Shown here in pieces: positions 1 through 64,000 of a DNA stretch of 64,000 bases. The stretch is taken from positions 124,001-188,000 of the forward strand of contig JADZEW010000008.1 of NCBI GenBank assembly GCA_020850325.1, read 5' to 3'. The stretch comes from Methanoregulaceae archaeon (lineage in GTDB: Bacteria; Armatimonadota; Fimbriimonadia; Fimbriimonadales; Fimbriimonadaceae). Positions within the stretch are counted from its first letter, which is position 1; each line of letters begins with the position of its first letter. A program made the translations under genes and the position numbers. The notes under the pieces were generated by a model. The model was not told where the DNA came from. It worked only from the letters and a program-made list of their open reading frames with translations, and made no database searches.

Positions 1-2
1 GC

Positions 3-1364
3 CGCTTTTCGGACGCGATGTGGCGACTGGCCAAAGTGGCGTGCGGCGATCCCTCGTCGAAGCTGATCGTGTTCGGAGTAACGGGCACGAACGGCAAGAC
101 GACGACGGCGTGGCTGATCCGCGACATGATGAACTTGCTCGGTGTGCCCTGTGCGTACATCGGCACGTTGGGGTTCGGAGCCCCCTCCTTTCCAACGGAG
201 AGGAGGGGGTTGGGGGTGGAGAGTTCCGAAGAACTCCGTCCCCTCGCGAACACCACGCCCTTCGCCATTGAACTCAACGCGATGCTCGCCGAGGCCGTCG
301 AGCGCGGCTGCAAGGCCGTGGCGATGGAAGTGTCGTCGCACGCCCTTGCGGAGCAACGCTGTGACGGCGTCGAGTTCGATGTCGTGGTTTTCACGAATCT
401 GAGTCAAGACCACTTGGACTACCACGGAACGATGGACGCCTACCTCGCCGCGAAAGGGCGGCTGTTCGGTCTGAGAGCCCCCTCCTTTCCTTCGGAGAGG
501 AGAGGGTTGGGGGTGGAGAGCGCTCGTGCCGTCATCAACGTTGGCGATTCGACAGGCGCCAACCTCGCGGCAACGCTCGGATCAGGGGCTGTCCGGTTCT
601 TGCAGGTCCCCAAACTCAGTCCCTTCGGCGATGTCGACCCGCGAACCGATATCGAGGGGTGCGCCTTCGAGGTCGGCCTCACCCGGATTCACCTCGTGCT
701 TCAGTCCCGAGACGACGGCGACCACGGGTTCTTTGCTGATCTCGGCGGAGGCTACAACATCCAGAATCTGATCGCGGCGGTCAGCGCGGTGAAGGCAGCC
801 GGCTACCCGATGTTCGAGATCACTCAGGCGATAACGACGCTCCTTCGCCCCGTGCCCGGGCGCTTCGAGCCCGTGCCGAACGATTCGGGCATCGGCATCA
901 TCGTGGACTACGCCCATACGCCCGACGCGCTCGACAAGCTCTTGGAAACCGCACGACCCTTGACGAAGGGCAGGATTATCACGGTCTTCGGCTGCGGCGG
1001 AAATCGAGATAAGTCCAAGCGACCGCTGATGGCGCAGGCGGCTGAGCGGGGAAGCGACGTGGTGGTGATCACGAGCGACAATCCGCGAACCGAAGATCCG
1101 GATGCGATCATCGCGGAGGTGGTGGCTGGACTAACCAGGGCCCCTCACCCCCCAGCTTCCTCTCCCCGACATTCATCGGGCAGAGGGGGAGTTTTTGTCG
1201 AGCCCGACCGCCCGCGAGCGGTGGCGCTCGCCATCAAACTCGCCGAGCCTGGCGACTGCGTGATTATTGCGGGCAAGGGGCACGAGAACTACCAGATCAT
1301 CGGGCGCACGAAGCACCCGATGGATGACCGCGAACTGGCTCGCGAGGGGCTGAGGCAGCGATGA
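3..1364 (+). CDS. murE: UDP-MurNAc-tripeptide synthetase MurE, 5' end outside window
   Basis: Adds the third stem-peptide residue, probably meso-diaminopimelate, to UDP-MurNAc-L-Ala-D-Glu in the cytoplasm. The P-loop GTNGKTTT lies near nt 81-108. It is followed by DHLDYHG, DYAHTPDAL, the DNPR motif typical of meso-DAP enzymes, and the C-terminal GKGHE. An ATG at 18 is open, but the frame continues to the window edge and the roughly 90 residues that precede the P-loop in this family are missing, so the true start lies upstream. Three repeat-derived segments are inserted in frame (nt 178-223, 475-520, 1138-1193). Two of them encode almost the same peptide, APSFP(T/S)ERRGLGVES, before the NTTP substrate loop and before the AVIN strand. 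The stop overlaps murF by ATGA. The family assignment is secure. Whether the inserts are tolerated loops is inferred from the intact frame and motifs. Confidence 0.95.
   Translation, partial: RFSDAMWRLAKVACGDPSSKLIVFGVTGTNGKTTTAWLIRDMMNLLGVPCAYIGTLGFGAPSFPTERRGLGVESSEELRPLANTTPFAIELNAMLAEAVERGCKAVAMEVSSHALAEQRCDGVEFDVVVFTNLSQDHLDYHGTMDAYLAAKGRLFGLRAPSFPSERRGLGVESARAVINVGDSTGANLAATLGSGAVRFLQVPKLSPFGDVDPRTDIEGCAFEVGLTRIHLVLQSRDDGDHGFFADLGGGYNIQNLIAAVSAVKAAGYPMFEITQAITTLLRPVPGRFEPVPNDSGIGIIVDYAHTPDALDKLLETARPLTKGRIITVFGCGGNRDKSKRPLMAQAAERGSDVVVITSDNPRTEDPDAIIAEVVAGLTRAPHPPASSPRHSSGRGGVFVEPDRPRAVALAIKLAEPGDCVIIAGKGHENYQIIGRTKHPMDDRELAREGLRQR
178..223 (+). repeat. Hairpin/G-tract repeat R1, in frame in murE
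   Basis: A 46-nt unit begins GAGCCCCCTCC, folds back on GGAGAGGAGGGGG after a 3-4 nt loop, and ends in a G-rich tail TTGGGGGTGGAGAG. It is nearly identical to R2 and is translated in the same frame. Confidence 0.9.
475..520 (+). repeat. Hairpin/G-tract repeat R2, in frame in murE
   Basis: Second 46-nt copy in the same orientation as R1, with only a few differences from it in the loop and 3' stem arm. It lies between the MurE LF and AVIN segments. Confidence 0.9.
1138..1193 (-). repeat. Hairpin/G-tract repeat R3 (long form), in frame in murE
   Basis: Long-form copy whose G-rich strand is the minus strand: a CTCCCCCTCT/AGAGG stem followed by the tail CTGGGGGGTGAGGGGC. It encodes a Pro/Ser/Arg-rich stretch ahead of the DRPRAVALAI segment of MurE. 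Confidence 0.85.
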
Positions 1365-2944
1365 GCATTCCCTTGAGCGTATTGGCGGAGCGGTTGGGCG
1401 GAGTGCTAAGCCTTCATCAATCTGCAATCTCTGATTGGCCCCTCACCCCCCAGCCCCCTCTCCCCCAAGGAGGAGAGGGGGAGCCGGAGGTCACCGGGTT
1501 CGCTACCGACTCGCGCGACGTTAAGCCTGGGGACCTCTTCATCGCGATTCGCGGGGCCAACGTCGACGGCCACGAGTTCGTTAAGACTGCTTTCGAACGG
1601 GGAGCCGTTGCCGCACTCGTCGAGCGACCCGACGAAGGGCCTCACATCCTCGTCGAAAACGTCGTGGATGCCCTCGCCCGCATGGCGCTCAGCTTTCGTG
1701 AGGAGTTCGACGGGCCGGTCATCGGTATCACGGGTAGCGCGGGGAAGAGCTCGGCCAAGGAGTTTGTTGCCGCCGCACTGTCGCCCCTCGGAAGGGTCAT
1801 GAAGACCGAGGGCAACCGCAACACGGAGTACACCGCACCGCTCATGTGGGCAGAGCTCCCCCTCTCCGCGAGTGGTTCGTCTCGAGGGGAGGGGGCTGGG
1901 GGGTGGGGAGATCCCGCCGCCGTCGTCGTCGAAATGGGGATGCGTGGCCCCGGCCAAATCGCGCACCTCGCGTCATTCTCCAAGCCGACCATTGCCCTCA
2001 TCACGAACATCGGGGTCGCGCATCTGTCCGAACTGGGTTCGCGGGACAACATCGCAAAAGCCAAGGCCGAGATCTTCGAAGCTCTGCCGGCGTGCTCTCC
2101 ACCCCCCTCCTCTCTGGAGAAAGGAGGGGGCTCGGAATCCGGAGTCGCGATCTTCTGGGCCGAGGACGACTTCGCTGACTTCTTGCGATCAAAGGCGATT
2201 GGGCGGATGGTGAGGACATTTGGGGAGTCGGACGCTGCTGATGCACAACTCGTCTTCTATCGGGCGCTCGATTGGGATCGATCGGAGCTTCACATCGCCT
2301 ATGACGGCAACCGATATGTCGCGGAGATTCCGGTTGTGGGGCGACACCAGGCGTTGAATGCGACGGCGGCGTTTCTGGTTGCGGTGTGCGCGGGGGTGGC
2401 TCCGGCCGATGCCGCGCGCGCGCTGGCTTCCGCGACCTTGCCCGCGAATCGGATGGCGATACGGCGTGAGGGAGATATCACGTACGTGCTCGACATGTAC
2501 AACTCGGCACCGCCGGCGGTGCTTGCGGCGCTGCGAACAATAGGTGAGGGGCTGGATTCAAAGACCTCCCCACCCCCCAACCCCCTCCCCTCGAAGACGA
2601 CGGCCCTTCGAGGAGTGGGGGAGCCCGGAGCGAGGCCAAGGATCGTCGCCGTCCTCGGTGAGATGCGCGAACTCGGCGAGTTCACGGAAGCCGGTCACCG
2701 AGAGGTTGGCCGTGCCCTAGTCGAGTACGGCGTTCAGCAAGCAATCTTGCTCAATGCCGGGGCGAATGGCCCCGTCCACTTCATTCAAGAAGCCGCCATC
2801 GAAGCCGGGATGCCCGCGTCGAACATCCGCATCGCTTCGTCTCATGAAGAAGTGCGGCAGTTCCTGCAAGCGCTCGAAGGTCCGGCGGTTGTGCTCGTCA
2901 AGGGCAGCCGAGGCGTCGAGCTCGAGCGGGCGATGCCGTTCTAG
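1361..2944 (+). CDS. murF: UDP-MurNAc-tripeptide-D-Ala-D-Ala ligase MurF
   Basis: Completes the cytoplasmic UDP-MurNAc-pentapeptide by adding D-Ala-D-Ala. The TDSRDVKPGDLF segment of the N-terminal domain, the ATP loop GITGSAGKSS, EMGMRGPGQI, the carboxy-lysine region VAHLSELGSRDNIAKAK and DMYNSAPPAVL are all visible. At 527 residues it is clearly longer than a usual MurF of about 450. The excess is largely explained by four in-frame repeat copies (nt 1438-1483, 1854-1910, 2095-2133, 2566-2623), which encode low-complexity Pro/Gly/Ser/Arg segments between conserved blocks. The start ATG overlaps the murE stop. The interruptions fall in loop positions, so the enzyme is probably functional; that is inference. 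Confidence 0.95.
   Translation: MSIPLSVLAERLGGVLSLHQSAISDWPLTPQPPLPQGGEGEPEVTGFATDSRDVKPGDLFIAIRGANVDGHEFVKTAFERGAVAALVERPDEGPHILVENVVDALARMALSFREEFDGPVIGITGSAGKSSAKEFVAAALSPLGRVMKTEGNRNTEYTAPLMWAELPLSASGSSRGEGAGGWGDPAAVVVEMGMRGPGQIAHLASFSKPTIALITNIGVAHLSELGSRDNIAKAKAEIFEALPACSPPPSSLEKGGGSESGVAIFWAEDDFADFLRSKAIGRMVRTFGESDAADAQLVFYRALDWDRSELHIAYDGNRYVAEIPVVGRHQALNATAAFLVAVCAGVAPADAARALASATLPANRMAIRREGDITYVLDMYNSAPPAVLAALRTIGEGLDSKTSPPPNPLPSKTTALRGVGEPGARPRIVAVLGEMRELGEFTEAGHREVGRALVEYGVQQAILLNAGANGPVHFIQEAAIEAGMPASNIRIASSHEEVRQFLQALEGPAVVLVKGSRGVELERAMPF
1438..1483 (-). repeat. Hairpin/G-tract repeat R4, in frame in murF
   Basis: C-rich on the plus strand (CCCCTCACCCCCCAGCCC then CTCTCCCCC and a GGAGAGGGGGAG return arm). 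It encodes PLTPQPPLPQGGEGE just before the MurF TDSR motif. The minus strand has four closely spaced G runs. Confidence 0.9.
1854..1910 (+). repeat. Hairpin/G-tract repeat R5, in frame in murF
   Basis: Opposite orientation to R4: a CTCCCCCTCTCC arm, a diverged centre, then GGGGAGGGGGCTGGGGGG and a GTGGGGAG tail. It encodes a Gly/Ser/Arg-rich segment just before the VVVEMGM strand. Confidence 0.88.
2095..2133 (-). repeat. Hairpin/G-tract repeat R6 (short form), in frame in murF
   Basis: A shortened reverse-complement copy of the R1/R2 type: CTCTCCACCCCCCTCC, a small loop, then GGAGAAAGGAGGGGGCTC. It encodes a PPPSSLEKGGG-like stretch. Confidence 0.85.
2566..2623 (-). repeat. Hairpin/G-tract repeat R7, in frame in murF
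   Basis: A 58-nt copy with CTCCCCACCCCCCAACCCCC at its 5' side and a GAGTGGGGGAG return arm. It encodes a Pro-rich segment immediately before the conserved PRIVAVLGEM strand. Confidence 0.85.
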
Positions 2945-3040
2945 AAATCTGCACGGCTTTGCTCGACGTGGCACGGATTAGCCCGGGGAATACCGAGCCA
3001 ACCGAGCCAACACGGGTAAACCCGAGCAACCCAAGAATCC

Positions 3041-4066
3041 ATGTCCTACGTCTTCGCTCCCTTTTGGTGGTCCTTCCTGGCCGCAGCCGTTGCGGCGTGG
3101 CCAATCTATCGGCTCCTGCTCCTCACGAAGTCACGCCAGAAGATCGACCCCCACGCTCCGGAGACCCATCAGCGAAAGCAGGGTACGCCGACCATGGGTG
3201 GCCTCATCATCCTCGTCGGTGCGGCGGCCGGGCTTATTTTCGGGCGCGAGCTCGCATTCCTTGGCGCGGCACCGGAGGGTTACCCAACTCAGTCGGCGGC
3301 GATGGACCCGAATGTCATCTCGAAGTTCCTCGCCGGGTCGTGGATTCTCTTCTTGGGATTCGCGGCGATTGGATTCGTCGACGACTTCGTCGTGCCGCGA
3401 TTGATCAAGGGCAAGCGCGGTCTTGGCTGGAAGCAGAAGATCATTCTCGAGTTCGCCTTGGCCGGGTTCGCGTCCTATCAGGTCTTTGCAAACCACTGGC
3501 TCGCCTTCGGCATCGCGTTCTTCCTTATCCTGTTTTTCTCGAACGCCTACAACTTTGCGGATGGGCTCGACGGCCTCGCGGGCACCGTCTGGCTGGGGCT
3601 CGCAGTCTTCATGGTCTTGTACTCGCCCGTGGGCCCGGTGCCCCTCATCGGGTGGGCGATTGCGGGCGGAGTGGTCGCTTTTCTGTTCCTCAATGCGCCG
3701 CCCGCAAAGGTGTTCATGGGCGACGTCGGCAGCCTGCCGATCGGGGCTCTGCTAGGGTGGTGCGTGAGCTGGATCCTGCTCACAGGTAACGGGCAAGCGT
3801 ATTCGCCAGACACCGGAAAGATTCTGCCCTTGTTCGTTTTCTCGTTCCTCATGGTCGCGGAGCTTGTGCCGGTGCCCATGCAGGTCGCTTACTACAAGCT
3901 CACGAAGGGCAAGCGACTGTTCCCGATGACCCCCATCCACCACGCCTTCGAGAAGAAAGGTTGGCCAGAGACGAGGGTTGTGGCCGCTTTCGCACTCACC
4001 CAACTCCTGCTCTCGCTAGGTGCGGCGGCGATCCTGGAGTACGGCTACTCGGTGCAATCGCCTTAG
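3041..4066 (+). CDS. mraY: Phospho-MurNAc-pentapeptide translocase MraY
   Basis: Integral membrane enzyme that moves phospho-MurNAc-pentapeptide to undecaprenyl phosphate, forming lipid I. Signature elements are present: the TMGG segment after the first helix, the catalytic GFVDDF aspartates, NAYNFADGLDGLAG, FMGDVGSL, and MTPIHHAFE near the C-terminus. The length (341 residues) and about ten hydrophobic segments fit the family. It starts 96 nt after murF, the largest gap in this operon, and is followed 21 nt later by murD. Unlike murE and murF it carries no repeat insert. Confidence 0.97.
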   Translation: MSYVFAPFWWSFLAAAVAAWPIYRLLLLTKSRQKIDPHAPETHQRKQGTPTMGGLIILVGAAAGLIFGRELAFLGAAPEGYPTQSAAMDPNVISKFLAGSWILFLGFAAIGFVDDFVVPRLIKGKRGLGWKQKIILEFALAGFASYQVFANHWLAFGIAFFLILFFSNAYNFADGLDGLAGTVWLGLAVFMVLYSPVGPVPLIGWAIAGGVVAFLFLNAPPAKVFMGDVGSLPIGALLGWCVSWILLTGNGQAYSPDTGKILPLFVFSFLMVAELVPVPMQVAYYKLTKGKRLFPMTPIHHAFEKKGWPETRVVAAFALTQLLLSLGAAAILEYGYSVQSP

Positions 4067-4087
4067 CCGGTGCGTCATTAAGACGAA

Positions 4088-5479
4088 GTGGCGAATCGGG
4101 TGGCGATTTTGGGTGCGGGCCGGTCAGGCGTGGCCGTCGCGAAGGCGGCGCTCGCCCAGGGCTTTGCGCCAACCGTGTTCGACGCCAAGCCCGCCACGGA
4201 CCCCCGCATCGCCCCCCACGCGGCGACCCTGGCCGAGCTCGGCGTTGCCTACGTAGGTGAGTTCGCCGGTAGCTTTGCGCGCGCGGACTTCGACACGCTG
4301 GTGACCTCCCCTGGCGTCGATATGCGATCGCCGATGCTGCGCGACGCGGACCGGGCAGGCATCGAGGTCATCGGCGAGATCGAGTTCGCCTATCGCATCT
4401 CAAAGGCGCCGATCATTGCCATCACCGGCACGAACGGCAAGTCCACGACCACGGTGATGACTTACCTCGCCCTCAAGGAGAGCGGCGCGAATCCCGTGTT
4501 GTGCGGAAACATCTACGGCTCGGGCTTCGACGAAGTCCCCCTCACCGAAGCGGCCCTTAGCGCTACCAAGGGCCACGTCCTCGTCGCCGAGATCAGTAGC
4601 TTCCAACTCGAGTGGGTGCGCGATTTCCGCCCCCGGTGTGCTGGCATCACCAACATCACGCCTGACCACCTTAACCGCTACGACGGCTTCGAGAACTATG
4701 CTCAGACGAAGCGCAAGCTCTTCGACCGGATGGGTCAGGGCGACACGATCGTCGCCAACGCCGGTGATCCCAACACGTTCCCGAAGAACGAGACGCTGCG
4801 CGATCGGGGCCATGGCCATCCGCACGTGCGGTTCTACGGGGCGGCTGGAGTGGATGCCAGCTTCGACGCGGGCCATCTCAAGCTATCCGTCTCCGAGCCC
4901 GTCGCCGACTTGCCGTTCCGCGAGAAGCACAACCTGCTCAATGCCTGCCACGCTGCTCTCCTGGCCGTCGGCTACCTCGAGAGTGAGGGGATGTTCGCTC
5001 CCGCCAAGCGCATCGAGCACGTGCTCGCCGGGCTAAAGACCTTCCGCGGGCTTGCCCACAGGATGGAGCACCTCGGACATCGAGCGGGAGTCGAGGTCAT
5101 CAACAACTCGATGTGTACCAACCCTGCCGCCGTAGTGGCTTCGAGTGGCGGCATCGCCGCGCCCCAGCGGCTGCTCATCGGCGGCCTCAAGAAGAACTAC
5201 GACTTTCATTCGGTGCGCGAGTATCTGGATCGAGCCGGCCACGACGTGTACTTATTCGGCCATGATGCCGAACAAATCCGCGAAGAACTGGGCGGTCGGG
5301 GCCGCGTCTTTGATACAATGCAAGCAGCGTTCGCTGCCGCCAAGGATGAGGCGGTTCCGGGCGACGTGATCATGCTGGCACCTGGGTGTGCGAGCATGGA
5401 TCAGTTTTCGGACTTCGTCCAGCGCGGCGAGGAGTTTCGCGAGATGGCCAAGGAGTGGCTGAATGAAACGACAACTTAA
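4088..5479 (+). CDS. murD: UDP-MurNAc-L-Ala-D-Glu ligase MurD
   Basis: Adds D-glutamate to UDP-MurNAc-L-Ala. An N-terminal Rossmann-like loop (VAILGAGRSGVAVAK) is followed by ATP loop GTNGKSTTT, the EISSFQLEW segment, TNITPDHLNRYDGFENYAQTK, and the C-terminal domain with APGCASMDQF. The start is a GTG at 4088. No strong Shine-Dalgarno sequence is visible; a second in-frame GTG at 4100 would remove only four residues. In the C-terminal domain NNSMCTNPAA stands where many MurD have a DSKATN-type loop, a modest deviation. The end overlaps ftsW by 17 nt. Confidence 0.95.
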   Translation: MANRVAILGAGRSGVAVAKAALAQGFAPTVFDAKPATDPRIAPHAATLAELGVAYVGEFAGSFARADFDTLVTSPGVDMRSPMLRDADRAGIEVIGEIEFAYRISKAPIIAITGTNGKSTTTVMTYLALKESGANPVLCGNIYGSGFDEVPLTEAALSATKGHVLVAEISSFQLEWVRDFRPRCAGITNITPDHLNRYDGFENYAQTKRKLFDRMGQGDTIVANAGDPNTFPKNETLRDRGHGHPHVRFYGAAGVDASFDAGHLKLSVSEPVADLPFREKHNLLNACHAALLAVGYLESEGMFAPAKRIEHVLAGLKTFRGLAHRMEHLGHRAGVEVINNSMCTNPAAVVASSGGIAAPQRLLIGGLKKNYDFHSVREYLDRAGHDVYLFGHDAEQIREELGGRGRVFDTMQAAFAAAKDEAVPGDVIMLAPGCASMDQFSDFVQRGEEFREMAKEWLNETTT

Positions 5480-6680
5480 GGTTCACGATCCGATTCTGTT
5501 TGGGTTGACGCTGTTACTGACCCTGATCGGGTTGCTCTTTATCTTCGACGCCGGGTACCCCCGCGCGATGGCGAGCGGCAAGGGCTGGATTCCACCCGAG
5601 TTCCGCACCCAGTTCATCATGACCTTTGCCGCGATTTTTGTCGGGGCGGTGGTGTCGATGGTGTCGGGTGAACGCTGGTACCGGTTGTCAAAGTTCATCT
5701 GGTTTGCCGCTGTCCTCTCGCTCTTCCTGCCGATGATCCCCGGGCTCGCTTACACCCAAAACGGAGCCGCACGCTGGTTCAAACTTCCCGGATTACCACC
5801 GGTGCAGCCGGCTGAGTTCGTGAAAGTCGCGGTGATCATCTACCTCGCCGGTCTGCTGGCCAAACGCAAACCCTGGGTGGCGAAGCCGGGCAAGGATTGG
5901 GCGCAGGTGCTCGACCGGAACTTGGTTCCCAAGCTGAAGCGCTGGTTGCCGTTCGTGTGGGTGATGCTGGCCGTGGTGCTCATCGAGAAGGAACCTGATC
6001 TTGGTACGGCGGCAGTTGTGCTGCTCATCGGGTTCGGGATGCTCCTTGCCGGTAACGTCTCGCGCTTTAGCCTGGTATTCGGTGCAGCGTCGCTCCTCAT
6101 TGGAACCGGCTGGCTGGTGACCCACGAGGAGTACCGCATGAACCGCATCCGCCATCACGCCGAGCGCTGGTCGGAGCGGAACATGGACGATGTCGGCTGG
6201 CAGACCGTGCAGTCTGAACTGGGCATGGCGAGTGGGGCGCTCGTCGGCGTCGGCGTTGGAGCGGGGCGCGCAAAGCACGTCCTGCCAGCGGCAACGACTG
6301 ACTTTGTCAATGCCACGATCGGCGAGGAGTTTGGCCTCATCGGCATGCTTGTTGTCCTTGGGCTGCTGGCCGCCCTGACGATACGGCTTCTCATGCTGGC
6401 GATGTCAGCGCCGACTCAGTTCGGGGCTTTGGTGCTCTCGGGGCTTGCAGTATGGATCGGAGGCCAAACGTGCGTGAACGTGATGATGGCCAACGGGTTG
6501 CTGCCTGCGATTGGCATTCCGATGCCATTCATCAGTTCCGGTGGATCGAGCTTGATTGCGCTTTGGATGGGGCTCGGAGTCGGAAATGCGTGCTTGGCTC
6601 GGGTGCCCGAGACGGAGGAAGCCTATGAGACTGGTCGTGACGGGTGGGGGCACCGGCGGACACGTCTATCCCGCGCTTGA
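5463..6680 (+). CDS. ftsW: Lipid II glycan polymerase, SEDS family, FtsW
   Basis: Multi-pass membrane protein of the SEDS (FtsW/RodA/SpoVE) family that polymerises lipid II at the septum. Visible family motifs are QPAEFVKVAVI in the central part and FISSGGSSLIALW near the end, with about ten hydrophobic helices in 405 residues. Its place between murD and murG argues for FtsW rather than RodA. The tail is Arg-rich and overlaps the first 56 nt of murG in another frame. Confidence 0.93.
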   Translation: MKRQLKVHDPILFGLTLLLTLIGLLFIFDAGYPRAMASGKGWIPPEFRTQFIMTFAAIFVGAVVSMVSGERWYRLSKFIWFAAVLSLFLPMIPGLAYTQNGAARWFKLPGLPPVQPAEFVKVAVIIYLAGLLAKRKPWVAKPGKDWAQVLDRNLVPKLKRWLPFVWVMLAVVLIEKEPDLGTAAVVLLIGFGMLLAGNVSRFSLVFGAASLLIGTGWLVTHEEYRMNRIRHHAERWSERNMDDVGWQTVQSELGMASGALVGVGVGAGRAKHVLPAATTDFVNATIGEEFGLIGMLVVLGLLAALTIRLLMLAMSAPTQFGALVLSGLAVWIGGQTCVNVMMANGLLPAIGIPMPFISSGGSSLIALWMGLGVGNACLARVPETEEAYETGRDGWGHRRTRLSRA

Positions 6681-7697
6681 GCTAGCCCGCTACGCGAAGA
6701 GTCAGGGAGCAGAGGTCGAGTATTACGGCTCGCTCCGTGGGCAAGAAGCAAACCTCTGTCGACGTCAGGACTTCCCATTTCGGGGATTCCCGTCAGAGCC
6801 GATCTACTCGATCAAGCATCCTAAAGGATGGCGCGCGGTTGCGCGTCTGCTTAAGGCGTCGGTCAAGGTGTATCGGGTGTTCGGGGCGACGCGGCCCGAC
6901 GTGGTGTTCTCGACGGGCGGGTATTCCTCGGCTCCGGTCATCCGCGCGGCGGCCATGCGCCGGATTCCTTACGTGATCCACGAGCAAAATGCCGTTCCGG
7001 GGCGCTCGAATCGCCTCGCGGCTCGGGGCGCGAGCGCGGTGGCCACCACCTTCAACGCCGCCGCGGAACACTTCCCGGCGGGACGCGTCGTCCGCACGGG
7101 GCTCCCGATTCGCCATGAACTGAGGCAGCGCGCCCTCGAGCGCAGACTCCCCATGGATGCCTACCCCCTGCGGATGATGGTCGTGGGAGGATCGCAAGGC
7201 GCGGCGGCAATCAATGAGGCGGCGATCGCGGTTGCGGCTCGATCGGTTCGCGATCTGCGTTGGTTGCATCTCACGGGTCCTAAGCACTTCGAGATGATGT
7301 TTCAGACGTATGAGAAGCTAGGTATCGGATCGATCTATCAGGTGAAGGCATTTCTCGAAGGGGCCGAAATGGCCGACGCGTACAGCGAGACGTCGATCGT
7401 TATTGGACGAGCGGGTGCGGGGACGATCAGCGAACTTGCGGCCTTTGGTTTGCCGTCGGTACTGATCCCTTATCCCCATGCGCAAGCAAATCATCAAGTC
7501 CACAACGCCCGCGAGATAGAATCTATTGGCGGCGCTATCGTCATGGATCAGTCACGTCTGGAGCCGGCAACGCTGGAGCAAGCCTTGCTCAAGTGGATTG
7601 ACGTTGCGGCAGCGCGTGAATCGGCACGAGAAGCACTGGCGGGCTGGGATGTCTCGGACGCCGCCGAACGGATTTGGGCCTTGTTGGAGCAAGCTTA

Positions 7698-7698
<1 letters not shown>
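6625..7698 (+). CDS. murG: Lipid II synthase MurG
   Basis: Membrane-associated GT28 glycosyltransferase adding GlcNAc to lipid I. The sequence begins MRLVVTGGGTGGHVYPAL, the exact place where MurG proteins start. A GGAGGA ribosome site at 6614-6619 supports ATG 6625 over the longer open frame from 6556. Also visible are HEQNAVPG, VGGSQGA and the UDP-sugar binding region GRAGAGTISELAAFG followed by PYPHAQANHQ. At 357 residues it has normal length. The stop codon overlaps the next start by one base (TAATG), implying translational coupling. Confidence 0.96.
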
Positions 7699-9971
<2,273 letters not shown>

Positions 9972-9976
9972 CTCTT

Positions 9977-10696
9977 ATGGCACGACGGCGGCGCCTGAAC
10001 TGGGGACCGGTGCTGGTGATCTTGACGGTCATCAACGTTGCCGCGGGTCTGGCCTACAGTCCGATCACGTCCGCCACCAAGATTCGGGTCGAAGGCGCCT
10101 ACGAGTCGGACAAGGATCGGATTGCCGAGGCCGTCCAGCTGATCCGTCGCAAACCAGCTCTGCGAGGGGGAGCCGAGTCGATGATCGAGCAGATTTACCG
10201 ACGGCCCGATGTGCGCGACGTAACGTTTGGGCAGAATCTGTTTAGGAGGGGCTTGGTCAAGGTGCGTTACTTCGCACCGGTGGCTCAGTTGGTCGATATG
10301 CCGCGCACGATTCTGACGGCTCAAGGATCGATCTGCCAGACTCTGGAACCCATCGATGCTCTTCCTCGTCTGTCATGGACACCAGGAGGACCTACCCCGA
10401 CGGCTACGTTGGTTGAACGAATCGAATCGCGCAAAGTCGCGGATGTGTGTTCGCGAGCTGCATCGTTGAAGATTGCGGCGTTGGAGATCGTCGTTCTCGA
10501 GAACGGAGGCGTATGCTTAAATTCAGGAAAGACCGGACGGGTGCTGCTTGGACCGCCGGACAACTTGGATGAGAAGTTCGAGACCCTCGATCGCGTCCTC
10601 GACAGCCAGCCGACCGTTCTCGCCGAGAACAAGGAAGTGGTGCTGATTGTCCCGGAGAAAGCGATGGTGCGTCCGCTGGGAGAACTGAAGCGATGA
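9977..10696 (+). CDS. ftsQ: FtsQ/DivIB-type cell division protein
   Basis: Bitopic division protein: a short Arg-rich cytoplasmic tail, one transmembrane segment at about residues 12-30, then a POTRA-like start (TKIRVEGAYESDKDRIAEAV) and an FtsQ-like extracytoplasmic domain. The primary sequence is diverged, so the call rests on topology, the POTRA-like segment and position between ddl and the DUF881/sbp/ftsA block. It starts 5 nt after murC-ddl, and its stop overlaps the next gene by ATGA. At 239 residues the length is normal. Confidence 0.8.
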   Translation: MARRRRLNWGPVLVILTVINVAAGLAYSPITSATKIRVEGAYESDKDRIAEAVQLIRRKPALRGGAESMIEQIYRRPDVRDVTFGQNLFRRGLVKVRYFAPVAQLVDMPRTILTAQGSICQTLEPIDALPRLSWTPGGPTPTATLVERIESRKVADVCSRAASLKIAALEIVVLENGGVCLNSGKTGRVLLGPPDNLDEKFETLDRVLDSQPTVLAENKEVVLIVPEKAMVRPLGELKR

Positions 10697-11442
10697 CCAA
10701 CCCGTTTTCAAAGCACGTGAACACGAAGTCTTGGGAATGGCCCGTTTCGTTGGTGTCGCTGCTCCTCGGGGTCATGATCTCGCTGGCGTGGATCAATCAG
10801 AAGACTCAAGCCGAGCGTTCGGAGCAGCTGCCACCAGATATCCGTCGCCGATACATCGAGGGCCGGATCGATCTGAACGAACTGACGAAGCTCTCTGAGG
10901 AGGTCAGTCGTCTTCGCGAAGAGAATACGAAGTTGCAGAATGCGATGGCCGACAACAGCAAGCAGAGCAAGGTGCTCAACGAGAGCTTGCAGGAAGTCAA
11001 GATGTTCAGCGGCCTTACCGACGTCGAGGGGCCAGGATTGACGATTACGCTCCGCGACAGCGAGGACGAGAGCTCAGGGATGCCGGAGGACCGGATCATC
11101 CACGATGGTGACGTTCTGCGCACGGTGAACGAATTGTGGGCCTCCGGGGCCGAAGCGATCGAAGTCAATGGCCACCGGATCGTCATGAACACGAGCTTTC
11201 GGTGCGTTGGGCCCGTGATCCACGTGGAAGGAGTTCCGATCGCTTCTCCAGTGATGGTCCGGGTAATCGGCGACACCAAGACCCTTGAGGGGGCGATGAA
11301 GCTGCCTGGCGGCGTCCTCGACGAACTCCGCACTCAGGACCCCAACATGGTCCAGATTGACCGGGTCACGAAGCATCGATTCAAGGCCTACGCGGGTAAC
11401 ACCGTGCGCAAGTTCATCAAGCTGCCGGAGGCGAAGAAGTGA
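10693..11442 (+). CDS. DUF881 (YlxW/YlxX-type) protein
   Basis: One N-terminal membrane helix (about residues 15-33) is followed by a coiled-coil region rich in Leu/Glu/Lys (about 50-95) and a DUF881 domain. The recognisable pattern is DVEGPGLTITLRDS, then IIHDGDVLRTVNELW, GAEAIEVNGHRI and the I..PVMVRVIGD region. Function is unknown, but the family commonly sits next to the small basic protein and ftsQ/ftsA in Firmicutes and Actinobacteria. Start and stop codons overlap both neighbours (ATGA, GTGA). Confidence 0.85.
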   Translation: MTNPFSKHVNTKSWEWPVSLVSLLLGVMISLAWINQKTQAERSEQLPPDIRRRYIEGRIDLNELTKLSEEVSRLREENTKLQNAMADNSKQSKVLNESLQEVKMFSGLTDVEGPGLTITLRDSEDESSGMPEDRIIHDGDVLRTVNELWASGAEAIEVNGHRIVMNTSFRCVGPVIHVEGVPIASPVMVRVIGDTKTLEGAMKLPGGVLDELRTQDPNMVQIDRVTKHRFKAYAGNTVRKFIKLPEAKK

Positions 11443-11849
11443 TCCTGCTCCCCCTCCTGGCCCTGGTCATCGGCATCGTTGTCGTGCCGTTGCTGGGCAT
11501 CATGCCGCTCAAAGGCGAGTGGGCAAGGTACATCGCGGTGGCCAGCATCGCTGGCGTCGACACCGTGTTGGGTGGGATCCGCGCAGGGCTCGAAGGGAAG
11601 TTTCGCAACGACGTTTTCTTTACCGGCTTCCTCGCCAACGTGACGATCGCTTTCTTCATCGCGTGGCTTGGCGACCGGCTCGGCATCGACATGTACCTTG
11701 TTGCGGCGATCGTTCTGGGCTCGCGCATCTTTACGAATTTGAGTCTCATCCGACGCTGGTTGCTGACAAAATGGCAAGATAGTCGAGAGAGGGCGCGACG
11801 CGAGCGAGAGCAAGCGAGCGCCGCCGCATCGACAACGGCGAACCCATGA
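11439..11849 (+). CDS. sbp: Small basic protein, DUF1290 family
   Basis: Membrane protein of 136 residues with three to four hydrophobic helices. The conserved stretch GVDTVLGGIRAGLEGKFRND is diagnostic for the DUF1290/Sbp family, which lies between DUF881 and ftsA-type genes in many bacteria. The role is not established. The GTG start is fixed by the GTGA overlap with the preceding gene. The tail is long, charged and Arg/Ala-rich (about residues 108-136). Confidence 0.88.
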   Translation: MILLPLLALVIGIVVVPLLGIMPLKGEWARYIAVASIAGVDTVLGGIRAGLEGKFRNDVFFTGFLANVTIAFFIAWLGDRLGIDMYLVAAIVLGSRIFTNLSLIRRWLLTKWQDSRERARREREQASAAASTTANP

Positions 11850-13075
11850 GCAGCGATCTAGTTTTTGTCCTTGACCTTGGATCGACCAAGGCCGTGTGTA
11901 TGGCCGCTCGCGCTACCAGCGACGATAAGATCGAGGTGGTGGCGATGGCCCATGCCGATTGCAAAGGGGTCAAGCGGGGCGCTGTGGCCGATCTCGACGA
12001 CTCGGCGATGGCGGTCAGCGAAGTCATCCGAAAAGTCTCGGTCGCCTTGGGCGAGGACGTTAACCGGCTGGTGGTCGCGATCGGCGGATCCCACGTCGAG
12101 GGTGTGAACGCTCAGGGGTTCGTGCCGATCGTGCCTCAGTCGAGGCCGATCAACAGCGATGATGTCTTGCGGGTGGTCAACCACAGCCGCCAGTTGATGA
12201 TGCCGCCAGATCGAGAGCAAATCCAGGCCATCCCACGCGAGTTCCGGGTGAACGGCCAGCGGGGCATCGCTAAGCCGATCGGCATGAACGGCAGCAAGCT
12301 CGAGGTGATGACGTACATCGTCACTGGCCACACGCCCAACGTCCAGAATCTGGAGCGAGTCGTCCAGATGGCGGGAGCGCGGGTCGATGGCATGGTGCTC
12401 ATGCCGCTGGCGTCGGGGCTGGGTGTCCTGAGCGAGCAGGATCGCGAGTTGGGCGTTGTCGTGGTCGACATAGGCGGTGGAACCAGCGATATGGCCGTGT
12501 TTGCCAACGGCTCGATTGCTTTCCATGCCTCGCTGCCCATCGCCGGACAGCTCGTCACTAGCGATCTCAGCAAACTGCTCAAGACCACGCCCGACGAGGC
12601 CGAGCGGCTGAAGCTGCGCTATGGTGGAGCGGTGGCTTCGATGGTGCCTGAGGGAGACTCGCTCGACGTCAACCAGATCGGCCAAGAGGTGCCTCGTCCG
12701 ATGCAGCGCCGTGTGTTCTGCGAGATTGTCGAGAGCCGCATGCGCGAACTTGCGATCATGGTGCGCCAGCAGATCGAGCGTAGCGGATTTACGGGCATGC
12801 TTCCAGGTGGAGTGGTGCTGACCGGTGGCGGCTCGTTGCTCCCGAACACCGAGGACCTTTTTGAGACCAACCTTTCGCACATGCGGGTCAGGCGCGGAGT
12901 GCCGAAAGCCGAGGGGCAACTGAAGCACTCGCTGAATCGGCCCGAATATGCAACCGCGCTCGGTCTTGCCCGATACGCTCTGGATACCGCTGCCGACGAA
13001 TACGACACCGCGACCGGTGACGGTTCGTGGAAGGGGCGTGTCCGCTCGCTCTTCTCGATGTTCGGCAACAAGTGA
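11846..13075 (+). CDS. ftsA: Cell division protein FtsA
   Basis: Actin-like ATPase that tethers FtsZ to the membrane. Phosphate-1 loop VLDLGSTKAVC, the SHUT/1C region with IGGSHVEGVNAQG, phosphate-2 VVVDIGGGTSDMAVF and adenosine loop LTGGGSLLPN are all present. The C-terminal 16 residues (WKGRVRSLFSMFGNK region) form a short basic amphipathic helix, the usual FtsA membrane anchor. At 409 residues it has normal length. It closes the dcw overlap chain. No ftsZ follows, which is unusual, and the next gene has its own promoter. Confidence 0.95.
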   Translation: MSSDLVFVLDLGSTKAVCMAARATSDDKIEVVAMAHADCKGVKRGAVADLDDSAMAVSEVIRKVSVALGEDVNRLVVAIGGSHVEGVNAQGFVPIVPQSRPINSDDVLRVVNHSRQLMMPPDREQIQAIPREFRVNGQRGIAKPIGMNGSKLEVMTYIVTGHTPNVQNLERVVQMAGARVDGMVLMPLASGLGVLSEQDRELGVVVVDIGGGTSDMAVFANGSIAFHASLPIAGQLVTSDLSKLLKTTPDEAERLKLRYGGAVASMVPEGDSLDVNQIGQEVPRPMQRRVFCEIVESRMRELAIMVRQQIERSGFTGMLPGGVVLTGGGSLLPNTEDLFETNLSHMRVRRGVPKAEGQLKHSLNRPEYATALGLARYALDTAADEYDTATGDGSWKGRVRSLFSMFGNK

Positions 13076-13078
13076 CGG

Positions 13079-13084
13079 TATAAC
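13079..13084 (+). promoter_or_regulatory. -10-like hexamer directly before the amino-sugar kinase start
   Basis: TATAAC lies 7 nt before ATG 13092 and 3 nt after the ftsA stop, with no Shine-Dalgarno sequence between. Its position fits a leaderless mRNA start. Confidence 0.5.
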
Positions 13085-13091
13085 GAGCTAT

Positions 13092-13985
13092 ATGCCCCTG
13101 TACCTTGGGCTGGATTGCGGTGGATCGTCGTGCCGCGCCTTGGTGCTCGACGATGATCTGGAACCCGTGTTTCTTGCTCAGGGCGGCAGCGCCAACCTGA
13201 GCACCACGCCGGAGTCCGTGCTCGACCGGAGCCTCCATCGCGCCCTCGACGGCCTGCCGACCGTGGACTACACGTGTGCCTGTTTCGCGGGCATGATCTC
13301 CCCGGCCCGACGCGCGCATGCCGAGGCCATCTTGCGTCCCTTGGTCGGTAAGGGCGTGCTGTGGATCGAAGCCGACTATGTCGCGGCGCTTCGAGCCGCG
13401 CCGGAGTCCACCGACGCCTGCGTCATCGCGGGAACGGGTTCGGTCGTGTGCTCGTGGGTCGAGGACCGTGTCGAGCGCAGCGGCGGCGGCGGGTACTTGC
13501 TGGGCGATGAGGGTTCAGGCTATCGCTACGGCCGAGCCGCGTTGCGTGCGTTTCTATTTAATCCAGATTCGGCATCGGATTCTCTCCGATATGCGGTGAA
13601 CATGACGTTTCGTACCGATGATCCTGGTGAAGTGATGTCGACTCTTTATAGCGCGCCCGCTCCCGCATCGATGCTGGCTGGCCTAAGCACGGCGCTTGCC
13701 CAAGACGTTGCCGCCCGAGTTCCGTACGCGGTCGAGACGCTGCGTGACGAGTCTCGTTTGCTGGCGGCAGTTGTGGACGCGCATCTGACGCGCTGGCATC
13801 CCGGTTTAGAAGGCGGCCACATCGCGTTGGCGGGTGGGCTTTGGAAGCGGGCGGTGTTTCGCGAGGCGTTTCACGAGGCTCTGTGCGAGCTTCGGCCCGG
13901 CGCGATCGCGGTCAAGTCTACGCAGCCACCTGTGCGGGGAGCGGCGCTCCTGGCCAGGGATCGGGCCCTTCAGGAGGCCGCTTGA
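13092..13985 (+). CDS. BadF/BadG-family N-acetyl amino-sugar kinase
   Basis: ASKHA-fold sugar kinase, 297 residues. The first phosphate loop YLGLDCGGSSCRALVLD, the second GTGSVVCSWV and GGGGYLLGDEGSGYRYGR are the typical motifs of the GlcNAc/MurNAc kinase branch. Start 13092 places the first motif at residue 4; earlier in-frame codons lie inside ftsA. Directly followed by murQ through a TTGA overlap, so it probably phosphorylates GlcNAc and/or MurNAc released during wall turnover (compare the clostridial MurK enzymes). Substrate preference cannot be told from the sequence. Confidence 0.85.
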   Translation: MPLYLGLDCGGSSCRALVLDDDLEPVFLAQGGSANLSTTPESVLDRSLHRALDGLPTVDYTCACFAGMISPARRAHAEAILRPLVGKGVLWIEADYVAALRAAPESTDACVIAGTGSVVCSWVEDRVERSGGGGYLLGDEGSGYRYGRAALRAFLFNPDSASDSLRYAVNMTFRTDDPGEVMSTLYSAPAPASMLAGLSTALAQDVAARVPYAVETLRDESRLLAAVVDAHLTRWHPGLEGGHIALAGGLWKRAVFREAFHEALCELRPGAIAVKSTQPPVRGAALLARDRALQEAA

Positions 13986-14797
13986 GCACCGAGGGCCGCA
14001 ATCCGCGCTCGTTCGGTCTGGACCGGATGACCGCCTCCGAGATCGTCCGGCTGATGACCGAGGAAGAGGGGATCGTCATCCGTGCCGTCCGCGATCAGAC
14101 CGATGCCATCGCTTTGGCGGCTGAGCGGGCCGCAGAGGCCCTTGCCCACGAGGGAAGGGTCATCTATGTCGGATCGGGCACGAGTGGGCGCATTGCGGTC
14201 ATGGACGCCGCCGAGATGCCTCCCACCTTTGGCGTCGATCCTGATCGCTTCGTCGCGATCGTCTCGGGCGGCAGCCGGGCCGCATCATCGGCCCGCGAGA
14301 ATGCGGAGGACGACGAGCACGCGGCGGTGGTCGCGCTCAACCATCACAAGGTATCTCGACACGATGTGGTGTTTGGCCTAGCCGCTTCCGGGCGCACGCC
14401 TTTCACCGTGGCGGCGCTGCGCCACGCTCGTCGCAAAGGTGCCTGGACCTGCGCGATCGCGAACAACCTGAAGAGCCCGCTCGAGGAGGTTGCCGATCAT
14501 GCCATCGTGTTGCGGACGGGGCCGGAAGTGCTGACCGGTTCGACCCGCCTCAAGGCCGGTACGGCTCAGAAGCTCGTGCTCAACCGGATTTCGACCACGG
14601 CCATGGTGCTCCGTGGCAAGGTGGTCGAGAACTTGATGGTCGACCTGAAGATGACCAACGGCAAGCTGCGGGATCGCGGGGTGCGCATCGTGCGCGAGCT
14701 TTCGCATGCCACCGAAGAAGAGGCTCGTAACGCCCTCGAGAGCAGCGACTGGAACCTGCGGTCTGCGCTAGCCAAGCTTGGGCGACTAGGCAACTAG
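13982..14797 (+). CDS. murQ: N-acetylmuramic acid 6-phosphate etherase MurQ
   Basis: SIS-domain lyase that cleaves the lactyl ether of MurNAc-6-phosphate, giving GlcNAc-6-phosphate. The start is a TTG at 13982, overlapping the kinase stop as TTGA, with AGGAGG at 13972-13977. This places STEGRNPRS at the N-terminus, the family's TE.RNP motif. The SIS phospho-sugar loop VGSGTSGRIAVMDAAE, SGGSRAA and the C-terminal TGSTRLKAGTAQK/ISTTAMVLRGKV region are present. At 271 residues it is slightly short compared with about 300. Pairs functionally with the preceding kinase in peptidoglycan recycling. Confidence 0.93.
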   Translation: MSTEGRNPRSFGLDRMTASEIVRLMTEEEGIVIRAVRDQTDAIALAAERAAEALAHEGRVIYVGSGTSGRIAVMDAAEMPPTFGVDPDRFVAIVSGGSRAASSARENAEDDEHAAVVALNHHKVSRHDVVFGLAASGRTPFTVAALRHARRKGAWTCAIANNLKSPLEEVADHAIVLRTGPEVLTGSTRLKAGTAQKLVLNRISTTAMVLRGKVVENLMVDLKMTNGKLRDRGVRIVRELSHATEEEARNALESSDWNLRSALAKLGRLGN

Positions 14798-15447
14798 CCG
14801 GGGTGACGCACGCCGGGTAGGGCCCGTTCGGCCATTGCGCGATCCTCGCGCGCCATCGGATAGGACATCCGCAAGGCATCCATGAGGGTCATGGCTCCGA
14901 CGGCCATGGTCACATCGAAATGTGTCGGATCCGCGCGGTCCGGCGCTGTGCAAACCATGAGTCGCTGATCTTCTTTGTTCCAGAAGCGGTACTCGATTCG
15001 CGCCCCGCTCACTGATTCGTCGGGCTCGCCGAACTGTCGCACGAAGGACTTGACGAGATCCTCGATCCTCTCGACCTTGACATTCTCCTCGCGGCGGACG
15101 GCGATCGCGACCCGGTTGTCGACCAGGATCAGACCCAGGCCCTCATCCCGAGTCTCGAACCCGCGGGCCCTAAACCCCGTGCCGAAGCCCGGAGGCAGCT
15201 CTTTTAACCCGAATGAGTCCGGAGGTGGGAATGCCCGGCCCGCTTCCTCGAGCGAGTCACCGACCCGAAGCCGTCCGCTTTCGCTGATCAGCGCTAAGTC
15301 CGTCGGGGCTAAGGAAGAGGGGACTTCGACTTTGCCACCGAAGCGGATCGGAGGCACGGTCGCCTTTTGAGCCACGGGCTCACTGCGGCTGCAGCCGCCG
15401 CCCACGAGGGCAGCAAACGCGAACGGCAGCACGAAGTGGGCTTTCAC
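14794..15447 (-). CDS. Putative lipoprotein of unknown function
   Basis: Protein of 217 residues beginning with a lipoprotein signal (hydrophobic core, then VGGGC lipobox, Cys about residue 19). The mature part has no recognisable domain. It contains a GDSLEEAGRAFPPP segment and a long alternating beta-like region. It converges on murQ, overlapping its end by 4 nt, and is divergent from the HD-GYP gene. Predicted periplasmic, membrane-anchored. Confidence 0.6.
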   Translation of the reverse strand: MKAHFVLPFAFAALVGGGCSRSEPVAQKATVPPIRFGGKVEVPSSLAPTDLALISESGRLRVGDSLEEAGRAFPPPDSFGLKELPPGFGTGFRARGFETRDEGLGLILVDNRVAIAVRREENVKVERIEDLVKSFVRQFGEPDESVSGARIEYRFWNKEDQRLMVCTAPDRADPTHFDVTMAVGAMTLMDALRMSYPMAREDRAMAERALPGVRHPG

Positions 15448-15483
15448 GAGCGAATTATGCGCGTTATCGCGTCGGAATCGCGC

Positions 15484-15489
15484 TATAAT
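15484..15489 (+). promoter_or_regulatory. Candidate -10 box for the HD-GYP operon
   Basis: TATAAT lies in the 99-nt divergent gap between the lipoprotein gene and the HD-GYP gene, 57 nt before ATG 15547. No clear -35 at the standard distance. Confidence 0.4.
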
Positions 15490-15546
15490 CCGTCAACTCA
15501 TCGAGTCGAGGGCTAGGATGGCCTTCGCTGGGGGAACAAACCGCGC

Positions 15547-16839
15547 ATGGATGCGACACGGGGTAGAGCCGGAAACGGCTCATGGTGGCAGCTTTCGGGA
15601 GCGAAGGATCGGCGTCAAGCACGCAACGATGTCCTTGTCCTCTTGGTGAGTCTTTCCGGCTTGGCCGGGTTGGCGCTGGCCAGTCCCTTCCGCGCAGTCG
15701 GGCTCGAGTGGCTTTTTCTGATCCTCCTAGCCCTGATCGCCGATTGGATGCCGATCTCCCTGGGCGAGGGCCTTCGTCTGCGCTTTGTCGCGCCCTTCCT
15801 GGTTGCCGTCGCGGTGACGATGGGCCCCGTCGCTGCGGTCATCACCGATGTGACGGCTCTGGTTGCCGCCATGTTCGGGATGAGGCTCGTGGCTGACGGA
15901 TCGACTCACTCCGCGGCGCGCGAACTGGTGCGGTCCCTTGCGATATCCGTGCTTGCCGCCGGTGCCTACTGGCTTGTGGTCAAGGGTGATCCCAGTGCGC
16001 CGCTCATGCTGATGGCGGGAGGAACGGCGCTCGTGCTTGTCCACACCGGAGCCCACGTGCTGTTCCCCTTGGAGGGTCGCCGGTGGAAGATCCACCCTTT
16101 GGCGGAGATGCGGCCAAGCCTCTCGCTGATCGCGATCTATATCCTGCTCGCGGTAGCCGCCGCGGTCTTGTCGATGAGCGACTCTGTTGGCTGGTGCCTT
16201 TTGCTGTTCGGTCCAATCCTCGCGCTTCGGAAGTACCTCGAAGTCAAGCTGAGAATGCAGGCGGCATCGTACAACGCGGTGACGACGCTCGCAATGATGT
16301 TGCAACACGCGCACCCCTACACCCATCGCCATCTCGAGAGGGTCGCGTCGTTCTCTGAGGAAGTCGCGCTTCGGCTGGGGCTGGATCGAGCTCGAGCCCG
16401 GCGCGTACATCGCGCGGCCGTCCTCCACGATATCGGCAAGATCGCGGTCGATGAAGACATCCTCGATCTCCCGCGAAAGCTGACGACTGAGGAGTTCGCC
16501 CATGTTCAGCTTCACGCTGAGTTTGGCGGCCAGATTTTGGAGCCGGTCGATGAGTTTCGCGAGGAATCGTGCTGGATCCGCTACCACCACGAGCGCCCGG
16601 ACGGCCGCGGTTACCCCGAGGGGTTGCTCGATCCGGAGATTCCGATCGAGAGCAAGATCATCGCCGTTGTCGATGCGTTCGACGCGATGACCGGCGGCAT
16701 GGAAGGCCGCGATGGCCGTCCGTTCAAAGAACCGATGTCGGTTGAAGCCGCGCTCGTCGAGTTGGATCGCTGTGCGGGAACGCAGTTCGATTACCGAGTC
16801 GTTGCCGCGTTTCGGGCGGTGGTGGAGGGAGGACGATGA
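15547..16839 (+). CDS. Membrane HD-GYP protein, probable c-di-GMP phosphodiesterase
   Basis: The N-terminal half (about residues 30-225) is a multi-helix membrane region. The C-terminal half is an HD-GYP phosphodiesterase domain. Metal ligands are seen in HPYTHRHLERV, in HDIGKIAVDEDIL, in HAEFGGQIL and in the signature HHERPDGRGYPEGL; DAFDAMTGG follows. HD-GYP domains hydrolyse c-di-GMP, and all key residues are visible, so activity is expected. The last codons overlap the next gene by ATGA, and that neighbour is a degenerate copy of the same domain. Confidence 0.85.
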   Translation: MDATRGRAGNGSWWQLSGAKDRRQARNDVLVLLVSLSGLAGLALASPFRAVGLEWLFLILLALIADWMPISLGEGLRLRFVAPFLVAVAVTMGPVAAVITDVTALVAAMFGMRLVADGSTHSAARELVRSLAISVLAAGAYWLVVKGDPSAPLMLMAGGTALVLVHTGAHVLFPLEGRRWKIHPLAEMRPSLSLIAIYILLAVAAAVLSMSDSVGWCLLLFGPILALRKYLEVKLRMQAASYNAVTTLAMMLQHAHPYTHRHLERVASFSEEVALRLGLDRARARRVHRAAVLHDIGKIAVDEDILDLPRKLTTEEFAHVQLHAEFGGQILEPVDEFREESCWIRYHHERPDGRGYPEGLLDPEIPIESKIIAVVDAFDAMTGGMEGRDGRPFKEPMSVEAALVELDRCAGTQFDYRVVAAFRAVVEGGR

Positions 16840-17513
16840 ACGCGGACGTCGTAGGAGTCGTGATCGCCCTGATTCTCGTGACCGCCGCCTTGGTGTACGC
16901 CACCCGGGTCGAGCTTCCCGTGCGCGAGAACGAGAAGATGACGCAGACGCTCCGCGCCTTCGCGAAGGCAATCGAGCTGAGATTCCCCAGCCACACCGGT
17001 CTCTCGGCCCGGGTGGCCTCGCTCAGCCGGCATGTCGGGGCCGAGGTCGGTCTTTCGGAGTGGCGTTTGCGCGAACTCGAAAAGGCGGCATGGCTGCGCG
17101 ATGTCGGGCTGTGCTCGATCCCCTATGAGCTCATCAACCGACGTACGCCCTCGGAGTGGTCCGAGGCCGATCGCGCCACCTACGACCGGCACCCCGAAGT
17201 CTCCGGCGCGATGCTCGAGTTGGTGCCCTCCTTAAGGCACTTGGCCCCCATCGTCCGGTGCCATCACGCGAACTACGACGGCTCCTCTGGTCCCTACTTC
17301 CCCCACGGGGAGCAGCTGCCGATCGAGTCGCGGATTCTCAAGCTGATCGCTGACTACGTGTGGCTGGAGCGCCGCCAGGGCCAACTGCTGGCTCGCGAGC
17401 AACTCCGCGACGGAGCCGGCACCGCCTACGACCCCCGGCTCGTCGAAGCGTTCCTGGGAGTGCTAACATCAACCCGTGTCGGAGATTCCGCCGAGTCCCT
17501 CGTTAACGTCTGA
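16836..17513 (+). CDS. Degenerate HD-GYP-like membrane protein
   Basis: One N-terminal transmembrane helix (about residues 4-22) is followed by a domain that aligns by eye with HD-GYP, including HTGLSARVASLSRHV, HPEVSGAML and RCHHANYDGSSGPY. The HD pair is RD (WLRDVGLCSIP) and the GYP is lost (GPYFPHG), so metal-dependent catalysis is unlikely. Co-translated with the intact HD-GYP gene through ATGA, it may act as a regulatory partner. That role is inference. 225 residues. Confidence 0.7.
   Translation: MNADVVGVVIALILVTAALVYATRVELPVRENEKMTQTLRAFAKAIELRFPSHTGLSARVASLSRHVGAEVGLSEWRLRELEKAAWLRDVGLCSIPYELINRRTPSEWSEADRATYDRHPEVSGAMLELVPSLRHLAPIVRCHHANYDGSSGPYFPHGEQLPIESRILKLIADYVWLERRQGQLLAREQLRDGAGTAYDPRLVEAFLGVLTSTRVGDSAESLVNV
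17464..17469 (+). promoter_or_regulatory. -10-like hexamer 6 nt before the glycosyltransferase start
   Basis: TAACAT lies 6 nt before GTG 17476, inside the end of the preceding gene. Weak alone, it fits the leaderless pattern seen at several other starts. Confidence 0.3.
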
Positions 17514-19206
17514 GACGCCCGCCTGGCATCGCTGGCTGTTGCCCGCGATCCTGCTGATTGCCTTTGGCATCCGGTTGCTGGGCATCAGTTGGGGTTTGCC
17601 TAACGACCTCCACGACCAGAGCTATCACCCCGACGAGCAGGTGATTTGGACCTACGCCCAGCAGATCGAGCCCGCCAAGCTCGACTTCACGCCCGGCTTT
17701 TACAACTACGGCACGCTGTACCTGACCGTCATGCGCATCACCACCGACGTGGTCATGGCGTACCGAGGTGGCCCCGATGCGAACGATCCCAGCTCGGTTT
17801 GGCAGTTTGTCGGGGCGTGTCACCTCGCAGGCCGCATCTTCAGCGCGGTCGCCGGAGCCATCGCCTGCGGACTGGTTTTCGCGCTGCTTCGGCGGGTCAC
17901 CCACCCCATCGGGGCGGGCGTGGGCGGGCTTCTCGCCGCCTTTGCTCCCGCGTGGGTGGTGCACTCGCGGTTCCAGACCGTCGATGCACTGGCGGTATGT
18001 CTGCTGGTCGCCAGCCTCTATGCGTCGGTTCGGCTGCTCGATGATCCGAGACCGATGAAATGGGCACTCTGGGCGGGGGTGTTCGCGGGGCTCTCCACCG
18101 GCACCAAGTACACCGGCGTGCTCGCGCTGTTTGCGCTCGCTGCGGCGTTGGCGCTGCGGCCGAAGGAGGCCGAGCCCGTGCCCAACCGGGCCAAGCTGCT
18201 CGCGTTTGGGGTGGGCATGTGGCTGGTCAGCTTCTTCCTCGCCACCCCGGGCGTCCTGCTTGAGACCTCGGCGTTTATCCGCGACTTCAAATACGAGATG
18301 TGGCACACCCAGACCGGCCACGGCTTGATCTTCGAGCGGACGGGTCCTGGGTTCATCCACCACGCGATCAACCTCGTCCAGGGACTCCACCCGCTCCCTG
18401 CGCTTCTGGGCTTTGCCGGACTGGTGATGGCCCTGGTGACGAGGCCAAAGTTCGCCCTCGTGATCTTCGCGTTCACCCTGCCTTACTACATTCTCGTTGG
18501 CCGCGCCGAGATCGCGTTCATCCGCTACACGTTGCCCTTCATCGTGCTGATGCCCGTGTTCGTGGGCTGGCTGGCGGGGGAGATGCACTCGCGCGGCGGC
18601 CGTAGCAAGCTCGTGACCGGTCTGGCCATGGTGTGCGTGGGTGCGGCGGGCTTGACCACGATGGACTTCACGACCGTGATGTCGCGTCCGGACCCGCGGG
18701 ACCGCCTCGTCGAGTGGTTCCGCAAGGAGTCGACCCCCGAAACCACCGTCGGGCTGGTCAGCGATCCCTGGTTCTACACCCCGGCATTCTTCAAGAGCTC
18801 CGCCATGATGCGTGGGCGGCAGCGGATGCAGTGGGAAGAGATGTTTGCCGCATCGGGACCCCGCGTGGTGCAGTTCCTGCCCGAAGACCCGCGCGAGCGG
18901 TACGACTGGGACATCCGATTGCTGACCTCGATGCAGCCGGACTACGTGGTGTTCAGCAGCTTTGAAGTCGGCCCCGTGTCGCGGCTGAGCAACTTCACCG
19001 GCACGTACATCGAGGTCGACCGGTTCCGCGAGTTCCATACGATGCTCGAGGCCGATTACGAGCAGATCATGCCCGCGCCGCCGACCGGTTCGCCTTCGCT
19101 CGCCGAGCGGTATCGCATGGCGAACCAACTGGTGCACGACCTGGAGTATGTGCGTCCTCTCTATTGGGTATGGAAAAGGAAGCCGACCGTCTCCCCGACG
19201 CCCTAG
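17476..19206 (+). CDS. GT39/PMT-like membrane glycosyltransferase
   Basis: Membrane protein of 576 residues with about ten hydrophobic helices. The first extracytoplasmic loop carries DLHDQSYHPDEQVIW; the acidic pair here is the catalytic signature of polyprenyl-phosphate-dependent GT-C enzymes (PMT, ArnT, GT39-like). A soluble C-terminal domain of about 170 residues follows. The GTG start overlaps the preceding gene by 38 nt. The acceptor is unknown; protein or envelope-glycan mannosylation-type reactions are typical of the family. Confidence 0.75.
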   Translation: MSEIPPSPSLTSETPAWHRWLLPAILLIAFGIRLLGISWGLPNDLHDQSYHPDEQVIWTYAQQIEPAKLDFTPGFYNYGTLYLTVMRITTDVVMAYRGGPDANDPSSVWQFVGACHLAGRIFSAVAGAIACGLVFALLRRVTHPIGAGVGGLLAAFAPAWVVHSRFQTVDALAVCLLVASLYASVRLLDDPRPMKWALWAGVFAGLSTGTKYTGVLALFALAAALALRPKEAEPVPNRAKLLAFGVGMWLVSFFLATPGVLLETSAFIRDFKYEMWHTQTGHGLIFERTGPGFIHHAINLVQGLHPLPALLGFAGLVMALVTRPKFALVIFAFTLPYYILVGRAEIAFIRYTLPFIVLMPVFVGWLAGEMHSRGGRSKLVTGLAMVCVGAAGLTTMDFTTVMSRPDPRDRLVEWFRKESTPETTVGLVSDPWFYTPAFFKSSAMMRGRQRMQWEEMFAASGPRVVQFLPEDPRERYDWDIRLLTSMQPDYVVFSSFEVGPVSRLSNFTGTYIEVDRFREFHTMLEADYEQIMPAPPTGSPSLAERYRMANQLVHDLEYVRPLYWVWKRKPTVSPTP

Positions 19207-20081
19207 TTGAGGGGATCGAGGAGTTTCTCGACCATCTGGCCGCGGATCGCGGGGCCAGTCCCCACACCGTGCTTGCCTACCGCAACGACCTGACCCTTGC
19301 CGCCCGATTCTTCACCGAACTCGGCCTGTCCGGGTGGCAGGAGATCGATAACCCCGCCTTGCACCGCTACCAAGCGACGCTGCGCCCGCCGATGGCCGTC
19401 AGCACCGCCCAGCGCCGCCTCAGCGCTCTGCGTTCGCTGCTGAAGTTCCTGCGGCGAAGGTGGGGGGTGAGCGGGGAGCTGCCCTCCACCGGTGGCTTCC
19501 GCAAGCCCAAGACCCTCCCGAAGGCGCTTTCTCTCGAGGAACTCGAGCGGCTGCTGGCCACGCCCGACGTCAGCCAGCCCACCGGCCTGCGCGACCGGGC
19601 GCTGATGGAGCTGATCTACGGCGCGGGCCTGCGGGTAAGCGAGGCGATCCAGATGGAGCTTTCCGCCTACGACCCGTTGGAGGGCGCGGTGCGGGTCACG
19701 GGCAAGCGGGGCAAGACGCGGTGGGTGCCGCTGCCCTCCGGGACGCGCGAATGGCTCGATCGCTACCTGGCCGAGGGACGCGGGCACCTCGTGCGGCGAC
19801 CGTCGTCGTTGGTGCTGCTGAGCGATCGGGGACTGCCGTGGTGTCGGCAGACGGTCTACAACCGACTCGCCCGCCTGGCGCGGGAGGCAGGGATCGAGGC
19901 GCACGTCTCGCCCCACATCCTGCGGCATACCTACGCCGTGCATTTGCTGAAGGGCGGCGCCGACCTTCGCGTGGTGCAAGAGCTCCTTGGGCACGAGAGC
20001 ATCGCGACGACGCAGGTGTACACGCAGCTGGACTTGGGCGAGGTGCAAAGGGCGTACCGCAAGGCGCACCCGAGGCGGTAG
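19170..20081 (+). CDS. Tyrosine site-specific recombinase, XerC/XerD type
   Basis: Protein of 303 residues. An N-terminal SAM-like core-binding domain (about 8-95) is followed by a catalytic domain. The active-site set is visible: Arg in GAGLRVSEA, HxxR in HILRHTYAVHLL, His in LLGHESIATTQ and the nucleophile Tyr in TQVYTQL. Length and spacing match chromosomal dimer-resolving Xer proteins rather than phage integrases. ATG 19170 is preferred over an in-frame TTG at 19164. The start overlaps the glycosyltransferase end by 37 nt. XerC and XerD cannot be separated here. Confidence 0.88.
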   Translation: MEKEADRLPDALVEGIEEFLDHLAADRGASPHTVLAYRNDLTLAARFFTELGLSGWQEIDNPALHRYQATLRPPMAVSTAQRRLSALRSLLKFLRRRWGVSGELPSTGGFRKPKTLPKALSLEELERLLATPDVSQPTGLRDRALMELIYGAGLRVSEAIQMELSAYDPLEGAVRVTGKRGKTRWVPLPSGTREWLDRYLAEGRGHLVRRPSSLVLLSDRGLPWCRQTVYNRLARLAREAGIEAHVSPHILRHTYAVHLLKGGADLRVVQELLGHESIATTQVYTQLDLGEVQRAYRKAHPRR

Positions 20082-20095
20082 TTCTTGGTGAGATC

Positions 20096-20143
20096 AGCCC
20101 CTCTCTTTCGCTCCGGCGAGAGGGAGGGGTTGGGCAGGGAGAG
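20096..20143 (+). repeat. Hairpin/G-tract repeat R8, intergenic
   Basis: Intergenic copy after the Xer gene: CAGCCCCTCTCTTTC arm, CGAGAGGGAGGGGTTGGG return and a CAGGGAGAG tail. Most similar to R13. Confidence 0.8.
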
Positions 20144-20224
20144 AGCGGGCTACCCTTGCCCGGGACCACGGCAGAATCCGTCGCCCGGGCCCCGGTCTAG
20201 CATCGTTTTACGGGATTCCCGTCT

Positions 20225-20256
20225 CCCTTCCCGCCACAGTCGCACTGTGGCGGGCC
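20225..20256 (+). repeat. REP palindrome, left flank of RAYT
   Basis: A perfect 11-bp stem CCCGCCACAGT / ACTGTGGCGGG (20230-20254) with a CGC loop, preceded by CCCTT and a small CGGGATTCCCG hairpin. It is inverted relative to the copy at 20949-20979. Confidence 0.92.
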
Positions 20257-20295
20257 AGCGGAGCCGACAACTCACCATACACCGACGAGAAGAAA

Positions 20296-20832
20296 CTAGA
20301 CATCCATCCATGGTGAGAGACCCTCATCTTCGCTCCAATGCCCCGCCTCGTACCTCCAAGCCGAACTCCAAACGTAGTCAAGCTCGCGTTCACAGAGTCC
20401 AGCCCGCACGGGGTTGAGGTGGACATACCTGACGCATGCGACGCGCACCGTCTCTGAACGGATAGGAACTCCGCGAAACGAACGCATCCAGAGCGAGCGG
20501 CCGTCGCGTTCGCACCCTCGAAGCTGTCTCCGCACTCCAGCGTCCAGCAGCGGCAGAATCGCTTTGGCCGAGCGCGCTTTGAAGCCCTGCATGAACTTGC
20601 TGATCGTGCCTTCGAGCGGAGCACGCAAGACCAAGTGGACGTGGTGATCCATGATGCAGTAGGCGTGGAGAACCGCCCCGAAGAAGCGGCAATCGTCGAC
20701 GAGAATCTGAAGGAGCTGTTCACGAACCTGGGGCGCCTTCAGGGCAGGTACATAGCCGAGCACGGTGGTCGTGACAAAGAACATCGTGGCGGGCTCTTGG
20801 CAGTTCCTCCAGCGGCTGTACTCTTCGGCCAT
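20296..20832 (-). CDS. REP-associated tyrosine transposase (RAYT, Y1_Tnp family)
   Basis: A 178-residue single-strand transposase of the IS200/RAYT superfamily. The HUH metal motif is at residues 64-66 (MDHHVHLVL). The family's C-terminal signature RYVHLNPVRAGL followed by YVWSSAWRY is intact. ATG 20832 gives the usual RAYT start MAEEYSRWRN; the frame is open upstream to 20922 but adds nothing family-like. The gene is bracketed by two inverted copies of the same palindrome (20225-20256, 20949-20979), the expected substrate arrangement for a RAYT. Probably active or recently active, because the frame and repeats are intact. Confidence 0.9.
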   Translation of the reverse strand: MAEEYSRWRNCQEPATMFFVTTTVLGYVPALKAPQVREQLLQILVDDCRFFGAVLHAYCIMDHHVHLVLRAPLEGTISKFMQGFKARSAKAILPLLDAGVRRQLRGCERDGRSLWMRSFRGVPIRSETVRVACVRYVHLNPVRAGLCERELDYVWSSAWRYEAGHWSEDEGLSPWMDV

Positions 20833-20891
20833 GCCTGGGATTATGGTCCCGGCTAAGATGGCCGCCACGCGAGGCGGTATGTCACCGGCCA

Positions 20892-22832
20892 ATGCCTCCT
20901 TGGACCTTGACATCAAGGACAAGAAGATGTATGATTGCCGCAGGAGTGGCCCGCCACAGTGCGACTGTGGCGGGAAGGGCGGCGTGCCGCCCGGTAAACG
21001 GCAACGGCCAAGTTTCCGCCTACACGAACGGCCTCAGCCAGACGATCAACTACGTGTACAACGACGCGGGTCGGCTGACCACCGTCGACTACCCGAGCGG
21101 CACGGACACGGCGTTCACCTATGACTCGGCAGGTCGCCGAACGCAGATGGTGGATGCCACGGGCACGACAGCCTGGACCTTCGATGCCGCCTCGCAACTC
21201 GAAGAGTTCTCGGCCCCTCAAGGGGATGTCGAGTGGACCTACAATGACGCCGGTCAACCCGCGACGATGGTCGAGGTCGGACTCGGCACAACGAGCTACG
21301 GCTACGATACGGCCGGGCGCTTGAGCTCGCTCACCAATCGCTTCAGCGAGGTCACCGACTTCGCCTACGACACGCTGGGACGGGTGAGCACCAAGACCTT
21401 GGACAGCGGCACGTATGCGAGTTACGGCTACGACGATCGCGGCCGTCTGACGTCGCTGGTCCACAAGAAGAGCGACAACTCGACGCTGTCGTCGGAGAGC
21501 TACGTGTTCAACGACGCGAGCCGGATGACCTCGAAGACCGTCGATGGCGTGACCACAACCTACACCTACGATGCGAATGGACAGCTTCTGAGTGAATCCC
21601 GTAGCGGGTATTCGGCGTCGTATACGTATGATGCGAATGGGAATCGCGCATCGCGGACGGTGAATGGGGTGACCGAGACGTACACCGTGGACTCGGGCGA
21701 CAAGCTGACCCAGGTGTCAGTGTCGGGTGTTGCCACCAAGACGTTCGGCTACGATGGCGCGGGCCGCACCACCAGCATCCAAACCTCGGCCGGAACGACG
21801 AGCTTCACCTACGATTTCGAGAGCCGCGTCACCGGCATCACCTATCCGAACGCTTCCACGAACAGCTTCACCTACAACGGGCTCGACACCCGCGTGGGCA
21901 AGACCGACTCGGCGGGGACGGCGACGTTCCGTCGCATGGGCGCAGGCGTCACCGCGCCGGTGCTGGGCGATGGCTCGGCTTCGTTTACGCCGGGGATTTC
22001 GGAGAGGCGAGGCGGGGCGTCGTCGTTCTATGGTGCCGACTATCTCGGAACGAACTCGTCGTTGTATTCTTCAGGCGAGACGGTTTCGGCCACGCGGCAA
22101 TATGACGCGTTCGGGAATCTGACGTCATCGTCCGGCTCTTCGGCGAACCCGTTCGGCTTCGCGGGGAACTGGGGCTACCAGAACGACTCCGACTCGGGGC
22201 TGATGCTCCTCGGGCATCGCTACTACGACGCCTCGACCGGCCGCTTCCTGACCCGCGATCCGATCAAGGATGGCCGGAACTGGTATGCGTATTGTGGGAA
22301 TGGACCAGTGCGTGCCGTCGACCCGAATGGGCTGTTCATTCTATACATCGGCTGGGGAGCATCAGCAACTGGGACCCTCGCACATGGGGCAGTTGATGCG
22401 AGCGCATGGATTGATCCAATCACCGGTAACTACGGAACTATCGAGACGGTCCATTTAGGCTTTGGTATTGGCGCCATGGCCAGTTTAGATGGTAAGATAG
22501 GAATCTCACTTGAGACTCCGACCGCGACTGGGTGGATGCCCTCAAGATCGTCTACTCTTGCATTCGCTGGTGAGATAAAGGAGGGGGTTGGCGGAGGAGT
22601 TACGGCAGGTGGCACTCACGATCCAAGTACACAGAAGCCCTCGCTGTTTGCTGAACTGTCGTTCGGAATAGGGGGCGGTACTCCGTCTGCGTCATTTAGC
22701 CAGTCATATTCATGGGTGCAAGTGCATGGCAACGTGTATGACGATGTGTCAAATGCCATTGATACCGTGCAGGAAGCGATCCAGCTACCATTTCCCGGCC
22801 CCAGAGAATGGATGCAGTTTTACGCCAGATGA
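20892..22832 (+). CDS. Rhs/YD-repeat protein, 5'-truncated, with C-terminal tip
   Basis: The open frame starts inside the REP/RAYT flank, and genuine Rhs sequence begins near nt 20990 (SAYTNGLSQTINYVYNDAGRL). About fifteen YD repeats (Y.YD..GR/GN) follow. The Rhs core ends in GHRYYDASTGRFLTRDP and AVDPNGL (about residue 477). After it comes a roughly 170-residue Gly/Ser-rich tip with no recognised toxin domain. No signal peptide or N-terminal Rhs/encapsulation half is present, and the ATG lies in repeat DNA. The gene was therefore probably beheaded by the RAYT/REP insertion and may not be expressed. The tip region is visibly less GC-rich than the core. Confidence 0.75.
   Translation: MPPWTLTSRTRRCMIAAGVARHSATVAGRAACRPVNGNGQVSAYTNGLSQTINYVYNDAGRLTTVDYPSGTDTAFTYDSAGRRTQMVDATGTTAWTFDAASQLEEFSAPQGDVEWTYNDAGQPATMVEVGLGTTSYGYDTAGRLSSLTNRFSEVTDFAYDTLGRVSTKTLDSGTYASYGYDDRGRLTSLVHKKSDNSTLSSESYVFNDASRMTSKTVDGVTTTYTYDANGQLLSESRSGYSASYTYDANGNRASRTVNGVTETYTVDSGDKLTQVSVSGVATKTFGYDGAGRTTSIQTSAGTTSFTYDFESRVTGITYPNASTNSFTYNGLDTRVGKTDSAGTATFRRMGAGVTAPVLGDGSASFTPGISERRGGASSFYGADYLGTNSSLYSSGETVSATRQYDAFGNLTSSSGSSANPFGFAGNWGYQNDSDSGLMLLGHRYYDASTGRFLTRDPIKDGRNWYAYCGNGPVRAVDPNGLFILYIGWGASATGTLAHGAVDASAWIDPITGNYGTIETVHLGFGIGAMASLDGKIGISLETPTATGWMPSRSSTLAFAGEIKEGVGGGVTAGGTHDPSTQKPSLFAELSFGIGGGTPSASFSQSYSWVQVHGNVYDDVSNAIDTVQEAIQLPFPGPREWMQFYAR
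20949..20979 (-). repeat. REP palindrome, right flank of RAYT
   Basis: A perfect 11-bp stem CCCGCCACAGT / ACTGTGGCGGG with loop GCG, the exact inverse of the left copy. It is followed by a GGGCGGC/GCCGCCC mini-hairpin and lies inside the open frame leading to the Rhs fragment. Confidence 0.92.
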
Positions 22833-23161
22833 AGCCCTTAGTTGTGTCTGCATTAACTGGCGCGATGTGGTTGCTGATTGTACTGCTGGCAAATAAGTGT
22901 TACATTAGACATTATCGCTTTTTGTTGCGAATTGCTCGACGTGCTGGTTATGAAAAGGAGTCCATTGCAGCTTTGCGCGCTGGCCAGATCGCTGGTGCTG
23001 CCGTCGTCATCCCGCTTATCGTTGCTTTAGTGATACTGGAGAATGATCTCACAACAGAACAGTACAATGGCGTGATTGTTACTGGTCCTACGCTGGGGGT
23101 CGCGTTGACATATTCGATGCTGCGCAGTTCGCAGCTAACCAAGAAGCGCAAATCCAGATAG
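22829..23161 (+). CDS. Small membrane protein next to Rhs tip, possible immunity protein
   Basis: Protein of 110 residues with two or three hydrophobic helices (about residues 5-24, 50-70 and perhaps 85-100) and a basic C-terminal tail. Start ATG 22829 overlaps the Rhs stop as ATGA, so the two are translationally coupled. The earlier ATG 22808 lies inside the Rhs frame. Position immediately after an Rhs tip is the classic place for a cognate immunity gene, but no family is recognised. The DNA is visibly more AT-rich than its surroundings, in line with horizontal origin. Confidence 0.55.
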   Translation: MKPLVVSALTGAMWLLIVLLANKCYIRHYRFLLRIARRAGYEKESIAALRAGQIAGAAVVIPLIVALVILENDLTTEQYNGVIVTGPTLGVALTYSMLRSSQLTKKRKSR

Positions 23162-23324
23162 TAAGAAAGCGCCGCGACACTAGCCACCCCTCATTTCGAC
23201 GAGAGTAGCTAGTCGACTTCGACTTCACGAGCATCGGATTGACGGTCTACACCATACATCGCTTCTTCATGGTCGACGAGCATCGAGAATGCTCTTGGCG
23301 ATACGACGAGATTGCGTGAGACTC

Positions 23325-23361
23325 CGTCTCCCTTCCCGCCATGGTCGCAGTATGGCGGGCC
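23325..23361 (+). repeat. Diverged REP copy, non-autonomous
   Basis: CGTCTCCCTTCCCGCCA...TGGCGGGCC matches the left RAYT flank in sequence and orientation. The centre is altered and only an 8-bp CCCGCCAT/ATGGCGGG stem remains. Fits a solo REP mobilised in trans. Confidence 0.8.
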
Positions 23362-23431
23362 GATCCGACAATCAAGGCCCGTTCAACTGCGAGGTGCGAA
23401 CGAGGCTGTTGCATTGTGCTCCTGGGTATGT

Positions 23432-23452
23432 GGCATGACCGTCTCGGTCATG
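23432..23452 (+). repeat. Palindrome with TCT loop
   Basis: GCATGACCG-TCT-CGGTCATGC, a perfect 9-bp stem. Confidence 0.85.
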
Positions 23453-23457
23453 CGTAT

Positions 23458-23474
23458 CAGGGGCGTCCCGCCCC
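23458..23474 (+). repeat. Palindrome with TCC loop
   Basis: AGGGGCG-TCC-CGCCCCT, a perfect 7-bp stem. Confidence 0.8.
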
Positions 23475-23492
23475 TTGATCTTAGGTTCAAGA

Positions 23493-23513
23493 GCCACGAC
23501 CGAGACGGTCGTG
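23493..23513 (+). repeat. Palindrome with AGA loop
   Basis: CCACGACCG-AGA-CGGTCGTGG, a perfect 9-bp stem. The loop is the complement of that at 23432-23452. Confidence 0.85.
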
Positions 23514-23516
23514 GTA

Positions 23517-23537
23517 CGCATGCGCGAGACGCGCATG
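23517..23537 (+). repeat. Palindrome with AGA loop
   Basis: GCATGCGCG-AGA-CGCGCATGC, a perfect 9-bp stem, three bases after the previous one. Confidence 0.85.
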
Positions 23538-23680
23538 CCACAGAATGCGACTGCCTCGAGCCACCCTCGCGCCTCGTGATTGGGTGAAGGCACCCCGCTT
23601 CCTCGCGTGAGCGCAACCCCTCAGCCCCTCCCTTGCCCACTCCATCCTAGGCGAGCCCTCCCCGGTGGAGCCCCACCCAG

Positions 23681-23686
23681 TACACT
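23681..23686 (+). promoter_or_regulatory. -10-like hexamer before the pseudouridine synthase
   Basis: TACACT lies 6 nt before ATG 23693 with no Shine-Dalgarno sequence in between. Candidate leaderless promoter. Confidence 0.45.
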
Positions 23687-23692
23687 GGCTCC

Positions 23693-24640
23693 ATGATCAC
23701 CGTAAAGGCCGACCGACGCGAGCGGCTCGACAAACTGCTGGCCCGCTTGGTCCCTGAAATCAGCCGCACGCGATTGACGAAGTGGATCGAACTGGGCAAG
23801 GTCCGCGTCAACGGCAACCCCGCGCAACCGAAGACGATTGTCGATCCGGGCGCGAACATCCAGGTCGAGGAAATCGAAGCCACTCCCGCCCACGACCTCA
23901 CCCCCGCCGATATCCCCCTCGAGGTCGTTTACGAGGACGAGTATCTGATGGCGGTCTGTAAGCCCCGTGGACTGGCGACGCACCCGTCCCCCTCGACGTA
24001 CGAGCCCACGCTCGTCAATGCCCTGCTAGGGCGCGGTACGGCCTTGAGCGAGGGCCTGGCCCCCTTCCGGCCGGGCATCGTGCATCGGTTGGACAAAGAG
24101 ACGACGGGCGTGATCGTGGTGGCGAAGACCGACGAGGCCCACGCCGCCCTTGCCCGGCAGATCGAGCGCAAGGACGCGCTGCGGCTCTATGTGGCGATCG
24201 TGCGGGGCGAGTTCGCCCACGACAAGTTTGTGATCTCGGCTCCGTTAGCGCGCGATCCGCGCGATCGGCTGCGCATGGCGGTGATCGCCAGCGGTCGGCG
24301 GGCGGTGACCCACGTGCAGGTGTTGCGCCGGGTCGATGCGGGCACGCTGATCATGTGCCGATTGGAGACGGGCCGCACCCACCAAATTCGCGTTCACCTG
24401 CGGGCGGTCGGATGTCCGATCGTGGGCGATCCGCTGTATGCGCCGCTCGAGATGCAGACCGCACCCATGCAGCTACACGCCGCGGCCCTGCAAGTGGAGC
24501 ACCCGGTGAGCGGGGAAGTGCTGACGTTCGTGGCACCACCCCCGGCTGACTTTCTCGCCGAGCTAGGTACTGAGGAGATTCTAGCGCTGGTTACTGCGAT
24601 CCGCGATCGAACTGAAGCACCCCTCGTCCAACTTGACTGA
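23693..24640 (+). CDS. RluA/RluD-family rRNA or tRNA pseudouridine synthase
   Basis: Protein of 315 residues. An N-terminal S4 RNA-binding domain (about 10-75) is followed by the pseudouridine synthase core. The catalytic motif HRLDKETTGVIVVAK contains the essential Asp (near residue 129), and the late motifs LETGRTHQIRVHL and GDPLYAP are intact. S4 domain plus length favour the RluD-like branch that modifies 23S rRNA helix 69, though RluA-type specificity cannot be fixed by eye. Converges with the YciI-like gene, overlapping its end by 50 nt. Confidence 0.9.
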   Translation: MITVKADRRERLDKLLARLVPEISRTRLTKWIELGKVRVNGNPAQPKTIVDPGANIQVEEIEATPAHDLTPADIPLEVVYEDEYLMAVCKPRGLATHPSPSTYEPTLVNALLGRGTALSEGLAPFRPGIVHRLDKETTGVIVVAKTDEAHAALARQIERKDALRLYVAIVRGEFAHDKFVISAPLARDPRDRLRMAVIASGRRAVTHVQVLRRVDAGTLIMCRLETGRTHQIRVHLRAVGCPIVGDPLYAPLEMQTAPMQLHAAALQVEHPVSGEVLTFVAPPPADFLAELGTEEILALVTAIRDRTEAPLVQLD

Positions 24641-25097
24641 CGTTCCAGCCGCGCACCTGGGCGAGGAATAGGTTCGCCTTGACGACGGGGTCTTGGTCGG
24701 CGATGTCCTGGGCTTCGGCGTCGTTCTCGCAGTTGAGCACCATCAACCCACCTGGGCCGCTCGTCCACGGGCCGGAGTAGAGCAGCTTTCCGCGTTCTTC
24801 TTGGCGTCGCCAATAAACGGACTGATCTTCCCAAATTGCCCGGGAAGCGGTATTGGGCGAGCCGATCGGGTTGGGCGCGTACACGATCACGTGGGTGGGG
24901 CGGGTGATCTTGACGTTCTCGGGAATGACGGGCAGGGTTTTCGCCGATTCGGCAAGATGGGCTTTGCCGCCTTTGGCCAGGGTGCCGTTCTTCGTGCTCA
25001 CGTCCGGGCGCACCTTCGGAGGGGTTTGCGATTGCGCCACGGCGAAGCCGACGACGGCCAGGGCCGTAACAAGGGGAATCCAGCGGATGGCATTCAT
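24591..25097 (-). CDS. Exported YciI-like domain protein
   Basis: Protein of 168 residues with a signal peptide (about 1-23, cut after VAQ/SQ). The rest carries a YciI-like (dimeric alpha+beta barrel) pattern: YWRRQEERGKLLYSGPW, GGLMVLNCENDAEAQDIADQ and DPVVKANLF...VRGW. These proteins are small cytoplasmic enzymes or binding proteins in other bacteria; an exported form is less common. Start ATG 25097 places the signal peptide correctly. The enzymatic role is unknown. The 3' end overlaps that of the pseudouridine synthase gene. Confidence 0.7.
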   Translation of the reverse strand: MNAIRWIPLVTALAVVGFAVAQSQTPPKVRPDVSTKNGTLAKGGKAHLAESAKTLPVIPENVKITRPTHVIVYAPNPIGSPNTASRAIWEDQSVYWRRQEERGKLLYSGPWTSGPGGLMVLNCENDAEAQDIADQDPVVKANLFLAQVRGWNVSQVGRGVLQFDRGSQ

Positions 25098-25339
25098 GGT
25101 TCTGATTCTATTGACTCCGGCGGATAGAGCCATGTTCATCAGGGGCCGCGGCTGCCACGCTCGGTCAGGAGTCCGTGAAGGGCGCAGACTGGGCGGCTAA
25201 AAAAGCAATGAGGCCGGTTTCCGCCAAGGGGAGAGCAAGCGCGGATCCGTGCCTCGTTTGTATTTTTACGCAGAGAACTCTAAACTATGCGTTGAAAGCG
25301 TTAATGTTGCGCCCAACTGCGCAAAAAACTGGGGAAGGG

Positions 25340-25345
25340 TATCCT
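25340..25345 (+). promoter_or_regulatory. -10-like hexamer before the metH module
   Basis: TATCCT lies 7 nt before ATG 25353. A 6-bp TTGCGC/GCGCAA hairpin lies just upstream (25307-25324). The sequence between 25098 and 25340 shows no other clear signal. Confidence 0.4.
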
Positions 25346-25352
25346 TGCCCCC

Positions 25353-27029
25353 ATGAGTGAGACGCCGCCAGGAGGCGAGCGGACCTGCGTATACGATCCG
25401 CTGATCGAACTCATGGCCCGCTTTGAGAACGTCAAAGCGGCGGCGACGGTCGGTGACCCGTTCGAGGGTCTGACCATCGCCCAAGCCCTGCAGAAGCACA
25501 TCGTTGACGGCGTCAAGAAGAACCTCGAGCGCCGACTCGACGAGGCGCTTGCCCAGCACGACGCGCTGTCGATCATCAACGAGATTCTGCTGGAGGGCAT
25601 GAAGACCGTCGGCGAGTTGTTCGGGGTGGGCAAGATGCAGCTTCCGTTCGTGCTGCAAAGCGCGGAGGTCATGAAGGCTTCGGTCCGCTATCTCGAACCT
25701 CACCTCGACCGGGTGGAGGGCTCCGACAAGGGCAGTATCCTCCTCGCTACGGTCGCGGGCGACGTTCACGACATCGGCAAGAACCTCGTCGACATCATCC
25801 TCTCGAACAACGGCTATCGGGTCGTGAATATCGGCATCAAGCAGCCGATCAACTCGATCTTGGATCAGGCCCAGCAGCACGGTTGCCAGGTCATCGGCAT
25901 GAGCGGCCTGCTGGTCAAGAGCACACTGATCATGCGCGACAACCTGCTTGAGATGAACGAGCGGGGGCTGCACACCTATCCGGTGATTCTTGGTGGCGCC
26001 GCGCTGACGCGTGGCTACGTCGAACAAGATTTGCGGGGCATCTACCGCGGTCGCGTGCACTACGCACAGGACGCATTCGAGGGCCTTCGGCTGATGGATC
26101 AGCTGACGAACGCGGAGGCTCCGGCGCATACTGAGGAAACCGAAATACACCGGGTGCCTTCTCACCGCACCGATCCCCTCGATCCCGTACTGTTCCAGTT
26201 CGATGGAACTCGTAGCGAGATTGTCCCAGTGGAGGAGCCGCCCGCGTTGCCGTTCTACGGGTCCCGAAGTTTCGACCGCTTCGATCTCTTCGAGATCTTC
26301 AAGTACGTGAACCCGGTTGCTCTCTTCCGGGGTCAGTGGCAGTTCCGCCGCGAAGAGGGTCAAGGCAATGCGGAGTTCACGGCTTGGCTCGAAGAGAACG
26401 CCCGGCCGGTGTTCCTGCGCCTTCAGCGCGAACTCGCCCGCGTGCTCAAACCGAGGGTCGTCTGGGGCTACTATCCCTGCGCCAGCGATGGCAATGACCT
26501 GATCATCTACCGCGACGACGAGCGCACGGAGTGGACGAGATTCACCTTCCCGCGGCAGCGCGATCAGCGCCGGCTCTGCCTCAGCGACTACTTCCTTCCG
26601 GTGTCGGCAGGAAAGCGGGACACCGTGGCGTTCCATCTAGTCACCGTCGGGAGCGAGGTGTCGGCCCTAGAGCGCAAGCTCTTCGATTCCGGGGACTACC
26701 AGCAGTATTTGTATGTGCACGGGATGGGCGTCGAAACCGCCGAAGCACTCGCCGAGTACTGGCACCTGCAGATTCGCCGCGAGATGGGCATCGACGACCA
26801 GGAACCCGAGGACGTCCGGCTCGTGTTCAGCGCGAAGTACCACGGCTCGCGGTACTCATTCGGCTACCCTGCGTGCCCGAACCTCGAAGATCAGGCGAAG
26901 CTGTTCGAACTGTTGAACCCAGCGGCGATCGGCGTTTCGCTCAGCGAAGAGTTCATGCTCGTCCCCGAGCAGTCGACGAGCGCCATCATCGTCCACCACC
27001 CCGAGGCCAAGTACTTCAACATCCGCTAG
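25353..27029 (+). CDS. metH: Cobalamin-dependent methionine synthase, C-terminal module
   Basis: Only the cobalamin and reactivation half of MetH is encoded (558 residues). The cap domain covers about 10-105. The B12-binding domain carries GDVHDIGKNLVDIIL, with the axial His. The AdoMet-dependent reactivation domain has RYSFGYPACPNLEDQ and ends HHPEAKYFNIR. The homocysteine and methyltetrahydrofolate domains that normally precede these are absent. No trace of them exists upstream, where a small palindromic sequence and the promoter lie. The start near DPLIELMARFENVK is exactly where a linker would be cut, so this looks like a split MetH whose partner lies elsewhere. Confidence 0.9.
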   Translation: MSETPPGGERTCVYDPLIELMARFENVKAAATVGDPFEGLTIAQALQKHIVDGVKKNLERRLDEALAQHDALSIINEILLEGMKTVGELFGVGKMQLPFVLQSAEVMKASVRYLEPHLDRVEGSDKGSILLATVAGDVHDIGKNLVDIILSNNGYRVVNIGIKQPINSILDQAQQHGCQVIGMSGLLVKSTLIMRDNLLEMNERGLHTYPVILGGAALTRGYVEQDLRGIYRGRVHYAQDAFEGLRLMDQLTNAEAPAHTEETEIHRVPSHRTDPLDPVLFQFDGTRSEIVPVEEPPALPFYGSRSFDRFDLFEIFKYVNPVALFRGQWQFRREEGQGNAEFTAWLEENARPVFLRLQRELARVLKPRVVWGYYPCASDGNDLIIYRDDERTEWTRFTFPRQRDQRRLCLSDYFLPVSAGKRDTVAFHLVTVGSEVSALERKLFDSGDYQQYLYVHGMGVETAEALAEYWHLQIRREMGIDDQEPEDVRLVFSAKYHGSRYSFGYPACPNLEDQAKLFELLNPAAIGVSLSEEFMLVPEQSTSAIIVHHPEAKYFNIR

Positions 27030-27865
27030 CGGACGGCCCAAGCGCCGATGATGTCTGAGCCCTCGCCCGCCATACGGCGCAAGTTGGCGATCGTCGGCGG
27101 CAGGGTTTCGATGTGCGAATCTGCGTAAAGGATGTGGATGCCGCCCACGTGGCGCGCCAGCCCTTCCTTTTCGAACGCGCCCTTGCCCGTTCCGTAGAAG
27201 GCCAGCCGCGTTGCGAACTTCGATCGTTCGAGGACATCCATGCCGCCGTCGACCGGGGTGAAGTTGGAGTTGTCGAAGCCGATCACGAACCCGTCATCGA
27301 CGGCTTGGCCGTCCTTGGATTTGAGCGGGAGCGGGTTGTAGGTGTCTCGCGCGCCTCGGTTGGCGGTTTCGGCAACCATTGCGGTCGAACTGGGATTCGG
27401 AATGTTGTCGATCGGCGCCGCTGCGATTGCGGCAAACATTCCATAGGTCGATCGGACCGTGGTGCCCTCTGGCCCTTCATTGGCCGCCGCCTCTTCGTCA
27501 TGGGCGGCCGGGCAGTTGAACGACTTCTGAGCGTCTCGCACGCCCCCCGCGATCAGCGTGACCCAAGTGTTGGCTCCTGACTTGAACTGGCGCGGCTCGA
27601 AGTTGTCGCCTTGAACATACAGCGGAGGCAGGCGTCCAAGGTTGTCCTCGGCATAGAGCAAGAGCGCCTTCGCCACCTGGCCCAGGTGGTCTTTGCACAG
27701 GTGCTTGTCTCTTGCGGCGATCATCCGCATGACCGCGGGCCACAGGAGCAGTGAGGCGACCAAGAGGGCGATGATCACGACCTTAACGTCGCGCAAAGTG
27801 AGGTAGTTCGACTTTGGACGATCGTCCGGGTCAGTCGGGTCGTAGGCTTCGGTGTGCAAGATCAT
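27026..27865 (-). CDS. Pseudopilin-like (DUF1559-type) membrane protein lacking the prepilin cleavage motif
   Basis: Protein of 279 residues with one membrane helix (about 25-48) followed by a region resembling type II pseudopilin-like proteins: a CKDHLGQVAKALLLYAEDN segment after the helix, PLYVQ, CPAA, and a terminal HVGGIHILYADSHIETLP, close to the H-X9-DG motif. The GFTLIE peptidase site is missing; the helix is preceded instead by an acidic 24-residue tail. It therefore probably stays membrane-anchored and unprocessed. It overlaps the LCP gene by 4 nt and is its downstream partner. Function is unknown. Confidence 0.65.
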   Translation of the reverse strand: MILHTEAYDPTDPDDRPKSNYLTLRDVKVVIIALLVASLLLWPAVMRMIAARDKHLCKDHLGQVAKALLLYAEDNLGRLPPLYVQGDNFEPRQFKSGANTWVTLIAGGVRDAQKSFNCPAAHDEEAAANEGPEGTTVRSTYGMFAAIAAAPIDNIPNPSSTAMVAETANRGARDTYNPLPLKSKDGQAVDDGFVIGFDNSNFTPVDGGMDVLERSKFATRLAFYGTGKGAFEKEGLARHVGGIHILYADSHIETLPPTIANLRRMAGEGSDIIGAWAVR

Positions 27866-28827
27866 GGTTCGGCGCGAGCGACGGACGGCGTGGTGGGGAC
27901 GAGGCCGAACTCCTCGAGCGTTTCTTGGAGCTTCGTGGAGTCGACCTTCAAATTGTAGCTTCCCGCGTCGACCGTCGGCAGGGTGCCGATCTTGATGGAA
28001 TCGTCCGGCAGTTCCCGCGTGAACTCAGCGAGAGACAGAATCTCCTCGTTGTTGAGCGAGCCGTTGAGCACCTCGACCGCCTTGTTCGCGATATCGGGAA
28101 TCCGCAGCGGATTCGAGAACACCGCGGACTTGAAGGCGAGCATGAACTGTCGTTGCCGCTCCATCCGGTGCATGTCGCTGTCGGTGTGGCGATACCGAAC
28201 GAAGCCCATCGCATCGTAGCCGTTGAGCGTTTGGAGCCCCGGCTTGAGGTCGATCTTCAGCTTTGCCGCCTTATCGGTCCATCGCATGCGCTTCTGGATG
28301 TCCACCTCGACCCCGCCAGCGATATCCACCATCTCTTGAAAGGCATCGAAGTCGAGGACGATCACTCGGTCGATCCCAACTCCGGGCAGGAGAGCCTCCA
28401 CGGCTTCTTGAGCCAGTTCCGGCCCGCCGAACGAGTGGTACGCGTTGATCTTTTGCTCGCCGCGTCCTCCGGCAGAAACGAGGGTGTCACGCGGGATGCT
28501 CACTCCGGAGACCTTCCTGGTGACCAGGTCCAGGCGGACCACCATGATCATGTCGCTACGGGCGTACTTGCGGACAATTCGCTTGCCACCGCGGGTGTAG
28601 TCCGCGTCGCACCCCAACACCAAGAGGGTCAGGTCGCTGGTCGTCTCAAAGGGGTTTTCCCGCTTTACGCCGACCGCATCTTTCACGGTGTTGGTGACGG
28701 CCGTTGCAATGAGTGGGCTGCGCGATAGCCAGCCACCCGCGGTTCCAACCGCAAGCGCCGCGAGACAGGCAATACCGTAGAGCGTCCACGCCAACCAGGC
28801 GCGTCGTGTTCGAGGAGAGTCGGACAT
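27862..28827 (-). CDS. LytR-CpsA-Psr (LCP) family envelope glycopolymer ligase
   Basis: Protein of 321 residues with a short basic cytoplasmic tail, one transmembrane helix (about 13-34), and an LCP domain. Visible elements are ARSDMIMVVRLDL with the SD pair, VSIPRDTLV, KINAYHSFGGPELAQEAVE, DFDAFQEMVDIAGGV, and GFVRYRHTDSDMHRMERQRQF. LCP proteins attach polyprenyl-linked glycopolymers to peptidoglycan or related acceptors on the outer face of the membrane. In a diderm the substrate is unknown. First gene of a two-gene operon with the pseudopilin-like protein. Confidence 0.9.
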   Translation of the reverse strand: MSDSPRTRRAWLAWTLYGIACLAALAVGTAGGWLSRSPLIATAVTNTVKDAVGVKRENPFETTSDLTLLVLGCDADYTRGGKRIVRKYARSDMIMVVRLDLVTRKVSGVSIPRDTLVSAGGRGEQKINAYHSFGGPELAQEAVEALLPGVGIDRVIVLDFDAFQEMVDIAGGVEVDIQKRMRWTDKAAKLKIDLKPGLQTLNGYDAMGFVRYRHTDSDMHRMERQRQFMLAFKSAVFSNPLRIPDIANKAVEVLNGSLNNEEILSLAEFTRELPDDSIKIGTLPTVDAGSYNLKVDSTKLQETLEEFGLVPTTPSVARAEP

Positions 28828-28837
28828 GAAGGTCTAT

Positions 28838-29713
28838 CTATCGAACGGTTGGGGTACGCACAGAGTTCCGCTCACCGCCAAACGTCCGATTCAACATGTC
28901 CGCCAGCCGATAGCCCGCCATCACGATCCGCCGCCCGCTCACGAACTGGGTCATCGCCAAGTAGGACGATGACGGCGCGATCTTCTCGGGCGTTCCATAA
29001 ACGAGAGTCTGGGCGAGCATCACGCCTTCGCGAGCCCACCGCTCGGGATCTTCGATCTTCAGTTCGGGCATGCTTTCCTTTGGGTGCTCGGCCATTAGAC
29101 GGTCGCGTAGCGTGTCGATGGGCTCGCGGTCGACCAACGGGCGCGGGGTGTTGCCGTAAAGACCACCACCGAGGTCCCACAGGAAGTGCAGATTGCGAAC
29201 TTGGAAGGTACCGATGTTGAAGGGATCGAAGAGAAAGTCGTTGCCGCCGCGGTCGCCCTTGGGGAACTTCTCGGAGTCGCAGGCCACCGTGTGCAGGGGT
29301 TGGTGAACGTCGCCAACGAAATGCAGCACATATCGGACGGCATCCGCGCGCTGAGCGGCGGGAAGGTTGGGGTCGGCCATGGCATCGGCGAACTTGGAGA
29401 TCGCCCAGACCACATTTTCCTCCAGAGGCTCGTTCTCTGACGGTTGGCCATCGTGGCGAAAGTGGTAGTTGATATAGTGCCAGGGTCCGTTCTGGTCGGT
29501 CTTCGTGTCGTCGGCCCAGCACGCAGCGCCGAGGAGGTCGCGGGTCTTCTCGTCGCCCCCTTCCTGCAAGAGTTCGGCGATCGCTTGGCGCGCCGTGGAG
29601 TTGAGTTGAGTCTCAGCCACCGCCGAAACCAGCATGTGTCCGGTATCGGTCCAAGCGGCCGCATGGGCGGCAGTAAGAGCCGCAGGAATCAGGAAGGCAG
29701 AGCGCCAAGTCAT
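28838..29713 (-). CDS. S1/P1-type zinc nuclease, exported
   Basis: Secreted nuclease of the S1/P1 (phospholipase C/nuclease) fold. The signal peptide is followed by a mature N-terminus AWTDTGHMLV, in which Trp and His are zinc ligands. Further ligands appear in CWADDTK, WHYINYHF, HFVGDVHQPLHT and GDRGGNDFLF, then NLHFLWD. These enzymes degrade single-stranded DNA or RNA and remove 3'-phosphates, probably for phosphate or nucleoside scavenging. ATG 29713 is chosen over an in-frame TTG at 29731. 291 residues. Confidence 0.88.
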   Translation of the reverse strand: MTWRSAFLIPAALTAAHAAAWTDTGHMLVSAVAETQLNSTARQAIAELLQEGGDEKTRDLLGAACWADDTKTDQNGPWHYINYHFRHDGQPSENEPLEENVVWAISKFADAMADPNLPAAQRADAVRYVLHFVGDVHQPLHTVACDSEKFPKGDRGGNDFLFDPFNIGTFQVRNLHFLWDLGGGLYGNTPRPLVDREPIDTLRDRLMAEHPKESMPELKIEDPERWAREGVMLAQTLVYGTPEKIAPSSSYLAMTQFVSGRRIVMAGYRLADMLNRTFGGERNSVRTPTVR

Positions 29714-29781
29714 GCTCAAAAGATAGCCCAAACGGCCTACGAAATGTGTTATGCGAACCGGAAGTGGGGGGTAACGCGTTG

Positions 29782-29787
29782 TATAGT
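29782..29787 (+). promoter_or_regulatory. -10-like hexamer before the small secreted protein
   Basis: TATAGT lies 10 nt before ATG 29798, in the divergent gap to the nuclease gene; a leader would be only a few nt. Confidence 0.4.
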
Positions 29788-29797
29788 GTGAGGACTT

Positions 29798-30277
29798 ATG
29801 AAAATCGCACCCAAAATGTTGGCGGCTGTTGCCGCGTTGATGATCGCTTCGGTTTCCATGGCACAGAACGTCACTGGGCTCTGGAAAGGCAAGATGGATC
29901 TGGATATGTCGGCCCTGCCGAAGACCCAGAACGCCGAGCAGCAGAAGCAGATGATGGAGATGGTCAAGAAGATGATGGGCAACATGACCATGAAGCTCAC
30001 TCTGAACGCCAACAAGACCTTTTCGATGGTCGTAACGGGACTTCCCGCAAACCCGCAGACTCAGCAGAAGGCGAAGGACCAGACCGCGAAGGGCACGTGG
30101 TCGATGGCGGGTAACAAGCTGACCCTCAAGGTGACGGAAGCCAACGGCGAAAAGCCCAAGGCGGACAACAACAAGCCGCAGGTGCTGACCGTGAGCAAGG
30201 ACGGTAAGTCCATGACGTTGGTCCCTAACACCCCGGGTGCCTCGATGGGCAAGTCGAAGATCGTTTTCACCCGCTGA
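29798..30277 (+). CDS. Small exported protein of unknown function
   Basis: Protein of 159 residues with a signal peptide (about 1-22, ending SMA). The mature part is Lys/Met-rich, has a WKGKMDLD start and beta-strand like repeats (TFSMVVTG, GTWSMAGNKLTLKV, DGKSMTLVP), suggesting a lipocalin-like small barrel. No family is assigned with certainty. Followed by a strong hairpin. Confidence 0.6.
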   Translation: MKIAPKMLAAVAALMIASVSMAQNVTGLWKGKMDLDMSALPKTQNAEQQKQMMEMVKKMMGNMTMKLTLNANKTFSMVVTGLPANPQTQQKAKDQTAKGTWSMAGNKLTLKVTEANGEKPKADNNKPQVLTVSKDGKSMTLVPNTPGASMGKSKIVFTR

Positions 30278-30301
30278 ACCTTCGCTGAAAGTGTCTGTTT
30301 T

Positions 30302-30340
30302 GAAGCGCTAGCGCAGGAATGCGCTAGCGCTTCCTTGTTT
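30302..30340 (+). terminator. Hairpin terminator after the small secreted protein
   Basis: A perfect 14-bp stem GAAGCGCTAGCGCA / TGCGCTAGCGCTTC with a GGAA loop (30302-30333) precedes CTTGTTTG. The U tract is imperfect, but the stem is exceptionally stable. Confidence 0.7.
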
Positions 30341-30564
30341 GTGGCGGTGGGCTTCGGGGTGTCGCAAACGCCTTTAGAACGCGGGCCAAGAGCTCTCCTG
30401 ATTTTTCGTCAGAAAGAGCGTAACGCCTTCGTGCGCCGCCCGTCCATCCACCAAGAAACGGGCAGATTCGCGGGAACTCCGGAGAATATGCCGAAATTGG
30501 GGTGAAAATGGGATCGAATCACGGAGGATTCGAAGTAGAACCGTCTACAATACAAGGAAGAGTG

Positions 30565-33500
30565 ATGCAAAGCCGTAAGTTCAAACCGGCGTTGCTCCTC
30601 GGAGGGTTCTGGATTCTTTCGGGGGCAGCGGTTGCGCAGGCTCCGTTCAACATGAACGGGGACGAAACCACGGCGACCACTGCAGTAATCGGCGGACAGC
30701 AAACCGTCGATCTGATCACCCTCCGCTCCAGCCTTCCCGGCGTTCCACTCCGCTTCGGCGGCGTCATCGCCAACTCCGAAATCGTCGAGTTCGACGGCCG
30801 GCGCCTGACCAAGGGTCGGGACTACCAGATCGACTACGAAGCCGGCGTCGTGTACCTGATGCGCGCCCAAAAGCCTGGGCAGATGGTTCGCGTCAGCTAC
30901 CGCTACGAACCCACCAAGCAGGCGGCTGTGGTCGGCAAGACCCAGTTCTCGAGCCTGCCGACGTTCAAGTTCGACCTCGTCCCCGGCCGCGTAAACGCGG
31001 TTGTCGGTCTCGGCATGACCGAGCGCCAAGCCGATGGCAACGTCCTGCTGTCGAACGTCTACGGCTGGAACAACTCCTTTGGCAGCCTCAAGGGCCTGAT
31101 GCTCGTCGGCGAGCGCTCATCCGTCGAGCAAGAGTCCGATTACGAGTACCGCGGCCGCCCCGGCCAGACCGATACCGGTCGCTCCAAGTTCGTTCTGCAG
31201 AACTTTGCGACGGGCCTCAACGGCGGTTCGATCGAAGCCAGCTTCCAAGACATCTCCCACAACTTTGCCGGCTTTGGCGCAGTGGCCGACTCCGGCTATG
31301 AGCGCGCCTACGTCGATCAGCTGTCGAAGGAGAAGGGCCTCAAGCGGTTCTCACTCGGCATGAAGGATGTCGGCCTTGGTGATGCCAAGCTGAGCAACGG
31401 TTTCCGCCAAATCCGCGACGGGTCGGCGTCGATCGATTGGCGACAGTTCAGTCTCAGCGGCAAGCAGTTTAGCCTCGACTACTCTTCTCAGTCGGTTGAT
31501 CAGGACTTCAAGCGGTTTAAGGATCTCGCCGAAGGGGATCGCGAGCAGCTGAAGAAGGAAGTTGGTCTCAAGCGCCAGAACTTCGCCGCCAAGCTCGGCT
31601 CAATGTCCTTCAAGCAGTCCGAGGTTGAGAATGCGAGCGGAGAAGGCATTTACCGACGCGAACTGCAGCTTGATACCAGCAAGTTTGGATTCTCGTTCGG
31701 CGAGCAGGTCATTGATCGCGACTTCCGCCGTTTCGACAGCCTGCACGAGCAAGAGCGTGGCCAGTGGGGTCGCGAGGCCGGCCTAAGCCGTCAGTGGCTC
31801 GCACTCGACACGGCGGTCCTCGGCAAGGACAAGCAGCCCACGCTTCGGCGTTCGGTACTCGCTTCGGCAGCCGGTCAGTTCGATGCGACCGACGTCAACT
31901 TGCAGGGCAAGGGCTGGAGCTTGCAGCATTCGAGCCGAAACACGGATGCGACTTTTGGCAGCCTCGGCGCAATGTCCGAGGGCGAGATGGATGGCCACAT
32001 CCGCTCAATCGCCAACATGTACGGCCCGGGCATCAATAACCGGCCCGAGGATCGAGGGTTCTTCCTTCGGAGTGCGGGCATTGATCGGTCGCTGACTCGC
32101 TTCGGCGCGACGCCTTTTAAGGGCTGGAATCTCGGATTCGACCATCTCAAGTTGAGTGGGAGCGAGGGCAGTGCCGATGTCCTTACGCTTAACGCCAAGA
32201 GCGACAAAGCGGACTTCTACTTCCGTCAACAGCGGATGGGCGATCAGTTCAACGAGTTGGCCTCGCTCATGCAATTCGAGCGACAACAACTGGGCACCAT
32301 CTCCGGACTCGATCGCACCGACTTTGGGATGAACCTGAACTTTGGCAAGAGCAAGTCGCTGAAGGTAGCTACGCTCGATGCCGAGTCTCCGACTGGCGGC
32401 GCGAAGCGAACGGCGATCGCTTACCGCGATCCGAAGATTGAAGTCGACTTGAACACGCGCGAAGTTGACTCCGGTTTCAGCAATGTCGTTCAGTTGATGG
32501 ATCCCGAGAAGGACCTGCTCGCCGCGCTACGTGGCTACAGCCAGCGCGACGCGAAGGTCAAGTGGCAGATCAACTCCCAACTTCGGCTCGACGCCTTCCT
32601 CGCCGACGCGCAGAGCGATCCGCTCAGCCAGTCGAGCTACATCCGCAACTTCGTGGTCGATTGGAAGCCCGACGCCAAGACGAGCGTCAACGTGTTGCGC
32701 ATGCAGAACAAGCAGTCGGACCCGCTCCAGACTCTGTTCTCGAATCTCACCGAGAAGATCACCCTCGCTCGCGACTTCGGCCGACTTGGCAAGGTGATGT
32801 TCTTCAACGAGACGCAGAACTTCGAAGGCACCAACAACCAGTTCAGCGACTTCACTCGGCAATACCTGGCTTATGAGACCAAGCTGGACGCCAAGACGGG
32901 ATTGCGTACCGAGCAGACTCGGACCCGCTACCAGAATGGCGAGCAGGAAAATATCAGCGCCAACACGTTGACCACCGAGATTTCTAAAAAGGTCGGCGTG
33001 AGCGTGACCGACATGCGAGTCGATCGTACCGGCGAAAAGACGGATGAGACAAAGCGCAACTACGGTTTCTGGTTCGACTTTGGCCGCGGGATGCGGCTGA
33101 ACTACGGCTATGCCCGCGCCATCAACGGCCCAACGGGAACGATGAACTCGGTCGTCAACATGACGCCGGGCAGCCTCGGCTTCCTGAAGATCGACCAGGC
33201 CAGCTACGCCGAGAACCGTTGGGATGCCCAACACACCCAGGGCCTCAGCAACGTCGCCCTGTCCTCGTCGGCTCCGATGAATCTTGGGCTGATCAAGAAC
33301 TTCACGTTCAACTTTGCGATGGACACCGCGACGGACTGGACGAACTGGGTTCGTGAGAACCGGATCGCAGGCGTCGCCGGGTCGATTGGCTCCAACAAGA
33401 TTGGCCTTGAGTATCGCAGCCAAATGAGCGCGAATGGCTATCGCGGCATCGACCGGACGGTGACGTTCGAGACCGACCAGAGCGAGAAGCGCGCCATCGT

Positions 33501-34029
33501 CGGCAAGATGCGCTACACGGTGCGCGATCTGCCGCGCGATGACGCGGTGATGATCCGCGATCTCTCGGTGACGCTGCGACCCATGAAGGGCGTTCAGCTC
33601 ACCCACCAGATGCTCACCCATCCGGAGGATCCGCAGCCGCGACCCGATGTGCCCATGTTCCGGAACACAAACCCGTGGCGCGTGAACAAGTGGACGATCA
33701 ACGTCGACCAGGGTCGCACTGGACTCGCCGGCAGTTGGGAAGAGCGCATGAACTCGATCTCGAAGGAATCTTCGCGGATGGCTGGCCTGACCCTTGATCT
33801 CTTCAAGAACTCGGGCTCGCCGTTGCAACTGTTCTATGGCGTCGAGCAACGATGGGGCAACCAACTCCGCCAAACCGCGCACCGCTACTATCTGCGATTC
33901 GACCAGCGTCCGGGTCCGAACCAGTTGCTGTCCGTCTTTGCGGGGAATCTCAGCTACGAGCATTCGATCGCGAACGGGGCCAGCCGAAACAACTGGACGG
34001 TCAACGTCAACTATCAGATCCGATTCTGA
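30565..34029 (+). CDS. Large outer-membrane candidate with internal repeats
   Basis: Protein of 1154 residues starting with a signal peptide (about 1-25, ending AVAQ). AAGGAAG just upstream decides ATG 30565; the frame is open from 30502. At about 30-115 a TQTV-like beta region contains GRRLTKGRDYQIDYEAG, a motif of cell-surface beta-sandwich modules. At roughly residues 310, 381, 458, 558 and 632 a repeat appears with pattern [ID]xxFxxL..L...E...L....GL.R..F. The C-terminal third is a long series of amphipathic strands ending YQIRF with terminal Phe, the outer-membrane insertion signature. This suggests a beta-barrel; the ligand is unknown. First gene of a four-gene operon. Confidence 0.75.
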   Translation: MQSRKFKPALLLGGFWILSGAAVAQAPFNMNGDETTATTAVIGGQQTVDLITLRSSLPGVPLRFGGVIANSEIVEFDGRRLTKGRDYQIDYEAGVVYLMRAQKPGQMVRVSYRYEPTKQAAVVGKTQFSSLPTFKFDLVPGRVNAVVGLGMTERQADGNVLLSNVYGWNNSFGSLKGLMLVGERSSVEQESDYEYRGRPGQTDTGRSKFVLQNFATGLNGGSIEASFQDISHNFAGFGAVADSGYERAYVDQLSKEKGLKRFSLGMKDVGLGDAKLSNGFRQIRDGSASIDWRQFSLSGKQFSLDYSSQSVDQDFKRFKDLAEGDREQLKKEVGLKRQNFAAKLGSMSFKQSEVENASGEGIYRRELQLDTSKFGFSFGEQVIDRDFRRFDSLHEQERGQWGREAGLSRQWLALDTAVLGKDKQPTLRRSVLASAAGQFDATDVNLQGKGWSLQHSSRNTDATFGSLGAMSEGEMDGHIRSIANMYGPGINNRPEDRGFFLRSAGIDRSLTRFGATPFKGWNLGFDHLKLSGSEGSADVLTLNAKSDKADFYFRQQRMGDQFNELASLMQFERQQLGTISGLDRTDFGMNLNFGKSKSLKVATLDAESPTGGAKRTAIAYRDPKIEVDLNTREVDSGFSNVVQLMDPEKDLLAALRGYSQRDAKVKWQINSQLRLDAFLADAQSDPLSQSSYIRNFVVDWKPDAKTSVNVLRMQNKQSDPLQTLFSNLTEKITLARDFGRLGKVMFFNETQNFEGTNNQFSDFTRQYLAYETKLDAKTGLRTEQTRTRYQNGEQENISANTLTTEISKKVGVSVTDMRVDRTGEKTDETKRNYGFWFDFGRGMRLNYGYARAINGPTGTMNSVVNMTPGSLGFLKIDQASYAENRWDAQHTQGLSNVALSSSAPMNLGLIKNFTFNFAMDTATDWTNWVRENRIAGVAGSIGSNKIGLEYRSQMSANGYRGIDRTVTFETDQSEKRAIVGKMRYTVRDLPRDDAVMIRDLSVTLRPMKGVQLTHQMLTHPEDPQPRPDVPMFRNTNPWRVNKWTINVDQGRTGLAGSWEERMNSISKESSRMAGLTLDLFKNSGSPLQLFYGVEQRWGNQLRQTAHRYYLRFDQRPGPNQLLSVFAGNLSYEHSIANGASRNNWTVNVNYQIRF

Positions 34030-34045
34030 TGGGTAGTAACACACC

Positions 34046-34597
34046 ATGGTTGCGACACTTGCGGCCTTGATATTGGGTCAATCGTCGTTACCGGCCAAGC
34101 CGGTGAAGCTGGAGATGCCGGACAGCGCCGGCGTCGGGCAAGCGATCCCGGCTCCGAAAGCAAAGGCGACGCTGGTCATCTTCGTTGGTGTTGATTGCCC
34201 GATCGCGAACCGGATGGCGCCCGAGATCTCGCGGATCATCACGACCTACGCCGCACGCGGCGTTCAGTCGTACCTGGTGTATCCCGACGGATCACTGACC
34301 AAGACTCAAGTCAACGACCACCGGGCCAGTTTTGAGCTGACCTGCCCAGGGATCATCGACGGCGAGCACAAGCTAGTCAAGGCTTTTGGCGCAACCGTCA
34401 CCCCGCAGGCGGCGTTCGTCGACGCGAAGGGAAAGGTTCGCTACTTGGGTCGGATCAATGATCTCTACGAAGAGCACGGGAAGATCCGGCCCAAACCCAG
34501 CCGCAACGACTTGCGGATCGCCCTCGATGAGTTCCTCAATGGACGAGACATCACCCGGCCCGTCACGCAGACCGTCGGTTGCTTTATTGGGAGCTAA
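34046..34597 (+). CDS. Redoxin/thioredoxin-like protein, exported or anchored
   Basis: Protein of 183 residues with a short hydrophobic N-terminus. The fold is thioredoxin/redoxin: VIFVGVDCPIANRMAPE has a single active-site Cys in a DCPIAN context, the cis-Pro region is GATVTPQAAFVDAKGKV, and it ends near VTQTVGCFIGS. DCPIANR proteins are common in Planctomycetes and relatives. The catalytic role is unproven. It lies 16 nt after the large protein and 2 nt before the next gene. The last gene of the same operon is also thioredoxin-like. Confidence 0.75.
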   Translation: MVATLAALILGQSSLPAKPVKLEMPDSAGVGQAIPAPKAKATLVIFVGVDCPIANRMAPEISRIITTYAARGVQSYLVYPDGSLTKTQVNDHRASFELTCPGIIDGEHKLVKAFGATVTPQAAFVDAKGKVRYLGRINDLYEEHGKIRPKPSRNDLRIALDEFLNGRDITRPVTQTVGCFIGS

Positions 34598-34599
34598 AG

Positions 34600-35448
34600 A
34601 TGCTAGCCGCGCTCGGTCTCTTGCTTGTGGGTCAGCAGGTTCAAGAGATTCCCGATGTCCGCTTCCTGAACCTCAAGCCCGATGAACTGCTGCTCCCCGT
34701 TTTCGCCGGGGCCAAGGAGTTCGTATTCGGTATCGCCAAGCAAAGCGCTCAAACCTATAGCCTTTACGTCAACGAACTCGAGGCGGGCCACTTCGACTCC
34801 CAACCCGTCGCCTACAGTGATGTGCTGATCGGATTCACCGGGTGGTCGGTCACGCCGGCCGTTTTTGGCAGTACGCCTTGCTTGGCGCTTTCAACGAGGG
34901 CGCACAGGAACCAGACCGTGACTCGTGGTAAGAGCCTCATCGGTCTCAAGCATGAAGCCGAGCGCACCTGGTACGTCACCGAGGAGGGTCAGATTCTCGG
35001 CGAGGATTGCACACTCAAGATGGCGACCGGCACCTGGAAGATGGAAGCGACCTACGGCGCCGAGGAGTACACCGCCACCCTGACCGCACCGCATCAAGCG
35101 CCACGAAAGGTGGTCCGTTCGCCGGGTTGCGGGATGGATGAGCTGAGCAAGTCGGCTTTCGTGCCGATGTTGCGGGCGGATCCGGCGGGGAAGAAGTCCG
35201 AAGTCCTCAAGGGCGACAAGACCTTCTGGCTTCTCGACCCGTTCACCGCCGTGCCCGTGCAGATCAAGGCCAAGGTGCGTGGCAGCTTCAATGCGACCCT
35301 CTTCCAGCGTTTCTGGACCGGACCCCAGGTCGAGTTCAGCGGCTACCGCGAGCCGTACACCGCTTGGGTCTCGCATGAGGGAGTCCTCATGCGCGTCCAA
35401 CTCCCTAAGGGGACCTTTTTGCAGATCGAGAACAAACCCACGCAATGA
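34600..35448 (+). CDS. Exported protein of unknown function
   Basis: Protein of 282 residues with a short signal peptide (LAALGLLLVGQQV). It is beta-rich, with segments such as PAVFGSTPCLALS and YTAWVSHEGVLMRVQLPKG, and has no family I recognise. ATG 34600 with GGGAG at 34589 is the likely start; an open TTG lies upstream at 34579. Its end overlaps the following thioredoxin-like gene by ATGA, so the two are translationally coupled. Confidence 0.55.
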   Translation: MLAALGLLLVGQQVQEIPDVRFLNLKPDELLLPVFAGAKEFVFGIAKQSAQTYSLYVNELEAGHFDSQPVAYSDVLIGFTGWSVTPAVFGSTPCLALSTRAHRNQTVTRGKSLIGLKHEAERTWYVTEEGQILGEDCTLKMATGTWKMEATYGAEEYTATLTAPHQAPRKVVRSPGCGMDELSKSAFVPMLRADPAGKKSEVLKGDKTFWLLDPFTAVPVQIKAKVRGSFNATLFQRFWTGPQVEFSGYREPYTAWVSHEGVLMRVQLPKGTFLQIENKPTQ

Positions 35449-36680
35449 TGATCACATCCTTCCTACTCACGATGGTGGCCCAGGTAGCCGCACCGACTCC
35501 CGGCCCCGGCAACTTCGACAGTTGGCTCGCCTATATCCGTCCTAAGCCAGCCGAACTGGGCTTTGAGGAAGCGGCCTGGAAGGCGACGTTCTGGGAAGCA
35601 GTCGTCGAGTCTCAGAAGACCGCGAAGCCGATCCTCCTGTGGGCGATGAATGGCCATCCCATGGGCTGTACGTGAAACAATGGCGTCATAGCCAGGCAGG
35701 CTGTCTGGAATCACCCCCAAGTTAAGGACCTCCTTCGCAACTTCGTCCCAGCCGCGGACGAGGTGCATCGGCTTCAAGTCGGCAAGGACCCGGAATGTCT
35801 GCTCGCTCAAAAGATTTTCGAGCAGGGCCACTACGCCGGCCGAACGCAGCCCTCGAACACCCGACAGGGGATCTACGCCGCGGCCCCGAGCGGCTTCATG
35901 CTAGCGAGCATCAACACGAACGACCCGATCGCGATGGCGGGGATGCTTCGGCGGGCGCTTGACAAGTGGAATGCGATGACGCCGTTCGAGCGGTCCTCGT
36001 CCGTCGATGTCGAAGCTCAGGCGAAGCAGATCAACCGCCCCGAGGCGAAGTACCCCGAGGATGGCTTGGTGTTGCGAGTGTTTTCGCGCGACCTACCGCG
36101 CGAAAACCTCCCCAAGGATTGGCGCGGCTCGGCTTGGAATCAGGACTACGCGTGGTTCCGGCGGGATGAAGTGCTCTCGATGATGCCTGCTAAGATGGCC
36201 AAGGGCGCGCAGCAGGCGGTCCCTGCGCCGATCCTCAACCGGCTGGTACGGCTGAACTTCGTCGACAACGTCCGCGGTCAAACCCCGGCGTTTGCGGAGA
36301 AGGACATCGTTCGGGCGGATCTTACGATCGAAGTTGTATCGGTCGCAAGTGGGGTTGCCGATTTGGTGTTGCGAGGTAGCTCACGCGTGGAAGCCGCGGG
36401 GCGCTGGGCGGTGGCGGGCTATCGCGACATGAACAGTCCGAGCGAGCAGAAGGCGTACATCGACCTGAAGCTGTTTGGGCGAGCGAAGTATCGCGTGGAG
36501 ACTGAGCGGTTCACCTCGTTCGAGATGGTCGCACTGGGTACCCGATACGGGGCGACGCAATACAACGGGCGGACGGATGATGCCGGCCCGGCTCCGATTG
36601 GCTACGCGTTGGTGAAGGCGGGGAACACTTCTGCCGAGCGCGTGGCCCCGGCGAACTACTGGAACTACCACTGGCGGTAA
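35445..36680 (+). CDS. Candidate selenoprotein: thioredoxin-like protein with in-frame TGA
   Basis: One open frame of 411 codons is interrupted only by TGA at 35673-35675. It starts ATG 35445 (ATGA overlap with the previous stop). Upstream: a signal-like segment and KPILLWAMNGHPMGCT. Downstream in the same frame: NNGVIARQAVWNHPQVKDLL, FVPAADEVHRLQ and another 300 codons of normal protein. TGA thus occupies the second redox position of a C-T-U motif in a thioredoxin-like module that covers about residues 40-130. A 7-bp hairpin CCAGGCA / TGTCTGG with GGC loop lies at 35692-35708, 23 nt after the TGA, matching the bacterial SECIS layout. The alternative is a nonsense change of an ancestral Cys codon. 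Confidence 0.7.
35692..35708 (+). promoter_or_regulatory. SECIS-like hairpin downstream of in-frame TGA
   Basis: Stem CCAGGCA / TGTCTGG (seven pairs including one G-U) with loop GGC, starting 16 nt and with its loop 23 nt after the TGA codon at 35673. Bacterial SECIS elements sit at this distance and carry a G in the first two loop positions. Confidence 0.5.
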
Positions 36681-36749
36681 GGCTGCACCGCAGACGTAGA
36701 AGGCCCGCATCAGAACTAGGAGCCGGGATGGCGCTTGCTCGCGCGTGGC

Positions 36750-36974
36750 TCACTCGGACTCAAACTCGCTTCGCGGTAGGCCCGACTGCCTGATGATCGC
36801 AGATAGGGTCCCCAGGGTCAGGTTGTCGTGCATCGGATCGGGCACCGTCGTTGTGCCGTCGGCCGTGCGGTGTTGGCAAACCGCGTGGCTACCCCGCTGT
36901 CGCACCAACTGAAAGCCATGACGCCCGAGAATCTCGCAGACTTCCTTGCCAGAAAGCCTACGCGACCTTCCCAA
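36750..36974 (-). CDS. hicA: HicA-type mRNA interferase toxin
   Basis: Protein of 74 residues with RRLSGKEVCEILGRHGFQ, VRQRGSHAVCQH (the catalytic His after RGS), TTTVPDPMHDNLTLGTL and IIRQSGL. All elements of the HicA double-stranded RNA-binding-like fold are present. The start is a TTG at 36974 inside the last codons of hicB, so the two overlap by 17 nt. A later in-frame start would delete the first helix. Together with hicB it forms a type II toxin-antitoxin pair. Confidence 0.9.
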   Translation of the reverse strand: MGRSRRLSGKEVCEILGRHGFQLVRQRGSHAVCQHRTADGTTTVPDPMHDNLTLGTLSAIIRQSGLPRSEFESE

Positions 36975-37191
36975 TGGTGACCTCGACCGAAGTAATGAAC
37001 ACCTCGCTGTTGAGGCGCCGCGCCACTTCTGACGAGTCTGCCGTCTCAAAGAACAGCTCAACCGCTTCGATGAAATTCAGCCTGGCCTGCTCGACCGAAC
37101 TGCCTTGACTCGCAATGTCAAGTTCAGGGCACAGTGCGTTGTAGTGTTCGCCTTCCCGTTCGATTAGAGCCGTCACTCTCAGCGTGTCCAT
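36958..37191 (-). CDS. hicB: HicB-type antitoxin
   Basis: Protein of 77 residues with the HicB partial RNase H fold: RVTALIEREGEHYNALCPEL, DIASQGSSVEQARLNFIEAVELFFE. It ends SVEVTIGKVA with no added DNA-binding domain, so this is the short HicB form. ATG 37191 is preferred because a -10-like TACAAT lies 9 nt upstream (37201-37206). It precedes and overlaps hicA. Confidence 0.88.
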   Translation of the reverse strand: MDTLRVTALIEREGEHYNALCPELDIASQGSSVEQARLNFIEAVELFFETADSSEVARRLNSEVFITSVEVTIGKVA

Positions 37192-37200
37192 CTCACTCAC

Positions 37201-37206
37201 ATTGTA
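37201..37206 (-). promoter_or_regulatory. -10-like hexamer before hicB
   Basis: Minus-strand TACAAT lies 9 nt before the hicB ATG at 37191. Candidate promoter with an extremely short or absent leader. Confidence 0.4.
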
Positions 37207-37214
37207 TCGCAGAC

Positions 37215-38276
37215 TCATTGCCGACGCCGACGAATCATCGCCGCCAGCCCGACACCCACCGCGGCCAGCGTCGCTGGCTCCGGAACCGGCTGCGTCCACA
37301 GCAGCGCGTGGGTCATGCTCGAGTTCGGATCCACGCCGTAGCCGGCGATGTAGGTGAAGTTGGCGTCGCTCCAGATGCTGTATGCCCGGGTGCTCAAGAA
37401 GTTCGGATCATGCAGATCGACCCAACTGCCTGCAGTGCCGTTCCAAAGGCTCGCCCGCTCCTGGCCGCCAATCGTCACGTAGCCAACCTGGAATCCTCCA
37501 TAGACTCCAAACGCCTCGCCCTCTGTGGCAGCGCCGGGCGTGAGGTCGACCCAAGATGCGGCGGTGCCGGTCCACAAACTAGCCCGGCTGATGCCGTTGA
37601 CGACCGCCTTGCCCACCTGCTGGGAGCCGTCCGTGAACCAGCCGAAGGACTCGGTCGCCGCCCCCGGGTGCATATCGACCCACGAGGCGGCTGTTCCATT
37701 CCAGATGCTGGCGTGGTAATCGCCGCCGATCCTGGCTTCACCGACTTGCTGGTTGCCCGATAACCCGTGAATCTGTGACTCGATTGCCGCTCCCGGGTGG
37801 AGGCTCTGCCACGAAGCCGCCGTACCCGTCCACAAACCCGCTTGCAGCAGTCCACCAAACTCGGAATAGCCGCCCTGCACGCCATTCTCGACCGCTCTCG
37901 CGTAGGAGTGCGCCGCGCCAGTGGGATGCAAGTCGACGTACGACGCTGCGGTGCCCGACCAGAGGCTCGCCCGATCTTGGGCGGGGTTGCTGATCGGCCT
38001 GATCTCGCCCACCTGCTGAAACCCGTCAGTGGCAGTCGCTCCCGAGACGAACGCAACACCTGGATTCAGACTGACCCAAGACGCCGCCGTGCCGCTCCAC
38101 AGACTTGCTCTTGAAAGGCCGGTGTTGTTCTCGCGGATCACGCCCGCCTGCAGTCCGCCTCGCGTGCTCCAGGCAATGGAAGTCAGTGCTCCTGAAGGGT
38201 GCAGGTTGGTGACCGTCCACACCGCGTGGACTTGGGTGGCGGTGGCCATCAAAGCAATCAGAGCGAGAGGTCGCAT
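37215..38276 (-). CDS. PEP-CTERM protein with repeated LWxGTAASWVDLHP units
   Basis: Exported protein of 353 residues: signal peptide (about 1-18), then seven units of roughly 40-50 residues, each ending in a variant of LWSGTAASWVDLHPGAA and containing a GxQQVG(E/K) turn, which suggests a propeller-like fold. It closes with a PEP-CTERM sorting signal, VPEPATLAAVGVGLAAMIRR, which marks exosortase processing. ATG 38276 places the signal peptide correctly. Probably cell-surface; ligand unknown. Confidence 0.8.
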   Translation of the reverse strand: MRPLALIALMATATQVHAVWTVTNLHPSGALTSIAWSTRGGLQAGVIRENNTGLSRASLWSGTAASWVSLNPGVAFVSGATATDGFQQVGEIRPISNPAQDRASLWSGTAASYVDLHPTGAAHSYARAVENGVQGGYSEFGGLLQAGLWTGTAASWQSLHPGAAIESQIHGLSGNQQVGEARIGGDYHASIWNGTAASWVDMHPGAATESFGWFTDGSQQVGKAVVNGISRASLWTGTAASWVDLTPGAATEGEAFGVYGGFQVGYVTIGGQERASLWNGTAGSWVDLHDPNFLSTRAYSIWSDANFTYIAGYGVDPNSSMTHALLWTQPVPEPATLAAVGVGLAAMIRRRRQ

Positions 38277-38351
38277 CGTGCCTTCCATTGTAGCGGGCCT
38301 TTTGGGCATGGACCCTGGTACTTGTGCGGGACGGTGTCACAATCCGGGGCC

Positions 38352-39278
38352 ATGAATCTCCAACAGGTCAGCAGGGAAGATGCCGCACCGGTGATGGCGC
38401 GGCAGTTCACGGAGTCGTATCCCGGATATCCGCAATCGCCGGCTGAGATTCTCGCGTACGAGGGGCACGCGCTCGAAGGCGCGCACGAGGAGCACTGGAC
38501 GAACGACGAGGGCACCGTCGCGATCGCATTGTTTGCTCCCGATGAGACGCGGCCTCCCCTCCGGATCGAAGGCGAGGTCCATACCTCGGATGATGCCAAC
38601 TACCCACATGCGGTGCATTTTGCCGAAGAACGGACCCGTGCAGTTGGGACCCGCGACCTCTCGATCTGGACGCGGAGCGACAAGTCGTTGCGCCGCACGA
38701 CTCTAGAGTCACGCGGGTATGCGTTGATCCAGACCGCGCCGAGCTCAAAGCTCGATATTGAAGCTTTCGATGAGTCGCGATTCGAGGCAAAGATCACCTC
38801 ATGCCGATACCCAGTGTTGACCATCGCCGAGTTAGCGGTGCGAGGCTTCGACTGGATGCCCGCGCTCTACGAGGCGACCGATGAAATGGCGCGCGACGTT
38901 CCGGACCCGCACGACTATGTTCAAATTCCCTATGAGCAGTACGCGGAACGCCTCAAGAACCCAATGGTTTATGATCACCGCCTCATGTTTGTCGCCATGG
39001 ATGGCGAGCAGATCATCGGCTACACGCGGGTAACGCCGTATCAGCTCGACCCGACCTTGGTAGCCACCGGCCTGAGCGGCGTCCTGCGTGCGTATCGCCG
39101 CCAAGGCGTGGTTACCGCCCTTAAGGTCCGAGCGATTTTGGCGCTGCGCGATCTGGGATTCAAGTGGCTTCGCACTGAGAACGATGTGACGAACCCGATG
39201 TACCCGCTGAACCTGGACTTGGGATTCGCGTGGGAGTGGGACTGGCTGCAGTTTGGCAAGTCATTACAGGCGGGTTAG
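38352..39278 (+). CDS. GNAT-family acetyltransferase (two-domain)
   Basis: Protein of 308 residues with two GNAT-like halves. The C-terminal half shows the acetyl-CoA region: AMDGEQIIGYTRVTPY, TGLSGVLRAYRRQGVVTALK with the R-x-x-G-x-[AV] pyrophosphate loop, and TENDVTNPMYPLNLDLGF. ATG 38352 starts MNLQQVSREDAAPV; the frame is open far upstream but without homology. Such tandem GNATs include mycothiol-type and antibiotic acetyltransferases; substrate unknown. Confidence 0.8.
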   Translation: MNLQQVSREDAAPVMARQFTESYPGYPQSPAEILAYEGHALEGAHEEHWTNDEGTVAIALFAPDETRPPLRIEGEVHTSDDANYPHAVHFAEERTRAVGTRDLSIWTRSDKSLRRTTLESRGYALIQTAPSSKLDIEAFDESRFEAKITSCRYPVLTIAELAVRGFDWMPALYEATDEMARDVPDPHDYVQIPYEQYAERLKNPMVYDHRLMFVAMDGEQIIGYTRVTPYQLDPTLVATGLSGVLRAYRRQGVVTALKVRAILALRDLGFKWLRTENDVTNPMYPLNLDLGFAWEWDWLQFGKSLQAG

Positions 39279-39923
39279 GTCGAGTTTTCGAAACTCGACT
39301 TCCACGCCCTCGGCCTGAAGCGCGATCCGCCCCTGCGTGGCCGTAGCCCCGGTGCCATCGTTGACCAAGTCACCGTTCACCCACACGGTCACGCGGTCTT
39401 TCTTGCACTCGATACGCATCGTGTTCCACTCGCCGAGGGGCTTCTCGGAGTTGTCCGTTAGGTTCGCAATGCGGCGCGCCTTGTCGCCATCGACGCCCCA
39501 CTTCTCCTTCGGACCGCGACGCGCGACCATGTCGGGCACCGAGATGTCCTCACCGATGCACCAAAAGTCGCCCGCATGGCCCGATTGGAGCTGGACCTCT
39601 ATGCTCTGCGGAAACATGTCGTACAGCCGACGCGGCTTCGAGGCATGCACCAGCACGCCGCAGTTGCCGGGCTTGCCCGCGAATCGATACTCGATATCGA
39701 GACGGTAGTCGCGATACACCGCGTCCGTGATCAGATGCCCGCCCGGATTGCCCAAACTCACCAGCAGCCCATTGCGCACAATGAACGGCTTGGTGCCATT
39801 AGGGTCCTTATCGAGCGCGGGAACATCCATGTGCCACCCCGCAAGGTCGCGCCCGTTGAACAGTGGAGCAGGATTGGCGTTTGCGATGACGAGCAGCGCA
39901 CATAGCATGGCCCAGCATGGCAT
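39264..39923 (-). CDS. DUF1080 (3-keto-disaccharide hydrolase-like) exported protein
   Basis: Protein of 219 residues: short signal peptide (about 1-16) then a concanavalin-like DUF1080 domain. Family features are PAPLFNGRDLAGWHM, GGHLITDAVYRDYRLDIEYR, GNCGVLVHAS, QSIEVQLQSGHAGDFW and GEWNTMRIECKKDRVTVWVNG. DUF1080 proteins include 3-keto-glycoside hydrolases and are abundant in Planctomycetes and Armatimonadota. ATG 39923 is chosen as the start of the hydrophobic core; the frame is open to 39968. The 3' end overlaps the GNAT gene by 15 nt. Confidence 0.85.
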   Translation of the reverse strand: MPCWAMLCALLVIANANPAPLFNGRDLAGWHMDVPALDKDPNGTKPFIVRNGLLVSLGNPGGHLITDAVYRDYRLDIEYRFAGKPGNCGVLVHASKPRRLYDMFPQSIEVQLQSGHAGDFWCIGEDISVPDMVARRGPKEKWGVDGDKARRIANLTDNSEKPLGEWNTMRIECKKDRVTVWVNGDLVNDGTGATATQGRIALQAEGVEVEFRKLDLTRL

Positions 39924-40119
39924 ACCAACTGGACCCTCGGCAACCGTTGCCCACGGCCGCATCGGCAAGAGATAGGCTCCAATGCGCTGGTCAAGGGTCT
40001 CGTATCGAGTACTTCCCAGTCAAACCCGGCACAATTACTAGTTCAACGCGCACGGTTTCTTGTTAAGCTAATAGTTACAGTCCGATTGAGGATTGTGCGA
40101 GTGGAGGAACTCAGATTTT

Positions 40120-40851
40120 ATGAAACGATACTATGCGCTGATCTTGCCCCTGTCTTTGGCGTCTCTGAGCTTTGCGGATGGGGTGGTGCCCAACGCATTT
40201 GCGGCCACGGAGGCGCCCGGCACGTTTGCGTTGACCTCGACGGGTACGGCGGGTCGGACCTACCAGATGACGATTGCCGCTTCGCAGCTCGCGGGGATGG
40301 TCAATCACAACATTAGTGGAATGACCTTCCGCGTCAATAATTCGGCAACGGCGAACTGGCCGCCTGCGGACGTCAGCTTCGCCAGCTGGGACATCTACAT
40401 GGGCCAAGGCGTTGCGCCGAGCGCGATGAGCAACACATTCGCGGCAAACTTTATCGGAGGAGCGACGCAAGTTCGTTCGGGTGGACTTGCGTTCTCAGCG
40501 GGCTCGTTTACGGCGGGTGCCTCGGGTAGCACGCCCAACGCGTTTGGGCCGATGATCTCGTTTAACACGCCGTACCTGTACACCGGGGGTGATCTCGCCC
40601 TTGAAATGCGGTTCAGCGCTCAGATCGGCTCGACCGTCCAGTCTCCGTTCGATGCCGTTGCCGCTACGGATACGGGTAATGGCTGGGGAACACTGTTCTC
40701 GGGTCGCTGGACGTCCAACGCGGCTGGCACCACGGGCGGTAACGCCAACTTCCTGGTGACCAACTTCCAGTCGACCGCCGTGCCCGAGCCGGCGACGATG
40801 GCCGTCCTCGGCCTCGGCGCACTGAGCATGCTTCGCCGGCGTCGGAAGTAA
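40120..40851 (+). CDS. PEP-CTERM exported protein
   Basis: Protein of 243 residues: signal peptide (1-20), a Thr/Ala/Gly-rich beta domain, then the sorting signal VPEPATMAVLGLGALSMLRRR. GGAGG at 40103-40107 and ATG 40120 mark the start. No domain is recognised in the mature part. The sorting signal implies cell-surface delivery by an exosortase that is not in this window. Confidence 0.85.
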   Translation: MKRYYALILPLSLASLSFADGVVPNAFAATEAPGTFALTSTGTAGRTYQMTIAASQLAGMVNHNISGMTFRVNNSATANWPPADVSFASWDIYMGQGVAPSAMSNTFAANFIGGATQVRSGGLAFSAGSFTAGASGSTPNAFGPMISFNTPYLYTGGDLALEMRFSAQIGSTVQSPFDAVAATDTGNGWGTLFSGRWTSNAAGTTGGNANFLVTNFQSTAVPEPATMAVLGLGALSMLRRRRK

Positions 40852-40860
40852 GCATCTGAA

Positions 40861-40902
40861 AGCCCCTCCTTTCCACGGGAGAGGAGGGGTTGGGGTGGAG
40901 AG
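40861..40902 (+). repeat. Hairpin/G-tract repeat R9, intergenic
   Basis: Short form: AGCCCCTCCTTTCC arm, GGAGAGGAGGGG return arm, TTGGGGTGGAGAG tail. Starts 9 nt after the PEP-CTERM stop. Confidence 0.88.
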
Positions 40903-40922
40903 GGGCACCTTGCAGAGCACTC

Positions 40923-40980
40923 GCCCCTCCCCACGGTTCGCTAACGCTCACCGACCCTCTCCCCGCAAGCGAGGCGAGGG
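40923..40980 (+). repeat. Degenerate hairpin/G-tract repeat R10, intergenic
   Basis: C-rich arms CCCCTCCCCA and CCCTCTCCCCGC with a weaker GAGGCGAGGG return. Clearly related but decayed. Confidence 0.5.
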
Positions 40981-40990
40981 TACGGCCTGG

Positions 40991-41043
40991 ACTCCCCCTC
41001 TCCTCGGTGTTCGTCCGCGGAGAGGGGGCCGGGGGGTGAGGGG
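40991..41043 (+). repeat. Hairpin/G-tract repeat R11 (long form), intergenic
   Basis: ACTCCCCCTCTCC arm, loop TCGGTGTTCGTCCGC, then GGAGAGGGGG and the tail GGGGGGTGAGGGG. Almost identical to R12 (41786-41840), which suggests recent copying. Confidence 0.9.
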
Positions 41044-41088
41044 CATTCTCGACGACTCAATCGCCCCGTGGAGCAGACGCCACGAGGT

Positions 41089-41658
41089 CTAGCGACGTCG
41101 CCCGAGATTCTTTAATGCCTGGTCGACATCCCGCTTAGTGATCTTTCGGTCTCGGTCCCAGTCCGCTTGCCAAGGAAGGAGCATCTTCTCGAGGTCCGTA
41201 TCGCTCGGTCTCATGCCCCGCCCCTCCTGCATCCAGCGGGTCATGTGACTGATATCGTCGGCCGTGATTTGCCCGTCATTGTCGACATCGCCGAAAACGA
41301 ACTCGATGTGGCTCGTGGGAATCCTCATGCCTGTCGTGATCTCGCGATGAACAGGGAAGCAGGAAGGTGCCGTGAACTCTACGGTGTATGTCCCTGGCGG
41401 CAAGTCCCCCAGGATGAGGCTGAGCCGCCCCTTTGCAATGTCCGTCTGATAGAGACCGTGATCGCGCCCCTTCGAATCTCTGACGCTAGCGAGAACGTTG
41501 GCACCGTCGGGCACGTTGGTTGTCGCAATGAACTCCTGACTGGAAAGGGGAGAAGCCGGCGAGATCGACATGGACGAGAGCTTGGGAGGTGGCGCGCACG
41601 ACATCAGACAGAGTGCCAGAACGAATCCAGTTGGGATCGTCAGCAAATCGCGCACCAT
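41089..41658 (-). CDS. Lipoprotein with dockerin-type calcium repeats
   Basis: Protein of 189 residues. The hydrophobic N-terminus ends in a lipobox-like LCLMSC. A middle carboxypeptidase-regulatory-like part (YTVEFTAPSCFPVHREI) is followed by two EF-hand/dockerin-like units, GDVDNDGQITADDISHMTRW and DWDRDRKITKRDVDQAL. These look like calcium-binding motifs of cellulosome-type or surface proteins. The mature protein is probably envelope-anchored; its partner is unknown. Confidence 0.7.
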   Translation of the reverse strand: MVRDLLTIPTGFVLALCLMSCAPPPKLSSMSISPASPLSSQEFIATTNVPDGANVLASVRDSKGRDHGLYQTDIAKGRLSLILGDLPPGTYTVEFTAPSCFPVHREITTGMRIPTSHIEFVFGDVDNDGQITADDISHMTRWMQEGRGMRPSDTDLEKMLLPWQADWDRDRKITKRDVDQALKNLGRRR

Positions 41659-41785
41659 GCCTAACTCTAGCATGATCCGCGCAGGGCCTCGTCACTCGCC
41701 TTGCTCGTGACATCGAAACCTGCGCCTACGAAGTCTAAGTTGGGTAGCCGCGGGTTTCGAGCGAAGCGAGGCCCCGCGGAATGAA

Positions 41786-41840
41786 AACTCCCCCTCTCCT
41801 CGGTGATTGTCCGGGGAGAGGGGGCTGGGGGGTGAGGGGC
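41786..41840 (+). repeat. Hairpin/G-tract repeat R12 (long form), intergenic
   Basis: Near-identical to R11: AACTCCCCCTCTCC arm, short loop, GGGGAGAGGGGG return, CTGGGGGGTGAGGGGC tail, giving four G runs separated by 2-3 bases. Confidence 0.9.
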
Positions 41841-41873
41841 TCTGACCGAAAAGGCACGAGCAAGGCGTTGTTT

Positions 41874-41920
41874 GCTCTCCCTCCCAACCCTCCCTCTCAC
41901 CGGAGTGAAAGGGAGGGCTC
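41874..41920 (-). repeat. Hairpin/G-tract repeat R13, intergenic
   Basis: Reverse-oriented short form CTCTCCCTCCCAACCCTCC ... GGAGTGAAAGGGAGGGCTC. It resembles R8 and abuts the decayed thrS fragment. Confidence 0.85.
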
Positions 41921-41935
41921 GAACTACTACAACCG

Positions 41936-42097
41936 ACCCAAGAATGCGTCCAACGGCATCGCGCCGAGGTCGCCCTCTTCGCGCGACCGCACCCCGACCG
42001 TGCCATTCTCGATGTCCCGGTCGCCCAAGATCAGCATAACACGGCACCTTCGAAAGCTGCGCATCGCGGATCTTCTGCCTAGGTTCGAAGCGGTGTG
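41936..42097 (-). pseudogene. Decayed 3' fragment of a second thrS copy
   Basis: This 162-nt stretch aligns with the last ~50 codons of thrS (44065-44230) at roughly 80-85% identity by eye. It starts in KIRDAQLSKVP, has a one-base insertion just after it, and ends in GDLGAMPLDAFLGRL followed by TAG, a canonical ThrRS C-terminus. The intact thrS instead ends GMFLQRV. Same strand as thrS, about 2 kb away, with nothing of the rest of the gene. A relic of a rearrangement or insertion at the thrS 3' end. Confidence 0.85.
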
Positions 42098-42172
42098 TCA
42101 ATAGCTGGCGAAGGTAAGACCGCCAAGAGCGGCGATGTAACCTAGTATTTATACGGGAAGTGCGAATTTCTC

Positions 42173-42184
42173 GGGGGGGGGGGG
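42173..42184 (+). repeat. G12 homopolymer at promoter position
   Basis: Twelve consecutive G. Nineteen bases separate it from the TATAAT at 42204, so it covers the place where a -35 element would sit. Confidence 0.85.
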
Positions 42185-42203
42185 AGTTTGACCAAAGACC
42201 ACA

Positions 42204-42209
42204 TATAAT
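42204..42209 (+). promoter_or_regulatory. -10 box of the prepilin cassette
   Basis: Consensus TATAAT, 6 nt before ATG 42216, so a transcript would be leaderless or nearly so. The -35 position is occupied by the G12 tract. Confidence 0.6.
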
Positions 42210-42215
42210 ACTTGT

Positions 42216-42371
42216 ATGTTACGAAGGGTACCGGTATTTAGTCTAGTCTGCGTTGCCGCCGCGATTTTCATATTCGCAGCAACGTCGGAGCCGACCTATC
42301 GCGGCCTGTTTGCGAAGAAGAGGGCAGTGGCTGGGAGTGATGGATGTACCGCTCAAAAGGTTTCACGCTAA
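42216..42371 (+). CDS. Small exported or membrane peptide at the head of the cassette
   Basis: A 51-codon frame too short for usual gene callers: a basic start MLRRVP, a hydrophobic core of about 18 residues (about 7-25), then TSEPTYRGLF and a charged tail. It starts 6 nt after a perfect TATAAT and overlaps the prepilin gene by 28 nt. It could be a signal-peptide-bearing peptide or a translational leader for the prepilin gene. Position supports reality; no homologue is recognised. Confidence 0.45.
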   Translation: MLRRVPVFSLVCVAAAIFIFAATSEPTYRGLFAKKRAVAGSDGCTAQKVSR

Positions 42372-42952
42372 CCGAGGTGCTCGTCGTCATCGGCATCATT
42401 TGTGTTCTGGCATCGCTAGGGTTCTTCGCGAGCGCGCCGAGTCGAGAGGCGGCACGCCAGACCAACTGTGCGAACCAACTTAAGCAGTTCTATGTGATTG
42501 CCCAACTCTATGCCGCAGACAACGATCACGGTAACGGATACCCGGAACTGCACGGCCTCGCCTACATGCCTTCCGATGGACGCAATCCAGTTGACCAACT
42601 GAAGGACTACGGCATGACCCGAGAACTCCTCTTCTGCCCATCTTCGTCAACCGTGATGCGACGCCACTTAGGTTCAAGCTACTTGTGGCCAATATCATCC
42701 CGTCCTGTCAATCCTGACGGAACGATGAGCAAGGCTCGCGAGATGATGATCGCGCGGGAGCAACAGCAAGGCTCTAAGCTGTCCATCGTCGAGTGCCATA
42801 TTCATGACGAGCTCTACTACAGTTTTCGTGAAGACACTGACCCTCTGATAACCCCCCCGTTCCGAATCAGGCTGTTTGTCGACGGTGGGATTGGCCGGGG
42901 ACGCGTGTCACCACCCAGGACGTTCATCTCTACCGATATGGCCTACCAGTAG
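42344..42952 (+). CDS. Type IV prepilin/pseudopilin-like protein
   Basis: Protein of 202 residues with a class III prepilin leader: SKGFTLTEVLVVIGII, with the Gly-Phe cleavage site and Glu at +5. Then CANQLKQFYVIAQLYAADND, as in DUF1559-type pilins of Planctomycetes and Armatimonadota. A terminal H-X9-DG motif is not visible, but FRIRLFVDGGIGRG occupies the similar place. Should be cleaved by PilD and inserted in the inner membrane or a pilus-like structure. First large gene of a cassette with a Cys-rich exported peptide. Confidence 0.85.
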   Translation: MYRSKGFTLTEVLVVIGIICVLASLGFFASAPSREAARQTNCANQLKQFYVIAQLYAADNDHGNGYPELHGLAYMPSDGRNPVDQLKDYGMTRELLFCPSSSTVMRRHLGSSYLWPISSRPVNPDGTMSKAREMMIAREQQQGSKLSIVECHIHDELYYSFREDTDPLITPPFRIRLFVDGGIGRGRVSPPRTFISTDMAYQ

Positions 42953-42965
42953 GCAGGAGACAACA

Positions 42966-43349
42966 ATGAAGAGAAAGGTGATGTACATCTCAGGCATAGC
43001 ACTTGTACTCGCGAGTCTGGCCAACGCCGCTCACATCGAACACGTTGTTCTCGGGAGCAACGTCTGTACTCAGCAGTTCTGGAGGCTCGTTTGTGATGAC
43101 GGATGCGCACCGAGGGTGACCGCGACCTACAAATGCTGCAGCACGATGAGCGGGAATGAGCCGAACTGCTGCCAGAGGCTGTGTTACAACGTGATCTGCG
43201 AGCCGGAAATCGGCGGCCCTCCAAGTTGTTCGGGGTCGGCCAGTGGAAACGTTAACAGCCTTGGCAATTTGTTTACGGGACCCTGCCAAAGCAACGGACT
43301 TTGTTCCGGAACGCCTCCAGGCTGGCAGGGCCCGGGGTCGCCGCTGTAG
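42966..43349 (+). CDS. Cys-rich exported peptide of unknown function
   Basis: Protein of 127 residues: signal peptide (about 1-21, ending ANA) and a mature part with twelve Cys in a short span, including KCC, NCC and the terminal CQSNGLCSGTPPG. The Cys pattern suggests a disulfide-stabilised secreted domain. AGGAGA at 42955-42960 decides ATG 42966. It follows the prepilin gene by 13 nt and precedes the next gene by 6 nt. Could be a structural tip or effector of the prepilin cassette; that is inference. Confidence 0.7.
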   Translation: MKRKVMYISGIALVLASLANAAHIEHVVLGSNVCTQQFWRLVCDDGCAPRVTATYKCCSTMSGNEPNCCQRLCYNVICEPEIGGPPSCSGSASGNVNSLGNLFTGPCQSNGLCSGTPPGWQGPGSPL

Positions 43350-43355
43350 GCGGAC

Positions 43356-44036
43356 ATGATACGCCGTCTTCCGATTACTTACCGGCTGCTCATCGTCGCT
43401 GCGCTGACCTCACTTGTCGGCTGGGTTGCATGGCATTACTGGACGGCTGCCGCTTACGAGCGGCAGGCAAAGCAGGCGCTTGAGGACACGGTCCGGGCGA
43501 TAATAAGGGGAGATCTGCAGGCGGCTAAACAGTACGCGTATGGCAATGAAATGGAGCTGCTGGGAATCTCGGAGGAAGCGTATGCGAGATATGTCCAGGG
43601 GGTTCTTGAAGGATACGTTGCTCCAGACGCCGATGTTCAGGTTCTGAGGGAGACGCTTGACTTGGTGCCCCCCAAAAACGACGGGATCAAACGCCTTCAG
43701 GATCGACTTAGAGAGGATGATCGAAGGCGGCCATCCTTCCGTGTGCGCATCTCGAGATCAGACGGGAAGCCCCCGATCGAGTGCCCCACCTTTGCCATCA
43801 AGGGCCCCGAGGGTTGGATAGTATCGACCAGAGCCATGGTGGCTTGGCTTGAAGGCGCATACTCCAATGACCCTAGAGAGCGCTATGGGCGCGTTCTCAA
43901 AGCCATGCAGAGTGCTGGCATCGAGAAACTGTGTTCACCTTCCGGCAGTTGGGTGAAGCAAGAGCGCCTTAAGATGTATCTTGATGGCCAACTGCCGGAG
44001 AAGGATATCTTCGAGTTGAGCATCGTCGCGAACTAG
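43356..44036 (+). CDS. Single-pass membrane protein of unknown function
   Basis: Protein of 226 residues: an N-terminal helix (about 8-27) and a large soluble domain. The region about 34-60 resembles a tetratricopeptide-like or alpha-helical start (QAKQALEDTVRAIIRGDLQA), followed by mixed beta. No family recognised. Last gene of the cassette; it ends 28 nt before the thrS 3' end, convergent with it. Confidence 0.55.
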   Translation: MIRRLPITYRLLIVAALTSLVGWVAWHYWTAAAYERQAKQALEDTVRAIIRGDLQAAKQYAYGNEMELLGISEEAYARYVQGVLEGYVAPDADVQVLRETLDLVPPKNDGIKRLQDRLREDDRRRPSFRVRISRSDGKPPIECPTFAIKGPEGWIVSTRAMVAWLEGAYSNDPRERYGRVLKAMQSAGIEKLCSPSGSWVKQERLKMYLDGQLPEKDIFELSIVAN

Positions 44037-44064
44037 TCCCAGCAATCCTCACCTCACGCTACTC

Positions 44065-45873
44065 TTAGACTCTTTGCAAGAACATCCCAAGCGGCATCGC
44101 GCCGAGGTCGCCCTCTTCGCGCGAGCGAACCCCGACCGTGCCGTTCTCGATGTCCCGATCGCCCAAGATGAGCATGTACGGCACCTTCGAGAGTTGCGCA
44201 TCGCGGATCTTCTTGCCCAGCGTCTCCGACCGGTGATCCACAGAAACCCGCAACGCACGCGAGTCGAAGATCACCTCGCGAAGCCGAGCCGCTAGCTTGT
44301 CCGCTTCCTCGATATGCCGATCCGCGATCGGTAACACCGCGATCTGCACCGGCGACAGCCAGAACGGGAACGCGCCCGTGTACTGCTCGGTGAGCAGGCC
44401 GATCATGCGCTCCAGCGAACCAAACGGAGCGCGGTGGATCATGATCGGGCGGTGGGGCTTGCTGTCCTCGCCGATGTACTCCAGCTCGAACCGCTCGGGC
44501 AGGTTGTAGTCCACCTGCACGGTGCCCATCTGCCACTCGCGGCCGAGGGCATCACGGATCATCAGGTCCAGTTTCGGGCCGTAGAACGCGGCATCGCCGG
44601 GTGAGACCTCGTAGTCGAGGCCCAGCTTGTCGCACGCGTCGGTAATCGCCTTCGTCGCCGCTTGCCAGTTGTCGTCGTGGCCGACGTACTTGTCGCTCAA
44701 CGGGTCCTTCGTGCCCACACGGACGCGGAACTCCGTCAAGCCGAGCTTCTTGAGCACCGTCTGCATGAGATCGACGACGCCGATGAACTCGTCTTGGAGC
44801 TGATCGGGCGTGACGAACAGGTGGGCATCGTCTTGCGTGAACCCGCGCGCGCGCAGAATGCCCGTCACTTCGCCGCTCTGCTCAAAGCGATGCACGGTGC
44901 CGAACTCGGCGTACCGCACCGGCAGATCGCGATACGAGCGCATCTGCGACGCATAGATCTCGATGTGGAACGGGCAGTTCATCGGCTTGAGGATGTAGGT
45001 CTCCTTCTCGTCGTCGCCCTCGGATTCCACCTCCATGAACGGGAACATCTTTTCCTTGTAGGTAATGATGTGGCCGCTCTTCTCGAAGAGCTTGCTGTTG
45101 CCGATATGCGGCGTCACCACCGGCTCGTAGCCGCGGGCGAGCTGCTCCTTCTTCATGAAGTCGATCAAGATGTCGCGCAGGATCGCACCCTTGGGCAGCC
45201 AGAGGGGAAGGCCTGTACCGACTCTGGGCGAGAACATGAACAGCCCCAGCTCGCGGCCGAGCTTGCGGTGGTCGCGCTTGACCGCTTCTTCGAGCATGAA
45301 CAGGTGCTGCTCGAGCTCTTCGGCGGATTCAAACGCCGTGCCGTAGATGCGCGTGAGCTGCTTGTTCTTCACGTCGCCGCGCCAATACGCGCCAGCGATG
45401 CTCATCAGCTTGACGTGCTTGATCTCCTTGGTCGTATCCACGTGCGGTCCGCGGCAGAGGTCGAGGAACCGGTGGAGCGTGCCCTCGCGGTCAGTGCGCT
45501 GCTGATCGTAGAAGCTGATCGTCTCGCCTTCGGGAATGGCATCGAGAAGCTGGAGCTTGTACTCGGCCACGGCGGCGCCCATCGAAGGGATCGAGTCATC
45601 GAGGATCAGGGCCTTGGCTTCCTCGCGGCTGACTTCCGTGCGCTGGATGCGCTGGTCGAGCTTGCTCAGCTCCTTCATCCGCTTCTCGATCTTGGGCAGA
45701 TCGTCTTCTTTGAGCGGAGTGGGGAAGTCGATATCGTAGTAGAAGCCGTTCTCGATCGGGGGTCCGATGGAGAGCTTCGCGCCGGGGTAGAGCTCGGTCA
45801 CGGCTTGGGCCATGAGGTGCGCGGCCGAGTGTCGGAGGCGATAAAGATAGGAGTCTTCGTAACGTTCTGCCAT
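44065..45873 (-). CDS. thrS: Threonyl-tRNA synthetase without TGS domain
   Basis: Class II synthetase, 602 residues. It begins directly with the editing domain (YRLRHSAAHLMAQAV, HxxxH metal motif; SIGPPIENGFYYD), then the catalytic core with KPMNCPFHIEIYASQ (zinc Cys), RGFTQDDAHLFV, RAPFGSLERMIGLL, and a C-terminal anticodon-binding domain. The N-terminal ~60-residue TGS domain found in most bacterial ThrRS is missing. GGGAGGG upstream fixes ATG 45873. The frame is open above it but carries no TGS-like sequence. The last residues (GMFLQRV) differ from the usual DAFLxRL that the nearby fragment keeps. Confidence 0.95.
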   Translation of the reverse strand: MAERYEDSYLYRLRHSAAHLMAQAVTELYPGAKLSIGPPIENGFYYDIDFPTPLKEDDLPKIEKRMKELSKLDQRIQRTEVSREEAKALILDDSIPSMGAAVAEYKLQLLDAIPEGETISFYDQQRTDREGTLHRFLDLCRGPHVDTTKEIKHVKLMSIAGAYWRGDVKNKQLTRIYGTAFESAEELEQHLFMLEEAVKRDHRKLGRELGLFMFSPRVGTGLPLWLPKGAILRDILIDFMKKEQLARGYEPVVTPHIGNSKLFEKSGHIITYKEKMFPFMEVESEGDDEKETYILKPMNCPFHIEIYASQMRSYRDLPVRYAEFGTVHRFEQSGEVTGILRARGFTQDDAHLFVTPDQLQDEFIGVVDLMQTVLKKLGLTEFRVRVGTKDPLSDKYVGHDDNWQAATKAITDACDKLGLDYEVSPGDAAFYGPKLDLMIRDALGREWQMGTVQVDYNLPERFELEYIGEDSKPHRPIMIHRAPFGSLERMIGLLTEQYTGAFPFWLSPVQIAVLPIADRHIEEADKLAARLREVIFDSRALRVSVDHRSETLGKKIRDAQLSKVPYMLILGDRDIENGTVGVRSREEGDLGAMPLGMFLQRV

Positions 45874-45996
45874 AGGTTTTTCCCTCCCTAACAACGGGAT
45901 TGGATTGTAAGGAGAGAGGATACCCGCCGTGGGTGGACCCGGTAAACCTGGTAACGCCCTTCGAACCCTGGCCAACTCCGCGACCGTCCAGAGGGC

Positions 45997-46572
45997 GTGT
46001 TCACGCGTTCTCTCTTCCTGGTTGCCCTTGGCACGCTGGCCGCGGTCGGTCACAGCATCGTCATGTGGGATGAGAACATCCAAGGTGACTTGACCGACGA
46101 TCGGTTCAACCCCGAGTTCCTGAGCCTATCGGTCGGATCCAATGTGTTGATCGGCAATACCGGTTTCTCGGATCGCGATTACTTCCGCTTCTCGCTTGCC
46201 CCGGGCCAAGCCCTGACGAGCGTGTTTTTGCGCGACTACGTCAGCGTCGATGACATCTCGTTCCTCGCCGTCCAAGAGGGAACCTTCATCACCGAAGATC
46301 CCTTGAACGCCAACGTCGGCAACCTGCTCGGTTGGACGTTCTTTGGCGCGCCGGAAGTCGGCGTCGACCTTCTGCCCCTCATGGGTTCGAACTGGGGCTC
46401 GATCGGCTTTGCGCCTCCGCTCACCGGGCCGAACTATGCTTGGTGGCTGCAGCAGACTGGCGACCCCACGTCGTATGCGCTTGAGTTCAACGTGGTGCCC
46501 GAGCCATCGACGCTCTTGGTGACCGCCGGACTGGCTTTGGGCTTGCGCCGCCGAGCCAAGCGTCAAGGTTAA
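45997..46572 (+). CDS. PEP-CTERM exported protein
   Basis: Protein of 191 residues, GTG start with AGAGGG upstream. Signal peptide (about 1-19), a beta domain with SDRDYFRFSLAPGQAL (pre-peptidase C-terminal-like strand pattern) and a closing VPEPSTLLVTAGLALGLRRR sorting signal. Divergent from thrS and convergent with the next gene by a 4-nt overlap. Exosortase substrate; role unknown. Confidence 0.8.
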   Translation: MFTRSLFLVALGTLAAVGHSIVMWDENIQGDLTDDRFNPEFLSLSVGSNVLIGNTGFSDRDYFRFSLAPGQALTSVFLRDYVSVDDISFLAVQEGTFITEDPLNANVGNLLGWTFFGAPEVGVDLLPLMGSNWGSIGFAPPLTGPNYAWWLQQTGDPTSYALEFNVVPEPSTLLVTAGLALGLRRRAKRQG

Positions 46573-48404
46573 GGCAAGATCGTCAACGTTGACGAGCGCG
46601 TCACCCCAATGTAGGTAGCGCTGATCGTCGCGGTTTGCGTGGTCGCTGGCCGCGTCGTCGTCACGGTGAAGTTGACTCGGTTCTGATTGATCGGCACGAG
46701 CGCCGTTGCCGGTACGACCGCGAACGCGTTCGATGACGCTAAGTTGAGCCGGATCCCCCCGCTTGGCGCATTGCCGTTCATGGTCACCGTAGCGGTGCTG
46801 TTTGCGCCGCCCCGAAGCGAAGCCGGCGCGAGTACGAGGGACGTCGGCCGCGGCGCCTTGACGATGAACCGGTGGCGACGTATGATCTTCTCGTTATCAC
46901 TTCTCGCCTCCAGCGTGACAAAGCGGTCGACCGCGGTCGGCAGCAGGGTAACCGGCGCGGTCACGGACGAGTTTCCACCCACAATCGTCGCGTTGACAGG
47001 CACCGTAGCGAAGGCGCTGTTCGAGTAGAGATCGACGACGAGATCGTTCGGCATGGCGAGATAACGTCTCAGAGTAGCGTTGATGGTCTGGCCGCCTAGA
47101 TACTCAGCAAGCGGCACGGTGATGTTCATCAGGTCGTTCTGGCGGAGGAACCAGACGAATCCGGTGGGCTGGGCGCCAGCCGACGTTTGGCGGTAGCCCA
47201 CCGTCGCTCCGTAGCCTCGCGAGTTCACGGCGATATCAGCCGCCTCGTATCGGTAGGAGTTCCACTGGTGGCCCCCGTTCGTGTCGAAGAAGTTGATGGA
47301 GTCGAGGATGCTGGCAAAGACACCATCGTTGCTGAAGGCATTGGTCGCGTGGAGGATCGAGCCAAACCGATCCGGAGCGATGGTCGCATGATAGCCGCCG
47401 ATCATGCCCGTGATATCCCCGTGGGTCGCCAAGTCTTCCCACTTGAACGCCCATCGGGCACCATTCACAGCGTAAGCAATCCTATCCGCCAATCCGATGA
47501 TCACGAGGCGCCCATCAGCATCGCAAGTAGCTTGCCGGATACTCAGATCCTCTAGATCCACGTTGGTGTACAGCCGAGTCATCGTTGCGCCGGTCGAGAG
47601 ATAGGTTCGATACAACCGGAAGGAGTTGCCGGAAGTCTTACCAACTCCGAAGAGGATTCCGCCTTGGATGGGTGAGTAGGCGAGGTGGGTTGCATCGGGC
47701 ATATCGACGTAGAACGGAAGAGCAGGATACGCATGGATCGTCGTGGCCGGGCTCGTTGTGGTCGGGCCGAATCGCCAGATCGCTGTGCCGCTTTGCGTCG
47801 TGAGGAGTTGATCGGCGATCGCGCCGGCGCGCGTGCTGGTCGTCACCGCCGAGCCTTCGACATTGCCTGCGCTGTTATATCTACGGAACCTCCATTGATA
47901 AAGTCCGGTGCTCGTTCCGCGGGTATAGGTGATGCAAGCCCGGCTCAAACTGTCGAGGGCGAGTCCGTACGGAAAGTAATAAATCCACGAGCCCGCGATG
48001 TTCTCAACGGTGCGGGTCCAGAGTTGGGTTCCGGCTGGCGACACCTTGTCCAAATGGGTGAGGATTCCACCTGTCGTGAGCTTGCTATAGAGAATATAGG
48101 TGTTCCCAGCGGAGTCCACGACATGGCCCCTAGGAGTCACATCGCCGATCGGAGCGCCTGGCATGATGCGGTACACCCACTGATAGGTGCCGCTCGCGTT
48201 GTACTTCACCAGGATCGTGTCGCTCGGGGCGTATTGGCGGCCCAGGCAGTAGACGTTGTTGTTAACATCCACCACTACTTTGTCAAACCTCGTCTGATTC
48301 GCGTAGAAGCGGGTCCAGACGAGATCGAGCTGCGCCGAAGCGAGCCCAACCGATGCAAGCAGCGAGAGAAAGATGATAAAAGTCCTGAGCCAAGCGGCGA
48401 CCAT
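46569..48404 (-). CDS. Large exported protein with propeller-like and Ig-like regions
   Basis: Protein of 611 residues with a signal peptide (about 1-24). The first ~400 residues repeat beta units such as DKVVVDVNNNVYCLG and HVVDSAGNTYILY (an SBBP/NHL-like pattern), consistent with a beta-propeller. The C-terminal part has Ig-like strands (LVLAPASLRGGANSTATVTM) and ends STLTILP. No sorting motif or catalytic signature. Likely a secreted or surface structural protein. Confidence 0.65.
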   Translation of the reverse strand: MVAAWLRTFIIFLSLLASVGLASAQLDLVWTRFYANQTRFDKVVVDVNNNVYCLGRQYAPSDTILVKYNASGTYQWVYRIMPGAPIGDVTPRGHVVDSAGNTYILYSKLTTGGILTHLDKVSPAGTQLWTRTVENIAGSWIYYFPYGLALDSLSRACITYTRGTSTGLYQWRFRRYNSAGNVEGSAVTTSTRAGAIADQLLTTQSGTAIWRFGPTTTSPATTIHAYPALPFYVDMPDATHLAYSPIQGGILFGVGKTSGNSFRLYRTYLSTGATMTRLYTNVDLEDLSIRQATCDADGRLVIIGLADRIAYAVNGARWAFKWEDLATHGDITGMIGGYHATIAPDRFGSILHATNAFSNDGVFASILDSINFFDTNGGHQWNSYRYEAADIAVNSRGYGATVGYRQTSAGAQPTGFVWFLRQNDLMNITVPLAEYLGGQTINATLRRYLAMPNDLVVDLYSNSAFATVPVNATIVGGNSSVTAPVTLLPTAVDRFVTLEARSDNEKIIRRHRFIVKAPRPTSLVLAPASLRGGANSTATVTMNGNAPSGGIRLNLASSNAFAVVPATALVPINQNRVNFTVTTTRPATTQTATISATYIGVTRSSTLTILP

Positions 48405-48450
48405 TCCGGCATTGTAGCCGAAGAACCCGCCTTATGCGAGACTTTGGGTC

Positions 48451-48978
48451 CTACATCTTTTCGACGGAGCTGAACTCGAGTTCCACCGGCGTGTCGCGAC
48501 CGAAGATGTTAATGAGCACCTTGAGCTTCTCGCGGTCGGTGAGCACTTCTTCGATCTTGCCGACGAAGTCGCTGAACGGGCCCTCGATGACGCGCACCGT
48601 GTCGTTCTTCTGCCAGCTGACCTTCGGAACCTCTTTGCTGGTTTCGAGGTTCGTCATGATCCGGCGGACTTCGTATTCTTCGAGCGGAACCGGCTTGTTG
48701 CCGCTCTGCACAAACCCGGTGACGCCGCTCGTCGACTTGACCAGCTTATAGGCGTCGTCCGACATGGACATCTGAATGAGAATGTAGCCGGGGAAGACCT
48801 TGCGGTCGCGTTCGACGCGCTTGCCTGCTCGGGTGGTCAGTTCCCGCTCGGTGGGGATCAGGATTTCGAAAATGTCGAGGTTCCAAATACCTTCAACCTG
48901 GGCTCGGCGGGTGAGAACGTCCTTAACTTTGTTCTCATGGCCGGCACTGGTGTGGACGGCGTACCAAGTCTTAGGCAT
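48451..48978 (-). CDS. nusG: Transcription antitermination factor NusG
   Basis: Protein of 175 residues. The NGN domain starts KTWYAVHTSAGHENKVKDVL, with FPGYILIQM and VTGFVQSG. A KOW domain follows (KNDTVRVIEGPFSDFVGKIE). Binds RNA polymerase and regulates pausing and termination. It follows secE by 3 nt, the conserved secE-nusG order. Confidence 0.97.
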   Translation of the reverse strand: MPKTWYAVHTSAGHENKVKDVLTRRAQVEGIWNLDIFEILIPTERELTTRAGKRVERDRKVFPGYILIQMSMSDDAYKLVKSTSGVTGFVQSGNKPVPLEEYEVRRIMTNLETSKEVPKVSWQKNDTVRVIEGPFSDFVGKIEEVLTDREKLKVLINIFGRDTPVELEFSSVEKM

Positions 48979-48981
48979 GGC

Positions 48982-49224
48982 TTAGAGTTTCCCCTGCAGG
49001 ATTCGCATCAGCGTATCGGCGATCAGCGACATGCTGGTCATGATGACGGCAATGAGCAACAGCACCGACAGCACGACGCCAGTGAGGCGGTGCACTTCGG
49101 GTACCGGGGGCCAGTCGACCTTCTTCAGCTCGCGCGAGACATCGGTGAGATATCCCTTGAGCCCGCCCCGCTTTACCTTGGGGATGGGCAGCGACGAAGG
49201 CGCTTGAGGTTGGTTCGCATCCAT
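48982..49224 (-). CDS. secE: Preprotein translocase subunit SecE
   Basis: Protein of 80 residues with the SecE signature LTDVSRELKKVDWP before a single helix (about residues 48-70). Part of the SecYEG channel. The start codon lies 8 nt after a long hairpin (49233-49263), which could limit ribosome access. Confidence 0.93.
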   Translation of the reverse strand: MDANQPQAPSSLPIPKVKRGGLKGYLTDVSRELKKVDWPPVPEVHRLTGVVLSVLLLIAVIMTSMSLIADTLMRILQGKL

Positions 49225-49232
49225 AGTCTGAT

Positions 49233-49263
49233 CTCGGACCCCACCAACTCCGGTGGGTCCGAG
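49233..49263 (-). promoter_or_regulatory. Hairpin immediately upstream of secE
   Basis: CTCGGACCC(C)ACC / GGTGGGTCCGAG, 12 pairs with one bulge and a 6-nt loop, ending 8 nt before the secE ATG. There is no U tract, so it is not a standard terminator. A translational or RNA-stability role is possible. Confidence 0.5.
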
Positions 49264-49295
49264 AAGCGGTGGGAACGGGGCTACTTTACCCGATC

Positions 49296-49814
49296 CTACT
49301 TGCGGATTGCGAGAATCGCGTAGCGCTTGAGGCCGCTCGGCGACTCAAACTCGACTTCTTGCCCGGCGGCAAAACCGAGCAGCGCCTGGCCCATCGGAGA
49401 CTCGATGCTGACCCGGTCTTCGTTCGGATCGGCCTCGATTCCCGCCACAACCTGAACCTCGAACTCGTCGCCAAACTCAAGGTCGCGCACTTTGACAATG
49501 CTCGCCACTCCAACCACATCGGTCGAGACTCGCTCGGGATCGATGGCGGCCGCTCCAGAGAAGAGCGTCTTGAGCTCGGCAATCCGGTTCTCGACCATCG
49601 CCTGCTCAAACTTGACCTCATCGAGTTCGCTGTTGTCCTCGGAGAACTCACCGTGTTGCTGGCTTTCTCGAATACGGTCAGCGATCTCCGGCCGTTTGAC
49701 AACGGTCAGATGCTCAAGCTCCGCTTGAAGGCGCACATAGCCCTCCGGGGTCAGGTACGTGATATGCCCGGTGTCTCGGGTGATTTCCAACTCGCTCATC
49801 GTGACGTTGCTCAA
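49296..49814 (-). CDS. greA: Transcript cleavage factor GreA
   Basis: Protein of 172 residues. The coiled-coil domain carries YVRLQAELEHLTVVKRPEIA and HGEFSEDNSEL with the two acidic tip residues. The globular domain follows (SPMGQALLGFAAGQEVEF). An AAGGAG site sits 7 nt from TTG 49814, so TTG is favoured over ATG 49799. Rescues arrested RNA polymerase. Confidence 0.93.
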   Translation of the reverse strand: MSNVTMSELEITRDTGHITYLTPEGYVRLQAELEHLTVVKRPEIADRIRESQQHGEFSEDNSELDEVKFEQAMVENRIAELKTLFSGAAAIDPERVSTDVVGVASIVKVRDLEFGDEFEVQVVAGIEADPNEDRVSIESPMGQALLGFAAGQEVEFESPSGLKRYAILAIRK

Positions 49815-49838
49815 AAAAGCACTCCTTCAAGTCCAGCC

Positions 49839-49844
49839 ATTATA
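49839..49844 (-). promoter_or_regulatory. -10 box of greA
   Basis: Minus-strand TATAAT, 24 nt before the TTG start, leaving a short leader with an AAGGAG ribosome site. Confidence 0.5.
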
Positions 49845-49978
49845 ACCAATGGTCTTCAACGCTATACGCACATTTCAGATGTTTCGTTCAGCGATTTCGG
49901 ATGTTTCGTTTCAGCCTAGGGTTGACGATTCTGGATCTTGCTTCGGTTCGACGATTTCCCTGGTAGAGTGTTCCGTAG

Positions 49979-50698
49979 ATGCGGGCTATTTTCCTTAGCG
50001 TTTTGCTCCTTCTTTTTGCCGGGTCTTTTGCCCAAGATCAAACAGGCTCGAGTTTGTTTTCGACGGTCCGCCCGGATCTCATGATTGTCGTGCGCGAGCA
50101 CAGCACGGGCGCGGAGATGGTTCAGGTGACGGCGATCGCCAAGGACTACCCGGCGGCTCTGTTGCGCGATCAGGTCGTTGCTCTCGGAAAGGAACTCGGG
50201 ATCGAGGCCCGCGGGTTGGTCGTGACCGCGCCGAAGTTGGGCACGGAGGCGAGTGTTTCATTCGTGCGCGCCGAGTTCGCAGTGAATGGCCTCATCGAGC
50301 GTGAGCAGGGCATCGTGCGTTTGCAGCCTCTTGTCCGGGCGTTCTGCGGTGCGCCGGAACCGCACACGGTGCGCGGCCTGAAGATTGCGTTTGAGGGCGA
50401 ACGCCCGACGGGCAAGATGCATCAACGGCTCACGATTGCCGACGTGCTTGCTTTGGAAGGACGGGCGAGCGTTTCGCCGCCAGGCATCGAGTACCAGATT
50501 CGACTCGACGCCCAGGACCCGTCGAAGATTCTCATTCCGGACGAATACGCCGCGAAGTCGAACCAAACCCCGGTAGAAAGCCCGTCTACCGCTCCGAGTC
50601 GATCACTTTTGATCGGCTTGTTTGTGCTGGCGGGGCTCGGCGTTGGGGCGTTGGTATACTTGGCGATCCTGCGATCCGGCTCCCGGAGTACGCCTTAG
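49979..50698 (+). CDS. Exported protein with C-terminal membrane helix, pilT neighbour
   Basis: Protein of 239 residues: signal peptide (about 1-19), a soluble domain without a recognised family, then a hydrophobic helix near residues 208-230 and a short basic tail. Topology is that of a periplasmic domain anchored at its C-terminus. It lies 20 nt before the first pilT-like gene, so a link to the pilus or motility machine is plausible but not shown. Confidence 0.55.
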   Translation: MRAIFLSVLLLLFAGSFAQDQTGSSLFSTVRPDLMIVVREHSTGAEMVQVTAIAKDYPAALLRDQVVALGKELGIEARGLVVTAPKLGTEASVSFVRAEFAVNGLIEREQGIVRLQPLVRAFCGAPEPHTVRGLKIAFEGERPTGKMHQRLTIADVLALEGRASVSPPGIEYQIRLDAQDPSKILIPDEYAAKSNQTPVESPSTAPSRSLLIGLFVLAGLGVGALVYLAILRSGSRSTP

Positions 50699-50718
50699 GT
50701 GTTGGAGTTCTGTCGAAT

Positions 50719-51813
50719 ATGGTCAATCCTTCTGAAGTCTCGATCCACAAGCTGATCGAAATCGGATTCTACGAGCGAGCCTCGGACATTTTTGTCAAGG
50801 CCCACTCGATTCCCATGATGCGCCAGCACAGCAAGATGGTGCCCGTACCTGGTGAATGGCCGGTCATGGATGAGGCGAACACGACACGCATCAACCACGA
50901 CCTGATGACCGATCGCCAGCGCCGCAAGTATGAAGAGCACTGGGAAATGGACTTGGCGTTTGAGGTTTCCAACAACGAAGGGAAGCAGCTCTGCCGCGTG
51001 CGCGCCAACTTGCATCGACAGAAGGGAAGCGACGCAATCGTCTGTCGTATCATCCCGCTCGACATTCTCTCGATCGACGACCTCGGCTTGCACCCTACGC
51101 TGAAGAAGCTCGGCGATCCGCGGATGGGCTTGATCCTGTTCACGGGACCGACCGGTTCGGGCAAGACCACGTCGCTCGCCGCGGTATTGGACATGATCAA
51201 CATCAATCGGTCGTGCCACATCGTCACGATCGAAGACCCCCTCGAGTTTGTCCATCGCGACAAGATGAGCTACGTGACCCAGCGTGAAGTCGGTATCGAC
51301 ACCGAAGACTTTATGCCGGCCATGCGCGCCGTGCTTCGTGAAGCGCCCGACGTCATCCTCGTCGGTGAAATGCGCGACGCCACCACGTTCCAAACGTCGC
51401 TTCAGGCGGGTGAAACCGGCCACTTGGTCTTCTCCACGGTTCACACGTCCTCGGCCTACGAGACCATGGACCGAATCATCAACATGTTCCCGCCGCACGA
51501 AAAGGACCACCTGTGTATGCGGCTTGCGAACTCGCTGCGGTTCATCGTCTCGCAGAAGCTGGTTCCCAGAGCGGACGGCAACGGCCGAGTTTGCGCGATG
51601 GAAATCCTCGTGTGTACGCCGACGGTCAGCAAGAAGATCGAGGACGCCCAGTTCAGCGACCTTTACGACCTGATGAACGAAGGCGACTTCTGGGGCATGC
51701 AGACCATGAACCAGTCGCTGTACAAGTTCGTCAAGGCGGGCGTCATCGACGAACAGACCGCGCTCAACTATGCGGGCGTCCAGTCTGAGCTCAAGCAGAT
51801 GCTTCGCCGATAA
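50719..51813 (+). CDS. PilT-family retraction ATPase, first paralogue
   Basis: Secretion ATPase of 364 residues: Walker A GPTGSGKTTSLAAVLD, Asp box IVTIEDPLEFVHRD, Walker B PDVILVGEMRD, and His box TGHLVFSTVHT. The N-terminal PAS-like part is intact (ERASDIFVK). The Walker B region reads EMRDATTFQTSLQAGE, as in PilT-type retraction motors. The C-terminal AIRNLIRE helix typical of PilT is replaced by VSKKIEDAQFSDLYDLM. Cytoplasmic motor at the pilus base. Confidence 0.9.
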   Translation: MVNPSEVSIHKLIEIGFYERASDIFVKAHSIPMMRQHSKMVPVPGEWPVMDEANTTRINHDLMTDRQRRKYEEHWEMDLAFEVSNNEGKQLCRVRANLHRQKGSDAIVCRIIPLDILSIDDLGLHPTLKKLGDPRMGLILFTGPTGSGKTTSLAAVLDMININRSCHIVTIEDPLEFVHRDKMSYVTQREVGIDTEDFMPAMRAVLREAPDVILVGEMRDATTFQTSLQAGETGHLVFSTVHTSSAYETMDRIINMFPPHEKDHLCMRLANSLRFIVSQKLVPRADGNGRVCAMEILVCTPTVSKKIEDAQFSDLYDLMNEGDFWGMQTMNQSLYKFVKAGVIDEQTALNYAGVQSELKQMLRR

Positions 51814-51844
51814 ACTGATCGGGAGTCTGTGGGGCCCCGCCTGG

Positions 51845-52786
51845 CTATCCGCCGGGCGGGGCTTCTCCGTTTTGGGGCCAGCGCTTTGCCATCGAGGCAT
51901 CGAGCGTCCATCGTTGATACGCGGTGGGATCAAACCCTGCGGGAGAGCTCGACGCGACAAGGCCGTGACGCAACCGGTCTGCCAGTCTGAACTGACGCTT
52001 TAACCCAAACCTCAACCGGCGAATCTGCTCGCGAAGCGCGGATCTGGTCTTGGCTGGTCCCACCGGTGGCGATTCCCACTTGACGGCGTAATCGCTCTGA
52101 ATGGCTGGTTCGGCTAAGGGAGGGACCGACGACATCTTGCGGGCTCGGAAGTACATCAGGGTCGCGTGGGAGTTGATGAGGGTGACGCGCCTACCCAAGG
52201 TCGCCGGGTCAAGGACCTCATACACGTCGTAGCGGTCGAAGCCCTTGGTCGCTTGCTCGTGAAGGAACACCCCTTCGAGGAGGAATCCATTCGCCGGGGA
52301 TAGGGTTCGGAAAAGGAACTCAGGTGAGAACTGGTAGAAACCGTGCCCCAAGTGGTTGTTAGCAGTCGTGACTCCGACAAAGTGGCCACCAACCGCAACA
52401 AGCCTCATCGCATTTGACCATGCCGTCCGGACGTCGAAAACATGCTCGAGCGTGCCCCCGTCGAACACCAGAGAGTAGCTGCCCGCCAGGGTCTCGGGAA
52501 TGGGCTCGTTGAGGCTATGGACGATCGAGGCCCCCTCATAGGCCGAGGCATCCATCGATTCGACCTCCGACGCACCGAGTGCCCGGAACAGCCCATCGGC
52601 GTAGGGCGCATCAGCCGTCAACCGCTGAGCATCTAGCCCGGCCGATTCTAGGTCACGCAACGCCAGGTCGGTCTCCCATGGTGCGCAATGCAGGTTCTGA
52701 CGGCCAAGCATGAGGCTTCGTTCGAACGAGACCCCGGTTTGCGATGCCAGCACTAAGAACCGCAATGCGCATGCGTCAACCCCCAT
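51845..52786 (-). CDS. Class I SAM-dependent methyltransferase-like protein
   Basis: Protein of 313 residues. The recognisable core is YSLVFDGGTLEHVFDVRTAW, with the acidic motif I and EHV-type motif, followed by FVGVTTANNHLGHGFYQFSP, typical of methyltransferases acting on small molecules or glycans. Motif I at the N-terminus is weak, so activity is unproven. Opposite in strand to its pilT neighbours. The start is ATG 52786, with a -10-like CATAAT (52795-52800) 8 nt upstream and no Shine-Dalgarno site. Confidence 0.6.
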   Translation of the reverse strand: MGVDACALRFLVLASQTGVSFERSLMLGRQNLHCAPWETDLALRDLESAGLDAQRLTADAPYADGLFRALGASEVESMDASAYEGASIVHSLNEPIPETLAGSYSLVFDGGTLEHVFDVRTAWSNAMRLVAVGGHFVGVTTANNHLGHGFYQFSPEFLFRTLSPANGFLLEGVFLHEQATKGFDRYDVYEVLDPATLGRRVTLINSHATLMYFRARKMSSVPPLAEPAIQSDYAVKWESPPVGPAKTRSALREQIRRLRFGLKRQFRLADRLRHGLVASSSPAGFDPTAYQRWTLDASMAKRWPQNGEAPPGG

Positions 52787-52794
52787 CAATCGCG

Positions 52795-52800
52795 ATTATG
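52795..52800 (-). promoter_or_regulatory. -10-like hexamer before the methyltransferase-like gene
   Basis: Minus-strand CATAAT, 8 nt before ATG 52786. Possible leaderless promoter. Confidence 0.3.
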
Positions 52801-52890
52801 TGCCAAGTGCCGCGCTTCTTCGCCGAAGATCGCGTGATTCTTCGGGCTAAACTAGATGGGCGCCAGAATAGGCCGGACGGAGGAAGCACC

Positions 52891-53982
52891 TTGGCCCTTG
52901 TTATCGACGAACTGCTGCGGGATCTCGTGAATCGTGAGGCGAGCGATCTGCACTTGACCGCGGGACAACCGCCGGTCATGCGGATCCACGGTGAGTTGCA
53001 TCGGATGCCTGTCCCTGCGATCACCGAGCCCGAACTTGAGAAGCTGCTCTTTGCGCTGCTCTCTGAGGATCGGAGGAAGAGGCTTTATGAGCAGCGCGAA
53101 CTCGACCTCTCTTACTTTGTCGAGGGTGCGGCACGATTCCGGGTCAATATGTTCTGGCAGCGGCATCGATTAGGTGCCGTCTTCCGCGTCATCCCGTACA
53201 AGATCCGAACGATCGATGAGCTGAGATTGCCTCAAGTTTCGAAGCAGTTGGCATTGCTTCCCCGCGGTCTGATATTGGTAACCGGCCCCACGGGATCGGG
53301 TAAGTCGACGTCGCTGGCCGCGATGATCAACCACATTAATCTGAATCAAAAGGCGCACATCATGACGATCGAGGACCCGATCGAGTATGTCCACGAAGAC
53401 AAGATGTGCATCGTAAACCAGCGCGAACTCGGAACGGATACCTTCGCGTTCCACGAGGCCCTGCGCCACGTGATGCGGCAAAACCCCGACGTCATCTTGG
53501 TCGGCGAAATGCGCGACTTGGAGACGATCCAGCTCGCCATTACCGCGGCAGAAACTGGGCACTTGGTGCTCTCGACGCTTCACACCGTCGACTCCGCCCA
53601 GACGATCGACCGGATCATCGACGTCTTCGATCCCGACCAGCAGGCACAGATTCGCACGCAGCTCAGCGTCACGCTCCGGGGCATTTTGTCGCAGACGTTG
53701 GTGCCGACTAAGGACGGCAAGGGCCGTGTGGGCGCGTTTGAGGCGATGGCGGTTACGCCGTCGATCCGCACACTCATCCGCGATGGCAAGACTCACCAGC
53801 TCTACAGCGAAATCCAAACCGGTGCCGACGAAGGAATGCAGACTCTGGACAGCGATCTGTTACGCCTCGTCGAGACTGGCCAGGTTGAGTTCGAACAGGC
53901 AATTGCCAAGTCGTCGATCCCCACCGAGTTCATGAGAATGGCTCAGAAGCGGGGAGTCGTGGAGGCACCAACCCATGCATGA
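52891..53982 (+). CDS. PilT-family retraction ATPase, second paralogue
   Basis: Protein of 363 residues. TTG 52891 with GGAGGA at 52879 decides the start and gives a canonical PilT N-terminus (EASDLHLTAGQPPVMRIHG). Walker A GPTGSGKSTSLAAMI, Asp box MTIEDPIEYVHEDK, Walker B PDVILVGEMRDLETI, His box TGHLVLSTLHT and the C-terminal IRTLIRDGKTHQL helix are all present. The best classical PilT of the three. Overlaps the third copy by 8 nt. Confidence 0.94.
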   Translation: MALVIDELLRDLVNREASDLHLTAGQPPVMRIHGELHRMPVPAITEPELEKLLFALLSEDRRKRLYEQRELDLSYFVEGAARFRVNMFWQRHRLGAVFRVIPYKIRTIDELRLPQVSKQLALLPRGLILVTGPTGSGKSTSLAAMINHINLNQKAHIMTIEDPIEYVHEDKMCIVNQRELGTDTFAFHEALRHVMRQNPDVILVGEMRDLETIQLAITAAETGHLVLSTLHTVDSAQTIDRIIDVFDPDQQAQIRTQLSVTLRGILSQTLVPTKDGKGRVGAFEAMAVTPSIRTLIRDGKTHQLYSEIQTGADEGMQTLDSDLLRLVETGQVEFEQAIAKSSIPTEFMRMAQKRGVVEAPTHA

Positions 53983-55186
53983 ACGAATTGAACGACTATT
54001 GAGACAGACCGTCAACATGGACGGGTCGGACCTTCACTTTAAGACCGATACCGGCAAAGTGTACGTCCGGGTCTACGGTCAACTGATACAACTTGAGGAT
54101 GAGCCGCCCTTCCTGAGCGATGATTTTCAGAAGGCGCTGTTCCAGATGTTCTCCGAAGATCAGCAGAAACGCTACTACAAGGAGCACGACCTCGACTTCG
54201 CCACTGAGGTCCCAGGCGTCGCTCGGTTCCGTGGGAACGTCTACCAGCAGCGCGGCTGCACCCAAGCCGCCTTCCGCGTGATTCCGTACACCGTCAAGTC
54301 GATGGAGGACTTGATGTTGCCGGCAGCGGTGTACGATTTCATCACCAAGCCACGTGGCTTGGTGCTGGTCACCGGACCGGCTGGCTCGGGCAAGTCGACT
54401 TCATTGGCGTCGATGATCGACCGGATCAACTCGACCCAGTCGGTCCACATCGTCACGGTCGAGGACCCCATTGAGTTCGTGCATGACGACAAGAAGTCGC
54501 TGATCCACCAGCGTGAACTGTACGAAGACACGCTCACGTTCTACAACGCGCTGAAGTATGTGCTGCGACAAGACCCCGACGTTATTCTCGTCGGTGAAAT
54601 GCGCGACCTTGAGACCATTCACCAGGCGATCACCTCGGCGGAAACTGGACACTTGGTCTTTGCGACCCTGCACACCGTCGACGCCGTTCAGACGGTGGAC
54701 CGTATCATCGACGTGTTCCCAACCCACCAGCAGCAGCAGATCCGCATGCAGCTCTCCGTCAACCTCGTCGGGGTGCTTTCGCAGACCTTGGTGCGGCGCA
54801 AGGATGGCCGTGGCCGCGTTGCCGCCTATGAGGCACTCGTGGCATCGAACGCGATCCGTAACCTCATCCGCGAGAACAAGAGCTATCAGATCGGCTCGAT
54901 GATCCAGACCGGCATGAAGCAGAAGATGCAGAGCCTGGACCAGTCTTTGGCGCAACTTGTTGCAAAGGGCATAGTGGACCTCGAGGAGGCCCGATCGCGG
55001 GCGAAGGACCCCGGCGAGTTCATGCGACTGGTCGAGTTGGGTGAAAGCGCGTACCTGCAAGCGCATCCGGCGGCAACCCCGCCCCCGCCTTCGTCTCCTG
55101 CATTTGGCGAGCCCCCCACTTCGGGTGAGCCGCCTGCTTCGGGTGTCCGCGGACAACCTTGGCGTCCTCAGGTGAAGCGGGACTAG
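53975..55186 (+). CDS. PilT-family retraction ATPase, third paralogue with Pro-rich tail
   Basis: Protein of 403 residues with Walker A GPAGSGKSTSLASMI, Asp box VTVEDPIEFVHDDK, Walker B PDVILVGEMRDLETI and a C-terminal AIRNLIRENKSYQIGSMIQ helix. A Pro/Ala/Ser-rich extension of about 40 residues follows the catalytic domain (from about residue 362), absent in the two sisters. Pairs with the second copy in translation (8-nt overlap) and may form a mixed PilT/PilU-like motor; that is inference. Confidence 0.94.
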   Translation: MHERIERLLRQTVNMDGSDLHFKTDTGKVYVRVYGQLIQLEDEPPFLSDDFQKALFQMFSEDQQKRYYKEHDLDFATEVPGVARFRGNVYQQRGCTQAAFRVIPYTVKSMEDLMLPAAVYDFITKPRGLVLVTGPAGSGKSTSLASMIDRINSTQSVHIVTVEDPIEFVHDDKKSLIHQRELYEDTLTFYNALKYVLRQDPDVILVGEMRDLETIHQAITSAETGHLVFATLHTVDAVQTVDRIIDVFPTHQQQQIRMQLSVNLVGVLSQTLVRRKDGRGRVAAYEALVASNAIRNLIRENKSYQIGSMIQTGMKQKMQSLDQSLAQLVAKGIVDLEEARSRAKDPGEFMRLVELGESAYLQAHPAATPPPPSSPAFGEPPTSGEPPASGVRGQPWRPQVKRD

Positions 55187-55189
55187 CCG

Positions 55190-55870
55190 ATGCTACTTGC
55201 CGCAGCGCTGGTTGGTGCAGTGCAAGCTGCGCCGGTTGAGATTCGGGTTCGCCCGACCCCCCGGTTGGTGCTAACCTACGAAATGCGGGTCCACATGGAG
55301 GCGCAAGAGAGCACTGTTGATGCCCGCATCTTCATGGAAGACCGATTCCAGAAGCAAGTTGGCAAGACGCTCTTCTGGCAAACCGACGTGAAAAACGTGC
55401 TCATCGAAACGACGGGTGAGTTCAAGGCCGGGGAAGCTGCGCTCAAGGAGAACTTCGATTTCGATGGGCTCTGGGAACGCGATGATCGCCACCGGACCAT
55501 CGCCATCTCGATTGGCAAGTATCGAGTGTCCTCGGGGCCGAACGAAGGAACTTCGGATGTCGTGCTCCCCGACCGGCCGGTTCGTCCGGGAGATCGGTGG
55601 CCCGGCCGATTTGAGGTCGCGGGCAAGACCGTGCGCGTCAACTACGTTTACCGGGGAACGCACCAGCTCAACGGAACGCCCAGCTACCTGATCGAGGCGC
55701 TGTTTGACGAGAGCGACATCAAGCAGGTCAAGCCGTATCGCTTCTACGTCGCCCAGGACGATGGACGCACGGTCCTTGCCTCCGGCGGAGCGCAGTTCAC
55801 GACCAACGGAATCGCGCTTTCAGCCGAGTTCTCGATGCGCCGTACGGCAAAGTACACCGCGCCCGAGTAA
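55190..55870 (+). CDS. Exported protein of unknown function at end of pilT operon
   Basis: Protein of 226 residues with a short signal (about 1-13, ending VQA). Beta-rich with no recognised family; pieces include LTYEMRVHMEAQESTVDARI, DRPVRPGDRWPGRFEV and YVYRGTHQLNGTPSYLIEA, a periplasmic-protein-like pattern. Starts 3 nt after the third pilT gene, so it is co-transcribed. Confidence 0.55.
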   Translation: MLLAAALVGAVQAAPVEIRVRPTPRLVLTYEMRVHMEAQESTVDARIFMEDRFQKQVGKTLFWQTDVKNVLIETTGEFKAGEAALKENFDFDGLWERDDRHRTIAISIGKYRVSSGPNEGTSDVVLPDRPVRPGDRWPGRFEVAGKTVRVNYVYRGTHQLNGTPSYLIEALFDESDIKQVKPYRFYVAQDDGRTVLASGGAQFTTNGIALSAEFSMRRTAKYTAPE

Positions 55871-55900
55871 GGCTCGGATTGGCTCGGATTGGCTCGGATG
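55871..55900 (+). repeat. Three tandem 10-bp units
   Basis: GGCTCGGATT is repeated three times with one change in the last unit, directly after the pilT-operon stop. Short tandem repeat; no function visible. Confidence 0.8.
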
Positions 55901-55921
55901 AGCGCGGGTTGGCTCATACGC

Positions 55922-56356
55922 CTATCCGGGAACATTCGGGCGAAGCACGCCGACCTCGACCTCGAGATACTGCTGCCCTTGGTCATCCAGGGGTATGCCC
56001 CGATCGCGGAAGAGGTCGAAGAGCGGCTTCCTTGCGCCCTCGGATGTCGGAAATTGGATGATCACGGTTCCCGCATTCTTGAAGGTCGGATCGTTCGCAT
56101 CCGGAAGGATGTCAGAAACCCGCACTTCGACAGCCCCCGCCTGATTGAGAGCGCTGAGCACCTGAACCGCATGTTCTGGGGAGAGGTCACGTAAAGTGTG
56201 CTTGGGATTGACGAGCCACTCGGCGGCGTTCGTTGCCTGCGCAAAGGACGCCTCTAGCGGATCGGGAGGCGGCGAAGCTAACGAACTCGAAGCGTCCTTG
56301 GGTGCCGAGCAACCGGCCAAAAGGACCAGGGCGAGTAAGGCCACGCGGGTGATCAT
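55922..56356 (-). CDS. Small lipoprotein of unknown function
   Basis: Protein of 144 residues with lipobox LLAGCSA (Cys about residue 16). The mature part contains PTFKNAGTVIIQFPT and a C-terminal EVEVGVLRP, with no recognised family. Convergent with the pilT operon, divergent from the HNH-like gene. Confidence 0.6.
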   Translation of the reverse strand: MITRVALLALVLLAGCSAPKDASSSLASPPPDPLEASFAQATNAAEWLVNPKHTLRDLSPEHAVQVLSALNQAGAVEVRVSDILPDANDPTFKNAGTVIIQFPTSEGARKPLFDLFRDRGIPLDDQGQQYLEVEVGVLRPNVPG

Positions 56357-56397
56357 GGGCGAAGGCTACCCCGAAGGCTCGTACGGACCAGTAAAGT

Positions 56398-57015
56398 ATG
56401 ACTGTGCAGTGGTCGCAGGCGGTCAATCAACTGCGGGATTCACTAGCCGAGGACTCGGTCCTTCGGCTCGTGCTGTCGGGCGTGCCAGGTACTCCTGTCG
56501 CTTGGCCCGCAAATCATTGTCCGGCGTGCGGCGAACCCGTGGCGAACGAGCGTTCGCCGTATTGCGGAGACGTCTGTCGCGATCGAGCCGCCTTCGTCCG
56601 ACAAGTGCGCGCCCTGTTGGCCACCGGAGAGCCGCCCAGCATGGACCGGCAAGCCGCCCTTGACCAAGTGCTGTGGGCGTTGCTGGGCGGGGGCTACCCG
56701 CAACGGCTGCTCGAAGTGCCGGACCGGGTTCTCGCGAAGGTGCTGGAGCGCGACCAGCACCGATGTCATGCGTGTGGCGGGAATGCCGAGCTGATCGAGC
56801 ATTTGAGAACAGCCTGCAACCGTCCGATCAACCTTGGGGCCGTTTGCGTGAGGTGCCGAAAAGTCCGTGCGTATGGCGACTCTGCGTTTCTGACCAGACC
56901 CGACACGGAGACGATCCGTCAGGAGATCACCGGGAGAGTCTTGGCCGACCCTCCCGCACGACGTTGTGACGATCCCGAAGCCTGGGACTGGCGTGCTTTC
57001 CTGCGCGAGCGCTAA
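56398..57015 (+). CDS. Zinc-finger protein with diverged HNH-type domain
   Basis: Protein of 205 residues. Near residues 40-60 a Cys4 finger reads CPACGEPVANERSPYCGDVC. The C-terminal part (about 120-165) looks like a diverged HNH nuclease: RDQHRCHACGGNAELIEHL, then VCVRCRKVRAYG. The third His of the HNH motif is replaced by Arg (CVRCRK), so catalysis is doubtful. ATG 56398 is assumed; no ribosome site is visible. Origin or host role unknown. Confidence 0.6.
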   Translation: MTVQWSQAVNQLRDSLAEDSVLRLVLSGVPGTPVAWPANHCPACGEPVANERSPYCGDVCRDRAAFVRQVRALLATGEPPSMDRQAALDQVLWALLGGGYPQRLLEVPDRVLAKVLERDQHRCHACGGNAELIEHLRTACNRPINLGAVCVRCRKVRAYGDSAFLTRPDTETIRQEITGRVLADPPARRCDDPEAWDWRAFLRER

Positions 57016-57238
57016 AGCCTGAGGCGGCCGACTCATAGTCCGCTTGGAGGGAGGATCCTGCGGGTTCAACAATCGACCGCCTCAACTGGAGGGCTCGAAT
57101 ACAACGCAATGAACTGTCTCCTAGTGTGAAGCGCGGACAATACCCAGCGATATCGGTAGTTTCTTGTCGCTGATTCTTGGGACATGCAGACTCGGGGCCC
57201 TTGCGCGCGGGGGGCCATGTACGCAAAAATAGGGACAG

Positions 57239-57898
57239 ATGACCGATAGCCTTTCCCCGCGCGAGCGTTTGATCCTTGAACTAGCCGCGAAGGGCCATAC
57301 CGACAAGGGAATCGCTGCCGAGATTGGCATAGCGCCATCGACGGTTCTCACGTATTGGTTGCGCATTCGGTCAAAGCTCGGGCCGCACCCGCGGGCCGAA
57401 CTCGTCGGCGCATTTGTTCGAACCAATGCTGAACTTGGTGTTGCCCAGCTGAAGGCCGATCTCGACCAGCTGCTGGCAAAGTCAGAACAACTCGACCGCG
57501 AACTCTCGGTTTTCAAGCAGTTCATCGAGAGCGCACCCGAAGCGATGCTGATCATCGGCGATGACGGGATCATTCAGTTGGGGAATGCCCAAGCCGCCGA
57601 GATGCTCGAAGTCCCGGAGGAAACGCTGGCCGGCACCCCCGCGGAGCGATTCGTACCTGAAGAACTGCGGGCGATCCACCAGATCCACCACATGAACTAC
57701 ATTCGGGAGCCCCAACGCCTGCAGATGGGGCATGCGGGCGGCGTACCGATGATCACGGGGCGTGGGCGGCGCATCCATGGGATCGCTATGCTCAACCACG
57801 CCAAGACGGCCAGCGGCTCCGCGGTCATTCTGATCATGCGCCCGCTGCAAGATGAGCCGCTGTGGGATCGGGGAGAACCGATCGCTGAAAGGGATTGA
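57239..57898 (+). CDS. Regulator with N-terminal LuxR-type HTH and PAS domain
   Basis: Protein of 219 residues: a LuxR/GerE-like helix-turn-helix at the very start (SPRERLILELAAKGHTDKGI, then IAPSTVLTYWLRIRSKL), a coiled-coil of about 30 residues (about 67-95), then a PAS domain (ESAPEAMLIIGDDGIIQLGN). The order HTH first, sensor last is uncommon for LuxR regulators. Probably a soluble transcription factor sensing through PAS. Two kilobases from the riboswitch locus. Confidence 0.8.
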   Translation: MTDSLSPRERLILELAAKGHTDKGIAAEIGIAPSTVLTYWLRIRSKLGPHPRAELVGAFVRTNAELGVAQLKADLDQLLAKSEQLDRELSVFKQFIESAPEAMLIIGDDGIIQLGNAQAAEMLEVPEETLAGTPAERFVPEELRAIHQIHHMNYIREPQRLQMGHAGGVPMITGRGRRIHGIAMLNHAKTASGSAVILIMRPLQDEPLWDRGEPIAERD

Positions 57899-57912
57899 TT
57901 CAAAAGCCGACA

Positions 57913-58677
57913 ATGAAGGGGATGAGGTTTCGGGTTGTTACGTTGTTGGCGGTTGCTTCGGCGATTTCCCAAGCTCAAGTGGATGTGATCGACGGGATCA
58001 CGTTTGCCGACGAGCCGGGCATCACCTTCGTGCCGATCAAAGAAATCGGATTTCGGGTGGGTTGGGAGATGACCAGCGACCAAGATGGGTTCTACGTGAA
58101 CGGAACGCCCGTTCAGACGCCTCGTCAGCTCTTTGACGGCACCCGGCTAGCTCGGCTGCGCGAGCTGACGGCCTTAGGCGTGGGAGTAGGAACCTTCGAT
58201 GGCTACGAGGTCCCGATCTGGTTCGAGGGCCGCGACTTCATCGTTCGGCGCGGAACGAAACGCGTCGTCATCAACAAGGCCGAGCAAAAGCTGCGGGCCT
58301 TTCAAGGTGATCGCCTGATCATAGAGACCCGAGTCTCGACCGGACGACGAGGCTACACGACGCCGAATGGCACGTGGACGGCCGGGCCCGAGAAGTCCCG
58401 AATGCGCTACTCGAGGAAGTACGACAACTCCCCCATGCCTTGGGCGGTTCAAATCTGGAACGGGTACTTCATGCACGGCTACCCGAGCGTGCCGAAGCGC
58501 CCAGCATCGCACGGGTGCGTGCGGCTTCTGGTCCGAGAGGGCAACCCGGCCAAGTGGATCTGGCACTGGATTGACCTAGGCACGCCCATCACGATTGCTA
58601 ATGACTGGGCGAACACCGATACTCTGGTGGCGAAGCAGAAGCCGACCGAGCGCGAAACGATCCCGGTCGGCAACTAG
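57913..58677 (+). CDS. Exported L,D-transpeptidase (YkuD)
   Basis: Protein of 254 residues: signal peptide (about 1-20), an N-terminal domain like those of copper-amine-oxidase or stalk-type repeats (ITFVPIKEIGFRVGWEM), then a YkuD catalytic domain with MHGYPSVPKRPASHGCVRLL. The nucleophile Cys is in SHGCVRL and its His in MHGYP. Makes 3-3 cross-links or attaches proteins to peptidoglycan; fits the wall gene content of this window. Confidence 0.88.
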   Translation: MKGMRFRVVTLLAVASAISQAQVDVIDGITFADEPGITFVPIKEIGFRVGWEMTSDQDGFYVNGTPVQTPRQLFDGTRLARLRELTALGVGVGTFDGYEVPIWFEGRDFIVRRGTKRVVINKAEQKLRAFQGDRLIIETRVSTGRRGYTTPNGTWTAGPEKSRMRYSRKYDNSPMPWAVQIWNGYFMHGYPSVPKRPASHGCVRLLVREGNPAKWIWHWIDLGTPITIANDWANTDTLVAKQKPTERETIPVGN

Positions 58678-58679
58678 TG

Positions 58680-59021
58680 CTATCGTTCGGCTTCGGCCAG
58701 TACGTCGGCCAAGGGAACGCTCACGTGACCCTCGCGGGTGTTGATGACGCCCTGCTGTTCGCGACGCCGTCTTCGCTGGAGCAACGCCTCGTGGGCGGCC
58801 TCCAAGTGATACAGCGCCGCCGCGTTCTCCTCACACCCTAGGTCGCGGCCCTGGTGATCCAACAACCGCTCCTGCAAGACTTCGATCACGTCTTCAATGC
58901 GGCACCCGTTGATGCCGACTTGGGGCACCGGTCCCCGCTGAAAAATGATATGAATAAACGGCTTCATCACGAAGCCATCGCTCCCGTCCATCGACCGGAA
59001 CCGTTCCATATTCTCGCTCAT
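58680..59021 (-). CDS. Acb2-like cyclic-oligonucleotide-binding small protein
   Basis: Protein of 113 residues. Residues 26-45 read IFQRGPVPQVGINGCRIEDV and about 65-92 ENAAALYHLEAAHEALLQ followed by RRRRREQQGV. Both match, from memory, the Acb2/Tad1-hairpin family, small hexameric proteins that bind cyclic di- and trinucleotides and were found in phages as anti-CBASS sponges. ATG 59021 with GGAG 10 nt upstream is chosen over TTG 59027. Its only upstream neighbour is a c-di-AMP riboswitch, so the gene is probably controlled by that nucleotide. Binding residues cannot be confirmed by eye. Confidence 0.7.
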   Translation of the reverse strand: MSENMERFRSMDGSDGFVMKPFIHIIFQRGPVPQVGINGCRIEDVIEVLQERLLDHQGRDLGCEENAAALYHLEAAHEALLQRRRRREQQGVINTREGHVSVPLADVLAEAER

Positions 59022-59073
59022 ACGCAAAATCTCCTTGCGCGTCCAAAACCGCGCCGCGTAGAGAGGCCAAAAA

Positions 59074-59195
59074 CCTCTTTCGATGAGCCTACGGGGTTAG
59101 CTGACGGGCTCGGGCCAAAAGCTACCCTACGCTTGCGCGATTCGCCCCCTAAGTTGGGTCCCCCGCTCCGGCAAAACCGGATTCGGCATTCACCG
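59074..59195 (-). ncRNA. c-di-AMP riboswitch (ydaO/yuaA type)
   Basis: Conserved blocks of the ydaO/yuaA aptamer occur in order on the minus strand: GCCGAAUCCGG with GCCGGAGCGGGGGACCCA, then GGGGGCGAAUCGCG, CCCGUCAGCUAACCCCGUA followed by GGC, and AUCGAAAGAGG. Order, spacing and pairing (59074-59195) fit RF00379. The element ends 53 nt before ATG 59021. Its expression platform may be the GCGCG/CGCGC hairpin at 59037-59054, which abuts the AAGGAG site, so control could be translational. Confidence 0.9.
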
Positions 59196-59228
59196 CTATG
59201 TTACTCCGCAACGCGAGCCTGAGTTCCG

Positions 59229-60449
59229 CTAGGCTTCGCTGACCTCGGGCTCTCTGGCGTGCCCGACGGGTAGGCGGATGAAAAACGTGGACCCCTGGTT
59301 GAGAGCGCTTTGGACGTTGACTTGGCCCCCATGCGCCTCGACGATGTGCTTGATGATGCTGAGACCAAGTCCGGTTCCGCCCGTCGAACGGGAGCGTCCC
59401 TTATCCACCCGGTAGAAGCGCTCGAAGATCCGCGGCAAATGTTCGCTGGCGATCCCCATGCCGGTGTCCCGAACCATGATCACGACCTGGTCGCCCTCCG
59501 GCTGGACCATCACGTCGACAGAGCCCTCGCTGGTGTAGTTGATCGCATTGTCGACGAGGTTGATGGCAACCTGGCTCATCTGAGCCTGATTCGCCTCGAT
59601 GATCAGGTCGCTTGGGCCATGGAACTCGATCTTGAGCCCTTTGTCATGCGCCTTTGGGCTGAGCTGCTGGGCGACCGAGCGAAACACCTCGGCCACATTG
59701 CAGCCCTGTTTACGCACCGGGTTGCTCTCGGCGGCACTAAGGATGAGGAGATCGTTGGCGATGAGCGAGAGCCGATCGACCTCGGCAATGATCTTCGCCA
59801 AGTACCGATCAAGCAGTTCGTGGTTGTCTGGTTCGTCTTGCAGCGTCTCCGCCATGGCGCGGATCGTAGTGAGCGGAGTCCTCAGCTCATGCGAAACATT
59901 GGCGACGAAGTCCGTTCGGACCCGCTCCAGCCGCCTCAGGTCCGTCGTCTCGTACAGGGAGAGGAAAATCCGATCGCCGTCAGGTTCCATCCACGCTTCG
60001 GCCAATGCCGTGCGCTCGTCCGGATACGCGAACGTCAGTTCGGCGTGCTGCTTTTCACGGGTTTGGGCGCAAGCGGTGACGAGAGACTCTAAGTCGTACG
60101 ATAGGGTAACCGCTAGGATCGAGCGTCCGATGGGGTTATCGAACTTGAACATCTCGGTGGCTTTGCGGTTGGCGTAGAGGATCATCGGGCGGGTGTCGCA
60201 GAGGAAGACCGCGATCTCAAGCCCCTCGGCTAGGAGATCGACCGCGTTCCGCTGGCTCTCTAGCTTCGCCTCGAGTAGGGAAGCGCGACTGCGCTCACGC
60301 TCTAGATTACGTCGGGCTTGGTGCGCTTGCCGTTGGAATCCGATCCCGGAAGCGAAGGCGGCTAGGATTGCGCCGACAACTGCGGGCACCACCATCGCGG
60401 GCACCATCATCGCAACAATGGAGAGAACGATCACCAAGCCAAAGCCCAC
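59229..60449 (-). CDS. Membrane sensor histidine kinase (PhoR/WalK-like)
   Basis: Protein of 406 residues with GTG start; in-frame TAA lies 14 codons upstream. Two N-terminal helices (about 3-35) flank almost no loop, then a PAS domain (about 70-175: FLCDTRPMILYANRKATEMF), the HisKA box ANVSHELRTPLTTIRAMAE with the phospho-His, and HATPase with NLVDNAINYT, DTGMGIASEHLPRIFERFYR, GGTGLGLSIIKHI. A response regulator is not adjacent. Sensing is likely via the PAS domain because no large extracytoplasmic domain exists. Confidence 0.93.
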   Translation of the reverse strand: MGFGLVIVLSIVAMMVPAMVVPAVVGAILAAFASGIGFQRQAHQARRNLERERSRASLLEAKLESQRNAVDLLAEGLEIAVFLCDTRPMILYANRKATEMFKFDNPIGRSILAVTLSYDLESLVTACAQTREKQHAELTFAYPDERTALAEAWMEPDGDRIFLSLYETTDLRRLERVRTDFVANVSHELRTPLTTIRAMAETLQDEPDNHELLDRYLAKIIAEVDRLSLIANDLLILSAAESNPVRKQGCNVAEVFRSVAQQLSPKAHDKGLKIEFHGPSDLIIEANQAQMSQVAINLVDNAINYTSEGSVDVMVQPEGDQVVIMVRDTGMGIASEHLPRIFERFYRVDKGRSRSTGGTGLGLSIIKHIVEAHGGQVNVQSALNQGSTFFIRLPVGHAREPEVSEA

Positions 60450-60552
60450 CTCTGGCCACGGAAAAGCAGATTGAGTCTCTTCGATAGCTTAAGGACGCGC
60501 CCGCATCGATGAACGTAGCACCGGTCCGTTCGGGTACAGTCCGCTCCATCGC

Positions 60553-61617
60553 GTGACCAAGTTTGCCTTTGTCATCCACCCTTTGAAGCCCAAAGACGCG
60601 GCCCGCAAGTATCCGATCGCGCGATACGTGCCGGACGCCGTGCTCGAATGGTTCCTAGCCCGCAAGCACCCGGTTGTTGCGAGCCACGTAACGGGCATCA
60701 AATCGATCACCGGCGCCGAAACCGAAGGCTGGTTTATTGGTTGCCCGCTCACCCCGAAGCAGATGATGGCCGACGTCGATCTCGCGTACAAGCGGATCAT
60801 CGAGTGCACTCAGTTGGCTGCCGACCTCGGGGCGCAAGTGATTGGCCTCGGAGCGTTCACCAGCGTGGTAGGCGATGGCGGGATCACCGTCGCCAAGAGC
60901 TCGCCCATTCCGGTCACCACGGGCAACAGCTACACGGTCGCGACCGCAATCGAGGGGACTCTGCAGGCTTGCGGCTTGCTGGGCATCGTGCCAGCGGAGT
61001 CGACCCTTGCTGTTGTCGGAGCAACGGGGTCGATTGGCAAGACGTGTGCACAAGTTCTAGGGCGTGACTTTGGCCGAACGATCTTGGTCGGTCGCGATCT
61101 GGCCCGTACGGAAGCGGTCGCTAGCGAACTGTCAGGTGCGACCGCCACAATCGACGTCTCGCGAATCAAAGAGGCCGATGTTATCGTGACCGTAACGTCT
61201 GCGGACGCTGAGATCATCCTGCCCGAACATCTCAAACCCGGGGCGATCGTCTGCGATGTCGCGCGTCCGCGCGATGTGTCGGTCCGCGTATCGCAGGAGC
61301 GCCCAGACGTCTTGGTCATCGAAGGTGGCGTTGTCGCGGTACCCGGCGACGTCCAGTTCGGGTTTGAGTTCGGTTTTCCCCCGAAGACGGCCTATGCCTG
61401 CATGAGCGAGACATTTATGCTGGCGCTAGAAGATCGTCCTGAGTCATTTACGCTCGGTAAGGACGTAAGTGTCGAGCAAGTCGATCAAACCCAGCTTTGG
61501 GCCCGTAAACACGGTTTTCAACTTGCTGGATTCCGTTCGTTTGAACGGGCGGTGGACGAGGCCGCGATCGAGAGAGCCCGGGCCGCTCGACGCGCAAAAC
61601 TCGGCGATTGCGCTTAA
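60553..61617 (+). CDS. Acyl-ACP reductase (AAR)-like NAD(P) oxidoreductase
   Basis: Protein of 354 residues. It resembles cyanobacterial long-chain acyl-[acyl-carrier-protein] reductase: GLGAFTSVVGDGGITVA, PVTTGNSYTVATAIEG, and the nucleotide loop AVVGATGSIGKTCAQVLG all match that enzyme. AAR makes fatty aldehydes for alkanes. The partner aldehyde decarbonylase is not in view. GTG 60553 is the start; TACAGT lies 12 nt upstream. A generic shikimate-dehydrogenase-like annotation would be the alternative. Confidence 0.6.
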   Translation: MTKFAFVIHPLKPKDAARKYPIARYVPDAVLEWFLARKHPVVASHVTGIKSITGAETEGWFIGCPLTPKQMMADVDLAYKRIIECTQLAADLGAQVIGLGAFTSVVGDGGITVAKSSPIPVTTGNSYTVATAIEGTLQACGLLGIVPAESTLAVVGATGSIGKTCAQVLGRDFGRTILVGRDLARTEAVASELSGATATIDVSRIKEADVIVTVTSADAEIILPEHLKPGAIVCDVARPRDVSVRVSQERPDVLVIEGGVVAVPGDVQFGFEFGFPPKTAYACMSETFMLALEDRPESFTLGKDVSVEQVDQTQLWARKHGFQLAGFRSFERAVDEAAIERARAARRAKLGDCA

Positions 61618-61688
61618 ATCCTGCCTAAATCTGCGTTCTGAGACGGAACTCTCGGATATGCTAGGAGTCATACACTCTTGGTACAACA

Positions 61689-62549
61689 ATGTTCCAGAAT
61701 GAGCCTTGGCGTAAGTATTTTCGGGAGGACCATTGCCTGCATCCCAGTCTGAGACTCATTGGATGGTCGAAGTTTAGGGCGGCAGAACGGCTGGCGTTGC
61801 CTCCGCACCATCACGGTGATGCCTATGAGCTGCACTACATTCGGCGTGGCCGGTTCGATGTAGTACTCGACAATCGGGTTTGGAGCGTTCGAGCTGGTCA
61901 GGCGGTCATCACGCGGCCGTTTGAAGTCCATGGCGGGGTCCAGTCAGCACTTCAGAAGTGCGAGTTTATGTGGGCCCAGCTCAAAAAGGAGAATCTCGAG
62001 CAGGGCATGATCGATATGCTCAATGAGTGCGCGGACCGGCATGTGATCCGGTTGAGAGCATCGTCGGGAGAGCGACTCAATCATGTGCTCGACTATCACC
62101 TGCAACCGCGGAGAACTTCGGGGGTGGCAAGCGCGGCGATGATGGCGCTGTTTGTCTGCGACATGCACAACTCGCTCACGGATCAACAGGTCATCTCCGA
62201 GCCCATTCAGCGTGCGATCACGTTGATGCAGCAGAACTTAGCCGATCCGCCCCGCCTCGACCACGTCGCCGATGAACTGGGCATGTCGACAAGCCATCTC
62301 TCCGCGACCTTCCGTGACGAGGTCGGTGAAACGCCGGGCAAGTGGCTCCTTCACGAGCGGCTCGATGCAGCGTGCCGCCTCCTAGAGAAGGGAGTCTCGA
62401 CGCGCGATATCGCTTGGGAGCTCGGCTACTCCACTCCTCAGAACTTCGCGACCAGCTTCCGCCGTGAGCTCGGCATGACTCCCACCGAGTACCGCTCCTA
62501 CATCCTCGGCCTTGCCGAAGGCGAGTTGCCCGAGCCGTACTTCGACTAG
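61689..62549 (+). CDS. AraC-family transcriptional regulator
   Basis: Protein of 286 residues. A cupin-like sensor (about 30-110: PPHHHGDAYELHYIRRGRF) is followed by a double HTH domain at the C-terminus: NLADPPRLDHVADELGMSTS, HLSATFRDEVG and RDIAWELGYSTPQNFATSF. The cupin has HHHGDAY, a possible metal or sugar site. Convergent with a GHL10-type hydrolase (4-nt overlap), so regulation of carbohydrate genes is a fair guess only. Confidence 0.9.
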   Translation: MFQNEPWRKYFREDHCLHPSLRLIGWSKFRAAERLALPPHHHGDAYELHYIRRGRFDVVLDNRVWSVRAGQAVITRPFEVHGGVQSALQKCEFMWAQLKKENLEQGMIDMLNECADRHVIRLRASSGERLNHVLDYHLQPRRTSGVASAAMMALFVCDMHNSLTDQQVISEPIQRAITLMQQNLADPPRLDHVADELGMSTSHLSATFRDEVGETPGKWLLHERLDAACRLLEKGVSTRDIAWELGYSTPQNFATSFRRELGMTPTEYRSYILGLAEGELPEPYFD

Positions 62550-64000
62550 AAGCCGATACCCGCCGATCCCGCGCTGATCGGCACGGGTGGTTCCTTACCA
62601 CCGAACGCATCAACTGACTTGCGCTTCTTTCGGATTTCATCGATGAGCCCCGGGATCTGGTGCGGCGCTGCCGCTGGACGACGGAATGCCTGGGCAAACA
62701 CTGGCCACATCGGCTCGATGTCGTGCGAAAGGTCAAACACCATGACGCCCTGGGTCGATGCGCAGGCCGCCTGTAGAGCGTTGGCCAGCCCCTCGGGGTT
62801 GTCCTTGAACATGCTCAGCGAGATGCCCGCGTACGCCCAGGTCGTGTCGCGTACGGCTCGGTTGGAAAGCTGGCCCGCGGCCTCGACCGTCGGGCCGATT
62901 GGCTTGCCTGCTTGAAGAGCGTCGAAGATCGTCGGGATGCCGTAGTAGCAGCCGGTCATCAGAAGATCCAACTTGGGCGCGAATCCCGTTTTGCGGTACG
63001 CGTTCGTTAGGAACCAGAACCCGGCGTTGAACTCGGGCGACGCCCAGTTGTTGCCGTACTGCTGGTAGTCGCCGTACCAGCTTCCTGCGTAAACGCCGAA
63101 CTTAGCCCCGGAACGGATGGAGCGCACCTTGGACCCGACCACGTCCACCCACCCTTGCATCACTTGAGCACGCCAGGCCATCCAGGACTCGAAGTACGGT
63201 CCCGGGCGGATGCCTCGTTCGAGCCGGGGCGAGATCGTGTAGCGGAACACGTCGTCCGGCCACAGCAGCTTCCTTCCGATATGCTTCTCGAATATGGAAG
63301 TGGTGAGCGGACTGAAGTCGGCGTTCAGACCGCCGTAGCGCAGTCGATCGTCGTAAACAATACCATCGACCGGGTAGTTGCGCATGATTTCCTCGACAAT
63401 GGCGAGTCCGTATGCGCGCACCTCAGGGTGGTTCGGGTTGGTGATGAGCGGGAACTGCTGCTCCGGGCGCTCTGAGATCGGCAGGAACAGCGGTGCCGTC
63501 TCAAAGGTGATGGGACGCCCCGGGATGGCTCTAGAGCGCAAGAATGCCGCTCCCCGGCCTCGGCCGACCAGCGCGACCCCGCCTTGTGGGATCGTGGGGA
63601 CGCCTCTACCGACGCCGCCGAACTCGAAACCGTCGACCACTCGATTGCGGCGGTCCAGCGTCACCGTGAAGATCTGGTCATCTGGATTCTGGATGCGGCT
63701 GGAATCGGTGAACGAGGACACCTCGTCCCCGGTCGGCATCGTGTTGATCTTCGGGTTCAACTGAGCCCAGACTTTGTCGTTCTTGTCGTTGGTATCCGAG
63801 ATGATCAAGCGCGGCTCGTAGATGACGGTCTGCCAATCGAGCTTGTCGTAGCCCGGGCCGCGTTTGAACATCGCGTGCCCTTCGCTGAACGCGTTGAGGC
63901 TGATGAGCAACTCCATCCCGTTGGCCTTTGCGTGCCGGCTCATCGAGGCGAGGGGATCGAACTCCTTGGGCAGATTCTGCCCTCGCCACTCCTCGATCTT
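62546..64000 (-). CDS. GHL10-like glycoside hydrolase, 5' end outside window
   Basis: Partial frame of at least 484 residues, still open at the window edge; the ATG at 63943 is internal. GHL10/DUF187 features: HPEVRAYGLAIVEEIMRNYP, VDGIVYDDRLRYGGLNADF and FGVYAGSWYGDYQQYG. It reads like a secreted TIM-barrel hydrolase that degrades polysaccharides. The last residues (PVPISAGSAGIGF) look like a normal terminus. Convergent with the AraC gene. Confidence 0.85.
   Translation of the reverse strand, partial: KIEEWRGQNLPKEFDPLASMSRHAKANGMELLISLNAFSEGHAMFKRGPGYDKLDWQTVIYEPRLIISDTNDKNDKVWAQLNPKINTMPTGDEVSSFTDSSRIQNPDDQIFTVTLDRRNRVVDGFEFGGVGRGVPTIPQGGVALVGRGRGAAFLRSRAIPGRPITFETAPLFLPISERPEQQFPLITNPNHPEVRAYGLAIVEEIMRNYPVDGIVYDDRLRYGGLNADFSPLTTSIFEKHIGRKLLWPDDVFRYTISPRLERGIRPGPYFESWMAWRAQVMQGWVDVVGSKVRSIRSGAKFGVYAGSWYGDYQQYGNNWASPEFNAGFWFLTNAYRKTGFAPKLDLLMTGCYYGIPTIFDALQAGKPIGPTVEAAGQLSNRAVRDTTWAYAGISLSMFKDNPEGLANALQAACASTQGVMVFDLSHDIEPMWPVFAQAFRRPAAAPHQIPGLIDEIRKKRKSVDAFGGKEPPVPISAGSAGIGF

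What the first reader, a model, noticed from the sequence alone, without database searches (positions are those of the whole stretch)
58680..59195. c-di-AMP riboswitch controlling a small Acb2-like cyclic-nucleotide sponge
A well-conserved ydaO/yuaA aptamer (59074-59195, minus) sits directly upstream of a 113-residue gene resembling Acb2/Tad1-hairpin proteins, which bind cyclic oligonucleotides. Known targets of this riboswitch are potassium transport, osmolyte and wall genes, and Acb2 was described from phages as an anti-CBASS protein. A cyclic-nucleotide binder under direct control of a cyclic-dinucleotide riboswitch, with no phage genes around it, would be a feedback loop or a domesticated sponge. 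I know of no such described pair. The aptamer is seen directly; the protein family match is from memory and the binding role is inference.
Basis: partly seen in the sequence, partly recalled or inferred. Interest (0 to 1): 0.92.

Follow-up and report, generated by a model that had tools for sequence, protein, structure and literature searches.

The report
Riboswitch-controlled chromosomal Tad1-like nucleotide-binding protein
In a little-studied group of bacteria (Fimbriimonadaceae), an RNA switch that senses the messenger c-di-AMP sits directly in front of a small chromosomal gene whose protein resembles the sponges phages use to soak up cyclic-nucleotide alarm signals, so a known kind of anti-defence protein may have become part of the cell's own c-di-AMP circuit.

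Summary
A full-length c-di-AMP (ydaO/yuaA) aptamer lies at 59070-59198 (-), 85.6 bits. It ends 48 nt before a 113-aa gene at 58680-59021 (-). That protein is a distant relative of phage Tad1 (profile E = 1.6e-15; the AlphaFold model's confident PDB hits are all Tad1), and the Asn/Arg/Arg of the Tad1 pocket are invariant. It is closer to Tad1 than to Acb2 and misses the short-reaching Pfam Acb2/Tad1 model. The gene is chromosomal, under strong purifying selection (dN/dS 0.017), found only in Fimbriimonadales within its phylum (68 of 291 genomes), and has no match in GenBank phages or plasmids. In 9 of about 48 homologues the aptamer heads the transcription unit, in six genera, against 0.02 expected; three further genomes show the same. 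Outside the window's genus, one or two small helical proteins lie between. About 39 homologues have no nearby aptamer. RNA folding suggests a translational OFF switch in the window's genus. Best reading: a Tad1-fold binder placed under c-di-AMP control, probably itself binding c-di-AMP. Ligand and role are inference.

The parts
59070..59198 (-). c-di-AMP (ydaO/yuaA) riboswitch aptamer, RF00379
   Evidence: cmscan 85.6 bits, full model 1-134
59077..59080 (-). 3' strand (AAAG) of the P7 pseudoknot, predicted to pair with CUUU of the internal loop in the bound aptamer
   Evidence: position by comparison with the family consensus in the alignment; role from knowledge of the ydaO structure; inference
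59062..59078 (-). hairpin AGAGGUUUUUGGCCUCU that hides the anti-Shine-Dalgarno and overlaps the P7 strand by two bases; stem kept in the sister species with a changed loop
   Evidence: sequence comparison and RNAfold; inference
59060..59064 (-). anti-Shine-Dalgarno (UCUCU) predicted to pair with GGAGA at 59030-59034 when P7 is formed
   Evidence: RNAfold: Shine-Dalgarno unpaired 0.91 with P7 free, 0.41 with P7 occupied; inference
59037..59054 (-). GC hairpin GCGCG-loop-CGCGC just before the Shine-Dalgarno; no U-tract, so not terminator-like
59031..59036 (-). Shine-Dalgarno AAGGAG
58680..59021 (-). 113-aa Tad1-like protein gene (P0001), Acb2/Tad1 hairpin superfamily
   Evidence: dN/dS 0.017 against the sister species
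59229..60449 (-). sensor histidine kinase gene upstream on the same strand (context, adjacent also in the sister species)
   Evidence: Pfam HATPase_c, HisKA, PAS; synteny
57895..58677 (+). convergent L,D-transpeptidase (YkuD) gene downstream (context)
   Evidence: Pfam YkuD 1.3e-20

Best explanation
A chromosomal, vertically inherited Tad1-family protein with a cyclic-nucleotide pocket has been placed under a c-di-AMP riboswitch. When c-di-AMP is low, the RNA downstream of the aptamer folds so that the Shine-Dalgarno is open and the protein is made; when c-di-AMP is high, the bound aptamer forms its P7 pseudoknot, frees an anti-Shine-Dalgarno, and translation falls. The protein most likely binds c-di-AMP in its conserved Tad1 pocket, so the messenger acts twice, on the mRNA and on the protein, as it does for riboswitch-controlled potassium transporters of Bacillus. 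At low messenger the protein would soak up what remains and act as a buffer or receptor that sharpens the low-c-di-AMP state. In most of the aptamer-bearing genera it is encoded with small helical proteins that are probably its partners. Shown by computation: aptamer, gene, family, recurrence, selection. Inferred: switch polarity, ligand, buffer or receptor role, partnership.
For: Aptamer 85.6 bits. Tad1 homology by sequence and by predicted fold. N66, R83, R87 invariant in both alignments and identical in CbTad1, CmTad1 and gp184. Aptamer heads the unit in 9 of about 48 homologues in six genera, with changed flanking genes, plus three more genomes; expected about 0.02; about four gains or losses on the tree, at least three forced by well-supported branches. 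In clade G000/G001/G011/G024 all four members have it. dN/dS 0.017. c-di-AMP synthase in all 78 good genomes. Published Tad1 binds gcADPR and cyclic dinucleotides, c-di-AMP weakly, in the same pockets (PMC12043709). Own genome gives no SMODS CD-NTase and no ThsB TIR match. OFF polarity from folding of both members of the window's genus; the B. subtilis ydaO switch is OFF (PMC5575661).
Against: About 39 homologues have no aptamer within about 1 kb, so the protein works without it in most species. The window clade carries His at the position of Tad1 Phe82, which could change or weaken ligand binding. Known Tad1 binds c-di-AMP only weakly. An OFF switch on a sponge gives positive, not homeostatic, feedback. 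The folding argument holds only in the window's genus; five other loci tested show little or no P7 effect. The role of the pocket residues in CbTad1 is from memory of Leavitt et al. 2022, which was not read here.
Confidence: 0.4

Rival explanations
1. The protein binds another nucleotide signal (gcADPR, CBASS cyclic di- or trinucleotides, or an unknown one). It is a domesticated immune-signal sponge of the host, and c-di-AMP merely tunes its dose with osmotic or growth state.
For: Closest solved relatives are anti-defence Tad1 proteins, some bound to gcADPR or cyclic trinucleotides; pocket residues kept; a few viral contigs carry 44-49% identical relatives.
Against: Own genome has no SMODS CD-NTase match, no ThsB TIR match and only a sub-threshold TIR_2 match; vertical inheritance and strong purifying selection suit housekeeping better; a c-di-AMP switch is an odd input for an immune sponge.
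Confidence: 0.22
2. The fold is kept but the protein no longer binds a nucleotide; it works through contacts with the small helical proteins made from the same mRNAs, as a regulatory complex turned off by c-di-AMP.
For: Small helical proteins lie between aptamer and gene in seven of the nine loci; one genome fuses a weakly similar helical stretch to the Tad1-like domain (L094); the window clade has His for the Phe82 equivalent.
Against: The helical gene is absent at the window locus; Asn/Arg/Arg and the GxNG loop are invariant, which suits a ligand pocket; the helical half of the fusion matches only weakly.
Confidence: 0.2
3. A true negative-feedback sponge: the switch is ON, so high c-di-AMP induces the protein, which sequesters it.
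Against: Folding predicts OFF at the window locus and its sister; the characterised ydaO switch is OFF (PMC5575661).
Confidence: 0.1
4. Adjacency at this locus is incidental: the aptamer once served a small helical gene that was lost in the window's genus, and the Tad1-like gene is left behind it without a role in c-di-AMP physiology.
For: Three other aptamers of the same genome head small helical genes; such a gene lies between in other genera.
Against: The leader stems are kept in the sister species with changed loops; direct 48-nt spacing with a Shine-Dalgarno; the coupling recurs in six genera.
Confidence: 0.08

Closest known systems
Tad1 (Thoeris anti-defence 1; PDB 7uav, 8smd, 8kbb-8kbh)
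   Same: Sequence homology over about 80 residues, same predicted fold, same Asn/Arg/Arg and (CmTad1, gp184) GxNG motifs, small size
   Different: Known Tad1 is phage or prophage encoded and blocks immune signalling; this one is chromosomal, vertically inherited, in part of the lineage under a c-di-AMP riboswitch, shorter at the N-terminus, has His for Phe82 in the window clade, and its ligand is untested
Acb2 (anti-CBASS 2)
   Same: Same superfamily by the helical hairpin (Pfam PF24729 groups Acb2 with Tad1); small cyclic-nucleotide sponge
   Different: Acb2 is described as all-helical; here two strands precede the hairpin and no Acb2 structure appeared in the sequence or fold hits; phage versus chromosomal
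ydaO/yuaA c-di-AMP riboswitch regulons (ktrAB, kimA/ydaO, kdp, wall peptidases)
   Same: Same aptamer family; probably OFF; in Bacillus some targets are both riboswitch-controlled and c-di-AMP binding (general knowledge)
   Different: Known targets are potassium and osmolyte transporters and wall enzymes; a Tad1-family protein is not among the targets met in the papers searched
Panoptes (OptS/OptE)
   Same: A host circuit in which an Acb2/Tad1 sponge and a c-di-AMP isomer (2',3') meet
   Different: There the sponge is the phage's and the c-di-AMP isomer is a decoy; no riboswitch

Membership tests
RF00379 c-di-AMP riboswitch | covariance-model score above the curated gathering score, whole model | tested here: met
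   85.6 bits vs 38, positions 1-134
RF00379 c-di-AMP riboswitch | binds c-di-AMP and changes expression of the downstream gene | not testable with these tools
   needs in-line probing and a reporter assay
Tad1 family | significant sequence homology to characterised Tad1 | tested here: met
   6e-8 single sequence, 1.6e-15 with profile
Tad1 family | Tad1 fold | tested here: met
   AlphaFold pLDDT 78; Foldseek top 20 all Tad1, E from 1.4e-5; VIA Z 8.7, 92 residues, rmsd 3.3, best unrelated row Z 6.4
Tad1 family | ligand-pocket residues (CbTad1 F82, N92, R109, R113; recalled from Leavitt 2022) | tested here: inconclusive
   N66, R83, R87 identical and invariant; the F82 position is His56 here, Phe or Tyr in most relatives
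Tad1 family | four-stranded N-terminal sheet and hexamer of dimers | tested here: inconclusive
   two strands modelled, N-terminus of low confidence; oligomer not modelled
Tad1 family | phage or prophage encoded | tested here: not met
   chromosomal in shared neighbourhoods, no hit in phage or plasmid records
Tad1 family | inhibits Thoeris by sequestering gcADPR | not testable with these tools
   needs binding and anti-defence assays
Pfam PF24729 Acb2_Tad1_hairpin | score above gathering cut-off | tested here: not met
   no hit at E<=1; the CmTad1 fragment as control scores 28.8 vs 27 and the gp184 fragment also misses, so the model's reach is short
Acb2 | all-helical protomer and Acb2 sequence/fold match | tested here: inconclusive
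   no Acb2 chain among the listed sequence or fold hits; absence from a list is not proof
c-di-AMP sponge | binds c-di-AMP and lowers the free pool | not testable with these tools
   needs ITC and in vivo measurement

The most novel reading that the evidence does not exclude
A bacterial, non-viral lineage of Tad1-family proteins serves as the cell's own c-di-AMP receptor or buffer, wired by a c-di-AMP riboswitch and small helical partner proteins into a dedicated messenger-handling circuit; phage Tad1/Acb2 sponges would then share ancestry with a housekeeping second-messenger binder.
Probability: 0.35. Interest if true: 0.9.

Novelty: new variant of a known kind. Interest (0 to 1): 0.75.

Why it matters
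Cyclic-nucleotide sponges are known as phage weapons against CBASS and Thoeris. A conserved chromosomal relative controlled by the cell's own c-di-AMP sensor would show such a fold in host messenger physiology, give c-di-AMP a new kind of protein target, and make a testable link between immune-signal sponges and housekeeping second messengers. It also points to small, unannotated helical proteins as a recurrent class of c-di-AMP riboswitch targets.

Tried and rejected
Pfam, NCBIfam and PADLOC scans of the protein gave nothing significant; PHROGs gave unnamed phage families. Homology between the small helical proteins and the Tad1-like hairpin was tested by hhalign and rejected (probability 0.1%); the AlphaFold model of one of them (pLDDT 93) is a generic three-helix bundle without a significant fold match, and no Acb2 appeared among its hits, so the idea that they are hidden Acb2 proteins has no support. 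A diverged aptamer upstream of the G041a and G060b copies was sought and not found. A terminator-type expression platform was sought and not found at the window locus. Acquisition from phage was tested: no GenBank phage or plasmid match, six IMG/VR contigs at 44-49% identity. No paper linking c-di-AMP riboswitches with Acb2/Tad1 control, or c-di-AMP with Armatimonadota, was found in the open library; subscription papers were not searchable.

Full report
What is there. The window comes from a Fimbriimonadaceae genome (Armatimonadota): the closest relative's contig is named Fimbriimonadaceae bacterium, and the window is G000:C8:124001-188000 of a 3.5-Mb, 98% complete assembly. The window's single Rfam hit is the c-di-AMP aptamer RF00379 at 59070-59198 (-), full length, 85.6 bits. 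The gene behind it starts with ATG at 59021, has an AAGGAG Shine-Dalgarno, and encodes 113 aa. Upstream on the same strand lies a histidine kinase (59229-60449); downstream, convergent, an L,D-transpeptidase (57895-58677).

The protein family. Single-sequence search of the PDB gives gp184 (5e-8) and Tad1 (6e-8). A profile from 33 relatives gives Tad1 at 1.6e-15. The AlphaFold model (mean pLDDT 78; about 90 or more over residues 41-90) has only Tad1 among its confident PDB matches, including complexes with gcADPR and cyclic trinucleotides. Q28, G30, G36, N38, G39, C63, E65, N66, R83, R87, Q90 and H99 are invariant in both alignments. N66, R83 and R87 align with Asn, Arg, Arg of CbTad1, CmTad1 and gp184; by memory of Leavitt et al. 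2022 these are the CbTad1 ligand residues N92, R109 and R113. The fourth, F82, is His56 here. Pfam's Acb2/Tad1 model misses the protein, but it barely reaches a CmTad1 fragment and misses a gp184 fragment. So the protein is Tad1-like by homology and fold; its activity is untested.

Not a phage gene. Relatives occur in 68 of 291 Armatimonadota genomes, in 26 genera, all in two families of one order, Fimbriimonadales. Many sit in neighbourhoods shared across genera. Between the window's species and its sister, 36 codons differ silently and 3 change the protein, dN/dS 0.017. There is no match in 50,697 phage or 72,556 plasmid records; six IMG/VR contigs carry relatives at 44-49% identity.

Is the pairing real? 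Comparing the places found, the aptamer stands upstream on the same strand of the Tad1-like gene in G000, G001, G008, G011, G017, G024, G030, G048 and G059 (gaps 46 to 806 nt), that is in six genera. Three more genomes (ACE_ARM7, BC.035, Uphvl-Ar1) show it too. Chance would give about 0.02 cases. Relatedness inflates this contrast, but the label needs about four gains or losses on the gene tree, at least three of them forced by well-supported branches, and the flanking genes differ between genera. In genus g30, G048 and G059 each keep two paralogues: the copy in the shared neighbourhood lacks an aptamer and the other has it. On the other side, about 39 of 48 homologues have no aptamer nearby, so the coupling is recurrent but not general.

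The helical neighbours. Except in the window's genus, one or two small ORFs of roughly 90-130 aa stand between aptamer and Tad1-like gene. They belong to a loose family that also follows other aptamers: in the window's genome three of the four other aptamers head such genes. A model of one is a confident three-helix bundle without informative relatives. In G060 a 239-aa ORF joins a weakly similar helical stretch to the Tad1-like domain.

How it may work. No terminator-like site lies between aptamer and gene. In the window and its sister, a hairpin (59062-59078) hides UCUCU, and this hairpin overlaps the P7 strand of the aptamer. With P7 free the Shine-Dalgarno is 0.91 and 0.75 unpaired; with P7 occupied, 0.41 and 0.36. 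This predicts a translational OFF switch, in line with the OFF behaviour of ydaO in B. subtilis (PMC5575661). The other loci do not show this in the same simple test, so the polarity claim is for this genus only. Every good-quality relative has a diadenylate cyclase (78 of 78); the own genome gives no SMODS CD-NTase and no ThsB TIR match at the thresholds used, and one sub-threshold TIR_2 match; other CD-NTase families were not searched. Tad1 binds gcADPR and cyclic dinucleotides, c-di-AMP weakly, in one set of pockets (PMC12043709), and T4 Acb2 binds 2',3'-c-di-AMP at about 62 nM (PMC12657218). From this the most likely ligand is c-di-AMP, but this step is inference.

Verdict. The name Acb2 should be read as Tad1-like. 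The feedback-sponge idea is possible, but the predicted polarity points to a protein made when c-di-AMP is low. Ligand binding is the decisive missing fact.

Noticed in passing
L148 (G000:C35:79636), L149 (G000:C26:115170 and 111675); also L036, L044, L058, L062-L064, L155, L156, L158: c-di-AMP aptamers head small (about 90-130 aa) unannotated helical proteins that form a loose family; three of the five aptamers of the window's genome do so.
   Followed up: partly
L039, L040, L043, L048, L056, L164-L166: In several Fimbriimonadaceae the c-di-AMP aptamer stands before hisB (imidazoleglycerol-phosphate dehydratase; Pfam confirmed for L048 only) and, by eye, other his genes, an unusual target.
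   Followed up: partly
L045, L052, L061, L163: Other genes behind c-di-AMP aptamers in relatives: DnaK, a sigma-70 family factor, CsrA and an MFS transporter (Pfam; downstream ORFs).
   Followed up: partly
L094:7835-8551 (-): A 239-aa ORF joins a helical stretch weakly like the small neighbour proteins to a Tad1-like domain, without an aptamer upstream.
   Followed up: partly
L072-L075 (G048, G059): Members of genus g30 keep two Tad1-like paralogues, one with aptamer and helical neighbour, one in a neighbourhood shared across genera without aptamer.
   Followed up: partly
L096-L099, L136, L138, L140-L147: Tad1-like proteins of one subgroup end in a conserved tail (TED...FSATGA or FSATGS) of unknown role.
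   Followed up: no
window 52744-55186 (+): Two adjacent genes for PilT-type ATPases in tandem (by eye from the translations).
   Followed up: no
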